From the IMG/VR virus record IMGVR_UViG_3300046492_000179, positions 1 to 39,284 of that record: a DNA stretch of 39,284 bases; one strand, given 5' to 3'. The position numbers and the translations under genes were made by a program. Each line of letters opens with the position of its first letter. Position 1 is the first letter of the stretch. The notes beneath the pieces were generated by a model. It ran no database searches. It had not been told where the DNA came from and saw nothing but the letters and a program-made list of their open reading frames with translations. Shown in pieces: positions 1 to 39,284 of the stretch. The stretch is from a virus.

Positions 1-39
1 TACTGAGCACTCGTTACCAACACATCAGGAGTGCTCAAC

Positions 40-219
40 ATGCTGCATGAAATTCAAGTCAACGTGGTCAACGAGTTTGGCCGCAAGCGGATCAAGCCGG
101 TCGACCACAACGCCGAGCTGTTCTGCAAGCTGCTCGGCAGCAAGACGCTGACCGAGGACAACATCGCCATCATCAAGCAGCTCGGGTTCACCGTTACCGT
201 CGTGCCGGAGGAACTGTGA
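40..219 (+). CDS. small hypothetical phage protein (59 aa)
   Basis: Short, fairly polar protein of unknown function, beginning MLHEIQVNVV. I chose the ATG at 40 because an AGGAG ribosome-binding site lies at 27-31 at good spacing; the in-frame GTG at 31 overlaps that site and has none of its own. The stop overlaps the GTG start of the next gene (GTGA), so the two are probably translationally coupled. No known domain recognised. The promoter of this operon must lie before the window. Confidence 0.75.
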   Translation: MLHEIQVNVVNEFGRKRIKPVDHNAELFCKLLGSKTLTEDNIAIIKQLGFTVTVVPEEL

Positions 220-509
220 GCGCCCTGCACGAAGTCAGCGCCCTGTTCACGCCGATGCGGTTAGGCGCATCTGCCTTGGATACGATCATCTTGCGCAACA
301 ATTCGGGCGGATTTTTAGTAAGCAAATGCCCAGCCGCGCCGCAGCTTGCCAAGTTCATCGTGCAAGCCTGCAACAACCACGCCGACTTGGTCGATGGCCT
401 GCAAATCGCTCTCGACCTGATCCAGCAGCTGGAAGGCATGGACAACCGCGCCGAGCCGGCCACCGATGTGAGCCAGCTGCACCGGCTGCTGGCCAAGGTG
501 CAAGCATGA
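216..509 (+). CDS. hypothetical phage protein (97 aa)
   Basis: Unknown small soluble protein, coupled by 4-bp overlaps to both neighbours (GTGA at the start, ATGA at the end). The second half, from about residue 45, is helical and acidic and contains QIALDLIQQLEGMD, consistent with a short coiled coil or helical bundle. No catalytic motif seen. The start is GTG, supported by the overlap with the upstream stop. The coding assignment is fairly secure from the overlapping-stop architecture; no function is proposed. Confidence 0.75.
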   Translation: MSALHEVSALFTPMRLGASALDTIILRNNSGGFLVSKCPAAPQLAKFIVQACNNHADLVDGLQIALDLIQQLEGMDNRAEPATDVSQLHRLLAKVQA

Positions 510-652
510 AGCGCCCACCGCACGTCCCACCTACAACGCCATGGCAGGACTACCAGGCCACCCAGCGCCGCTACAAGTGGATCGAGCGCGCTGCCTACGT
601 GGCCATCGGGCTGGTGCTCGTCGCCATCCTGTTCGGCCAGCTCGGAGCGTAA
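506..652 (+). CDS. small single-pass membrane protein (48 aa)
   Basis: The first ~28 residues are polar (Pro-rich start MKRPPHVPP, then a basic/aromatic stretch). They are followed by one hydrophobic helix, AAYVAIGLVLVAILFGQL, that runs almost to the C-terminus. This predicts a single-span inner-membrane protein with the basic N-terminus in the cytoplasm. The ATG overlaps the upstream stop (ATGA) and the next gene starts 2 nt after this stop. Function unknown; its size would suit a host-takeover or superinfection-exclusion peptide, but nothing specific supports that. Confidence 0.65.
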   Translation: MKRPPHVPPTTPWQDYQATQRRYKWIERAAYVAIGLVLVAILFGQLGA

Positions 653-654
653 CT

Positions 655-936
655 ATGCTGGTTCGCCAAAGCTCTTATGACGCAATGCATGCGCGGGCCA
701 TGATTGCGGAAACGCGATACCGGTCCTTGCTGCGCGAATGGAACCAACTTGTTAGCCAAATCAACAAAAAAGGCGGCGAGCAATTCTTGAGCCACGGCGC
801 CGTTCCTCGCGCCGAGCAATTCAGCAAGGAAGAGATCGCAAAGTTGATTCAGCTTTGCCACCCTGACAAGCACGATGGCAAGCCGATGGCAGTAGAGATA
901 ACCCAGCGCCTACTCGACATGAAGCGCGCGATTTAA
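655..936 (+). CDS. J-domain-like small protein (HPD motif, 93 aa)
   Basis: The C-terminal third contains EEIAKLIQLCHPDKHDG (residues 59-75) followed by a helix EITQRLLDMKR. This resembles helix II, the HPD loop (69-71) and helix III of DnaJ J-domains, where HPD stimulates the ATPase of Hsp70/DnaK. The N-terminal half is a charged helix (residues 10-40) with no recognised domain. Helices I and IV of a full J-domain are not obvious, so this is a reduced or phage-type J-like module. Binding to host DnaK is an inference from the motif. It starts 2 nt after the previous gene. Confidence 0.7.
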   Translation: MLVRQSSYDAMHARAMIAETRYRSLLREWNQLVSQINKKGGEQFLSHGAVPRAEQFSKEEIAKLIQLCHPDKHDGKPMAVEITQRLLDMKRAI

Positions 937-961
937 CCATAACACCACCAAGGGAGAACAC

Positions 962-2440
962 ATGAACGAGAACAACGAACAGCCGGGCATGGCCAGTGCC
1001 GCGCGCCATGGCGGCGATACGAGCGCAATCACGCGCTTTGACTACGACTACGCCGCCGGATTATTCGTCAACAGCGGTGGCGAGTTCGTCAAATTCGCTG
1101 ACGTTGAGCCATTTTTGCGCGCCACTAAGACAGAGAGTGGCGAGGCAGTATGGCAAGAGATGGGGTCTGCTCCGCAGGACGGCAGCGAAATTCTCATTCG
1201 TTTCCCGATGCAGGGTAACGTCAAAAGCCTCGCCAGCTTCAACACGGTGTATAAATACTGGTCGAGCAAGGGCGGCGCGATCTTCCCGGTCGAGCAGAAG
1301 TGCGAATGGACGCATTTGCCTTCCGATGAGGCTGCCGCCCCTGTCCCGCCACTACCCGCACCAGCCGCGCCAAAGGTCGCGCCTGACTTCGTGCCCGATA
1401 CCTCGCAGGAATGGGGCAAGCTGGACGGTGCCGTTGCATGGCACCTAATCGAGCGCCACGCTGACAGCTGGAATGAAGTTGGCAACATGATGGATTCGTG
1501 GCTTGCAGCCCGTGCCGCCGCTCAAGCCGCGCCAGCCACCCCGACCGGAATTCCGGCGATCCTGTTCGACGGCCATGCCGTCTACAAAGAGGTGATGGCG
1601 AACGATCCGAACACGCCGCGCCCGACCGCCGACAACGTCGCCAACGTGCTCGATGCTGTCGTGCGCCTGCTGCGCCGGGAAGCGCCAGCCACCCCGGCAC
1701 CAGCCGCCCCGCAAGCAGTACAGGCACAGCCCGAGCAGACTCAGCAGAGCCATGTAATGCCGCCCTTCGCGGCACCCGCTGGCCAACATGAATGGCACCG
1801 CGTCAGCGAGATCAAGCCGCCCGAAGGGGTCTCGGTTTTGGTTTATTACCCCGCCGATAAGGACGAGCCGTACCGGATTGACGAATGGGACACGCAAGAT
1901 AATCCCGAAAGCTTCGCAGCGGCCAACATGGAGGGCTGGCTGTCGTTCCCCAACGAAGGAATCACACACTGGGCGCACTTGTCGCCGCCGAACGAAGTCA
2001 GCGGCACCCCGGTTCCGCGCGTGGGCGGAAATACGAACGACAGCCGCGCCGATTTGACCGCCCCGAGCAGCACCGAGGCACGCGCTACCGCAGACGAGGA
2101 TGCGCGGGATGCGGAACGGTTCCGTAAAGTCGTGCGCCTGATCGGATACGCCGAGACTGGCACTGCTGAGGGGCCGGTGTGGACGCTGGACTTGCCCCGC
2201 CCTTCCCGCTGGGGCAACACGGACGAGAACTTCGTGGCCGCAATCGACGCTTTGCGCACCACCAGCACCAGCCAGGCACCGGCAAGCGGCACGGAAGGCG
2301 CGATGGTTTGCGCGACATGCGGCGCTGACCGTTCGAAAGAGAAATGCAAGGCCGAACACTGGCAGAAATGCCCGATGGTTGGCGTGGCAGGCGGCACTGC
2401 TGGCACACCGGATGCGGAAGGGGCGCAGCAGCATGGCTAA
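962..2440 (+). CDS. mosaic phage protein with two DUF551-like modules (492 aa)
   Basis: Large accessory protein built of short modules joined by Ala/Pro-rich linkers. Module 1 (about 60-120) reads EMGSAPQDGSEILIRFP and ends near EWTHLP. Module 3 (about 277-345) reads WHRVSEIKPPEGVSVLVYYP and ends near ITHWAHLSPP. Both have the DUF551 layout: an opening Trp or Met, an alternating strand, and a closing H-W or W-x-H-L-P. Between them is a WHLIERHADSW...SWLAARAA module. The C-terminus has DAERFRKVVRLIG and a Cys cluster (CATCGADRSKEKC) that could bind zinc. Good RBS (GGGAGAAC) before the ATG. Role unknown; such mosaics are typical of phage accessory regions. Confidence 0.8.
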   Translation: MNENNEQPGMASAARHGGDTSAITRFDYDYAAGLFVNSGGEFVKFADVEPFLRATKTESGEAVWQEMGSAPQDGSEILIRFPMQGNVKSLASFNTVYKYWSSKGGAIFPVEQKCEWTHLPSDEAAAPVPPLPAPAAPKVAPDFVPDTSQEWGKLDGAVAWHLIERHADSWNEVGNMMDSWLAARAAAQAAPATPTGIPAILFDGHAVYKEVMANDPNTPRPTADNVANVLDAVVRLLRREAPATPAPAAPQAVQAQPEQTQQSHVMPPFAAPAGQHEWHRVSEIKPPEGVSVLVYYPADKDEPYRIDEWDTQDNPESFAAANMEGWLSFPNEGITHWAHLSPPNEVSGTPVPRVGGNTNDSRADLTAPSSTEARATADEDARDAERFRKVVRLIGYAETGTAEGPVWTLDLPRPSRWGNTDENFVAAIDALRTTSTSQAPASGTEGAMVCATCGADRSKEKCKAEHWQKCPMVGVAGGTAGTPDAEGAQQHG

Positions 2441-3335
2441 GCCGCGCCTGAAAGTCAGCTTCAGCGGCGGCAAGACCAGCGGCTACATGGCGAAGCGCAT
2501 CAAGGACGAATGGTCAGACCTGTACGAAATCGTGTTTGTGTTCGCCAACACCGGGCGCGAGGATGAAAAGACCTTGGAATTCGTGGATCGGTGCGACAAG
2601 GAATGGGGCCTTGGCGTCGTATGGCTGGAGGCGCAGGTATTTCACGACGAGGAACGGTCGGCGGGGCATCGCGTGGTCAGCTTCGAGACCGCTTCGCGCA
2701 ACGGCGAGCCGTTCGAGGAAGTGATTAAGAAGTACGGCATTTCCAATTACCAGTTCGAGCCATGCAACCGGGAATTGAAGCTCAACGCCATGAACTCATA
2801 CATGCGCTCGATTGGCTGGGATGACTACCACACGGCCATCGGCATCCGCATCGACGAAAGCCGCAGGGTGTCGGCGCGGGCGGGCCTGAACCAGATTCTG
2901 TATCCACTGGTTGATGTGTGGCCGAGCGACAAGCAAGACGTGGCCGACTTTTGGGAGGCGCAGCCGTTCCAGCTTGGTCTGGATGAGCATTTCGGGAACT
3001 GCGTTACCTGCTTCAAGAAATCCGACCGCAAGCTGTTCAAGGTGTACGCCGAGCGCCCCGAAGCCTTCGAGTGGAATGCCGCGATGGAACGCCAATACGG
3101 CTGGCACGGCGCGCCGCATTACGGCCAGTCGACCGAAGATGGCAAGCCGCGCGTCTGGTTCCGTAGTAACCGCTCGACCGAACAACTGCTAGCGCAGGCC
3201 CGCGAAGCTGGCGTTACGCCTTACATCCCGATCAGGGAAACGCGCTCGCACGCCGCGCGCCAGTTCGGGCTTGACTTTGAATCCGGTGGATGCAGCGAAA
3301 GCTGCGAAGCCTACCCAATGGAGAATGCAGCATGA
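2433..3335 (+). CDS. PP-loop ATP pyrophosphatase, PAPS reductase family (300 aa)
   Basis: Member of the adenine-nucleotide alpha-hydrolase/PAPS reductase superfamily. These enzymes adenylate or reduce a substrate using a pyrophosphate-binding loop. The loop is SFSGGKTSGYM (residues 9-19), followed by FANTGREDEKTLEFV (37-51), as in the family. Cysteine pairs NCVTC (190/193) and GGCSESC (287/291), plus EPCNREL (109-115), could hold a metal or Fe-S cluster. True assimilatory sulfate reduction is unlikely in a phage; related proteins act in tRNA thiolation or DNA phosphorothioation (DndC). No dnd genes are nearby, so the substrate is unknown. The start at 2433 overlaps the previous stop by 8 bp. 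Confidence 0.85.
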   Translation: MAKPRLKVSFSGGKTSGYMAKRIKDEWSDLYEIVFVFANTGREDEKTLEFVDRCDKEWGLGVVWLEAQVFHDEERSAGHRVVSFETASRNGEPFEEVIKKYGISNYQFEPCNRELKLNAMNSYMRSIGWDDYHTAIGIRIDESRRVSARAGLNQILYPLVDVWPSDKQDVADFWEAQPFQLGLDEHFGNCVTCFKKSDRKLFKVYAERPEAFEWNAAMERQYGWHGAPHYGQSTEDGKPRVWFRSNRSTEQLLAQAREAGVTPYIPIRETRSHAARQFGLDFESGGCSESCEAYPMENAA

Positions 3336-3628
3336 CCACCAACACCAAGCGCGGCACCGATGCCGCCCCTACTGCCAGCGCACCTGCAGTGCATCCTGTT
3401 CAGCGCAAGCGCGACTATGACCAAGCATACGCCCCGCAAGTCGTGACGATGCGCGCTTACGCGGTCTACTGCCACGTGTACGCCCCACAAGAAGCGATGG
3501 TCACCGGCGGCTGCCGTGGCGGCTTTTCCGCGGGCGAACTGATCGCCTTCCTGTACGCCTACAGCTTTCCCATGGCCGAGTGGCGCGCCCGCGTCGATGA
3601 AGCTTTCCGTGGCATGAAAGGACTCTGA
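3332..3628 (+). CDS. hypothetical phage protein (98 aa)
   Basis: Unknown protein with a disordered N-terminus containing DAAPTASAP, a segment shared at DNA level with the next gene. A compact C-terminal part (about 35-98) is rich in aromatic residues (YAVYCHVYAPQ; GELIAFLYAYSFPMAEWRARV). The C-terminal helix with AEWRARVDEAF resembles the W-x-A-R-type ends seen in other proteins of this operon. The ATG overlaps the upstream stop (ATGA). No function proposed. Confidence 0.7.
   Translation: MTTNTKRGTDAAPTASAPAVHPVQRKRDYDQAYAPQVVTMRAYAVYCHVYAPQEAMVTGGCRGGFSAGELIAFLYAYSFPMAEWRARVDEAFRGMKGL
3358..3384. repeat. 27-bp direct repeat, copy 1
   Basis: A 27-bp stretch beginning CGATGCCGCCCC is repeated perfectly at 3655-3681. 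Each copy lies near the 5' end of its gene and is read in the same frame as DAAPTASAP. Confidence 0.9.
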
Positions 3629-3631
3629 ACC

Positions 3632-4333
3632 ATGAACGACAAGAACAACGATTTCGATGCCGCCCCTACTGCCAGCGCACCGAGCGGCGAATCTATCGAA
3701 GCGCGCACCGAGCGAATCCGGTTGTCCCATGAGAACGCCGACAGCAAAGGCAAAATCCAACTGCGCCATGAAGTCGAGTGCTTGCTGGCGCACATCGCCT
3801 TGCTCAAATCCGAGCAGCGCGCCCCCGCTATCGGACAGCAGGCGGATCGCGACGAGGACGAGAGCGCAGAGAATTCCTGGCGGCGCTTGGCACTCCAGTT
3901 TGACGGGCACCGCATGCAGGCGCTGGCGCACATTCGGGCGCTGCTGGCAGACTACGCTAAGCACGCCCCGGTAGCATCAGAATTCCTGAGCCTGCCGCCA
4001 CTGAGCGGCGAGGCGGTACTTGTCCAACGAATCTCAGCTATCTCCCACCTCTCCGCAACTAACAGCGGCACCGAAAGCGTGGATACGGACGACTGTGCCG
4101 CATTCTCCGACGCAGTGTTATTCGGCACCGAACCAGCACCGCAAGCTGCGCCCGACGATTTGCTGGGCCTGTTGCGCGAGTTCGTCAGCTACACCTCCGA
4201 CAGCGCCGGCATGTCGGTGGATATCGTGCAGAACGAAGCGAAGTTTGCCGCGTTCATGGACGAGTTGCGCCGGCGCCACGACTCCCTCATCAGCCGTGCG
4301 ACGGCCGCCATCGCCCAGCGAGGTGCTGCATGA
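3632..4333 (+). CDS. hypothetical phage protein (233 aa)
   Basis: Unknown protein. Residues 8-16 repeat the DAAPTASAP linker of the gene before it. A charged helical segment (about 25-75, with LRHEVECLLAHIALLKSEQ) could form a coiled coil. The C-terminal part (about 165-233) contains LLGLLREFVSYTSDSAGM and DELRRRHDSLISRATAAIAQ. An AAAGGA-type RBS precedes the ATG. The stop overlaps the next ATG (ATGA). No catalytic motif recognised. Confidence 0.75.
   Translation: MNDKNNDFDAAPTASAPSGESIEARTERIRLSHENADSKGKIQLRHEVECLLAHIALLKSEQRAPAIGQQADRDEDESAENSWRRLALQFDGHRMQALAHIRALLADYAKHAPVASEFLSLPPLSGEAVLVQRISAISHLSATNSGTESVDTDDCAAFSDAVLFGTEPAPQAAPDDLLGLLREFVSYTSDSAGMSVDIVQNEAKFAAFMDELRRRHDSLISRATAAIAQRGAA
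3655..3681. repeat. 27-bp direct repeat, copy 2
   Basis: Perfect second copy of the 27-bp element at 3358-3384. The offset of 297 bp equals the length of one intervening gene (99 codons), so recombination between the copies would delete that gene and leave an in-frame chimera. Confidence 0.9.
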
Positions 4334-4971
4334 GCGCGCACATCCCGACATGGCAGGAGCGCCGACAAGCTGGGAGTTCGACCGAGCGTGCGATGCTGGA
4401 CCATATTGCCGACCTGCGCGCCCGCATCGCTGAACTGGAAGCGGCCCAGCCTGTTGCATGGGGTGTCGTGCGGAAAGACGGCAAGTTGGTGCATACGGCG
4501 CTGTTCAAGGGCAACTCGGAAAGCTATCTCAGGCACGCCAACGAGAATTGGCTGGAGCACGGCGAAGGCTGCCGCATGGTCGGGCTCACCATTGTTGACG
4601 CCATCCAGCCCACCGGACAGGCGGCCACCACGGCAAGCGCGAGCTACGAATGCAAGTGCGGTAAGGAGTTGAACGTTTGCCTTGCCACGTCTTGCGAACA
4701 TTTCGACCTCGCCCATGACCTGCTCGGCAAAGACGCCATGCTCCTGTGGAAAGAACGCGCGCTGAAAGCAGAGGCAGCCCAGGCAGCGCATGCTGGCGCA
4801 GAGGAAGCGATTTTGACGAGCGCGCAACAGCGGATGTGGACAGCACTCGACCGGAAAGCCTGCCCCGGTGTTTGGATGCAAATTGCCTCCGACGCCGTGC
4901 TCGGCTTCAAAAAAGACAGCTACGGCGATGTCATCCCCGCCGCCCCAGCTACCGAGAAAGGAAAGCCATGA
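4330..4971 (+). CDS. hypothetical phage protein (213 aa)
   Basis: Unknown protein. An N-terminal helix ([20 protein letters not shown], about 21-40) looks like a short coiled coil. It is followed by a compact beta-rich module ([18 protein letters not shown]) resembling substrate-binding or DUF551-like modules of phage accessory proteins. A Cys-rich knuckle ([17 protein letters not shown], about 106-122) could bind zinc. The C-terminal helix carries [16 protein letters not shown]. Both ends overlap neighbours by 4 bp, showing tight operon packing. Confidence 0.75.
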
Positions 4972-6029
4972 GCAACGAACTGAACCTCGACCAGCTGGAA
5001 GCGCTGGCAAAAGCGGCATCTGAAGCATCCTTAGGAGTTACTGACCGAATCGAGGACTTCATACGAGCCGCTACCCCTGACACCGTGCTCGAACTGATCG
5101 CCATGGCACGCCGCGCCGCGCCTGCTGCCGCTATGGGTGCGGAAGGCGAGGAAGGACTGCCGCCGCTGCCGCGTCCGGCCAAGCATGGCGACCTGCCAAA
5201 GCCGTGGGCATACTACACCGCCGAGCAGATGCGCCAAGCCCAGCGCGAGGCCATCGCAGCAGATCGCGCCCAGCTGCCGGCCGAGCAGCAGGCGCACGTA
5301 GCGCCGCCTGCTGCGGCACCGGCAGGCCAACAGACTCAGCCGCTTTGTGATTCCGCCCTGCGCGCGGAACCGGCGGGCCAACAACATGCCGACTCCGAGG
5401 TTAATCGCGGGCTGAACGATCCACTTTATCGCCAAGCCGTGATGATCGTGCGGGCGAATAACCGCGCGTCTATCTCCCTAGTGCAAAGGCACTTGGCTAT
5501 CGGCTACAACCGTGCTGCGCGACTTCTTGAGGCGATGGAAGCGTGCAGCGTGGTATCGAAGGAAGGCCCAGCCGGCGCGCGGTCAGTTCTTGCCGCTGCG
5601 CTCGATCAATCCGAGGCTGCCCGGTCCCGCGCGGAGGGCGGGAATACGAGCAACGAAGCGGCCACCTACATGACGAACGCGCAAGCAGAGAATTGGGCGT
5701 GGGAGCAGGTCAAGGAACAGGTCGGCACTGACGGATGGACAGTCAGCGATAGCTGTACCTACTACGGCTTCTTCCTATGGGGCTGGCGCTATCGCACGCA
5801 ATACGAACGGCAGCGCAACGTGGTTGCACTTGAGATCAAAGGGCAATCGCTCGCCCCATCAGCCGCACAGGAAGGCAAGCCCTCCAGCATCGTCCTGCCG
5901 ACCACCTTGCAGCGCGACGACACTGAGCATGACGTGGACTACTACCGGGCCGACGAGGTGCATGCAGCAATTGCCGCCGCACAGGAAGGCAAGCAGGCCA
6001 GCGCGCCAGGACAAGGAGAGAGCAAATGA
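4968..6029 (+). CDS. phage protein with stand-alone FtsK gamma domain (353 aa)
   Basis: Residues ~150-210 match the FtsK gamma winged-helix domain, which reads KOPS sequences and steers the FtsK translocase. Diagnostic segments are [32 protein letters not shown] and [11 protein letters not shown], very close to bacterial FtsK C-termini. No ATPase (RecA-like alpha/beta) motor is present. The domain is instead embedded between an N-terminal helical part (4-105, with [20 protein letters not shown]) and a C-terminal aromatic module (about 232-285, [12 protein letters not shown] and [13 protein letters not shown]). It should bind DNA, but whether at KOPS or phage sites is unknown. The ATG overlaps the upstream stop. 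Confidence 0.85.
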
Positions 6030-6466
6030 GCACCCGCGACGACAACCAAGCACCATTCGATTGGGCACCTCCAGTAGCTTACGACACGCCACGCGCCACC
6101 CCGCCAGCGCCCAGCACCGCCGAGGTGGACGAGCGCTACGAGTTCGAGCGGCATATGTCGAACCGTGGCGAAGCCGTCAACTACATCGGTGATGGGCTGT
6201 ACTCATCCGGCTTCGTGCAAGACCAATGGGACGCATGGTGCGCCCGCGCCGCTCTCGCAGCCAAGCCAGCCGCCAGCGCGGAACCGGGCCGGGGAGTGGG
6301 TGAGGCGGCGCGGGATGCTGCACGACTCGACAAGTTCATCGACTGGTATCTGCGCGACGGCAAGCGGTCGGAGATCAACCCTGACGGACACATTACGGTC
6401 ACGACCCGCGCGCACATTCTTGCATGGCTCGACCGCGCGCCAGCAGGCGGGAAGGACAGCGCATGA
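6026..6466 (+). CDS. hypothetical phage protein (146 aa)
   Basis: Two short modules joined by an Ala/Pro/Gly linker. Residues ~33-77 contain [15 protein letters not shown] and [13 protein letters not shown], the W-x-A-W-x-A-R-A type module common in phage accessory proteins. Residues ~95-135 contain [17 protein letters not shown] and [11 protein letters not shown], similar in style to the C-terminus of the protein at 962-2440. Function unknown. Start and stop both overlap neighbours (ATGA). Confidence 0.75.
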
Positions 6467-6597
6467 ACCGCGCCCCGATCCTGCGCCGTGGCGAGCGCCG
6501 CGCCTTCCACAAGTGGCGCTGGTTCAAGGAGCGCAGAAGCGGCTTTGACCGGCGCCAGCGGGCCGTGCTACCCGGCTGGGCGGATGCCGTTCAGTAG
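6463..6597 (+). CDS. tiny basic protein with RRSGFDRR motif (44 aa)
   Basis: Very basic peptide. The ATG overlaps the previous stop (ATGA) and the frame is open to TAG at 6595. It contains KERRSGFDRRQ, a short Arg-rich motif of the R-R-S-G-x-D-R-R type seen in small phage and bacterial proteins. Its last 30 bp overlap the end of the convergent minus-strand gene, so the plus-strand accessory operon and the late operon collide here; no terminator hairpin is evident between them. Nucleic-acid binding is plausible from the charge only. Confidence 0.55.
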   Translation: MNRAPILRRGERRAFHKWRWFKERRSGFDRRQRAVLPGWADAVQ

Positions 6598-6762
6598 CTG
6601 GTCGCGCTCGGCCTCGTAGCTTTGGGCGCAGGACGTCGCGCACCACAAGGCACCCTTGCCGAGCGGCTCGGCGCAGTAGTGGCAGGCCCGTTTCGGCAGC
6701 AGCGGGGCATGGGCCAGGATCGCGGCCCGGCGCTCGGCGTCGATCTGGGCTAGGGTTTTCAT
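6568..6762 (-). CDS. small Cys-rich putative zinc-binding protein (64 aa)
   Basis: Last gene of the leftward late operon. CHYCAEPLGKGALWCATSC (residues 27-45) has the CxxC...CxxxC spacing of a treble-clef or zinc-ribbon finger. The flanks are helical and charged (QIDAERRAAILAHA; SYEAERDQLL). The ATG overlaps the stop of the upstream gene (ATGA). The 3' end overlaps the convergent gene. Function unknown. Confidence 0.7.
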   Translation of the reverse strand: MKTLAQIDAERRAAILAHAPLLPKRACHYCAEPLGKGALWCATSCAQSYEAERDQLLNGIRPAG

Positions 6763-7283
6763 TTGGCCGGCACCGATTGCGCGAGCAGGTCATTCTTTCG
6801 CCCGCTTTCATGCGTGCTGCCGAAAAAGAAATTGACCACCGCGCCCCATGCGGCGCCGAGCGCGCCCAGCATCAGCAGCAGCGCCTGGTTGTCGGCCGCC
6901 TTCATCACGCCGCACAGCATGCCCGCCAGCACGCCGAAGAAGCCGCAGGTGATCATGATCGCCAGGATCGCGGGAATCCGGCTGCGGGTGGCGCTTTGCA
7001 TCGCGCGCGCGTCCTTGGTGTTGTCGACCGCCAGCGCGGCCAGATGCTCGATGTTGGCATACCCGAGTTCCTGCATCTTGACGGCGAATGCCTGATCCGC
7101 GTTTTTCAGCGCCAGCATCTGTTCCGGCGACACGCCCGCCAAGGCTTGCTTGATGCTCGCTTCGGTCTTGTCGCTCAGCCCGAGCGCATTGGCCAGCGCG
7201 CCGACTGCGGCCCCGCCCAGCGGCCCGGTCAATGCGGTGCCGATCCATGGTGCCACGGTGCCTACCAGTGCTTTCCAGTCCAT
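6759..7283 (-). CDS. holin-like protein, 3TM GTA-type (174 aa)
   Basis: The N-terminal Gly/Ala-rich helix (GPLGGAAVGALANALG) and the amphipathic stretch DKTEASIKQALAGVSPEQML are followed by two strong hydrophobic segments, IPAILAIMITCGFFGVLAGML and ALLLMLGALGAAWGAVVNFFF, with a polar tail. This is the layout of the 'holin of 3TMs, for gene-transfer release' family. It would form membrane lesions that let the lysozyme out. Strong RBS AGGAG before the ATG at 7283. It sits directly after the lysozyme gene. A second holin candidate lies at 7703-7951, so one of the two could be an antiholin. Confidence 0.7.
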   Translation of the reverse strand: MDWKALVGTVAPWIGTALTGPLGGAAVGALANALGLSDKTEASIKQALAGVSPEQMLALKNADQAFAVKMQELGYANIEHLAALAVDNTKDARAMQSATRSRIPAILAIMITCGFFGVLAGMLCGVMKAADNQALLLMLGALGAAWGAVVNFFFGSTHESGRKNDLLAQSVPAK

Positions 7284-7699
7284 CAGAATTCTCCTGTGCG
7301 GATCATGTCGGTGACGCGCTTGGCGCGGTTCGGGGTCTGCCTGGCCCAATCGGAATCGAGCGCCTCCGTGGCGGCTGCGTCCCAGCGCCCGGCCTTGAGC
7401 AGTTCCAGCGTTTTCTTGAAGCCGAGCAGCTTGTCGGTGCCCATCTGGAACATCATGTTGCACAGGGCGTTGGCGCGGGCGTCATTCAGCGTGCGCCACC
7501 ACGGCAATACGCGGTCCAGTTCGGTCTGCGCCTCGTCGATCTTGTAGTCGAGCAGGGCGTCGATGATGTGGCCGGGGATCGGGCAGTCGGAAAAGTTGAA
7601 GCCGACTCCTCCGGTCCACTTGCCCCGCGTGTCGAGATAGATGCGCGACTTGCGCCCCTCGTCGACGGTCAATTGTGCGGCCAGTTTCGCGCGGTCCAT
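7283..7699 (-). CDS. endolysin, T4-type lysozyme (GH24)
   Basis: Muramidase that cleaves the MurNAc-GlcNAc bond of peptidoglycan. The N-terminus VDEGRKSRIYLDTRGKWTGG carries the catalytic triad at E14, D23 and T29, exactly three residues later than E11/D20/T26 of T4 lysozyme. WARQTPNRAKRV near the C-terminus is the usual helix. At 138 aa it is in the short range for the family. There is no signal peptide or SAR helix, so export depends on a holin. SD AAGGA lies upstream. It overlaps the following gene by 1 bp. Confidence 0.92.
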   Translation of the reverse strand: MDRAKLAAQLTVDEGRKSRIYLDTRGKWTGGVGFNFSDCPIPGHIIDALLDYKIDEAQTELDRVLPWWRTLNDARANALCNMMFQMGTDKLLGFKKTLELLKAGRWDAAATEALDSDWARQTPNRAKRVTDMIRTGEF

Positions 7700-7702
7700 G
7701 TA

Positions 7703-7951
7703 CTATTCCTTCAGCGATTCGCCGTTGTCGAGCATGCGCTGGTAAATCTTGCGCTTGATGGCGTTGATCCGCAGCACGTAGACGCCGACCACGCAGCCGA
7801 TCCCGAGCGAGATCGCGCCGAGCACCGTGTTGATCTGGCTGAGCAGGGTGGCCATGCCCATCGAGGCGGTGGCCGCCGACACCACGGTCGCCACTTTCGG
7901 GTGGCTAGCGACCGTTTCCAGCGCGGCTTGGATGTTTTCGGCTTCGTTCAT
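7703..7951 (-). CDS. putative holin (82 aa)
   Basis: Small membrane protein just upstream of the lysozyme. A moderately hydrophobic Ala/Ser-rich segment (KVATVVSAATASMGMATLL) is followed by a clear membrane helix (GAISLGIGCVVGVYVL) and a basic tail (RINAIKRKIYQR). Size, position and charge distribution fit a small phage holin; sequence alone does not exclude an antiholin. The ATG overlaps the upstream stop (ATGA). Confidence 0.65.
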   Translation of the reverse strand: MNEAENIQAALETVASHPKVATVVSAATASMGMATLLSQINTVLGAISLGIGCVVGVYVLRINAIKRKIYQRMLDNGESLKE

Positions 7952-8045
7952 TGATGCGCCTTCGTAAAATATGGTTGCGCGCCCACGAAATCAGTACCGC
8001 GAACCAGATGCAGCCCCAGATAATCAGCATCGTCATTGTCCACAT
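7905..8045 (-). CDS. possible embedded small membrane peptide (46 aa)
   Basis: Doubtful gene lying out of frame across the end of the 140-aa membrane-protein gene and the start of the putative holin gene. From an ATG at 8045 it would encode one hydrophobic helix, TMLIIWGCIWFAVLISWA, followed by a very basic tail (RNHILRRRINERSRK). No convincing ribosome-binding site is seen. Embedded membrane peptides are known in lysis cassettes, for example Rz1 inside Rz, but chance translation is equally possible. Confidence 0.25.
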   Translation of the reverse strand: MWTMTMLIIWGCIWFAVLISWARNHILRRRINERSRKHPSRAGNGR

Positions 8046-8370
8046 AAAGAAGTCGCAGGCCCTGCGCCAGGGTGAGTACGCCCATGCAGGCGTTGTAAAG
8101 GAAGGGCGGCGCGTAGGCCATGTACAGCGCCCAGCCGGCCGCGTTGCCGATGACCGACGCCAGCAGCAAGGTTTCGGTGTCGTCGCACAGCCGCCCATGC
8201 AACAGCGCCGGGCAGGCCAGCAGCAAAGCGGCGTCACACAGCGCCGCGCTGCCATGGAACACCAGCAGCGCCAGCGGCGTATTCGGCAGGCCGGCGGTGG
8301 CGTGCGCGTGCGCGAGCAGGGCCGCCAGCATCAACAGCCCCATGCCGAGCCGCGCGCGCCAGCCGGTCAT
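7948..8370 (-). CDS. multi-span membrane protein in lysis cassette (140 aa)
   Basis: Three to four predicted membrane helices, including MGLLMLAALLAHAHATA, LALLVFHGSAALCDAALLL and LLLASVIGNAAGWALYMAY, and a polar C-terminus from about residue 108. No family recognised. I start it at 8370 (MTGWRARLG) because this ATG overlaps the stop of a convincing upstream mini-gene (ATGA). A longer in-frame start at 8490 would run over that mini-gene. Its place suggests a role in lysis or membrane modification. Confidence 0.7.
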   Translation of the reverse strand: MTGWRARLGMGLLMLAALLAHAHATAGLPNTPLALLVFHGSAALCDAALLLACPALLHGRLCDDTETLLLASVIGNAAGWALYMAYAPPFLYNACMGVLTLAQGLRLLYVDNDDADYLGLHLVRGTDFVGAQPYFTKAHQ

Positions 8371-8459
8371 TTCTTCTTCTTCGGGGCCGGGGCTTTCGCT
8401 TCTTCGGTCGGGCGCTGCTTGCCGCCGCCGGCCCCGGTCGCGTTCAGGTGCTGTTTCAT
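8367..8459 (-). CDS. micro-protein with Lys-rich tail (30 aa)
   Basis: First gene of the lysis cassette, very short. It has a good SD (GAGAGGA) before the ATG at 8459 and its stop overlaps the next ATG. The peptide starts MKQHLNATGAGGGKQ and ends PAPAPKKKK-like (Ala/Pro followed by four Lys). It may be a real basic micro-protein or a leader peptide for translational coupling. Confidence 0.55.
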   Translation of the reverse strand: MKQHLNATGAGGGKQRPTEEAKAPAPKKKK

Positions 8460-8475
8460 GGAATCCTCTCAAGTT

Positions 8476-8522
8476 GTTGTTGAACAACATCGATTGTACC
8501 GAGTTGGCACAGTGTTTGTTGC
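8476..8522 (-). promoter_or_regulatory. possible lysis-operon promoter and palindrome
   Basis: In the 87-bp gap between the tailspike and lysis genes, the minus strand has TACAAT (8493-8498) as a -10 with a weak GCAACA -35 at 18 bp. Just downstream is a perfect 13-bp palindrome, GTTGTTCAACAAC (8476-8488), that could be an operator. No terminator hairpin follows the tailspike gene, so readthrough from it is also likely. Confidence 0.3.
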
Positions 8523-8546
8523 AGAAAATAATGATCTAGGAAAATA

Positions 8547-10691
8547 TCAGGAGAACGGGTTATATTTGGCCGGGGCCCCGGTCATGTAGCCGATGCGGAT
8601 ATCGCGCAAATCGACAAAGTTGGCATTGGTGGCGCTGACTGCCTTGCCGAGAATGAACAACACCCGGTCGAATGAATAGCCCGCATCGAACGGGTTAAAG
8701 CACAGCACGATGCGCCGCCACTCGGTCGACGAACCCGGCAAGACAGGGCCAATCAGTGCATTGCTGTAGCGCGGGATATTCGCCGGGCTGGCGATGTCGC
8801 TGTCGGTCGTGACATCGCCATTGACGCGCGCCTTGAATACGCCGACGCAATCGGCCCGGTACAGCGCGGTAATGAATACCTGGCGAATTTCCTGGGTGAA
8901 TTCGCGGTAGATAAAATCCTTGTAGATGTCGATCACGCCAGTATTGCCGGTGAAATGCAGGTAGGCCGGATTGCCGAGCGAGCCGCCTTGTAGGCTGCAT
9001 CCGGCGGTGACGCCGTCCGACGCCCAGCCCGGCGGCACGAACGCGGTCAGCGGCACCCGCTCCAGGTATTCGACACCCCGGAACCAGCCATAGATGCCGA
9101 GCGACGAGGTGGCGAACGCAGCCCCCGGATAGCAGCCATCGAACGAGACTTCGCCAGTGCCGCTATTGACGCACATGGTGCCGGTGTAATAGCCGACATT
9201 CTGCGGGGTGAAGCCGGAATCGCGCAGCACCACGTTGTTGATCGTGCCCAGCCCGCTTTGCAGCATGCGCAGCAGCACCGTGTACTTGCCGCCCGCGTAA
9301 TCGGCCGCGAAGGTCTGGACGTGCACGCCGTTGATGCTGACCCCGGACACCGGATTGTTTTGCGTGGCCGATTCGATCCGGATGCAGTCGATTTGCAGCG
9401 CCTGGCTTGGCTCCAGCACCGCGCCATTCACGTCCATGGCGCGGGTCCACTTGACGTTCGCCCCCAGCACGTGGATGCCGGCATGGTCGGGCGGCAGGCC
9501 CAGGCCGGGGAACGGCACCGGGTTCTCGCTGAAGTTTCCAATCGTCATTCCGCTGATGGTGGTGGTGCCGGCATTGATCGCCAGGAACCCCGTGTGTTGC
9601 GGGTAATAGAGCGTGGTCATCACGAAGGTGTTGCTGCTGACGTCGTTGTCGACGCAGGCTACGTTGAGCACGCTGGACGAGGCGATCCGGTTGCCCCGGT
9701 TGTCCGCGATTACCCCGTAGGTGCAGCCGATCACGCTGACCTGCTCGCTTAGCAGTTCGGAGGTGTTCTCCATGTAGACGCCGCAATAGCCGTTCTCGAA
9801 CAGGCAGTCGGAAATATGGGCATTGCGGGTGCCGGAGAACAGCACGCCGATGAACGGCAGCCGCCCCGGATGGGTCTTGACGTGGATGCCGCTGAGCCGG
9901 TTGTACTTGGCATTGGTGAAGATCGTGCCCGCGTTCTGCCACGCTTCGGCGGTGCCGACGATGAACACCGGCGTGGCCCCGTTATACCCGGCACTGGCGG
10001 TGTAATCGGCGTAAATGGTGGTCCCGCCTTGGCCGATCACCGACACATTGCTCTTGTTGATCCGCAGCGGGCCGGTGACCCGGAACACCCCGCGCAGGAG
10101 CACGTCGCAGCCGCCCACCGGGTCGCCCACTCCATCGGCCGAGGCGATCACCAAGGATTGCGCGTAATCGATGGCGCGCTGGATGCCGGCCGTGTGGTCG
10201 AGGGTCGGGGTGCCGGTCTTGGCGTCCGCGATTTCGGCCGCGCTCATGAAGTCGAACACGTTGACCGTGTCGCGTTCCTTGTCCTGCACCGTGCGCAGCA
10301 CGGCGCCGACGCCGGCTTGAAGGAAGCCGATCAGCGACGAACCAATCGATGAGGCCAGATTGGTGATGAACGTCGACACCAGCGCGGCAATGCTGAATTC
10401 CACCGAGGTGCGAGCATAGGCCACCTGGCGCTGCTGCTTGTCCAGCACCAGCTCAGAATAGGCGACATCCACGAACACGTTGGCCGGGGTGCCGGCGCGC
10501 ACGATGTAGCCGTTCACGGTGCGCAAGGGCTGCACGGCGGGCTGGGTGCCGGCCGCGTCCCAGTACACGGTAATCTGCTGGGCCGGGTTGGCCGGGTTCT
10601 GGTCGGGCTGGCCGAAATACACATAGCCTTGATCGAGCGGCTTGCCATCGAGTCCGGTGTAGACTTTGTACGGTTGTTCGACCGGGAGCAT
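8547..10691 (-). CDS. tailspike with P22-type head-binding domain (714 aa)
   Basis: Receptor-binding tailspike. Residues ~1-105 match the P22 gp9 head-binding domain (YKVYTGLDGKPLDQGYVYFG; NPANPAQQITVYW; NGYIVRAGTPANVFVD), which docks the spike to the virion. From about residue 140 the protein reads as a right-handed parallel beta-helix of the pectate-lyase type (TPTLDHTAGIQRAIDYAQSL, then repeating short strands with N/G turns). Such helices usually bind or cleave surface polysaccharide; the enzymatic residues cannot be assigned. Length is close to P22 gp9 (667 aa). Good SD AGGAA. Confidence 0.9.
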   Translation of the reverse strand: MLPVEQPYKVYTGLDGKPLDQGYVYFGQPDQNPANPAQQITVYWDAAGTQPAVQPLRTVNGYIVRAGTPANVFVDVAYSELVLDKQQRQVAYARTSVEFSIAALVSTFITNLASSIGSSLIGFLQAGVGAVLRTVQDKERDTVNVFDFMSAAEIADAKTGTPTLDHTAGIQRAIDYAQSLVIASADGVGDPVGGCDVLLRGVFRVTGPLRINKSNVSVIGQGGTTIYADYTASAGYNGATPVFIVGTAEAWQNAGTIFTNAKYNRLSGIHVKTHPGRLPFIGVLFSGTRNAHISDCLFENGYCGVYMENTSELLSEQVSVIGCTYGVIADNRGNRIASSSVLNVACVDNDVSSNTFVMTTLYYPQHTGFLAINAGTTTISGMTIGNFSENPVPFPGLGLPPDHAGIHVLGANVKWTRAMDVNGAVLEPSQALQIDCIRIESATQNNPVSGVSINGVHVQTFAADYAGGKYTVLLRMLQSGLGTINNVVLRDSGFTPQNVGYYTGTMCVNSGTGEVSFDGCYPGAAFATSSLGIYGWFRGVEYLERVPLTAFVPPGWASDGVTAGCSLQGGSLGNPAYLHFTGNTGVIDIYKDFIYREFTQEIRQVFITALYRADCVGVFKARVNGDVTTDSDIASPANIPRYSNALIGPVLPGSSTEWRRIVLCFNPFDAGYSFDRVLFILGKAVSATNANFVDLRDIRIGYMTGAPAKYNPFS

Positions 10692-10700
10692 GGGGTTCCT

Positions 10701-12686
10701 TTACGGTTGGCGGCGCGGATGGAGCGCCTGCGTGATGCGTTTTTCGAGGGCGCGGTTCTTGGCGTGCTTGGCCAGCAGGCGCATCAGCGACAGCACCGGC
10801 ACCGGGATGCCGGTCAAGGCCCCGGTGGCACCGGCCTCGCCCAAGGCGGCCAGGATGGTCGACGCGGTGTTGCTGCTGTTAATGAAGCCGGGCGGCGCGG
10901 TCTTGACGTAGCTGACCACTTCGGCCAGATCGCGCACCTGCTGCGCCCCCTGCTTGCCGAAGATGAAGTCGAGCCGCTTGCCACGCTCCAGCTTGTCGAT
11001 GGCGGTTTTCAGGCGCGCATAGCTGGCAATCGGTGCCCCGGTGGCGTCGGTGGCCGAGTTCTTGAAAGCTTCGTCCTTGAGCCACTGGGCGGTGGTGCCC
11101 TGTAAGTCCTTCCACGCCTGCTTGCCGTCCTCGCCGGCCGTCTGCAGCACCGCCCGCAGGTGCGACAGCTCGGCGCGGTCGCCATTCAGGATGGCGCGGT
11201 CAAACACGTGTTCCAGCGCCACCTTGCGGTCCTTGCTGCCGCGCTTGTTCTCGATCAGGTCGCCAATCACGGCGCGGTTTTCGTACTTGTTGGCGTAGTT
11301 CTCGCGCAGCCGGCGGGCGGTGCGGTACAACGGCCCGGCCACGGCTTCGGTCTGGCTGTCGATCAGCCCCTTCATCATCGCCGCGTTGCGGATGTTGGTC
11401 GGTTCGTAGTCGGTGGCCTCGCCAATCGCGCGCCGGAATCGCTCGGCGTTCTTGACGGTGGTATCCATTGGCACCAGATTGCCGGCTTCGTCCTCTGCCG
11501 CGATGCCGAGCTGGAGCGCGCGTTTGCGGGCTGCTTCCAGCACCTTCGACACCGCCTGGTCGGGGGCCGATTCGTTGAGGAAGTCCACCACGCCATCCAA
11601 CTGGACCGGGGCCACGCCTTCGGCCGACTTCTCGGCGTTGGTGTAGGCCACCCGGATCTCGGCCTTGTCGCGCGCCGCTTCCTTGCGGATCACGTTAACC
11701 GCCGACTTGGCCGCTTCGGTCTTGTCGGTGGTGGTGGTGCCGGTCTGGTCGACGTAGTTGTCGAAGTTCTGGCTGATTTTCTTGTTGGTGTCGAGCGCCC
11801 GTTCGCGCAGCGGTGCGCCAATCTCCTGCTTGGCAACTTCATTCTCAAATCGCAGCGGAATTGGCTCGCGCGACGCCTCGCCGGCTGTCAGTTCAATCGG
11901 CACCGGCAGCGAGTCGGCCAGCGCATGCCGCTGGGTGGCCATGTCGGTGCCGGCCGCGCCCACGCTGCCGGCCGTGCCGGGAGTCGGCTCGGGATGACGT
12001 CCGAGCGTGCGCTGCACCCGCGCCGCGATCTCGGGCGAGGCTTGCCGGAGCCGTTCGACCGCATTGGTGGCCGCCGTACCGACCCGCGCCGCCGTGCCCG
12101 CCGACAGGTCGCGTGCAGCCCCGGCCACGCCGGCCGCGCCGCGCCCCAAGGCCCCGACTTCGGCCGTCAGCGGTACTACCGGCAGGGTGGCAGCCATCGC
12201 ATTGCCGACCGCCTCCGTTTGCTGGCGTCCGGCTTCGGTGCGCGGCGCATAGGTCAAGCCGCTCATGCCTTCGCCGGCCGCCTGCTCGATCTGGCGCGCC
12301 GCCTGCGGGGTGCCGAAGTCGCCGGTTGCCACCGCCCCTGCGAGGCCGCCCAAGGTGCCGCCGATGGTGCCCAGGGTGCCGCCGACAATGCCCGTCGCCA
12401 GAGATCCTGCTGCTTCCCCCGCGCCGAGGATCTTATCGACCAAGGTCGGATCGGCCGGTTTCGGCGCCGGGGTTGGCTGACGAGCGCTGTATTCGCGTTC
12501 CATGGCCGATACCGGGATCTGGCTGGCCGCCGGCTGGGGCGCGCTCAGGTGGCCGATGATCTCGCTGTCGGAGTAGCCGGCCTTGCGCGCGCCGGCCAAG
12601 TCAAACTTGCTGTCTTGTGCGAGGTGGTCGGCAATTTCCTTGTCCGAGTAGCCGGCCGCGCGTGCCCCTTGAACGTCGAATGGCAT
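10701..12686 (-). CDS. DNA ejection protein, P22 gp16-like by position (661 aa)
   Basis: Large virion protein, probably injected into the host ahead of the DNA. The N-terminus has two tandem ~25-residue repeats: GARAAGYSDKEIADHL (about 8-23) and GARKAGYSDSEIIGHL (about 32-47). A Gly/Ala-rich hydrophobic stretch (about 85-150) may insert into membranes. The rest is charged and helical. Its size and order after 210-aa and 426-aa neighbours mirror P22 gp7-gp20-gp16 (229, 471, 609 aa). The assignment rests on order, size and composition more than on direct similarity. Confidence 0.7.
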   Translation of the reverse strand: MPFDVQGARAAGYSDKEIADHLAQDSKFDLAGARKAGYSDSEIIGHLSAPQPAASQIPVSAMEREYSARQPTPAPKPADPTLVDKILGAGEAAGSLATGIVGGTLGTIGGTLGGLAGAVATGDFGTPQAARQIEQAAGEGMSGLTYAPRTEAGRQQTEAVGNAMAATLPVVPLTAEVGALGRGAAGVAGAARDLSAGTAARVGTAATNAVERLRQASPEIAARVQRTLGRHPEPTPGTAGSVGAAGTDMATQRHALADSLPVPIELTAGEASREPIPLRFENEVAKQEIGAPLRERALDTNKKISQNFDNYVDQTGTTTTDKTEAAKSAVNVIRKEAARDKAEIRVAYTNAEKSAEGVAPVQLDGVVDFLNESAPDQAVSKVLEAARKRALQLGIAAEDEAGNLVPMDTTVKNAERFRRAIGEATDYEPTNIRNAAMMKGLIDSQTEAVAGPLYRTARRLRENYANKYENRAVIGDLIENKRGSKDRKVALEHVFDRAILNGDRAELSHLRAVLQTAGEDGKQAWKDLQGTTAQWLKDEAFKNSATDATGAPIASYARLKTAIDKLERGKRLDFIFGKQGAQQVRDLAEVVSYVKTAPPGFINSSNTASTILAALGEAGATGALTGIPVPVLSLMRLLAKHAKNRALEKRITQALHPRRQP

Positions 12687-12689
12687 TCG

Positions 12690-13970
12690 TCAGCCTCCGA
12701 ACGAGGACAGGGGCGGGCGCGTGCCCAATGGCGCCGCCGGGGTGTCGGGATTGCCGAGCGGGACGCCGTAGCGCTTGCTGACGTTGGCGCGGCCTTTGGT
12801 CAGGATCCGCGCCGCCTCGTCCAGATTGGCCTTGAATTGCGTTTCCGATTGCGCCCGCTTGAGGTTTTGCAGCGCCGCTTGCAGCTTCTCGCCTTCGGCG
12901 TTCGACAGGCTGCCCTGGCCCTTCATGGTCGGCACCAGCGACAGGAACGCCTGCGAGCCGAGCGTGTCGATCAGCGCAATCGCGTCCGCGTTCTCGTCGC
13001 TGATCACGGCCGGCAGGCGGCCCTGGATCGAGCCGACCACGGAATCGAGGCCCGGATGCTGCTTGACACGGACAATCGTGTTGAGCATGTTGTCGATGTT
13101 GGTCGCCGCACTTTCGGCGTCGGCCACCTTGGCGCGCACCTTGTCCTGCAAGGCGGTTTGCGCCTCTTGGATCTTGATCCCGAGTTCCTGCCGCTTGAGA
13201 TCATTGGTTTCTCGCCCAAGCGCCGCATTCATTGCCGCAATCCGGTTCTGCTCCCTGCGTGCGCCGATCTCGGATTCGATGTTCTTGATGTCCCATCCCT
13301 TTTTTTGCAGGTCGAGCAGCGCCAATTGGACGGCGTTCTTGGCCTGCGCGCCTTTCAGCGTGGCTTCCGATTTGGCGGTGCTGGCGTCGGCCACTTTCTT
13401 GTCCAGTTCGGCCGGGGCCTGTTCCTGCGCGCGCCGCTCGTCCCCGATGTCGCCCGCCATCTTGGCGAACTTGTCGGGGCCGATGGCCGCCGCCAGCAGG
13501 CCGCCCAGCCCGATCTTGGCCGCTGCCGGGTTGTCCTCGATCAGCTTGGCCTTGGCTTCGGCGGCTTTGGCCTGGTCCTCGCGCCCGCCGTTACGCAAGG
13601 CGGTGGCTTGTTCGCGCAGTACCTGCGCCGCGATTTCCGGCTTGTTGTTGTCCAGTGCCATGTAGACCGGCATCGCCTGTTCCAGCCGGGTGCGCTGCTC
13701 CTGCGGGTCGAGGATGTCGAAACTGCGCTTGAAGCTTTCGCTCAGGCCCGGATACTTGATCGACAGTTGCGCAATACCCGCCGTGGTCGGGTTGGCGGCC
13801 AGCGCTTGCAGGTCGGCCTGCTGTTGCTGCTGCTGCGCCAGTTTGGCCTGTGTCTGCTGGCGCTCGGCTTGCAACTGCTGGAGCGCGATGCCGTCCTTCA
13901 TCCCGCCCACCACGGCGGCATACGGCGACACCACGTTGCTGAACGCACTGCTGTAGTCAATCGGGTCCAT
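12690..13970 (-). CDS. DNA ejection protein, P22 gp20-like by position (426 aa)
   Basis: Helical, Gln/Ala-rich virion protein. Long coiled-coil-prone segments include QLQAERQQTQAKLAQQQQ (about 30-48), KVADASTAKSEATLKGAQ and KRQELGIKIQEAQTALQDK. It sits between the gp7-like and gp16-like genes, the place of P22 gp20 (471 aa), one of three proteins ejected to build the DNA conduit across the cell envelope. Its ATG overlaps the upstream stop by 1 bp. No enzymatic motif seen. Confidence 0.7.
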   Translation of the reverse strand: MDPIDYSSAFSNVVSPYAAVVGGMKDGIALQQLQAERQQTQAKLAQQQQQQADLQALAANPTTAGIAQLSIKYPGLSESFKRSFDILDPQEQRTRLEQAMPVYMALDNNKPEIAAQVLREQATALRNGGREDQAKAAEAKAKLIEDNPAAAKIGLGGLLAAAIGPDKFAKMAGDIGDERRAQEQAPAELDKKVADASTAKSEATLKGAQAKNAVQLALLDLQKKGWDIKNIESEIGARREQNRIAAMNAALGRETNDLKRQELGIKIQEAQTALQDKVRAKVADAESAATNIDNMLNTIVRVKQHPGLDSVVGSIQGRLPAVISDENADAIALIDTLGSQAFLSLVPTMKGQGSLSNAEGEKLQAALQNLKRAQSETQFKANLDEAARILTKGRANVSKRYGVPLGNPDTPAAPLGTRPPLSSFGG

Positions 13971-14602
13971 CAGAATTTGGCTCCCATGAAGTTGCCGAAC
14001 GCGCCGCCGAGGGTGCTGTAGAGCTGGCTGTTGGCCTTGCCGGCGGCCAGCGCATTGCCGGCCTGCGCCGCGCCCTGCTGTTGCAGCAATTGGGTGATCT
14101 GGTTGCCGCTCTGCATCCCCGCGTTGCCGGTGCCGGCCGCCGCGTTCTGGCCGACGCTGGTCAGGCCGCCCAACTTGCTGTACTGCTCGTTGATCAGCTG
14201 GGCCAGCAGTTGCGGCCGGAACTGGGCCAGCGCACCTTGCGTATTGCCGCCGCGCAGGCCGCCGGTCGCGGACGCGTTGGCCAGGATTGCATCCTCGCCC
14301 TGCTGCTGGAGCGCCTGGAACTGCGGCGAATTCTGGATGCCGCCAATTGCAGTTTGCTGGGCGGTCCCACCGTTCAGTCCAAGCAAATCCTGCTGCGCGC
14401 CCAAGGCCCCGGTGCCCGCCTTGGTGTAGGGGTCAAGCAACTGCCGGATCTGGTCGAATTGGCGGCGCTGTTCCTCGATGCCCAGTTGCGCCGACTGGGT
14501 CTGCGCATTGGCGGCCGTCTCGGCGGCGTTTTTCTGGCTGTTGGACGACAGCACGCCGCCCACGACGGTGCCGCCAACGACGGCGGCGGCTATCCAAGAC
14601 AT
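13970..14602 (-). CDS. DNA ejection protein, P22 gp7-like (210 aa)
   Basis: The N-terminal hydrophobic segment IAAAVVGGTVVGGVLSS (about 3-19) is followed by a Gln/Ala-rich helical part (EEQRRQFDQIRQLLDPYTKAG). The C-terminus is rich in Gly/Asn/Gln. The LLDPYTKAGTGAL segment is typical of phage DNA-transfer proteins. P22 gp7 (229 aa) has the same size and position. I chose the ATG at 14602 because AAAGGAG lies just before it; the gene overlaps the end of the cupin-like gene by 13 bp. Confidence 0.75.
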   Translation of the reverse strand: MSWIAAAVVGGTVVGGVLSSNSQKNAAETAANAQTQSAQLGIEEQRRQFDQIRQLLDPYTKAGTGALGAQQDLLGLNGGTAQQTAIGGIQNSPQFQALQQQGEDAILANASATGGLRGGNTQGALAQFRPQLLAQLINEQYSKLGGLTSVGQNAAAGTGNAGMQSGNQITQLLQQQGAAQAGNALAAGKANSQLYSTLGGAFGNFMGAKF

Positions 14603-15018
14603 GCGGGCTCCTTTGGGGAGGGCAAGGCGGGCGCGGCGATCAGTGCCGCCTCCAATTTGCCGAGGTCGGTTTCGGGGGTGATGTGGATGTTCACGCACAC
14701 GGTATCGGTATGGGCGTGGCCGGCGCGCTTGATGCCGGGCTGGCAGATCGCCTGGTAGGGGGCTTGAACCCGCTGCACGCCCTCGTCGGTGATCAGGGTA
14801 ATGTCGCCCTGCGTCACCATGAAGATGTGCGCGGTGGCGTGGATCTTGCCGGTCAGCGTGGCCCCGGCCGGGATCAGGATCGAGCGGGCGTAGAAGCCGG
14901 GACCGAAGCCATGCTGCACCGGAATGTCCAGCTGCGGCAGTGCCAGCATCGCCGCTTCCAGGCGCTCGACGTCGGCGCGCAGCGGGGGCTGGGGTGGCTG
15001 GAGCGCATCACGCGGCAT
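14590..15018 (-). CDS. cupin-fold phage protein (142 aa)
   Basis: A cupin-like beta-barrel can be read: LIPAGATLTGKIHATAHIF (about 48-66) with H residues, then VTQGDITLITDEGVQRVQAP, then KRAGHAHTDTVCVNIH. Small phage cupins with this pattern (PAG...G...H...G...AP...KRA) occur in podovirus structural regions; their role is unclear, perhaps virion decoration or assembly. It occupies the place between gp26-like and gp7-like genes, where P22 has the head-assembly gene 14. AAGGAG RBS. A strong promoter precedes it. Confidence 0.7.
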   Translation of the reverse strand: MPRDALQPPQPPLRADVERLEAAMLALPQLDIPVQHGFGPGFYARSILIPAGATLTGKIHATAHIFMVTQGDITLITDEGVQRVQAPYQAICQPGIKRAGHAHTDTVCVNIHITPETDLGKLEAALIAAPALPSPKEPACLG

Positions 15019-15075
15019 TCGGTCTCCTTGGCAGGGGCATGAGCTGCTGGCGGCCCGTTCTCTCAGCTAGCTCCG

Positions 15076-15105
15076 ATTATAGAAGTTTTCTATCGGCAAT
15101 GGCAA
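15076..15105 (-). promoter_or_regulatory. strong sigma70-type promoter
   Basis: On the minus strand, TTGCCA (15100-15105) and a perfect TATAAT (15076-15081) are separated by 18 bp. It would drive the cupin, ejection, tailspike and perhaps lysis genes. It lies in a 106-bp gap between 15125 and 15018, one of the longest in the structural region. Confidence 0.7.
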
Positions 15106-15124
15106 TCAATACATGATCGAACTA

Positions 15125-15469
15125 TCAACTCTGGGTGAAGCCGTCCAGCATCGAAGCGGTGATGCTGGCCGCAGCACCGGCCTGCGCCTGCACGAAGCCG
15201 CCCGCCCCCAGCACCGGCATGTCGACGTCGGCGTAGGTGTTGGCCGTCAGCGACAGGGTCGGCAGGAACACGTTGGCGTCTGCCGCCGTGCCTGCCGCCG
15301 GCACCGCCCACGCCTTGATCGTCACCGCCCCGGCCGTGGTGTTGGCGAAGCGGATCCGGCCATTGCGCAGGATCGTGTTGGTCGGGCTGGCCGCAACCGT
15401 GAACAGGGTATCGGGAGCCGCGTTGTTGACTTGTTTGGAAGCGAACAGTTGCGAAAAGGTCAGGGCCAT
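15125..15469 (-). CDS. hypothetical virion protein (114 aa)
   Basis: Ala/Thr-rich beta-type protein (RNGRIRFANTTAGAVTIKAW; TLSLTANTYADVDMPV) with the look of a small jelly-roll or Ig-like decoration domain. It resembles the 99-aa protein at 17214-17513 in composition. Its position between the needle-like gene and the cupin gene suggests a tail or portal accessory role. The next gene upstream ends 2 bp away. Confidence 0.7.
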   Translation of the reverse strand: MALTFSQLFASKQVNNAAPDTLFTVAASPTNTILRNGRIRFANTTAGAVTIKAWAVPAAGTAADANVFLPTLSLTANTYADVDMPVLGAGGFVQAQAGAAASITASMLDGFTQS

Positions 15470-15471
15470 GG

Positions 15472-15813
15472 TCAGGGTCCGGTGAGTTGTTCGAGATGGG
15501 AAATGCGCGCCGTCAGGGCCGACAGGTTGGTGCCGCGTGCCACTTGCGCCTCCAAGGCGTCGAGCCGCGCCAGGATGGCCGACAGGTTGGCGCGTTGGCC
15601 GACTTGCCGCTCCAGCGCCGACAGGCGGGCATCGAGCGCATTGAGGGCACTGGCACTGCTGCGCACCCCGCTAACCAAGGCCAGCAAGGCGTCCATGTCG
15701 TCCGGGGCGGTGCTGCCAACGAATTCGAGCATCTGCTCGAACGCGCGGATGGCCTGCTGGTTGCCGTTGCACAGCACTGACAGCGTTTGGCGGTCCAGCA
15801 TCAGCTTAGGCAT
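15472..15813 (-). CDS. coiled-coil protein, candidate tail needle (113 aa)
   Basis: Residues ~55-110 show clear heptad repeats (LNALDARLSALERQVG; LSAILARLDALEAQVARG; LTARISHLEQL), predicting a trimeric or dimeric coiled coil. It lies directly after the gp10-like gene, exactly where P22 has gene 26, the trimeric coiled-coil tail needle (233 aa). This protein is about half that length. A short needle or plug is inferred from position and heptads. It overlaps the gp10-like gene by 8 bp. Confidence 0.6.
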   Translation of the reverse strand: MPKLMLDRQTLSVLCNGNQQAIRAFEQMLEFVGSTAPDDMDALLALVSGVRSSASALNALDARLSALERQVGQRANLSAILARLDALEAQVARGTNLSALTARISHLEQLTGP

Positions 15814-17206
15814 TCAGCGGCTCCAGTTGCGCTTCCAGCCGCGCCACCGCCAGATGGGCGTCCGAGGTGCCCCGGAACTTCTGGATGCGCCAGTTGGCCA
15901 TCGATCCATTCGCCAGCCAGGTCAGGCGCCGCAGGCGCTCGCCCTGGCGGCCGGCGCGGCACGGCTTTTCCTGGCTCCACGTTTCGCCGTCCAGCGAGTA
16001 CGAGGCCCACACTACTGGCTCGGCACCGAATGCCACCCGGCCCGGCAGCGCCACCAGTTCCAGCTGGTGGAACAATGCGCCCATGCTGGCGTTGTAGACG
16101 ATCTGGGTCGAGAACTCCCAGCCGACCACTGCCCCGTAATGGGTGGCGATCCGGTCGTCCAGCACGCCAATGGCGGGCGAGGTCGGGTCGGCGCACCACC
16201 AGGCGTCGTGGCACCAGACGAAATTCCGGGCCCGGTACTGGCCCGGCCCGGCGACCGCCGAACCCAGTTCGACCCACACCGGCTGCTGCACCACCGCCGA
16301 GGCGGCAGCGTCATACACCAGCGTGCGGTCGGGCAGGTGCAGGTACAGCCACTGGTGCGCCTTCGCATTGCGCGCCTCCAGCACGCACTGCGCCAGTTGC
16401 GCTTCGGTGTAGGCCAGCAGCAGGGCCTCGATTTCGCGCGTCGAGATCTTCTGGCTGGCACCGTTCAGCCCGAGCCAGACGGCCGGCGGCTCGTTGCGCC
16501 CGCCGCCGAGAAATGCGATTGCATCCGCATACACGGCTTTGGCATGGGTGCCGATGGCCCCGCGCCCGATATACGCCCCTTCGTTGCGCTGGAACGCGAA
16601 CAAGTTGCCACCAATGTTGTTGAACTGCTCGATGCTGTAGCGGTTGACCGCATACAGTTCGTCGCGCAGCAGCAACACGCCCATGATCGGGTCCGGGTCC
16701 GCTTCCGACGAGCCGTACTTGAGCGGGTTGACGCTGGTCGGGTCGTTCAGCTCGGTCTGCACCAGGGACGCGCCATCGGTGGCCATGAAGTAGCCGTCAA
16801 CCCACACCACGTCGAGCACCGGGCCGAGGTCGGGGTCGGTGACCTGCACCAGACTGGCACCGTCGTAGTAATACAGCAGGCCGCCGCCGGCAATCGCCAG
16901 CCGGTCGAACGAGTAGGTGAACGTGACCTGCCCAGACCCGGCAATCGCGCCCAGCGCGGTCGTGCCGCCATCGGCAGCGACCCGCACCAGTTGCGCGCCC
17001 ATCACCCGGTACTGCTGCCCGTTCCAGGCGATGCCGCCCCGGTCGAGGCCGGGGCCGGTGCCGCGCTGCACGATCCCTTCGGCCGGGCGCAGGTAGCCGC
17101 TGCTGATGCCCTGGCTCTTCGGCACCACCACCATGTTGCGCGGCAAGGCACTGCGGAACTCGGCTGCCGCGTCGGTAAAGATGCCCTCGATCACGCTGAT
17201 CTGCAT
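15806..17206 (-). CDS. P22 gp10-like tail accessory / DNA stabilisation protein (466 aa)
   Basis: Tail hub protein that seals the portal after packaging. The length (466 aa) is close to P22 gp10 (472 aa). Recognisable parts are a beta-propeller-like run (VTFTYSFDRLAIAGGGLLYY; VVWVDGYFMATDGASLVQT), the family-like NRYSIEQFNNIGGNLFAFQR (about 209-228) and PDRTLVYDAAASAVVQQPVW. It follows the gp4-like gene at a short distance and precedes the needle-like gene, as in P22. Confidence 0.85.
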   Translation of the reverse strand: MQISVIEGIFTDAAAEFRSALPRNMVVVPKSQGISSGYLRPAEGIVQRGTGPGLDRGGIAWNGQQYRVMGAQLVRVAADGGTTALGAIAGSGQVTFTYSFDRLAIAGGGLLYYYDGASLVQVTDPDLGPVLDVVWVDGYFMATDGASLVQTELNDPTSVNPLKYGSSEADPDPIMGVLLLRDELYAVNRYSIEQFNNIGGNLFAFQRNEGAYIGRGAIGTHAKAVYADAIAFLGGGRNEPPAVWLGLNGASQKISTREIEALLLAYTEAQLAQCVLEARNAKAHQWLYLHLPDRTLVYDAAASAVVQQPVWVELGSAVAGPGQYRARNFVWCHDAWWCADPTSPAIGVLDDRIATHYGAVVGWEFSTQIVYNASMGALFHQLELVALPGRVAFGAEPVVWASYSLDGETWSQEKPCRAGRQGERLRRLTWLANGSMANWRIQKFRGTSDAHLAVARLEAQLEPLNA

Positions 17207-17213
17207 GGCCGGG

Positions 17214-17513
17214 TCAGAACCCTTCGGCGTTCATCACGTGCAAAGTGGTGCCGGCCGCCGAGATGTGCGACAGCTGGGTGTCCGACTCGGCGCGAGTCAC
17301 CACCACCTGCGCCCCGGCCGGGATCGGGTAGTCGGCGGTGGTGGCCGCGCCCAGCCCGGTCTGGCCGATCCGCACATAGCAGACGTTGGTGCCGAGGTTG
17401 GTCAGGATCAGCTGCTTGTTGCCGGCACGGATGGTCGCAGTGGCCGAAGCCGCCGCCGGGGTCAGGACTTGGCCGCTGCCATAGGCGGGATATACAGGCT
17501 GGCGAATCGTCAT
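17214..17513 (-). CDS. small hypothetical virion protein (99 aa)
   Basis: Beta-rich small protein with NKQLILTNLGTNVCYVRIGQ (about 32-51) and IPAGAQVVVTRAE, resembling the compact beta-sandwich proteins that decorate phage heads or tails. Function unknown. It sits between the gp4-like and gp10-like tail genes. Confidence 0.7.
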   Translation of the reverse strand: MTIRQPVYPAYGSGQVLTPAAASATATIRAGNKQLILTNLGTNVCYVRIGQTGLGAATTADYPIPAGAQVVVTRAESDTQLSHISAAGTTLHVMNAEGF

Positions 17514-17525
17514 AGTTTTTTCCTA

Positions 17526-18161
17526 TCAGATACCGTCGAGGGTCTTGACCACGAAGGTCAGGCGGGTCAGGTCCATGTTGTCGGCAATGTTCATCTTGGC
17601 CACCAGCCGCACTTTTTCACCGGCCTTGATGGTGCCGCCGGGGTTGTTCAGGTTGACCACCGGGCTGCCGAACATCGCGGAGACGAGGTTGGTCGCGCCG
17701 CGCCCGGCGCCGATGAACTTGGAGGCCGATTCGTACGGTGTGGCGTCGGTGCCGACCAGAATCGCCAGGGTCAGGTCGCGGTTGGTCGGCCATGTGCCGG
17801 TCATCGCGGCCCAGAACTCGACGGCGGCGACGTCGCGCTGCATCACGAATTCGCCCACCGTGATCATCCCGGCAATGCTGGTGCGACCGGCCGGGAACGT
17901 CATCGCCGGGCTGTCGTAGTTGGCGAAATTGGCGTAGCTGGTGCCGACCGCAATCGTCAGCGGGGTCACCGGCACCTTGCGCATGCTGTAGTAGCCGGAA
18001 ATGGCCAGCACCCCGCCGTCCGGCACGAAGCCGTCCTGCACGAACTCCTTGACGGCGGTCAGCGAGGCCTTGCGGGCGTCGCCGTTCGCGGTATTGAATA
18101 CCGGCAGCAGGTCGCCGCCGGACAGGGCGTCGACCGCAGGCAGTTGGTTGATGGTGGTCAT
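17526..18161 (-). CDS. hypothetical virion protein (211 aa)
   Basis: The N-terminus TTINQLPAVDALSGGDLLPV followed by NGDARKASL is a motif common at the start of phage fibre or head-decoration proteins. The remainder is beta-rich (AMTFPAGRTSIAGMITVGEF; GEKVRLVAKMNIADNMDLTR). Probably a virion surface component; exact role unknown. I chose the ATG at 18161, which has a GAGGA RBS. It is the next gene after the gp4-like gene. Confidence 0.7.
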   Translation of the reverse strand: MTTINQLPAVDALSGGDLLPVFNTANGDARKASLTAVKEFVQDGFVPDGGVLAISGYYSMRKVPVTPLTIAVGTSYANFANYDSPAMTFPAGRTSIAGMITVGEFVMQRDVAAVEFWAAMTGTWPTNRDLTLAILVGTDATPYESASKFIGAGRGATNLVSAMFGSPVVNLNNPGGTIKAGEKVRLVAKMNIADNMDLTRLTFVVKTLDGI

Positions 18162-18168
18162 GATGTCC

Positions 18169-18648
18169 TCAGTCGAAGGTGAGCGGGTCGGCCCCAAGCG
18201 CCGTTTCCAGCGGGGCGGTCGGCTCCGGGAAGAACGGCTGCTGGCTGCGCCATGGCTTGTTGCCGGCCCCGCGCGGCAGGGTGCCCGGCAGTTGCTGGCT
18301 GGCGGGGAAGGCCGCGCCCAGCATCAGCACGTCGAGCGCTTCCTTGGCGGCAATCTGGGTGGCCGGCAGCACCTGCTTGCCAACACCCGGTGCGATGCGC
18401 AGCGCCAGGTTCAGGAACGCCGCCTCGTTGGCCCCGTCCGGCAGGCCGGAGTCGTCGTCGAGGTTCGAACTGCCCGGCGTGGACGGCAGCGCATAGCCGA
18501 GCCGCAAGCCCTTGGCATTCCAGGTCGCCATCAGCGCATCAAGGCTGTTCATGGCGCGCGCCAGTTGCTCCGGGGCCACGTTGAACACGTCGACCGCGAG
18601 ACCAATCTCGGCAAACGCCTGCTCGATCAGCTCCTGCTTGGTCCACAT
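18169..18648 (-). CDS. P22 gp4-like head-completion / tail accessory factor (159 aa)
   Basis: Matches the P22 tail accessory factor gp4 (166 aa) in length, order and features. The N-terminal helix is KQELIEQAFAEIGLA, then LARAMNSLDALMATWNAKG (about 30-48), then NEAAFLNLALRIAPGVGKQ (about 73-91). Gp4 binds the portal after DNA packaging and, in P22, also cuts peptidoglycan. Whether the hydrolase activity is present here cannot be judged. The start ATG at 18648 is 2 bp from the upstream stop, with a weak RBS. Confidence 0.85.
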   Translation of the reverse strand: MWTKQELIEQAFAEIGLAVDVFNVAPEQLARAMNSLDALMATWNAKGLRLGYALPSTPGSSNLDDDSGLPDGANEAAFLNLALRIAPGVGKQVLPATQIAAKEALDVLMLGAAFPASQQLPGTLPRGAGNKPWRSQQPFFPEPTAPLETALGADPLTFD

Positions 18649-18650
18649 GG

Positions 18651-18929
18651 TCAGCCCTTGCCCGCTTGCGCGATCTTGTCGGCCAGCGTCTTGTCGCCGG
18701 TGCGGCCGTCGAACTTGATGCCCAGCGCGGTGGCCTGCTGCTCCAGTGCGGCGCGGGTCGGTTGGTCGTCCTTGATCGCCTCGTGCGCGGCCTTGGCTTC
18801 CGGCGTGGTACGGAACCAGCCATGCGCCAGCGCGGCGTCGATCTCGGAGTCCGGCACCACCTCGTAGTCGTACAGGCCGCCATGGATGGCATGCGGGCCG
18901 GGGCAGCGGTACAGCATGGTGTGGCTCAT
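18651..18929 (-). CDS. hypothetical virion/head protein with HeH/LEM-like tail (92 aa)
   Basis: The N-terminal part (MSHTMLYRCPGPHAIHGGLYD) is compact. HGWFRTTPEAKAAHEAI (about 36-52) is typical of small phage head proteins. The C-terminus ALEQQATALGIKFDGRTGDK (about 61-80), ending in a helix, resembles a HeH/LEM or Rho-N-like fold that binds nucleic acid or protein. AGGAG RBS in TAGGAGAATGCT. Located just before the gp4-like gene. Confidence 0.7.
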   Translation of the reverse strand: MSHTMLYRCPGPHAIHGGLYDYEVVPDSEIDAALAHGWFRTTPEAKAAHEAIKDDQPTRAALEQQATALGIKFDGRTGDKTLADKIAQAGKG

Positions 18930-18964
18930 AGCATTCTCCTATTGCCGCAAGTATATCAATTAAC

Positions 18965-20200
18965 CTAGTGCAAGGGCACGAAATGGCGCGGGTTTTTCGG
19001 CAGGCGCAGGAACAGGTCGGGCGCGGCCGGCGGGATGCCGACGAAGCCGCCGGCCGCCAGCACTGCATTGTCGAGCGTGCTGCCCAGCGTGCCGGTGGCG
19101 TTCGGCGCGATGGTCCCGCTGGCGCTCAGCGTGGCATTCGCCAGCGTGGCGGCGAACGTGCCCGGATTGCGCAGCGCGCCGCTTGCGCTCATGGTGGCGT
19201 CCTGCAAGGTGCTGGCCAGCGCTCCCGCGTTAAGCGCGGTACCGCTGGCAGCCATGGTCGCATTCGCCAAGGTGCTGGACAGGGCACCGGTCGGCGCGGT
19301 CGCCACCGTCCCGGAGGCTGCCAAACTGGCATTGGCCAAGGTCGCCGCGAACGCGCCCGGATTGGTGACGCTGCCGGTGCCGGCCAGTGCAGCATCGCCC
19401 AGCGTGGCGGCGAAGGTGCCACTGACGCCACTGCTGGCCGCCTCTGCCATCAGCTGGCTCGGCGCACTGGCGAACAGCTGCCACGGGTTGGCCGACAGGC
19501 TGGCGACTTCGGCATCGCTCAGGGTGCGCTTGAAGATCAGCACGATGCTGACGTAGGCGCCCGAGAGCTGCTGGCCGGCCTGGTTGCCGCCGCCGCGCGA
19601 GCCGATGGCGAACTGGTCAGTGTCGTTCGGGAACGATCCCGACAGCGCGGCGCTGTTCTTCAGGATGCCATCGACGTACAGCTTGGCGGTGACCTTGTCG
19701 TAGGTGCCGCACAGCGGGACCGGGCGCCCCCGATACGGGTCCAAGCCGCCGCCCACGGAAGCAGCGGGGACCAAGACCGAGTTGCCGCCCGCCTGGCCGC
19801 CGGTGCCGAACGCGAACTGCTGATTCGCGCTGCTGATCGACAGCGAATAGTCCCAGTTCGATTGCACCCGGCCGCAGACGAAGTTCGACACGCTGCTGGT
19901 GTCGGGAATGAACACTTCCGCGAACAGGGTCTGGTTGCTCAGCCCGCTAAAGCTCAGGTCGGGCCGGGTGCCGAAGCTGATGTCGCCGTTGCCGGAAAAC
20001 TTGCGCCCGATCCGGCCAGCGAACGGCTGATTGACCGCACGGGTGCCTTCGGTGCTGCCGGATTTGCCGGTAACAAGGTCGAGGTCGCCCGCCGACGCCA
20101 CCCACGCCAACGCGAGGCTCCTGGCCAGCGGGTGCGACCAGTCGAGGCGCACCGCCTGCTGCGGCTGCCTTGTGCGGCGGGCGGCGAACGGACGGATCAT
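18965..20200 (-). CDS. LamG-like protein with six C-terminal repeats (411 aa)
   Basis: Residues ~60-240 form a concanavalin/LamG-like jelly roll (GRKFSGNGDISFGTRPDLSF; LFAEVFIPD; KVTAKLYVDGILKNSAAL; AYVSIVLIFKRTLSDAEVAS), ending with LSANPWQLFA, a motif often found at the end of phage LamG domains. Residues ~261-386 are six ~20-residue repeats of the type G-x-F-A-A-T-L-A-N-A-x-L-A-A-S-G-T. It is likely a virion surface protein binding sugar on the host or environment; the head or tail location is unknown. The final part, LRLPKNPRHFVPL, is proline/basic. Confidence 0.75.
   Translation of the reverse strand: MIRPFAARRTRQPQQAVRLDWSHPLARSLALAWVASAGDLDLVTGKSGSTEGTRAVNQPFAGRIGRKFSGNGDISFGTRPDLSFSGLSNQTLFAEVFIPDTSSVSNFVCGRVQSNWDYSLSISSANQQFAFGTGGQAGGNSVLVPAASVGGGLDPYRGRPVPLCGTYDKVTAKLYVDGILKNSAALSGSFPNDTDQFAIGSRGGGNQAGQQLSGAYVSIVLIFKRTLSDAEVASLSANPWQLFASAPSQLMAEAASSGVSGTFAATLGDAALAGTGSVTNPGAFAATLANASLAASGTVATAPTGALSSTLANATMAASGTALNAGALASTLQDATMSASGALRNPGTFAATLANATLSASGTIAPNATGTLGSTLDNAVLAAGGFVGIPPAAPDLFLRLPKNPRHFVPLH
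19043..19420 (-). repeat. six degenerate ~60-bp coding repeats
   Basis: Six tandem units encode GTFAATLGDAALAGTGSV, GAFAATLANASLAASGTV, GALSSTLANATMAASGTA, GALASTLQDATMSASGAL, GTFAATLANATLSASGTI and GTLGSTLDNAVLAAGGFV. Units are separated by 2-4 variable residues. Codon-level divergence between units points to old duplication. Confidence 0.85.
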
Positions 20201-20716
20201 CTAGACCGATTGCGCCTGGATGCGCTCGTACTGGAAGTCGTGGTTGCCGGCCGTGGCATTCAGCGCGGCCCCGGTGTTGTGCACCACGAACAGGCCCCAG
20301 AACTTGGGCATCGCGCCGAACAGGCTGGCAATGCTGACCGGGGCGAACGGGTAGGCCACGTTGGAAGTCGCCGTGACCACGATGGAGGCCACCAGCCGCA
20401 GGGCGGACGCCTTGGTGCCGCTGTTGGTCAGCGTCTTGTTGGCGTCGGTGCCGGTGATCGTATCGGGGTAGGTCGGGGTGCCGGAAGCCGTCTTGTAGCT
20501 GGCGTACGCCCACACCTCGATGGTGGTGTTCACCGTGGGCGTGGTGCCGGTCATCACGACCCCGCTCACCAGGTGGTCGAGGTCGAGGTTGCTGGTGTTG
20601 TCGACCGCCGTCGAGGCGCGCCCGGCCAGCAGGTTGGTGTCGGACGCCAGTGAGGCCACGCCGAGCGTCAGCGCAATGCTGGAGGTGGCCGGGTATTTGG
20701 TCTTAAAGTCGGCCAT
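20201..20716 (-). CDS. hypothetical virion protein (171 aa)
   Basis: Ala/Thr/Ser-rich beta-type protein (SSIALTLGVASLASDTNLLA; IEVWAYASYKTASGTPTYPD; VAYPFAPVSIASLFGAMPKF). No signature of a known enzyme. A virion role is likely because it lies between the coat and gp4-like genes and its ATG is 3 bp from the previous stop. Its stop abuts the LamG gene start. Confidence 0.7.
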   Translation of the reverse strand: MADFKTKYPATSSIALTLGVASLASDTNLLAGRASTAVDNTSNLDLDHLVSGVVMTGTTPTVNTTIEVWAYASYKTASGTPTYPDTITGTDANKTLTNSGTKASALRLVASIVVTATSNVAYPFAPVSIASLFGAMPKFWGLFVVHNTGAALNATAGNHDFQYERIQAQSV

Positions 20717-20719
20717 GGC

Positions 20720-21019
20720 TTACCCCAGCGCGATCAGGTTAGCGATCACCGAATTGATCTGGAACTGGATATCGCCGTCGCTCGCCGCACCGGGATTGGC
20801 GGCGATGGTCGCATTGCGCAGCACCTGCATGGCGACCTGGCGCGGGCTGACCTTGGCCTTGTCCTGCAACACCACATTGGCCCAGTCGGCCCGTTGCTGG
20901 TGGTGGTCGGTCAATGGCGATTCGGCCATGATGTCCTGCGCGGCGGTCCACATGGCGACCTGGCAGCGGCCTTGAAACAGCAGATCGTTAGCGGCGTTGA
21001 AAATGTCGGCGTAGGCCAT
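20720..21019 (-). CDS. hypothetical phage protein (99 aa)
   Basis: Mostly helical (ADIFNAANDLLFQGRCQVAM; DKAKVSPRQVAMQVLRNATI), with an interior typical of small head-completion or neck proteins. The ATG at 21019 overlaps the upstream stop by 1 bp (TGATG). Function unknown. Confidence 0.7.
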   Translation of the reverse strand: MAYADIFNAANDLLFQGRCQVAMWTAAQDIMAESPLTDHHQQRADWANVVLQDKAKVSPRQVAMQVLRNATIAANPGAASDGDIQFQINSVIANLIALG

Positions 21020-21420
21020 CAGGCATTTCCTTCTGTGATCACGGCCGACGAGCACGACACCTGCACGCCGGAGGTGATCGACACCGTGTTGAGGATGTAG
21101 TCAGCCCCGGCGGTGCCCACCGAGCCGTCTAGCACGAAGGCACCGGTCGAGTCGACGATGCGGCACCAGGTCGCGGTGCCGGTCGCGTTCGCGGAGGCGT
21201 CGGCAGTGACCGCCGAGAAGGTCAGCACGCCGCCGGATGACGCTGCCGCGCTGGGGAAGCTGAAGGTCAGCTCGGCCAGCAGGGTGGTGGCAGTGCCGCC
21301 GGTCGCCGGACGGGAGCCGTCATACACGCGCAGGAAGCCGGCCGCGCCGCCCGCGTCGACGGCGGTCTTGATCGCGTTGGCACGGGTGTTGCGCAGGGTG
21401 GTCGACAGGCCCATCGTCAT
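21019..21420 (-). CDS. hypothetical virion protein, beta-rich (133 aa)
   Basis: The N-terminal helix TLRNTRANAIKTAVDAGGAA (about 7-26) is followed by alternating strands (GFLRVYDGSRP; LLAELTFSFPSAAASSGGVL; TATWCRIVDSTGAFVLDGSV). This small phage protein type is common in head/neck regions. The start at 21420 overlaps the upstream stop (ATGA). No more exact function can be given. Confidence 0.7.
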   Translation of the reverse strand: MTMGLSTTLRNTRANAIKTAVDAGGAAGFLRVYDGSRPATGGTATTLLAELTFSFPSAAASSGGVLTFSAVTADASANATGTATWCRIVDSTGAFVLDGSVGTAGADYILNTVSITSGVQVSCSSAVITEGNA

Positions 21421-21704
21421 GGCGCACCCCGCAGCCCGGCCTTGGTCGCGTTGGCCCAGCTCAGCGCGGCATCGCGCGCCACCTGCGGATTCGGGGCCAG
21501 CCCGCGTTCCTCGCTGGCAGCACCGTTCTGCGCGTACACGCGGCACAGCCACGCCCACTGGCCGTTGCCATCGGGGGCGTCGGCCACGAAGTATTCATGG
21601 TGCACGCGGGTGCCGGCCGGGCCGCGCGGGTCGGGGTCGGCCACGACCGGGGCAGCGACGGGCGCGTCCTTGCCGGTGAGGCGGTCGATCAGGGATCGGA
21701 GCAT
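21417..21704 (-). CDS. hypothetical phage protein (95 aa)
   Basis: Basic N-terminus (MLRSLIDRLTGKD), a Pro/Ala linker, then a compact module with HHEYFVADAPDG and WAWLCRVYAQNG and a helix ARDAALSWANATKAGL. It is the first gene after the coat-gene terminator; no promoter is visible before it, so it depends on readthrough. SD AAGGA upstream. Confidence 0.65.
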   Translation of the reverse strand: MLRSLIDRLTGKDAPVAAPVVADPDPRGPAGTRVHHEYFVADAPDGNGQWAWLCRVYAQNGAASEERGLAPNPQVARDAALSWANATKAGLRGAP

Positions 21705-21717
21705 GGTGATTCCTTGT

Positions 21718-21747
21718 AAAAACGGCCCGCTGGGTGAGGGCGGGCCG
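21718..21747 (-). terminator. rho-independent terminator after coat gene
   Basis: Read on the minus strand, CGGCCCGC (21747-21740) and GCGGGCCG (21730-21723) form an 8-bp GC stem with a 9-nt loop, followed directly by TTTTT (21722-21718). It lies 31 bp after the coat gene stop. Confidence 0.85.
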
Positions 21748-21777
21748 CAGACACCGGCCGAGCCGGAGGTCAGTGCA

Positions 21778-23088
21778 TCAGGTCTGGCTGAACAGGATCA
21801 GGCCCGCCATTTCCGGGTTGGTCATGCCGACGCCGAAACGGGTGTCGGTACGGTACTTGTACTTCTTCGTGTTGATGTCGAAGAACTTGTACATGATCAC
21901 GTCGATGCCCAGCTCGGTGGTGGCGCGCATGAAGCCGGCCCCGGCGGCGGTCAGGCCGTCATCGACACCGTTGCGGCCCGGCAGCAGCTCGATGGCGCGC
22001 TCGTCCCAGAACGCGCAGACGTTGCTCGACACCGTGTTCAGGAACGTGATCGCAGCGCCGTTGGCCGGGGTCGCGGTCACGTTCTTGTACTCGGATTCGG
22101 CCTGGGTCGGGGACGAGTCGGCCGCGATGATCGGCGGCGAGAACGTGATCACGCCCGAGCCACCGGCACCGGACACGATGCCGGTGATGGTGAAGGTCTT
22201 GAGCTGGCCGGTGTCGACCTTGCTGATGTGGTGCACCGCGTTGACGCCCGCGATGGTGAAGCGGTCGCCCACCTTGACCGTGCCGGAGGTCACGGCGATG
22301 GTGATGTTCATGTAGCGGTTGTCGACGTTGCCGGTCTCGCCCGTGGTCGCGGTCGAGGTGGCGCGCGGCACGAAACGGCGATTGGCGGCGGTGGCTTCGT
22401 TGATGGTCACGGTCACGCCGGCCGCCGCCGTCAGGCGGTAGGTGTAGTCCGACTTGAAGGTGTCGAAGCCGGACACGTTGCCAACGAACGCCTTCTCGTA
22501 GGCGGTATTCACCTTCGGGTTGGCCGAGGTCTGCGGCTTGGCCAGGTTGCCGGCCATCGCGTTGTAGTCGCGGGCGTGCAGCACCGCCACCCGGCGCGAG
22601 GCGTCGCCCACCAGGCCCTGCTCGATCATCAGGGCGTCGGCCAGCGACAGGTCGTCGTAGCCGGAGGCAGCGCTGGTGCGCTTGACCACCAGCGTACCCT
22701 GCTGGCCGGCCACGGTGGCGCAGGCCAGGTTGATGTCGGTGGCCAGGCGCGACATCGCGCTTTTCAGCTTGCGCTCGCGCTGCTGCGGGTCGTTCAGGTC
22801 GTCAGACGTCATGGTCCACGGCACCGACTTGTTGTAGCCCAGGCCAATCGGCACCGACAGCTGGGTAACGTCGGCGAACGAGGCCGAGATATCGGTGCCG
22901 GCGGCGCCGTCGACCGAGACGCTGACATACGGGACCGGGCGCCAGATCTGGGTGCCTTGCGAGCGCTCCAGCACGGTGGCGTCGGCGTTGAACTTGGACA
23001 CGTTCTTGCCAATGGTGAGGGTGTCGTCGAAGCCGGCGATCAGTTCGTCGAACAGGACGGTTTCTTGCTTGCTAAATGCAGTGGCCAT
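21778..23088 (-). CDS. major capsid protein, P22 coat (gp5) type (436 aa)
   Basis: HK97-fold coat protein of the P22 kind; the length is close to gp5 (430 aa). Family-like parts are QETVLFDELIAGFDDTL (about 8-24), a W-x-P-x-P-Y segment (QIWRPVPYVSVS, about 47-58), and SVPWTMTSDDLNDPQQRERK (about 88-107). Residues ~235-340 look like the inserted I-domain (VKVGDRFTIAGVNAVHHISK; LKTFTITGIVSGAG). The C-terminus is GIDVIMYKFFDINTKKYKYR. Strong SD TAGGAGCC. It is co-transcribed with the scaffold gene and isolated by its own terminator. Confidence 0.92.
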   Translation of the reverse strand: MATAFSKQETVLFDELIAGFDDTLTIGKNVSKFNADATVLERSQGTQIWRPVPYVSVSVDGAAGTDISASFADVTQLSVPIGLGYNKSVPWTMTSDDLNDPQQRERKLKSAMSRLATDINLACATVAGQQGTLVVKRTSAASGYDDLSLADALMIEQGLVGDASRRVAVLHARDYNAMAGNLAKPQTSANPKVNTAYEKAFVGNVSGFDTFKSDYTYRLTAAAGVTVTINEATAANRRFVPRATSTATTGETGNVDNRYMNITIAVTSGTVKVGDRFTIAGVNAVHHISKVDTGQLKTFTITGIVSGAGGSGVITFSPPIIAADSSPTQAESEYKNVTATPANGAAITFLNTVSSNVCAFWDERAIELLPGRNGVDDGLTAAGAGFMRATTELGIDVIMYKFFDINTKKYKYRTDTRFGVGMTNPEMAGLILFSQT

Positions 23089-23100
23089 GAATGGCTCCTA

Positions 23101-23985
23101 TCAGGTGGCGCTGCGAAGCTGCTGGCGGCGGTAGGCGGCGACCTTGGAACGGTCTCCGGTACGATCGGCCTCGGCTTCGAGTTGCGCGAGTTTGGCGTCC
23201 ACCGACCCTGCGGCCGGCGCTGAGCCGCGCACCACGGTTTCCGGTGGCGGCGGGGGCTTGCGGTTGGTGACGGACAATTTGTCCTCCAGCTTGGCAACCG
23301 CAAAGGCGAACTTCACGGGGTCGGTGATCGAGGCGAGTTTCTGGACTTCGGCGGGATTCTTGCCGAGCGCGTATTTCAGCGTGGCGGGCTTGGCGGCGGC
23401 GTGCACGATGATGCCGATCTGGGTCGGGGAAAACAGCCCGTCGACCACCGCTTCGGCGTCCTCGTAATCGCGCACCTTGAGCGCCGCCTTTTCAGTGGCG
23501 AACGCGGTCAGGCGCGACTGGTAGTCCTCCTGCGCCTTGCGCTGCTGCTCGGCTTGCGCTTCCTGCTCGGCCTTGCGGGCGCGTTCCTGCTCCTGCCACG
23601 CGGTCAGCTTCGTCTCGAAGGCTTCCTCGTCGTAGTCGCAGTCGGCCAGGGTCGGCTTGGCCACCGTGGCTTGGCTGCTGGGCGATGCCTGCTCGGCCAG
23701 CTTGGCTTCCAGTTCGCGGATGCGCTTGGCCTTCTCGCGGTCCGACTTGCGCAGATCCTTGACGAACTGCGGCGCTGGTTTCCCGTTGAACTCATCCTCG
23801 TCTGCGGGCGGCGGCTCCGCATTGCCGATGGTGACGATTACCTCGTCCTCTGCCGTCTCGTCCGAAGGTTGTTCGGTCTGCGCAGCGCCGGACGTCTCGT
23901 CCGCTTGCTGCTCAGCCACCACCTGCCCGGCCGGGTCGGCCTGATCCACTTCGATCACATCGTCGTTATCTGCCAGTAATGTCAT
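23101..23985 (-). CDS. scaffolding protein (294 aa)
   Basis: Acidic, highly charged, helical protein just before the coat gene, the place of P22 gp8 (303 aa). The N-terminal ~55 residues are very acidic. Residues ~75-170 form a coiled coil (KRIRELEAKLAEQ; QEQERARKAEQEAQAEQQRK). The C-terminal ~40 residues are basic (DRSKVAAYRRQQLRS), as in scaffolds that bind coat through a basic helix-turn-helix tail. It guides procapsid assembly and is released before or during packaging. A predicted promoter lies directly upstream. Confidence 0.85.
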   Translation of the reverse strand: MTLLADNDDVIEVDQADPAGQVVAEQQADETSGAAQTEQPSDETAEDEVIVTIGNAEPPPADEDEFNGKPAPQFVKDLRKSDREKAKRIRELEAKLAEQASPSSQATVAKPTLADCDYDEEAFETKLTAWQEQERARKAEQEAQAEQQRKAQEDYQSRLTAFATEKAALKVRDYEDAEAVVDGLFSPTQIGIIVHAAAKPATLKYALGKNPAEVQKLASITDPVKFAFAVAKLEDKLSVTNRKPPPPPETVVRGSAPAAGSVDAKLAQLEAEADRTGDRSKVAAYRRQQLRSAT

Positions 23986-24034
23986 ACGACTCCCTTTTGA
24001 CTCACCGATATGGCTCGGTGGAAACCATGGGAGG

Positions 24035-24063
24035 ATGATAGATTGAAACTATTTGATTTGCAA
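24035..24063 (-). promoter_or_regulatory. sigma70-type promoter of scaffold-coat unit
   Basis: On the minus strand, TTGCAA (24063-24058) and TATCAT (24040-24035) have a 17-bp spacer. The spacer and surroundings are AT-rich, in contrast with the neighbouring coding DNA. A short hairpin (ACCGA...TCGGT, 24004-24019) lies in the leader. Confidence 0.6.
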
Positions 24064-24076
24064 CAACAATAGGCAC

Positions 24077-26191
24077 TCACGGGGTTGCGGCCGGTGGTTG
24101 CGCCATCTGCTGCGCCGCCTGCTGTTCGGCCAGGGCCGCCTGGCGCTGCTCCAGCCCGTGCGCGCCGAGCTGGGTCGCCAGATCCACCGCATGCTGCTCG
24201 CGACCCTGCTCGACCCCGGCCAGGGTGGCGATGGTGTCGGCGTTGGTCTGGCCGACCTTCGCTTCGGTCAGCAGCGCGTCGGCGTCGGCTTTCTTGGCGT
24301 CGGCCAGCGCCTTGGCGGCCGAGGCTTGCAGGAACTGGGCATTCGGATCCGGCGCGGCATTGGTCTGCTCCTGCGCCAGCGCCGCCTTTTCCTCGTCGGT
24401 CGGCTTGACCACGCCCATCCGCACCATCTTGTTGCGGAAGAAGTCGCGCACGTCGGCCAGTCCCTCGCCTTCCATGTTGAGCATCGACATCGACGACAGC
24501 ACCGCCAGGGTTTCCGGGTCCTGCGTGACCTGCATCATCCCGGTCAGCGCGCGCACGGTGGCGGCGCGCTTGCTGGAGCTGGACGGGCCGACCTCGACAT
24601 TCACATCGAACTTGGCCTTGCCCAGATCGTTTTCCAGCACATGGGCGCCGGACTCGTCCACGGTGGGCCGGTACAATTCAATGCTGCCGACCGCGCCGTC
24701 GTGGCTGACCGATTTCATCTTGCGGCCGTCCTCGACGTACACGTCCTTGGCCATGCCGAGCCAGACTTCCCCGATGCGCTTGACCGCCTTGGCGAAGTTG
24801 TCCATGTAGATATAGGTCTGCATGTCGAGCTTGTTCTGCACCAGCTCGACCGCCTTGGCCGACACGTTCGCCTGGATCTGCTCGCCCGCCTGCTGGTTGC
24901 CCAGCAAGTCCTGCAAGTCCTGTTCCGAAATCTGCATCAGCCCGGCCATCGCGGGCGGGATCAGCGGCGCCTTGGTGTAGCCAATCGGCCCGGCCGGCAG
25001 TTTCTGGCCGTTGGCGTCGGTCATCGGGTTGACCAGCAGGTACGGGTAGCGCTCGATGTTGTCGGCCGACCACATGCCGGTATGGCCCAGCATCTGCTCG
25101 GGGGTGAAGATCGGTTTTTCGACGTCGAAGCGGGCCGCCATCTCGGCCAGCCACGAACGCAGCATGTTGGCCAGTTGCTGGGCGTCCTTGGCCAGCCGTA
25201 CGTGCCCCATGCAGCGCTCGACCCCGTCCACGAACCAGCGCTTGCCGTAGAACGGGACAATGGGAATGTGGCAACCGGCGATCAGGCCGCCATCCTCCAG
25301 CACCTTGTTGCCGGACAGGATGTACTTGTGGACCCGCTGCACCGTGATGCGCTTGCTGCGCACCGCGCGAAAGCCGGTGGCCTGCAATTCCGCGCGCTTG
25401 CCTTCGGCGTCCAGTTCCTCATCCGTGAAGCGCAACTCGTTCGGCTCGCCCTCGCCCAAGGCCATGCCCTGAAACACGTGGACGGTCTGGGTCTGCTGCT
25501 CGATCTCGTAGTATTCGGCCACGTACACCGCTTCCGGCGTGGCCCAGTCGAATTCGCTCTGGTGGATCTGCTTGTCCCATGTGGCCGGGTTGTCGTCGTA
25601 TTTCTCGGTGTAGGCGTCGCGGCTCATGCCGGTCAGCACCACGCCCCATTGGGCGTCGGCCTTGTCCTGGCGCTTGGCGTCGAGGTCGAAGAACACGCAC
25701 GCATCGGCGTCGGTGACCGGGATGATCTTGATGCGCTGGCGGGTGTCGTCCTCGTCGGCGTCGTCCTCGTAGCAGGTGGTCAGGCGGCAGGCGCCGAACC
25801 CGCCCGACACGCCCTCGTCGAACATGTTGTCGTAGGCTTCCTGCGCGCCCGAGTCCTGCTCGTCGGCGCGAAACAGGCCGTCGCAGGCGTCGGCCAGCCG
25901 GTCGTTCTGGGAACCGTCCTTGCTGGTGAAGTCGACCGTGATGCGGTTGGCGCGGTACTCGTTGAAGATGCGGATCACCGCCAGGTGCACCTTGTTCATC
26001 TCGAAGCGCGGCTTGTTGGCGAACTGCTCGCCGAGCTTGCCCTCCCATTGCGCCCCGGTGACCGAGGCGAAGCGCCGGTCTTGCAGGCACTGGAGCCGCT
26101 CGCCACCCAGCGTGGCCTGCGCCTTGTTGATGCGGCTGTAGGCGCGCGCATGGACGCGTTTCAGGCGTTCTTCCTTAGAAATCCCAGACAT
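24077..26191 (-). CDS. portal protein, P22 gp1 type (704 aa)
   Basis: Dodecameric portal through which DNA enters and leaves the head. The length is close to P22 gp1 (725 aa). P22-portal-like parts are RPRFEMNKVHLAVIRIFNEY-type sequence near residue 55, DKRFAWFD-like ADACVFFDLDAKRQDKAD (about 170-187), and VDGVERCMGHVRLAKDAQQL (about 329-348). The C-terminal ~120 residues are Gln/Ala-rich and helical, like the P22 portal barrel (KALADAKKADADALLTEAKV; EQRQAALAEQQAAQQMAQ). I chose the ATG at 26191 (MSGISKEERL), as in related portals, although its RBS is weak. Confidence 0.88.
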   Translation of the reverse strand: MSGISKEERLKRVHARAYSRINKAQATLGGERLQCLQDRRFASVTGAQWEGKLGEQFANKPRFEMNKVHLAVIRIFNEYRANRITVDFTSKDGSQNDRLADACDGLFRADEQDSGAQEAYDNMFDEGVSGGFGACRLTTCYEDDADEDDTRQRIKIIPVTDADACVFFDLDAKRQDKADAQWGVVLTGMSRDAYTEKYDDNPATWDKQIHQSEFDWATPEAVYVAEYYEIEQQTQTVHVFQGMALGEGEPNELRFTDEELDAEGKRAELQATGFRAVRSKRITVQRVHKYILSGNKVLEDGGLIAGCHIPIVPFYGKRWFVDGVERCMGHVRLAKDAQQLANMLRSWLAEMAARFDVEKPIFTPEQMLGHTGMWSADNIERYPYLLVNPMTDANGQKLPAGPIGYTKAPLIPPAMAGLMQISEQDLQDLLGNQQAGEQIQANVSAKAVELVQNKLDMQTYIYMDNFAKAVKRIGEVWLGMAKDVYVEDGRKMKSVSHDGAVGSIELYRPTVDESGAHVLENDLGKAKFDVNVEVGPSSSSKRAATVRALTGMMQVTQDPETLAVLSSMSMLNMEGEGLADVRDFFRNKMVRMGVVKPTDEEKAALAQEQTNAAPDPNAQFLQASAAKALADAKKADADALLTEAKVGQTNADTIATLAGVEQGREQHAVDLATQLGAHGLEQRQAALAEQQAAQQMAQPPAATP

Positions 26192-26218
26192 AGCGCGCGG
26201 CCCTTTTTTATTGCAATA

Positions 26219-26268
26219 CCGATAGTTTAACGCTATCGCTTGCAAAAGGGAAAGAAATGCGCTATCGG
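26219..26268 (-). promoter_or_regulatory. competing hairpin arms between large terminase and portal genes
   Basis: On the minus strand, two 5' arms, CCGATAG (26268-26262, overlapping the terminase stop codon) and CGATAG (26238-26233), can each pair with one 3' arm, CTATCGG (26225-26219). The two hairpins are mutually exclusive. No U-tract follows, so it is not a standard terminator. Confidence 0.45.
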
Positions 26269-27683
26269 CGCCATGCGGAGCGGATCGGCTCCGGCATCAC
26301 CGATTGGACCGGGGGCGGCTTGTCGCGGCTCATGAAGCACATCATTAGGGCGTCGGCCATGTTCGGGGATGGGATCTTCTTGGCGCGCATTTCGTCCTTG
26401 CTGACCAGTTGGATCAGGCGCGAACCGGAGGTGCGCTTGCGCTGCTGGCGCACCAGTTCGGTCTTGAGTTGTTCCAGATCCTTGATCTCGGATGACAGGC
26501 TGATTAACTGGGCTGGATCGAAGTATTCGCCTTTGGTGACCGCCTTGTAGGTGTTCTCGAAGCGGTCGCGCAGCAGCCACCAGCCCATTGCGCGCAGGTT
26601 GCGAAACACATCTTCGTTGAGGCGGTCGTCCTTGTACTTGCCCGGCCATGGCGAATCCCCGGCCCCGAAGCCCTGCACCTCGATGTTGCGCCCGGCGATG
26701 CGCTCCTTCAGCCCGACCTTGACCCCGGCACCGACCCCGATGCTGTCGTACACGATCAGGTCGGCACGCTGGTCGAAGGCCTCGTCAAAAGCCCTGGCGA
26801 TGGCGTCGTCGATATCGCCGTCGCTCCACTTGCGCACGTCCTCCACGAACATGCCGTAGCGGCGGGCGGTGGCCTTGGCGTCGCTGCCGGCGTCGGCCGG
26901 GTCGAAGCCGAGTACCCGCTCGCCGCGTGGCTTGTAGTGCAGCCTGAGGTGGGCGTCGATGGCGGCGTCGAACCATTCCGGTTCGATCACCGAGTCCTCG
27001 TAGTCGGCGTTGCACTCGCCTTCCCACACGTGCAGGTATTTCTTGTAGTTGTGCGCCTTGTCGCGCTCCATCTCGATGCGCAGCACTTCCGGGAACTTCG
27101 GATTGTCGCGGTACGACACCCGGCGCACGTAGGTGTAGTCGTCCTCGTAATAGCCCTGCGCGCGGATGGTGTCGAGGTAGGGCAGCACGAAGCGGGTATA
27201 GGTCGGGGCGTCGATCTCGTTCGGGTTGAAGCTGATCCAGATTTCCGAATCAGCCTCGCGCACGGTTGGTATCAAGACTTTCCAAGTGTCGTCGCTGACG
27301 TTCTCGGCTTCCTCGATCCAAACCTTGTTAAAGCCGAACTTGGACTTGAGCGAGGTGACGTTGCGCGCCAGGCCGACGAACTTGAAGCAGGAGCCATTGC
27401 GCCCGTAGATGCCGTCGTTCTGGCACTTGAAGAAGTCGCCCAGCCCGAACTTGGCAATCTTCGCCTCGATCAGCGCATACGAGGATTCCTCCAGCGAGTT
27501 CTGGAATTCGCGCCCGCACAGGATCTTGTCGCCGTGCTGCCAGGCGTACCAGACCAGGATTTCCGCGATCTCTTCCGACTTGGCACCGCCCCGGCCGCCG
27601 AATGCGACCTTGATCCGTTTCGGGTACAGCAGGAACTCGAACGCCTCGAACAGCTCGATTTCGAGTGGCGCGACGTCGCTCAT
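26262..27683 (-). CDS. terminase large subunit (473 aa)
   Basis: DNA-packaging motor and nuclease. ATPase: Walker A GGRGGAKS (29-36), Walker B KVWIEEAE (120-127) and coupling motif SFNP (151-154). RNase-H-like nuclease: VLGFDPADAGSD with D261, VYDSIGVG with D313, and SPNMADAL with D444. The layout is that of the PBSX/Terminase_3 group. It overlaps the small-subunit gene by 4 bp and precedes the portal gene, as in headful-packaging phages. Headful (pac) packaging is inferred from the P22-like set, not proven. Confidence 0.93.
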   Translation of the reverse strand: MSDVAPLEIELFEAFEFLLYPKRIKVAFGGRGGAKSEEIAEILVWYAWQHGDKILCGREFQNSLEESSYALIEAKIAKFGLGDFFKCQNDGIYGRNGSCFKFVGLARNVTSLKSKFGFNKVWIEEAENVSDDTWKVLIPTVREADSEIWISFNPNEIDAPTYTRFVLPYLDTIRAQGYYEDDYTYVRRVSYRDNPKFPEVLRIEMERDKAHNYKKYLHVWEGECNADYEDSVIEPEWFDAAIDAHLRLHYKPRGERVLGFDPADAGSDAKATARRYGMFVEDVRKWSDGDIDDAIARAFDEAFDQRADLIVYDSIGVGAGVKVGLKERIAGRNIEVQGFGAGDSPWPGKYKDDRLNEDVFRNLRAMGWWLLRDRFENTYKAVTKGEYFDPAQLISLSSEIKDLEQLKTELVRQQRKRTSGSRLIQLVSKDEMRAKKIPSPNMADALMMCFMSRDKPPPVQSVMPEPIRSAWRR

Positions 27684-28303
27684 TCCGGGCGCACGATCTT
27701 GAATACCGCGCCGCGCGCCGGATTGCTGCCAGGACTGTCACCATCGGCGGCATTGGCCAGCCCGTAGGCCTCGCGCTCCAGTCCGATCAGCGTCTTGAGG
27801 GTGTCGGCCAGCTTCTTCATGCTGTCGATGCGGCCAGCGCTGGAGATGACGCGGCGGTAAATGTCGTTGCGCTTGTCCTGTGCCTTGTCGTCCTCGCTGC
27901 GCAGCAGTTCCCCGAGTTCCTCGAACAGTTCTGGGTTGGCGGTCTCATGCTCCAGTTCGGCCAGCAGGTCGAGCGACACATTACGGGCGCGGGAAATGTC
28001 CTTGCGGTGCGCCAGCCGGATATTGGCAATCGCCAGCGCGTTCGATTCGACAATGACCCGTTCGGTTTCCAGCCGCTGATTGGCAACCTCTTTGGAAACC
28101 TCGGCTTTGGAAACCAGCGCTTCGGCCTTGGCCTTGATCCTGGCGGTGAGGTCGCGCTCCCATCCTTCCTTCTTCGCGCGCTTGCTGACGGCGGTATGTG
28201 AGATGCCTTGGGAATCCGCGATTTCCCGTACCGATAGCAGCCCGGCGCGGTAGTCGTACTCGACCCGCTCCCAGTCTGTTTGCCGCTTGCTTTCCTCTGC
28301 CAT
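27680..28303 (-). CDS. terminase small subunit (207 aa)
   Basis: DNA-recognition subunit that selects phage DNA for packaging. An N-terminal helix-turn-helix reads LSVREIADSQGISHTAVSKR (about 23-42) and continues KKEGWERDL. A long helical oligomerisation part follows (KAEALVSKAEVSKEVANQRL; NVSLDLLAELEHETAN). I chose the ATG at 28303, preceded by GAAGGA. The large subunit gene follows directly with a 4-bp overlap. The pac or cos site is often inside or near this gene but cannot be identified here. Confidence 0.88.
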   Translation of the reverse strand: MAEESKRQTDWERVEYDYRAGLLSVREIADSQGISHTAVSKRAKKEGWERDLTARIKAKAEALVSKAEVSKEVANQRLETERVIVESNALAIANIRLAHRKDISRARNVSLDLLAELEHETANPELFEELGELLRSEDDKAQDKRNDIYRRVISSAGRIDSMKKLADTLKTLIGLEREAYGLANAADGDSPGSNPARGAVFKIVRPE

Positions 28304-28346
28304 GCTGTCCTTCCCCTGCGAGATACCGTCCCGCGACCGTATGGAA

Positions 28347-28375
28347 AGCATAACATGGAACGTTGCTTAGACGAA
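28347..28375 (-). promoter_or_regulatory. possible weak promoter for packaging genes
   Basis: On the minus strand, TTCGTC (28375-28370) and TATGCT (28352-28347) have a 17-bp spacer and begin right after a terminator. Match to the sigma70 consensus is only moderate. Position between a terminator and the small terminase gene is the main argument. Confidence 0.35.
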
Positions 28376-28407
28376 AAAATCCCCACCGGCATTGCTGCGC
28401 GGCGGGG
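28374..28407 (-). terminator. rho-independent terminator ending early leftward transcription
   Basis: On the minus strand, CCCCGCCG (28407-28400) and CGGTGGGG (28388-28381) form an 8-bp stem with one G-T pair and an 11-nt loop, followed by A and TTTTTT (28379-28374). It separates the early genes (28.8-33.3 kb) from the packaging genes. Confidence 0.85.
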
Positions 28408-28424
28408 CAACGTCCAAACTGATG

Positions 28425-28775
28425 CTATTTCGTGGCCCAGTTGGCTATGGCGCGTTTGATCGGCCCCGAAACTGGCGAACTCCGCATAAGCGGGCGTCCG
28501 GAATTCTGTTTGGCGCATCCGGCGCGGCTGATACCCCGGAGATACCGGGTAAGGGAGCCGCTTCCCAAACCGAGATGCGCGCACCGGGGTTTGCCGACCA
28601 CCGGCTGCGGCGAGTGTTCAATGTGGTGGCCGGCGCTGATCCCGGCTTGCCGCTTCCTCGTCGTCGGCGGCTCATTCATTAGCGCATCAGCCTGCGCATT
28701 CACCACACGACTGGCGACTGGTGTAGAAGCCTTACAGAACGGACTACACCCGAACTGAACGCCATCAATCGCCAT
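28425..28775 (-). CDS. doubtful hypothetical gene (116 aa)
   Basis: An open frame fills most of the otherwise gene-free 28304-28824 stretch and ends 18 bp before the terminator. It begins MAIDGVQFGCSPFCKAST and is rich in Pro, Ser, Arg and Gly (EPPTTRKRQAGISAGHHI) with no clear hydrophobic core. There is no good RBS before the ATG at 28775, and third-position bias is weak. The opposite strand is also open over much of the region. A structured RNA is an equal or better explanation for this stretch. Confidence 0.25.
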   Translation of the reverse strand: MAIDGVQFGCSPFCKASTPVASRVVNAQADALMNEPPTTRKRQAGISAGHHIEHSPQPVVGKPRCAHLGLGSGSLTRYLRGISRAGCAKQNSGRPLMRSSPVSGPIKRAIANWATK

Positions 28776-28802
28776 GCGTATGGTGACTGGTTACGCCAGT
28801 CA
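28720..28802 (-). ncRNA. hairpin-rich segment, candidate structured RNA
   Basis: Two perfect stem-loops occur within 83 bp: GGTGTAG/CTACACC (28720-28726 with 28744-28750, 17-nt loop) and TGACTGG/CCAGTCA (28784-28790 with 28796-28802, 5-nt loop). With the terminator at 28374-28407 on the minus strand, the region could give a short non-coding RNA or a structured 3' UTR of the early transcript. No tRNA-like cloverleaf was found. Confidence 0.3.
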
Positions 28803-28824
28803 GGCGGCTGCGTTAATTCTGCCC

Positions 28825-28929
28825 TTATTTCTGTTTCTGATCAACATCTTTCGGTGCCGGGATGAGCGGCCAGCGACAGGTTTCTGGCCGGTGGCCGGAG
28901 CCGCCGCAGCGCGGGCATTCGTGCGTCAT
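28825..28929 (-). CDS. micro-protein with zinc-knuckle motif (34 aa)
   Basis: The tiny gene's ATG overlaps the stop of the upstream gene (ATGA). The peptide reads MTHECPRCGGSGHRPETC and continues RWPLIPAPK. The C-x2-C-x4-H-x4-C spacing (C5, C8, H13, C18) is that of a CCHC zinc knuckle. It is the last convincing gene of the early leftward operon. Nucleic-acid binding is plausible but unproven. Confidence 0.6.
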   Translation of the reverse strand: MTHECPRCGGSGHRPETCRWPLIPAPKDVDQKQK

Positions 28930-29081
28930 GCGGTCACCGTGCCGATGATGGCAACCGCGATGATGATCAGCCACAGCGGGATCAGCCATGCCCATGCCGT
29001 GCCGGAATACTGGTCAACCGGACAATCGCGGCCTTGGCGCGGGCAATCTCCTGAGCCATTGCAGCATTCGTCGCGCTTCAT
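28926..29081 (-). CDS. small membrane protein with Cys-rich head (51 aa)
   Basis: The N-terminal half holds four cysteines (CCNGSGDCPRQGRDC, residues 6-20) and is followed by one membrane helix, AWAWLIPLWLIIIAVAIIGTV, that reaches the C-terminus. A single-span protein is predicted. The ATG at 29081 and the stop both overlap neighbours. Function unknown. Confidence 0.65.
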   Translation of the reverse strand: MKRDECCNGSGDCPRQGRDCPVDQYSGTAWAWLIPLWLIIIAVAIIGTVTA

Positions 29082-29320
29082 GCGCCTCCCTTGGCCTTGG
29101 CCTTGAGCTGGTCGATCTGGACGCCCAATTTTGCACGCTTCTGTTCCAACTTGGCAATCTCGGCGTGCAGCGCGTGGCGCTCGGCGGCTGCCAGGTTGAC
29201 CAGTCGGCGGCATTCGGGGTCGCGGCTGATCGTGCTCTTGTCGGCCCCGCTCAGGCGCGCGGCGTCGGCCGGCTTCCTGCCCTGCCGGATCAGGTCGCGG
29301 GCGGCTTGGATTTTGCTCAT
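29078..29320 (-). CDS. HTH plus coiled-coil small protein (80 aa)
   Basis: Residues ~15-35 (RKPADAARLSGADKSTISRD) look like a Myb- or resolvase-type helix-turn-helix. A coiled coil follows (LAAAERHALHAEIAKLEQKR; LGVQIDQLKAKAKGG). It is probably a dimeric DNA-binding protein and could modulate early or late transcription. The ATG at 29320 overlaps the upstream stop (ATGA). Confidence 0.65.
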   Translation of the reverse strand: MSKIQAARDLIRQGRKPADAARLSGADKSTISRDPECRRLVNLAAAERHALHAEIAKLEQKRAKLGVQIDQLKAKAKGGA

Positions 29321-29619
29321 GGCATAGCCTTTCCGATCTCGGCAGCAGCGCGCACGATGGCGCGGCGGGTAGCGACATACGGGTCGTCGAAATGTGCTTC
29401 TGCGCTGAACCCTTGCTGGCTCTCTGCGTCCGTTAGATTGCCGTCGATGTGGGGCGTGATCCGCAGTTTTACCGCCAGCCGCAGCGCGTCGCCGTCGTCG
29501 GTGAGCGGGTTCCATGCTTCATCATCTTCCAACCACTCGGCTTTGTATGGCACAAGGTGGCTCTCCCCTGCCGCCTTGGCTGCCAGTTCCAGCAGCTCGC
29601 GGTCGCTCTCGTTACTCAT
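29317..29619 (-). CDS. hypothetical phage protein (100 aa)
   Basis: Contains ELLELAAKAAGESHLVPYKA, AWNPLTDDGDALRLAVKLRI and DDPYVATRRAIVRAAAEIGK. The 'W-NPL-DDGDALRLAVKL' pattern recurs in many short phage proteins of unknown role. It overlaps the upstream gene by 8 bp and the downstream one by 4 bp. Confidence 0.75.
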   Translation of the reverse strand: MSNESDRELLELAAKAAGESHLVPYKAEWLEDDEAWNPLTDDGDALRLAVKLRITPHIDGNLTDAESQQGFSAEAHFDDPYVATRRAIVRAAAEIGKAMP

Positions 29620-29842
29620 GTGCTATGCCTTTCTGCTTCATCGTCTCGTCGGCAATCGCCAGCAGGCGCCCCAGGTTGAGCGAGCGGAAGTGGATGCTGG
29701 CCGCCAGGTGCCCGGTCGGGGTATCCGGGTACGGGTGGGTTTCGCAAATCCCGCCGCCGAAGATCGCCACCTTCGGGCCGGACAGCACCACGCCGAAACG
29801 GTGGGCACCGCTCATGAACAGCTTGCAGCTGGCATCAAACAT
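29612..29842 (-). CDS. hypothetical phage protein (76 aa)
   Basis: Small protein beginning MFDASCKLFMSGAHRFGVV, with FGGGICETHPYPDTPTGHLA in the middle and a helical C-terminus. Good SD (CAGGAG) before the ATG at 29842. No domain recognised. Confidence 0.65.
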   Translation of the reverse strand: MFDASCKLFMSGAHRFGVVLSGPKVAIFGGGICETHPYPDTPTGHLAASIHFRSLNLGRLLAIADETMKQKGIAHE

Positions 29843-29883
29843 GGTGGCTCCTGTGGCCCGCCGAAGCGGGCGCGGGGTTGGTG

Positions 29884-30051
29884 TTAGGCGCGGCCAGCCA
29901 GGAAGCTGCCGAAGTATGCGGCCTGCGCTTGCGGGATTGCAGCCAGGGCGGCAGCCTTATCGGCCTCGCTCATGCCGCTGTACGTCGCGGCGGCTTGCTC
30001 CAGGTAATCGCATTCGATTGCCTGCACGAACTCTTTGATTTGCTTGCTCAT
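29884..30051 (-). CDS. small helical phage protein (55 aa)
   Basis: First gene after a strong promoter. It begins MSKQIKEFVQAIECDYLEQA and ends AQAAYFGSFLAGRA, so it is largely helical and Ala-rich. GAGAAG precedes the ATG at 30051. Function unknown; as the first product of a strong early promoter it may be made in quantity. Confidence 0.6.
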   Translation of the reverse strand: MSKQIKEFVQAIECDYLEQAAATYSGMSEADKAAALAAIPQAQAAYFGSFLAGRA

Positions 30052-30098
30052 TTTTCTTCTCCAGTTCTCGCCGCGCCCAGTGCGCTGCCCATGAACGT

Positions 30099-30127
30099 AC
30101 TATCCTCCCATTACACAACTCTGTCAA
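30099..30127 (-). promoter_or_regulatory. strong sigma70-type early promoter
   Basis: On the minus strand, a perfect TTGACA (30127-30122) and GATAGT (30104-30099) have a 17-bp spacer in an 83-bp AT-rich gap. It would boost transcription of the small genes 30051 to 28825. Confidence 0.7.
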
Positions 30128-30134
30128 CACCTTT

Positions 30135-30353
30135 CTACACTTTGTTGGCATTTTGTTGCGCCATCCAGCGGCCCCGCGCCTGCCGCTCGGCCAGTGGCGC
30201 GCGGTCGTACGCGATGCAGTACGGACCATCGAAGCGCACCAACGGCTCCACCGGGCCGCGCTCGCCGTCGAAGCCGTGGCAGGGCGCGAGGCCGTGCGTG
30301 GCCTGCTGGTAGGCGTAATGGCGGCACTCGCCGCAGGTGGCGCCCCGGCTCAT
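30135..30353 (-). CDS. small Cys-rich protein (72 aa)
   Basis: The N-terminus TCGECRHYAYQQATHGLAPC has C-x2-C-x2-H and a later C (residues 7, 10, 13, 25); another C lies in GPYCIAYD. This fits a small zinc-binding phage protein. The C-terminus is basic and helical (LAERQARGRWMAQQNA). The ATG overlaps the upstream stop. Confidence 0.65.
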   Translation of the reverse strand: MSRGATCGECRHYAYQQATHGLAPCHGFDGERGPVEPLVRFDGPYCIAYDRAPLAERQARGRWMAQQNANKV

Positions 30354-30517
30354 GGCTGCGCCGCTTCCTCGGCCGCTTCCCGTGCCAGGCTGCCCGCCAG
30401 CAGCAAGTCGCGGCTGACCTCCAGCTGCTTGGCGCGGTGGGCGTGGATGCTCATCTTGGCCTGCTCGGTGGCGGTGGGCTGGTGCGGCTCATGGTCGTCG
30501 TGCTCGGGCATTGTCAT
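30350..30517 (-). CDS. small acidic helical protein (55 aa)
   Basis: Begins MTMPEHDDHEPHQPTATEQA and continues with a helix (AKQLEVSRDLLLAGSLAREA). AGGGAG RBS before the ATG at 30517. The His/Asp-rich start could bind metal. Unknown function; coupled to the next gene by a 4-bp overlap. Confidence 0.6.
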   Translation of the reverse strand: MTMPEHDDHEPHQPTATEQAKMSIHAHRAKQLEVSRDLLLAGSLAREAAEEAAQP

Positions 30518-30535
30518 CGGGTGTCTCCCTGGTTA

Positions 30536-31243
30536 TTAGGCGGCGTCTAGTAAATCGGCTTGCGTGTATTGTTTTTTCCAAAAGGGGGAGCATTGAATTG
30601 CATCCCACCTGTCGGCCATTTCGCGCGGTGTTTTTGTACGGCTGCTGTGATTGCGTGCAATGTCGGTGCTATCGACGCTGGAAAACGGATAGCCCCAGCG
30701 CGCGGCGTTCATCCCGCGCAGCATGTGCAGCCAAGCTGGTACGCGCCCGGTCTGACAAATCGCGTTCATGGCCTCGGTCATGCGGTGATGCCAGTTCATC
30801 GCCCCGACGACTTGGAATTGCGCCGACGAGCCAATGCAAACCCGCTCCCACTCGTCACATAGCCTCTTGAGGCGGTCGATTGGCTCGTGCATGTGCCATA
30901 CCGGCGCGCCGCGCTGCCCGTGCGGCCATTGCGCAATTAAGATGTCGTTCTGCGCGGCGTCTCCCATAATCACATCGGGGATCACCGCCCAAGTGGTACG
31001 CCAAGCCAGCCACTTTTCGCAGAACTCGTAGAACTCGTGCCAGTTGCTGCGCGGGGCCTTGCCTTCCTTCATGGCGCGCATCCAGTCGGTAAAAGCGCCG
31101 TTATCCACCATATTCCCTTGGCCGTGGTCGTGGCACCACTGGATATCGTCGGGACGCTCCCACGAAACACAGAAGAACCGCCCCGCCAGCTCAGACAGAG
31201 CCTTGCGCGGCGTGATCGGCGTTCCGTGGTAGTGGATGGTCAT
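30536..31243 (-). CDS. TGT/DpdA-like nucleoside transglycosylase-fold protein (235 aa)
   Basis: Reads as a TIM-barrel of the tRNA-guanine transglycosylase superfamily, to which DpdA (inserts 7-deazaguanines into DNA) belongs. Candidate catalytic parts in family order are VDNGAF with D47 (compare DSGG/DSGAF), VIPDVIMGD (D90), APVWHMHE at the place of the base-binding Gln motif, VCIGSSAQF (G138), LHMLRGMN (H173) and SSVDSTD with D191, the expected nucleophile place. The base exchanged and whether the target is DNA or tRNA are unknown. No preQ0 synthesis genes are in the window, so it would depend on host precursor. The start at 31243 overlaps the upstream stop. Confidence 0.6.
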   Translation of the reverse strand: MTIHYHGTPITPRKALSELAGRFFCVSWERPDDIQWCHDHGQGNMVDNGAFTDWMRAMKEGKAPRSNWHEFYEFCEKWLAWRTTWAVIPDVIMGDAAQNDILIAQWPHGQRGAPVWHMHEPIDRLKRLCDEWERVCIGSSAQFQVVGAMNWHHRMTEAMNAICQTGRVPAWLHMLRGMNAARWGYPFSSVDSTDIARNHSSRTKTPREMADRWDAIQCSPFWKKQYTQADLLDAA

Positions 31244-31491
31244 GCTTCGACGCAGCGGTGCGTTTCGATATCGACGCCGTGATGGTGCGCCTTGAGCATT
31301 ACCTGCGTGCCGGGGAATTGCCTGGCGAGGTCGTCGGTCAGGGGTTCTTGGAATTCCTGCGCATAGATCGCCACCGCAGCGATGATCTTTTCGACGTAGA
31401 TCATTTTGGGGGACCGAATCTCTAATTGGCAAATGATCGGCTGCTTGTTGTTCGGGCATGCACAGACAAATTGATGACGATAAATATTCAT
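31240..31491 (-). CDS. hypothetical protein with AHHHGVDIE motif (83 aa)
   Basis: Small protein with two Cys near the start (FVCACPNNKQPIICQLEI), a helix (YVEKIIAAVAIYAQEFQEPL) and a striking C-terminal VMLKAHHHGVDIETHR. The three His and Asp/Glu could bind metal. It is translationally coupled to the TGT/DpdA-like gene (ATGA), so a joint role is possible. No family recognised with confidence. Confidence 0.7.
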   Translation of the reverse strand: MNIYRHQFVCACPNNKQPIICQLEIRSPKMIYVEKIIAAVAIYAQEFQEPLTDDLARQFPGTQVMLKAHHHGVDIETHRCVEA

Positions 31492-31634
31492 TCTTCTTCT
31501 CCCTTGTTGTGGTGGTAGGTGAAAATCAGCATCAGCAGCAGCCCCAGCGCGCACAGCGCCAGCCCGAAGGCCGGATCCACCACCAGTTCGGCGCTGAGGA
31601 TGGCAAGGGCGAGCAGGAGCAGGGCGTTACTCAT
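31488..31634 (-). CDS. small two-span membrane protein (48 aa)
   Basis: Two hydrophobic segments, ALLLLALAILSAELVV and GLALCALGLLLMLIFTYH, and a short charged tail (HNKGEEE). Start and stop overlap neighbours. Function unknown. Confidence 0.6.
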   Translation of the reverse strand: MSNALLLLALAILSAELVVDPAFGLALCALGLLLMLIFTYHHNKGEEE

Positions 31635-31816
31635 GGCTTGGCCTTGTCGACCAGGCCGAGCGCCTGCTTGGCGAACGTCACTTGAATCGCCATCAGTTCG
31701 GGGTCGCGGTGCTGTTCGCGTAGCATGATGCGCTTGGCCCATGCCAGATGATCGTGCCCGCGCGTGGTGTTGTACGGGTGCGTTGCCGCTGCCAGGCGTC
31801 GCCAGTCGCTCATCAT
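31631..31816 (-). CDS. hypothetical small phage protein (61 aa)
   Basis: Contains WRRLAAATHPYNTTRGHDHL and ELMAIQVTFAKQALGLVDKA. Two adjacent ATG codons (31816, 31813) are possible starts; I chose the first because it overlaps the upstream stop (ATGA). Unknown function, encoded directly after the helicase-loader candidate. Confidence 0.6.
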   Translation of the reverse strand: MMSDWRRLAAATHPYNTTRGHDHLAWAKRIMLREQHRDPELMAIQVTFAKQALGLVDKAKP

Positions 31817-32466
31817 TCCCCCATCTTCAAGGTCAGCAGCAGGGCCTTGAGGCGCTGCACGTTCTCGGGCTTCGGCGGGGCCAGCAGCGGATGCTTGGTC
31901 ACGCCGCACATGCGCACGATGTCGGGGCCGTACTCGGGCAGCGCAGCGGTCGCGGCGTCCAGCGTGATCTGGCCCTTCTGCACCGCGTTGCCGAGCATAG
32001 TCACGCGCCCCAGCGGATCGCCGCCGAACGACGGGAAGTAGCGCGGGGCGCGGCCTTCGACCTTGGCCTTCTCGACCAGCCGGTTGTAGGCGTCCTTGAA
32101 GGCCATCCGCGCCGCCACCTTGTCGCCATCCTCCAGCAGCGTCGAGGCAGCGGCCATCGCCTGCGCGATTTCGTCGGTCAGCATGGCCGAATCGCTCTCG
32201 GACTTGGGCATCAGCGACCACGCCTCGTCGGCACCGAGCCACTGCCCTTCGATCTGCGCTTCGCAGCCGCGCACGATGTCGGCCAGATGCGGCTTGAAGT
32301 GGCTGGTTTTCAGGTGGCGGGCGGCAGATGCCCTGACCGTCCCGGCCGGGAAGTGGCGCAGCGCCTCCCACCACATTTCCAGCCTGGGGCCGTCGACCGG
32401 CTGCATGTCGTCGTATTCGGCGCACAGCAGGGCGATGGCTTCGCTGAGTTCTTGTCGGGTCGTCAT
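31813..32466 (-). CDS. putative helicase loader / replisome organiser (217 aa)
   Basis: The N-terminal ~65 residues (LSEAIALLCAEYDDMQPVDG; MWWEALRHFPAGTVRASAAR; HFKPHLADIVRGC) follow the pattern of phage helicase-loader domains of the G39P type: helix, W-x-x-x-L, then a 'phase' helix before F-x-P-x-x-x-D/E-I. The C-terminal half is helical and unassigned. It lies immediately after the DUF1376 initiator-like gene, the usual place for a loader. Function is inferred from pattern and context. Confidence 0.55.
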   Translation of the reverse strand: MTTRQELSEAIALLCAEYDDMQPVDGPRLEMWWEALRHFPAGTVRASAARHLKTSHFKPHLADIVRGCEAQIEGQWLGADEAWSLMPKSESDSAMLTDEIAQAMAAASTLLEDGDKVAARMAFKDAYNRLVEKAKVEGRAPRYFPSFGGDPLGRVTMLGNAVQKGQITLDAATAALPEYGPDIVRMCGVTKHPLLAPPKPENVQRLKALLLTLKMGE

Positions 32467-33314
32467 TCCTGTTCCATCCATTCTTTGAGCACGTCGATCT
32501 GGCGCTGCAAGCCGGGGTTCACCACCGCCGCCGGGCTGGCGAGCTTGGCGAACTTGTCCACGTTGGCAGCCGTCCGGCAAATCAGTTCGATGTCGTCATA
32601 CACGGTGCGGCTGTCGTTCTGGCCCATGTGGTGCGCCGACTTGGCGATGCCGTCCACGGCGCGGCACAAGTCCTCGGCGCTGTAGCCGTCCTTCAGCCGG
32701 GCGCGGATGGCCTTGGACCGCTTGTCGTCCAGCTTGGCGCGATCATGGCCGCGCTTGGTTTGCCAGTAGGAGAAAACCGTTTTGACCTGCGAGCGAACAA
32801 CCGACGTCTCGCCGTCAGGCGGGACAGTGGTTTTGACTTTCTCTCTTGGTTCTTGGTTAGTGGTTAGTGGTTTATGGTTAGGTTGACCGGACGTGCTCAG
32901 CTCGTGCGTTTCTGGTCCACCATTCGTGCACGACTCGTGCTCTGAACGTGCTACGGTTCGTCTGTCGGTCGTGCCACGGTCGTGCTCGCGCCGATCTTTT
33001 TTTGCCTGCTCTCTGGCAATGGCAATCTTCCGATTCACTTCTGCCTTACCGTGGTAGATCGCAAGTTCTTCCTCGATCCGGTTCTGCTGGTAGCGTTCGT
33101 CCTCCAGCACGAAAAATTCATCCAGCACCGCCAGGACCGCCGATTTTTCCTCCTCGGTACGGGCGCGCGCCCAACGCATCGCCTCCAACAATGTGGGGGC
33201 CTGCTCGCGGTCGTAGTAACTGTCGATGATCAGGTTATAGACGCCGTGCTCCAGCGGGGACAGATGCCCAGCCTTCTTGGCGTAGTCCCCAATGTGGCGT
33301 TTGTAGTAGTGCAT
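32463..33314 (-). CDS. replication initiator-like protein, DUF1376 (283 aa)
   Basis: The N-terminal ~90 residues match DUF1376 of YdaU-type phage replication proteins (MHYYKRHIGDYAKKAGHLSP; EHGVYNLIIDSYYDREQAP; DEFFVLEDERYQQNRIEEEL). A long disordered, charged linker (about 105-165) is encoded by the iteron/heptamer DNA described separately. The C-terminal ~90 residues (VKTVFSYWQTKRGHDRAKLD; RSKAIRARLKDGYSAEDLC) are a conserved replication-protein domain. It probably binds the origin in its own gene and recruits helicase via the next gene, as lambda O/P do. The RBS is weak. Confidence 0.8.
   Translation of the reverse strand: MHYYKRHIGDYAKKAGHLSPLEHGVYNLIIDSYYDREQAPTLLEAMRWARARTEEEKSAVLAVLDEFFVLEDERYQQNRIEEELAIYHGKAEVNRKIAIAREQAKKDRREHDRGTTDRRTVARSEHESCTNGGPETHELSTSGQPNHKPLTTNQEPREKVKTTVPPDGETSVVRSQVKTVFSYWQTKRGHDRAKLDDKRSKAIRARLKDGYSAEDLCRAVDGIAKSAHHMGQNDSRTVYDDIELICRTAANVDKFAKLASPAAVVNPGLQRQIDVLKEWMEQE
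32848..32882. repeat. five tandem heptamers, AT-rich side of probable origin
   Basis: Five contiguous 7-bp units on the plus strand: GGTTCTT, GGTTAGT, GGTTAGT, GGTTTAT, GGTTAGG. They lie in the lowest-GC part of the replication gene and directly abut the 11-bp iterons. This is the arrangement of a DNA-unwinding element. Confidence 0.8.
32891..32985. other. phased CGTGC iterons, probable replication origin
   Basis: Seven copies of CGTGC, usually preceded by T or A, start at 32892, 32903, 32925, 32936, 32947, 32970 and 32981. The steps are 11, 22, 11, 11, 23 and 11 bp, so all sit on about the same helix face. The two gaps hold degenerate units. The array lies within the linker part of the DUF1376 gene, as the lambda origin lies within gene O. 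Confidence 0.75.
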
Positions 33315-33328
33315 TGCTCAAAGCACTT

Positions 33329-33442
33329 TCAGAAGAAGCCGGTTAGTAAGACCGGCAGAACGAATACCCGAATGGAGGCACAGGCATACGCCCATGTCGC
33401 TTCTGGAAATGCTTTGGTAAGGTCATCATTTACGCCGTCCAT
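33329..33442 (-). CDS. possible micro-gene in early leader (37 aa)
   Basis: Open frame in the early leader between the predicted promoter and the DUF1376 gene. It starts MDGVNDDLTKAFPEATWAYA and ends in a hydrophobic stretch (VFVLPVLLTGFF). No clear RBS precedes the ATG. It ends 14 bp before the next start, so it might be a leader peptide. Weakly supported. Confidence 0.3.
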   Translation of the reverse strand: MDGVNDDLTKAFPEATWAYACASIRVFVLPVLLTGFF

Positions 33443-33475
33443 TTGTAGGTGTCGGATTACTAGCCCGACAAATCA

Positions 33476-33504
33476 ATTGTGCGCTGGAAATTGATCTTAG
33501 ACAA
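33476..33504 (-). promoter_or_regulatory. predicted early leftward promoter
   Basis: On the minus strand, TTGTCT (33504-33499) and CACAAT (33481-33476) have a 17-bp spacer. The -35 box lies inside the palindrome 33491-33504, so a bound regulator would block or alter transcription of the replication operon. Confidence 0.5.
33491..33504. promoter_or_regulatory. 14-bp palindromic operator-like site 1
   Basis: TTGATCTTAGACAA. It shares the TTGATCT left arm with sites 2 and 3 and is close to the palindrome TTGATCTAGATCAA. It overlaps the predicted leftward promoter. Confidence 0.65.
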
Positions 33505-33512
33505 ATATCCGA

Positions 33513-33526
33513 TTGATCTAAATCAG
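33513..33526. promoter_or_regulatory. 14-bp palindromic operator-like site 2
   Basis: TTGATCTAAATCAG, one base from the FNR/ANR consensus TTGATnnnnATCAA. Its right arm is also half of a perfect 8-bp inverted repeat, TAAATCAG/CTGATTTA (33519-33536). Confidence 0.7.
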
Positions 33527-33540
33527 AACTGATTTATAGT
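33513..33540 (+). promoter_or_regulatory. possible rightward promoter in control region
   Basis: TTGATC (33513-33518) and TATAGT (33535-33540) with a 16-bp spacer on the plus strand. Sites 2 and 3 overlap or abut it. No plus-strand gene lies downstream for 3.2 kb, so it would give RNA antisense to the regulatory operon, or it may be a chance match. Confidence 0.35.
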
Positions 33541-33554
33541 TTGATCTATGTCAA
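33541..33554. promoter_or_regulatory. 14-bp palindromic operator-like site 3
   Basis: TTGATCTATGTCAA, one base from TTGATnnnnATCAA. Centre-to-centre distances are 22 bp between sites 1 and 2 and 28 bp between sites 2 and 3. Confidence 0.7.
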
Positions 33555-33573
33555 TACGCCCCGCGCAGGCAAC

Positions 33574-33594
33574 AAAAAACCCGCGCGAGGCGGG
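33574..33594 (-). terminator. rho-independent terminator of regulatory operon
   Basis: On the minus strand, CCCGC (33594-33590), a 5-nt loop, GCGGG (33584-33580) and TTTTTT (33579-33574). A second perfect hairpin, GTTCCCG/CGGGAAC (33601-33620), lies just before it at the end of the HTH gene. Together they stop leftward transcription before the control region. Confidence 0.8.
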
Positions 33595-33619
33595 CCGGGC
33601 GTTCCCGTGTGCGCGGGAA

Positions 33620-34048
33620 CTACACATGCTGGCGCTGGCGCCCCTTGCGGATGTGGCAAATCAGCGTGGCGTCCACCCCCAGGCGGCGCGCGGCGTCGCA
33701 ATTGCGCTCGGACGAATGCTTGACCTCCAGCACTTGCGCGTCGGTCAGCTTGCCACGGCGCGGCGCGAATTCATCGCGGATCAATGCCATCGCGGTGGGG
33801 CCATCGAACTCGATGCCGGCCAGCTTGCGCAGCTGCGCCATGGTCCAGCCGGTGCGGTCGAGAATCTGCACGATCACCCGCGCGCCGAGCGGCTGGGTGC
33901 GGCTCTGGATGCGGGTCAGGTTGCCGGGGCTGATTTCGAGCAGCCGGGCCAGCTGGTGGTCGTTGGCCGCGCCCAGTGCCTGCGCCGTCGCATGCAGCAG
34001 CCGCACCGGGGTGTAGGCCGGGTCGCTCAGGTCGGGGAAGTCCATCAT
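33620..34048 (-). CDS. HTH DNA-binding protein, putative phage regulator (142 aa)
   Basis: Two helix-turn-helix-like segments are seen: NDHQLARLLEISPGNLTRIQ (about 29-48), as in Cro/C1-type proteins, and SSERNCDAARRLGVDATLIC (about 112-131). The first is followed by ARVIVQILDRTGWTMAQLRK. This could be the repressor or an activator of the nearby control region. It is the last gene of its operon, ended by two hairpins. Two adjacent ATG codons are possible starts; 34048 has a GAGGA upstream. Confidence 0.65.
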   Translation of the reverse strand: MMDFPDLSDPAYTPVRLLHATAQALGAANDHQLARLLEISPGNLTRIQSRTQPLGARVIVQILDRTGWTMAQLRKLAGIEFDGPTAMALIRDEFAPRRGKLTDAQVLEVKHSSERNCDAARRLGVDATLICHIRKGRQRQHV

Positions 34049-34060
34049 CGTATCGGGTCC

Positions 34061-34378
34061 TCACAGGCCAAGGGCCGCAGCCCATGACTGCGCCGGCATC
34101 TGCGCCGGCTCCCAGCGCTGCACGACGGTCTGCTGCGGCGCGGCGTCGACCGGTTCTGGTTCGACCGCCGTCCAGCGGATCAGGCGCACGCCACGTGTCT
34201 TTTCGCGCGTCACCAGCCCGTCGTTCTGCAAGCGGGTCAGGTACATGCCGATCCGCGCCAGATCGAGGCGCACGGCTTCTCGCAGGTCGTGCGTGGTACA
34301 GGATGGGTGGGCTTTGACGAACGCCAGGATTTGCTGCTTCTGGCTGGTCGGCTCGGGTATGCTGTGCTGGTTGGCCAT
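34061..34378 (-). CDS. winged-helix protein, tandem paralogue A (105 aa)
   Basis: A MarR/Rrf2-like winged helix reads QQILAFVKAHPSCTTHDLRE (about 15-34), IGMYLTRLQNDGLVTREK and a basic wing. After a Pro/Glu linker comes a conserved tail, VVQRWEPAQMPAQSWAAALG. It is clearly related to the next gene upstream (paralogue B) in both the winged-helix and the tail, so this is a tandem duplication. Probably a transcription regulator; target unknown. Confidence 0.7.
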   Translation of the reverse strand: MANQHSIPEPTSQKQQILAFVKAHPSCTTHDLREAVRLDLARIGMYLTRLQNDGLVTREKTRGVRLIRWTAVEPEPVDAAPQQTVVQRWEPAQMPAQSWAAALGL

Positions 34379-34381
34379 GGC

Positions 34382-34717
34382 TTACAGTCCGAAAAGAGCC
34401 GACAGCCAGTGTTGTTGCTCTACAACAGGCGGCGTCCACTGCTGCACCGTGACCTGCTTCGGGGCCCCTTCGGCCAGCGGCTCGTAGTCGACCGCCTGCG
34501 CTTCCGTGCCCGCTTCCCAGCGTTGCAGCGGATACGAGGCGCCGCGCGGCAGGCGCTTGATCCGACCGGCCACCCGCAGGCGCCCGAGGCTGACGTTGAC
34601 CGCGTTCTTGCACACGCCGAGGGCGGCGCAAATGTCCTTGGCGGTACAGGCAGGGTGGGCCAGCACGTAGGCTTCGATCTGGGGCGTAAGCGGCACGGCC
34701 GCTGCGGGAAAGGTCAT
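34382..34717 (-). CDS. winged-helix protein, tandem paralogue B (111 aa)
   Basis: Winged helix QIEAYVLAHPACTAKDICAA (about 13-32), then VCKNAVNVSLGRLRVAGRIK, then a linker and the same type of tail as paralogue A (VQQWTPPVVEQQHWLSALFG). Shared features are AHPxCT, an RL helix, an RW after the wing and the final W-x-x-A-L-x-G-L. The genes lie 3 bp apart. The two may form heterodimers or bind each other through the tail. Confidence 0.7.
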   Translation of the reverse strand: MTFPAAAVPLTPQIEAYVLAHPACTAKDICAALGVCKNAVNVSLGRLRVAGRIKRLPRGASYPLQRWEAGTEAQAVDYEPLAEGAPKQVTVQQWTPPVVEQQHWLSALFGL

Positions 34718-34941
34718 GCGATCTCCTTGAGTTCGTCGAACAAGACCTGGCGCGGGTCGGGCCGCACGCGGCGGGTGTGCAGGGCCTCGTAGATGCGCGT
34801 TTCCCCGTCAGCCGGGTCGCAGCATTTGCGGTACTCGTCGGCCATGGCGCGGTCGACGAAGGGCGCGGTGTTGATCGGCTGCCAGCCGGTGGCGGTCAGG
34901 CGCTCCACGTTATAGCCGGCTGAATTGTCGGCACGTCTCAT
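34714..34941 (-). CDS. hypothetical phage protein (75 aa)
   Basis: Contains AGYNVERLTATGWQPINTAP and DRAMADEYRKCCDPADGETR, then a basic stretch, HTRRVRPDPRQV. The GGAGA RBS and the ATG at 34941 overlap the upstream stop. No domain recognised; its tight coupling to the winged-helix genes suggests a regulatory operon member. Confidence 0.65.
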   Translation of the reverse strand: MRRADNSAGYNVERLTATGWQPINTAPFVDRAMADEYRKCCDPADGETRIYEALHTRRVRPDPRQVLFDELKEIA

Positions 34942-35726
34942 GCGGTCTCCTTGAGTGCCTTCTTGGAAAGATACTTTCGTACCGTGTCCTCTTTGCTTAA
35001 CCCTTTTCGCTGACATAAGTAGAAGGATGAGATTGGAATTTTTGCGTGCCGCATCCATTCAGTTGTGAGCATCGTTACTCCATCCACCGTAATGGCGCGG
35101 TCACCGAGCCGATCAGGTCTAAGAAGGTCTGGCAGCTTTATTCCAAGTCGAATTCTCTGGCCAATTGTGTATTCTGAAATCCCTAAGCGTCGACCCCATT
35201 GAGCTATCGTCAGCCGCAATCCGTCATATTCAATGAATACATTTGTTGACGTATTTGAATGCTGCTCCTCAGGGGTCTCCCACCGGCAGTTACTTGGGCA
35301 ATAATTGCCGTTATTGTCGATTCGTCCCAATGAATGCTTTACGCTTGGCTTTGGCCCAAGGTCCCGATAGAAATTCTCAAATACTCGCCATTCGTCGCAG
35401 ACCGAAATTCCGCGCCCACCATATTGCGGGTAACGGTCTACAACAGGATTAGTGCAACGACTCCACATGCGGTTCCATGTCTGGTATTCAGTCGTCTTTG
35501 ACATGCCATGCGTAGCTGCGCGCCTCCCGGTTACCTCCCGCGCCAAGCAGCCGCAGCTCTTTGATTTTCCAAGAGTCAGATTGCTGGTCATGATCAGTTT
35601 TTCTTTGCCGCATTCACACCAGCAAAGATGGTGATATGCCTTCTGTATGACTGCGGCCCTTGGTGCAATAACCGTAAGCCGCCCGAACACATCACCCTCT
35701 TTAACCTTCGATTCTCTCTTTGCCAT
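34938..35726 (-). CDS. homing-endonuclease-like protein (262 aa)
   Basis: The N-terminal zinc module WCECG...SCGC (36-60) is followed by a phage endonuclease core: YQTWNRMWSRCTNP (81-94), YGGRGISVCDEW (102-113) and SLGRIDNNGNYCPSNCRW (132-149). Two helix-turn-helix/NUMOD-like repeats follow (LTIAQWGRRLGISEYTIGQR; TTEWMRHAKIPISSFYLCQR) and would bind target DNA. Visibly lower GC and different codon use from neighbours point to a recently acquired selfish gene. It overlaps the ninG end by 26 bp. Confidence 0.75.
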   Translation of the reverse strand: MAKRESKVKEGDVFGRLTVIAPRAAVIQKAYHHLCWCECGKEKLIMTSNLTLGKSKSCGCLAREVTGRRAATHGMSKTTEYQTWNRMWSRCTNPVVDRYPQYGGRGISVCDEWRVFENFYRDLGPKPSVKHSLGRIDNNGNYCPSNCRWETPEEQHSNTSTNVFIEYDGLRLTIAQWGRRLGISEYTIGQRIRLGIKLPDLLRPDRLGDRAITVDGVTMLTTEWMRHAKIPISSFYLCQRKGLSKEDTVRKYLSKKALKETA

Positions 35727-36375
35727 TTCCGGTCCTCGCTCGCAACTTCATCAAATGCCTTACGCGCTTTCTGAAAATCGCTTTAAACCGCATAAGGTAA
35801 TCATGCGAGAATTTGGCAACTCCGTTGTGATGCTCAATGCGCTCCACCAGTTCAATGCCAATCTTCTCGATTAGCTTGATTCTATACTTGACCGCATTTG
35901 ATGACAAGTGGCGATTGCATTTGACGCATTGCTTGTGAATATTGAGCGTATTTAGGCGGGTTCCTGGGCTTGAACCGGCTGAACGCAGATGCCCGGCGTC
36001 CCAGACATCCGTTTTTGTGATTGGATATGAGACCCCGCAGCTTATGCAGGGCAATGCTTCGTCTCGAAGCCTCACATATGCGTTGACTGCCGCTTGTGCC
36101 TCACGCATGTAATCCGACTTCGTTTTTAGCTTTTCGCGCTTGGCCTTGTCGGCTGCCCGCTCGGCCTTGGCCTTGGCCGCCTTCTGCTTGGCCAATTTCT
36201 GCTCAGCCAGAGCGGCACCGCAGGCCACCGAACACCAGTTGATGAACGGGCGCTTCGGGTCGGGCTGGTAGGGCGCGCGGCAGGCCTTGCACTTGCGCGC
36301 TTTCGGCTTGCCAGTGGCGGGCTTCTGCGCGGCGCGCTTGAATGCGGTCATGACCAGCGGTGCGGTGCGCTTCAT
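35701..36375 (-). CDS. ninG: NinG-like recombination protein (224 aa)
   Basis: Relative of lambda NinG (Rap), a Holliday-junction nuclease acting with the phage recombination genes. An N-terminal four-Cys zinc site (CKACRAPYQ and WCSVACG, C29-C52) is followed by a charged helix. The HNH-like core has PCISCG (109-114), DAGHLRSAGSSPGTRLNTLN (126-145) and HKQCVKCNRHLSSN (147-160), then YRIKLIEKIGIELVERIEHH. The ATG at 36375 overlaps the Cro-like gene stop. The last 26 bp overlap the homing-endonuclease-like gene, so the C-terminus may have been altered by insertion. Confidence 0.88.
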   Translation of the reverse strand: MKRTAPLVMTAFKRAAQKPATGKPKARKCKACRAPYQPDPKRPFINWCSVACGAALAEQKLAKQKAAKAKAERAADKAKREKLKTKSDYMREAQAAVNAYVRLRDEALPCISCGVSYPITKTDVWDAGHLRSAGSSPGTRLNTLNIHKQCVKCNRHLSSNAVKYRIKLIEKIGIELVERIEHHNGVAKFSHDYLMRFKAIFRKRVRHLMKLRARTGNGKERIEG

Positions 36376-36599
36376 GCCTTGGCCGCTGGCTTGCGCACGT
36401 ATTTGACCGACTGCACGCGCTCAAAGCCGGCATCGTCCAGCATGCGCTGGTTCGGGTTCTTCTTTCCCTTCAGCACACCCGACACATAAGCGGGCGTGCA
36501 TCCCCACGCCTTGGCGGCGGCTGTCTGGGTCTTGTAGTTACGCGCAATGTGGACCCGCAACTCCATCTTGATGTCGACGTCGGTTTCTGGTTTTTTCAT
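36372..36599 (-). CDS. Cro/C1-type HTH regulator (75 aa)
   Basis: Helix-turn-helix TQTAAAKAWGCTPAYVSGVL (about 25-44), followed by KGKKNPNQRML, as in small phage Cro-like proteins. The C-terminus is basic (VKYVRKPAAKA). It is transcribed away from the plus-strand early operon, and a palindrome lies in the shared intergenic region, so it probably controls that promoter pair. An upstream in-frame extension exists, but the ATG at 36599 gives the typical length. Confidence 0.75.
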   Translation of the reverse strand: MKKPETDVDIKMELRVHIARNYKTQTAAAKAWGCTPAYVSGVLKGKKNPNQRMLDDAGFERVQSVKYVRKPAAKA

Positions 36600-36653
36600 G
36601 GCAATCTCATCGTTGAACACATAACCATGGTGACACAAAACGCCGCTTTGCAC

Positions 36654-36674
36654 AAGCGCGAAATATTTACGCTT
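36654..36674. promoter_or_regulatory. 21-bp imperfect palindrome, candidate operator
   Basis: AAGCG at the left end and CGCTT at the right end flank an AT-rich centre (GAAATATTTA). It lies midway between the Cro-like gene and the plus-strand promoter at 36692. Confidence 0.45.
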
Positions 36675-36691
36675 ACGGTTGCAAAAAAGCG

Positions 36692-36720
36692 TTGACGCCA
36701 ACCCGATGCCGCGCTAATCT
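36692..36720 (+). promoter_or_regulatory. predicted rightward early promoter
   Basis: TTGACG (36692-36697) and TAATCT (36715-36720) have a 17-bp spacer, 47 bp before the first plus-strand gene. Strong -35, moderate -10. Confidence 0.55.
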
Positions 36721-36766
36721 GTTCTCACTCGGCGGGCAATGGTGCTGGCCGAAACCGGAGATACGA

Positions 36767-37129
36767 ATGAGCAGCAAGCACGCCGAACCCTACGTGTTCA
36801 CCGAACTGGAACTAGCGATCGCCCCCGGCCTGCTGCTGGCCGCCGACAACCGCGTGCCGGTGCTGGTCGAGTTCAGCTACAGCGCGGGCCAGGCAGCGCG
36901 CGACTTCGGCCACCCGGACGATCAGGACGACGGCGTGCCGCCTGAGCTGGAACTGCTGGCGGTCAAGCTGACCAGCTTTGCCTATTTCTCGTCGCTGACG
37001 GAGGGTGATGCTCGGCGCGAATTTGCCCTGAGTGCCGCCACCGGGGCCGACCTGCTGCCGCTGCTGTCGGCGGTGGACGGCAGCACGCTCGAAGATGCGA
37101 TGCTCGCCAGGGTGGCGCGCAAGAATTAG
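36767..37129 (+). CDS. acidic hypothetical early protein (120 aa)
   Basis: First gene of the rightward early operon. Strongly acidic (for example FGHPDDQDDGVPPELELLAV, about 47-66), with few basic residues and no enzyme motif. An acidic, small, first-expressed phage protein could be a DNA mimic or antirestriction factor, but this is only inference from charge and position. GGAG lies before the ATG at 36767. It is followed by an unusual 276-bp AT-rich intergenic region. Confidence 0.65.
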   Translation: MSSKHAEPYVFTELELAIAPGLLLAADNRVPVLVEFSYSAGQAARDFGHPDDQDDGVPPELELLAVKLTSFAYFSSLTEGDARREFALSAATGADLLPLLSAVDGSTLEDAMLARVARKN

Positions 37130-37132
37130 ATA

Positions 37133-37218
37133 GAAAAGTAGTAGCTTTGGTCTTTCTTATGCTTATTTTACTCATATCAACAACCTGCATAAACATTGAT
37201 ATAGGTCAACTACTTTTC
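37133..37218. repeat. 10-bp inverted repeat enclosing AT-rich DNA
   Basis: GAAAAGTAGT (37133-37142) is repeated in inverted form as ACTACTTTTC (37209-37218). Inside is a second inverted pair, ATATCAA (37174-37180) with TTGATAT (37196-37202). Further on, AAGCTTTACGC (37284) and AAGCTTCACGC (37307) are near-identical direct repeats, and AGCCGCGCGGCT (37335-37346) is a perfect 12-bp palindrome. I see no convincing gene in 37130-37405. Confidence 0.7.
37196..37209. promoter_or_regulatory. 14-bp palindromic operator-like site 4
   Basis: TTGATATAGGTCAA, the same pattern as the three sites at 33491-33554 (TTGATnTAnGTCAA shared with site 3). It lies in the leader of the ERF/NinB genes. Confidence 0.65.
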
Positions 37219-37405
37219 AGTTGTGCCATTGCAATTCGATATGGTTGTGGGGCGCAGTGCCGATCCGTACTCTGCGTCTATATAAGCTTTACGCCTTTCC
37301 GGCTACAAGCTTCACGCAACAACAGCGCTCAACCAGCCGCGCGGCTTCCAACTTTATGGACGACTCCGCTTTACCTATATGCAGTGACTAACAACAGGGA
37401 AACAG

Positions 37406-37582
37406 ATGGACGAACAAATACGCCCGAAACACCGCTTGCCGGAACCGCAGCGCCAGGCACTCCGCGAGCAGTACGCCAAGGCCACCGCGCCATGGTCGGG
37501 CAAGGCGCAGCGCATCGAGCCGACGCTGGAGGAACTGGCGCGGCGGCAGGGCGATATCGACAGCGGCAAAATCCCATTCTAA
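37406..37582 (+). CDS. small hypothetical protein (58 aa)
   Basis: Basic, polar peptide (MDEQIRPKHRLPEPQRQALR; APWSGKAQRIEPTLEELARR) with AGGGAA before the ATG. It directly precedes the ERF gene (18-bp gap) and may assist recombination. No domain recognised. Confidence 0.65.
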   Translation: MDEQIRPKHRLPEPQRQALREQYAKATAPWSGKAQRIEPTLEELARRQGDIDSGKIPF

Positions 37583-37600
37583 CGACAACAAGGGGCACAC

Positions 37601-38233
37601 ATGGAAGTCTACAAGGCAATCGCAGAAGTGGCCGGAGAACTGGCGCAAACGGGCATCAGCAAGGATAGCAAGAACCAGTCACAAGGGTTCATGTTTCGCG
37701 GTATCGACGCCGTGTACAACCATCTGGCCCCGCTGCTGGCCAAGCACAAGCTGGTGATCCTGCCGCGCTGCATCGAGCGCGAATGCGTCGAGCGCCAGAC
37801 CGCACGCGGGGGCATGATGTTCTCGGTTACCGTCAAGGCTGAGTTCGACATGGTCAGCGCCTTGGACGGCAGCAAGCACACGATTGCCACCTATGGCGAG
37901 GCGATGGACTCGGGCGACAAGGCTACCAACAAGGCCATGAGCGCGGCCTACAAGTACGCCGCGTTTCAGGCATTCTGCATCCCGACCGAGGAGACCAGCA
38001 TGGACGCCGACGCCGAAACCCACCAGGTGCAGCCGCGCGCCAAACCAGCGGCCAAGCCCGCCGCCAAGCCGCACCCGGTCGACATTCCGACTCTGTGCTC
38101 GGCATTGCAGGCCTGCGAAACGCTGGCGTCCCTGAAAGACACCTTTGCCAAGGCGTGGATCGAAAGCGGCCACAATGCCGAAGTAAAAAAATGCTACGAC
38201 CACCGCAAGGCCGCACTGGAGTCCGCGCAATGA
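37601..38233 (+). CDS. erf: ERF family ssDNA-annealing protein (210 aa)
   Basis: Recombinase that anneals complementary single strands, as P22 Erf does for circularisation of terminally redundant DNA. Family features are VYKAIAEVAGELAQTGISKD (3-22), QGFMFRGIDAVYNHLAPLLA (28-47), MMFSVTVKAEFDMVSALDGS (71-90) and DSGDKATNKAMSAAYKYAAF (102-121). The C-terminus has a Lys/Pro/Ala linker and a helical tail. It is coupled to the next gene by an ATGA overlap. The P22-like virion and an Erf protein together fit headful packaging with circularly permuted ends. Confidence 0.9.
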   Translation: MEVYKAIAEVAGELAQTGISKDSKNQSQGFMFRGIDAVYNHLAPLLAKHKLVILPRCIERECVERQTARGGMMFSVTVKAEFDMVSALDGSKHTIATYGEAMDSGDKATNKAMSAAYKYAAFQAFCIPTEETSMDADAETHQVQPRAKPAAKPAAKPHPVDIPTLCSALQACETLASLKDTFAKAWIESGHNAEVKKCYDHRKAALESAQ

Positions 38234-38736
38234 GCACAAATCTGTCGCTGTACCTGATCGCCGCCGAGTTCCGCCAGATGGTCGAGCGCCTGACCGATTG
38301 CCAGGACGACGCCGCCGCGATTGCCGATACCATCGAAGCGGAATCCTATCCGCTCGAAGTCAAGGCGCAGAACGTCGCGTATGCGATCCGCAACTTGGAA
38401 GCATCGGCCGCCGCCATCAAGGAAGCCGAAGCGCAGATGGCCGAGCGCCGCAAGCGCATCGAAAAGCGCGCCGAGCAGGTCAAAGAGTACCTGAAAACCT
38501 GCATGGAGGTGGCGGGCGTGTCCAAGATCGAGTGCCCGCACTTCTCGCTGGCCATCGCCAAGAACCCGGCCGGGGTCGAGGTGTTCGAACCGGGCCTGGT
38601 CCCTGCCGACTTCATGCGCCAGCCGGAAACGCCGCCGCCCGCGCCCGACAAGGCCAAGATCAAGGAAGCGCTGAAGGCCGGGCAGGAAGTGCCGGGCTGC
38701 CTGCTGACGGCTGGCACGCGGCTGGCGATCAAGTGA
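38230..38736 (+). CDS. Gp157 family phage protein (168 aa)
   Basis: Matches the siphovirus Gp157 family, proteins of unknown biochemical role often placed beside ERF/RecT genes and in one streptococcal case linked to phage resistance. Typical parts are NLSLYLIAAEFRQMVERL, IEAESYPLEVKAQNVAYAIR (about 35-54), EAEAQMAERRKRIEKRAEQV (a coiled coil, about 65-84), YLKTCMEVAGVSKIECPHFS and the near-terminal GTRLAIK. The C-terminal third contains PPPAPDKAKIKEALKAGQEV. Both ends overlap neighbours. Confidence 0.88.
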   Translation: MSTNLSLYLIAAEFRQMVERLTDCQDDAAAIADTIEAESYPLEVKAQNVAYAIRNLEASAAAIKEAEAQMAERRKRIEKRAEQVKEYLKTCMEVAGVSKIECPHFSLAIAKNPAGVEVFEPGLVPADFMRQPETPPPAPDKAKIKEALKAGQEVPGCLLTAGTRLAIK

Positions 38737-39146
38737 GCAAGAAAACCTTCGTGCTCGCGCATCCAACCGCACGCGCCAATGCGGCGGCCTACTGCGGCCA
38801 GGCACCGGATGGCTGGATGGTGGTGTTTTCAGAGCCAACCAAGAAGCGCATTCAGGAAGAGAAATACCACGCGATGATTGGCGAGATCGCGGCGCAAGTT
38901 GAGCACATCGGCCGCAAGTGGGACTTGGACGACATGAAGCGCCTGCTGATCGACGAGTTCGCGGACGAAATGCGGCTGGCCGGCACGCCCTTGCACCACG
39001 ACGGGCGCGTGATCCCCAGCTTCGACGGGCGCCGCATCGTCCAGCTGGGCATCCAGTCGCGCGACTTCTACGTGAAAGAGGCGGCGCAGTTCATTGAATT
39101 TTTGTATGCCTTCGGCGCGGCGCGCGGCGTCGTGTTCAAAGAATAA
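38733..39146 (+). CDS. ninB: NinB-like recombination protein (137 aa)
   Basis: Relative of lambda NinB (Orf), which binds ssDNA and helps load recombinase. Family features are KKRIQEEKYHAMIGEIAAQV (37-56), KWDLDDMKRLLIDEFADEMR (62-81), RVIPSFDGRRIVQLGIQSRD (92-111) and EAAQFIEFLYAFGAARGVVF. The length is close to lambda NinB (146 aa). The start is GTG at 38733, overlapping the upstream stop (GTGA). Confidence 0.9.
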   Translation: MSKKTFVLAHPTARANAAAYCGQAPDGWMVVFSEPTKKRIQEEKYHAMIGEIAAQVEHIGRKWDLDDMKRLLIDEFADEMRLAGTPLHHDGRVIPSFDGRRIVQLGIQSRDFYVKEAAQFIEFLYAFGAARGVVFKE

Positions 39147-39165
39147 CCACAAGGGGAACAACAAC

Positions 39166-39284
39166 ATGGCAATACCAGAAAAACACCGGCCCACGGCGCA
39201 TGCGTTTGTCGATGGCGCGCAAATCCAGGCGCGTCAAGTCGGCCAGCAAAACGAGTACGACTGGATGGACCTTACCAGCGACCC
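39166..39284 (+). CDS. partial hypothetical gene at window end
   Basis: Only the first 39 codons are present (MAIPEKHRPTAHAFVDGAQI, ending near WMDLTSD). A GGGGAAC RBS precedes the ATG. The start resembles short phage proteins of the EYDWMD type, of unknown function. Joining the window end to position 1 keeps the frame open but runs out of frame through the first gene, so the gene probably continues in sequence that is not shown. Confidence 0.6.
   Translation, partial: MAIPEKHRPTAHAFVDGAQIQARQVGQQNEYDWMDLTSD

Follow-up and report, generated by a model that had tools for sequence, protein, structure and literature searches.

A PP-loop gene lies at positions 2433–3335 (+ strand) of the viral record IMGVR_UViG_3300046492_000179, all 39,284 nucleotides of which were analysed here (the window). 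The PHROG family to which it belongs, phrog_424, is annotated as 'phosphoadenosine phosphosulfate reductase'. Phage cysH genes have been interpreted in terms of sulfate assimilation, as in the available part of PMC10914622, where 167 viral cysH genes were counted as evidence for a virus-driven process. Does the protein of the window act in sulfate assimilation, as its database name says, or does it transfer sulfur to another acceptor?

The gene is a member of the lambda NinC family

The frame is translated into 300 amino acids followed by a stop codon. It is a real gene and a member of a known phage family that includes NinC of phage lambda, as observed with Pfam, PHROG, tblastn and an alignment to lambda NinC. 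The phrog_424 profile matched the protein over its full length (residues 8–294) with 185 bits (E 5e-54). Pfam PF01507 matched with 23.7 bits (cut-off 22.5), and no other PF01507 match was present in the window; the sole other Pfam match of the protein, CoA_binding_2, was sub-threshold. A tblastn search with the protein found 472 phage records, 365 of them covering at least 80% of it, all at less than 60% identity. Lambda NinC (Orf290) is 28% identical and could be aligned over the full length, tail included. The motif set of the phrog_424/NinC family, namely SGGx[TS]S, NTGxE, CxxxLK, GIRxDE, GNCxxC and a tail with two cysteines, is present in the window protein, and lambda NinC has the motifs of the latter, including CSESC. 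What is new here is the reclassification of the gene; the family itself was already known.

A second NinC branch, with the tail motif CxC, was found in bacterial genomes. By our own reading of the neighbours (RecT-like, ArdC-like), the second-branch loci L157, L154, L150 and L168 resemble prophages or integrative elements. Six alphaproteobacterial genes of this branch (L145, L150, L152, L153, L155 and L171), which make up one NinC cluster, are located at most 226 bp downstream of one conserved frame that we read as an ArdC-like antirestriction protein. A Bordetella locus (L095) carries one NinC-like gene of each branch (4174–5121 and 5989–6840) on the same strand, about 0.9 kb apart.

The cysteines are conserved throughout the family

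A preliminary description of this DNA had reported an SGGKTS loop, an NTGRE motif and the cysteine pairs C190/C193 and C287/C291, all of which are present in the translation. The PP-loop, SFSGGKTS, occupies residues 9–16 (2457–2480, +) and NTGRE residues 39–43. These are followed by C111 of the CNRELK motif (2763–2765, +), GIRIDE at residues 137–142 (2841–2858, +), C190xxC193 of GNCxxC (3000–3011, +) and the C-terminal pair C287xxxC291 within CSESC (3291–3305, +).

Conservation was counted over 161 distinct sequences of at least 240 amino acids; the 172 relatives were reduced to 167 by dropping five shorter sequences, and to 161 by dropping six duplicates. G137, R139, D141 and E142 were each found in 161/161. 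Among the cysteines, C190 and C193 were conserved in 161/161, C111 in 159/161, C291 in 158/161, C287 in 150/161 and C54 in 143/161. The search patterns of the two large scans contained GNCxxC and the loop, so these columns were partly fixed by the search, one pattern being sufficient per locus; C111 and the tail were outside all patterns of these two scans. The CxC branch has GNCxxCFLK, which is outside the search pattern, yet both cysteines are kept. C111, C190, C193 and C291 were also invariant in an alignment of 12 sequences that included lambda and further named phages, five rows of which came from a search whose patterns included the C54, C111 and C291 stretches. The spacing of the tail pair varied: CxxxC in 100/161, CxC in 44/161 and CxxC in 1/161. 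The regular expression found no pair in the other 16; among these, each of the 12 inspected carries two tail cysteines that are spaced differently.

Judged from these alignments, the cysteines are a signature of the family. They had been described as 'extra' pairs; the whole lambda NinC family has them, and C111 and C54 exist besides. The proposal that the pairs hold a metal cluster held up in part. A metal- or sulfur-handling role is plausible, because the three core positions, C111 and C190/C193, have counterparts in the CC...CxxC of APS reductases and among the SspD and DndC cysteines (C111 matching the first Cys of the APS-reductase CC and the WCT of SspD/DndC), but the conserved third position, C111, had been missed. 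The argument that the enzyme is probably active as its loop and NTGRE motif are intact was weakened, since the Asp of SGGxDS is replaced family-wide by Thr or Ser (T 141, S 19 and D 0 among 160 aligned sequences). This replacement is a real difference, and it may alter the ATP chemistry.

The fold of the protein was predicted with a pLDDT of 89.7 and a pTM of 0.85. The C-terminal cysteine tail was modelled at a pLDDT below 50, so its nearness to the other cysteines is not established by the model.

Sequence places NinC with SspD, PptA and DndC and outside CysH

In the fold comparison, the CysH/APS reductases ranked first (VIA Z 11.0–11.6), followed near Z 10 by GMP synthetase, NcsA and LarE; NcsA, LarE and TtuA all scored within 9.0–10.3. 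SspD and DndC were absent among the fold matches listed, an absence that excludes nothing. The fold does not decide the CysH question; the sequence does, and by sequence criteria the window protein is not a CysH. The C-terminal catalytic motif ECG[LIV]H was found in 11/11 CysH sequences versus 0/167 relatives, the window protein included. The loop SGGx[TS]S was present in 162/167 relatives and even the wider SGGx[DTS]S in 0/11 CysH. The Asp of SGGxDS separated the family also from SspD/DndC, where it occurs in 12/12 sequences versus 0/167 NinC relatives.

When profiles were compared by hhalign, the NinC profile matched SspD at 99.2% (E 5.8e-20), PptA at 98.5% (E 2.2e-15), DndC at 91.3% (E 9.6e-7) and CysH at 37.1% (E 3.6e-4), the profiles being built from 5, 3, 7 and 9 sequences, respectively, with that of CysH the most diverse. 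Two of the 11 CysH sequences (L208 and L210) were left out of the CysH profile and of the second tree, and in alignment A2 12 further rows were omitted to thin near-copies (151 rows versus 138). In the first tree, NinC (100/96) and CysH (100/97) formed separate groups; long branches were flagged in it, and the bootstrap had not converged. In the second tree, to which PptA was added and which was rooted on CysH, PptA joined NinC (95/80), followed by SspD and then DndC; NinC alone had only 74/70, and the PptA–NinC join is on long branches.

The PADLOC SspD model matched 137/138 family members at E ≤0.001, and BrxP matched 35/138. SspD was the best PADLOC match of lambda NinC and of three PptA-group proteins; BrxP was that of two true CysH, and E. 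coli CysH also matched SspD at E 0.006. The window protein scored 44.8 bits against the SspD model, where five full-length SspD proteins score 398–459. In NCBIfam, it matched three PAPS-reductase-like hypothetical models, and no CysH or DndC (TIGR03183) model appeared up to E 10, a range in which the HMMER filters drop most weak matches. No tRNA-thiolase family (MnmA, TtcA, TtuA, NcsA) matched it in Pfam or NCBIfam. Across the 138 relatives, with a limit of E 0.1, the hypothetical models PRK13795 and PRK08557, both PAPS-reductase-like, matched 125 and 124, TilS 37, DndC 36 (best 1.2e-5), APS reductase 16 and LarE 9; PRK02090 reductase matched 56 (best 1e-6), MnmA 2 and TIGR00434 cysH 3 (best 1.9e-4).

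The preliminary description had argued that sulfate assimilation makes little sense for a phage and had suggested placing the protein in a phylogeny with CysH. Motif, profile and tree all agree that it is not CysH, and in both trees NinC fell outside the CysH clade. Its preference for a thiolation-type role is favoured by the kinship with SspD and PptA.

A phage relative shares a PDB entry with IscS

In the PDB, the family profile matched 21fy_C, 'PptA', best (E 2.3e-6). The remaining five matches up to E 1 were GMP synthase (0.016), CysH (0.04), U34-tRNA thiolase chains (0.15 and 0.19) and APS reductase (0.34); the window protein as a single query had no PDB match. Across the 197 residues compared, PptA and a Vibrio phage vB_VhaP_VH-5 protein share 93.8% identity. 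A search with the E. coli IscS sequence returned 21fy among the entries with an identical sequence, so PptA and a cysteine desulfurase are in one entry. The RNA polymerase of phage VH-5 had been considered as the partner in 21fy and was rejected, as this entry was not among its PDB matches; IscS then matched. Three PptA-group proteins share CT..LK, NCxGC and a tail CxxxC with the NinC family. The window protein has neither their SCGAxSA loop nor close similarity to PptA, which is a sister at 95/80. Our literature search found no paper on PptA.

Genomic context

The record is a P22-like phage, with portal, terminase, scaffold and head proteins and P22-like portal relatives. NinG, Erf-like, Gam-like and NinB genes are present in the window, and no tRNA gene was found in it. 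Upstream of the NinC-like gene is a frame of 492 amino acids (962–2440, +) that overlaps it by 8 nt and, within the limits applied, matched nothing in PHROG, Pfam or PADLOC. Downstream is a frame of 98 amino acids (3332–3628, +), whose ATG overlaps the stop of the NinC-like gene (ATGA). A perfect 27-bp direct repeat (3358–3384 and 3655–3681) occurs near the starts of the two successive frames downstream of the gene. Further on, 4968–6029 (+) encodes an FtsK gamma domain (PF09397, 74 bits), which in our judgement is unexpected in a phage early region.

A NinB/Orf homologue (PF05772; 38727–39146, +) is on the same strand as the NinC-like gene at the opposite end of the permuted record. In a relative (record G347), whose NinG is 85% identical to that of the window, the sequence of the right end of the window (38734–39190) and that of the left end (2–659) stand in this order, 1.1 kb apart. 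This order indicates that the window ends are close together in the genome, with NinB and the NinC-like gene in one region. The window is therefore a permuted genome, which perhaps lacks about 1 kb or differs there. A search of 12 related records gave NinC-like matches in 3 and none in G347. Window positions 1544–5975 had no blastn match of at least 150 bp in G347. For the upstream frame a counterpart exists there (42% protein identity), for the NinC-like gene none, which makes the gene accessory.

Linkage to the Nin region was rejected as a rule, NinB being present in only 7/45 NinC-bearing records. A DNA-methyltransferase neighbourhood was also rejected, as there was no enrichment in phages. 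A C5 methyltransferase had seemed the commonest neighbour (28 loci). Within 4 kb it occurred at 8/83 viral NinC loci versus 8/80 Erf, 3/23 NinG and 3/8 primosomal-protein controls; it was present at 18/80 genome NinC loci, within 500 bp in 13 of these. N4/N6 methyltransferases were found at 9/83 viral and 9/80 genome NinC loci versus 1/80, 1/23 and 1/8 in the respective controls, numbers too thin to use. A frame that we read as polymerase-like was near 13/83 viral and 2/80 genome NinC loci versus 0/111 controls, an excess that may reflect control phages of another type. Paired NinC paralogues forming a heterodimer were rejected as a rule, a second NinC-like frame being found in only 1/83 viral and 4/80 genome loci, one of the latter (L143) an apparently split gene; phage chi has a second gene with the same annotation. 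The gene context thus indicated no substrate.

The window also encodes a TGT-like protein (30536–31459, −), which had been put forward as a second potential base-modification enzyme. The match to phrog_887 stands (175 bits), but no Pfam family was found at E 0.01. The gene forms a discrete insert, about 0.97 kb long and edged on both sides by TCTCCCT, and a relative that is 97% identical over 31498–33624 (L318) is without it. phrog_887 occurred in 3 of 44 NinC-bearing records (two strong matches, one weak), a subset of chosen longer contigs and six named phages that has no baseline for co-occurrence. A NinC/TGT-like system was rejected, and the co-occurrence looks incidental, the insertion being absent from a near relative.

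Proposed function and alternatives

We propose, with a probability of about 0.5, that the protein is a NinC-family PP-loop sulfurtransferase that is fed by the host IscS and acts on nucleic acid (DNA or RNA). The tail pair C287/C291 would take persulfide sulfur from IscS. C111, C190 and C193 are candidate ligands that would hold a [4Fe-4S] or similar site, and ATP bound at SGGKTS would activate the acceptor. Sulfur would then pass from the desulfurase to the tail persulfide, to the cluster site and to the ATP-activated acceptor. No PF00266 desulfurase was found in the window, so the sulfur donor would be the host's. For the acceptor we suggest, more weakly and from kinship alone, a nucleic acid: in the first place the DNA backbone, which would carry phosphorothioate as it does with SspD and DndC, and after that RNA. 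A PADLOC scan of 10 window proteins gave no match to a phosphorothioation partner or to SspA, SspB or SspC, in a record that may be incomplete. Points that weigh against the proposal are the top rank of CysH/APS reductases by fold, the CysH and the APS reductase among the PDB matches of the family profile, the loop Asp missing from all 167 relatives, this lack of a partner and a gene context that indicates no substrate. The accessory position on the strand of NinB and the absence from a near relative would fit a protective or host-interaction role.

IscS feeds tRNA thiolation, and a sub-case of our proposal is a TtuA/NcsA-like thiolation of tRNA or other RNA, for translation efficiency or for evading a tRNA-targeting defence. 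Among the fold matches are NcsA, LarE and TtuA (VIA Z 9.0–10.3), PP-loop enzymes that transfer sulfur and whose solved structures contain Fe–S clusters. However, the profile kinship is with DNA-sulfur enzymes, and the window protein had no tRNA-thiolase model, with MnmA and LarE reaching only 2/138 and 9/138 relatives at E 0.1; we consider this sub-case unlikely. The PDB entry shared by the phage relative PptA and IscS could also be read as a sign of an effector that binds IscS and, during infection, redirects or halts the sulfur traffic of the host, modifying nothing. The degenerate SCGAxSA loop of the PptA group and the loss of the SGGxDS Asp in the NinC family would agree with this. In our judgement, SGG..S, NTGxE, GxRxDE and five cysteines are conserved beyond the seeming need of a pure binder, which makes such an effector rather improbable.

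Further down we place the database name taken literally, a genuine PAPS/APS reductase, the product of an auxiliary metabolic gene that would raise sulfate assimilation in the host. This reading draws on the PF01507 score above the cut-off, the first rank of CysH/APS reductases in the fold comparison, PRK02090, which touches 56/138 relatives at E 0.1 (best 1e-6), and the printed reading of phage cysH (PMC10914622, in part). Against it are ECG[LIV]H in none of 167 relatives and all 11 CysH, the loop (SGGx[TS]S in 162/167 relatives, SGGx[DTS]S in no CysH), the tree split (100/97) and the cysH model TIGR00434, which reached only 3/138 relatives at E 0.1 (best E 2e-4); such a reductase is very unlikely. 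An action on a free nucleotide or small molecule in place of a polymer would be suggested by phage chi, where the gene adjoins a nucleoside 2-deoxyribosyltransferase and a thymidylate-synthase-complementing protein is encoded less than 2 kb away. This arrangement was seen in chi only, and no such family occurred among the window neighbours scanned, so there is little to recommend this reading either.

Implications for lambda ninC and viral cysH genes

Sulfurtransfer by NinC proteins could be extended into a more general idea, which we regard as doubtful: NinC, that of lambda included, would be a stand-alone, IscS-fed enzyme that thiolates phage DNA or a specific host RNA without Dnd or Ssp helpers, and many a 'viral cysH' would be this enzyme. 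If this is true, thiolation has been overlooked in lambda itself, and many 'viral cysH' genes are not for sulfate assimilation. If NinC is a sulfurtransferase, those counted cysH genes that fall within the NinC family say nothing on sulfate, and lambda ninC gains a concrete, testable role.

According to the available part of PMC10695390, lambda ninC was essential in a first CRISPRi assay and non-essential with plasmid pQ and in earlier work; the nin5 deletion removes it (PMC3349717, in part). The accessible text on the lambda two-hybrid map gives no ninC interactions (PMC3224144), and PMC11437467, in the portion available, states that phage PAPS-reductase homologues, lambda's among them, may act beyond sulfur metabolism. 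Our literature search, in which subscription journals and preprints were mostly or wholly uncovered, found no paper testing NinC function.

Comparison with known systems

DndC is a [4Fe-4S] protein in print, and its FRWCT..[LM]K, GxRxxES and GCxxC resemble the window protein; it differs in its size (about 500 amino acids), its SGGKDS loop, its other partners and in having no cysteines aligned to the NinC tail pair. The centre of DndC is held by three cysteines, with a separate dyad as the presumed sulfur acceptor (PMC10853773, part of the text), and the NinC-like tally is the same, three core cysteines (C111, C190 and C193) and a tail pair. The parallel with the dyad is loose, because the dyad is called unique to DndC (PMC12839542, in part) and the NinC tail has no DndC cysteines opposite it in the alignment. 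CysH and APS reductases have the PP-loop fold in common with NinC, and in the alignment C111 falls on the CC..RKxEPL of APS reductases and C190/C193 on their GCxPC, but these enzymes have ECGLH, another loop type and a separate clade. PptA (Vibrio phage, PDB 21fy) is likewise a phage gene product and has in addition a G[FM]TxEE motif like that of NinC, but it has the degenerate loop SCGAxSA and no NTG motif and is very divergent.

In lambda, ninB adjoins ninC, which overlaps the ninB end, whereas in the window the two genes are on the same strand with at least 2.5 kb of other frames between them across the ends. C111, GNCxxC and CSESC are common to lambda NinC and the window protein. SspD, which serves the phosphorothioation of single-strand DNA, resembles the window protein in WCT..LK, [GA]xRADE, GCxFC, the tail CxxC and a similar size, and the C..CxxC..tail cysteine pattern of SspD is found in the window protein. 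It differs by its SGGKDS loop and by belonging to sspABCD. In the available part of PMC7188994, a complex of SspD with the desulfurase SspA is described, and IscS can take the place of DndA.
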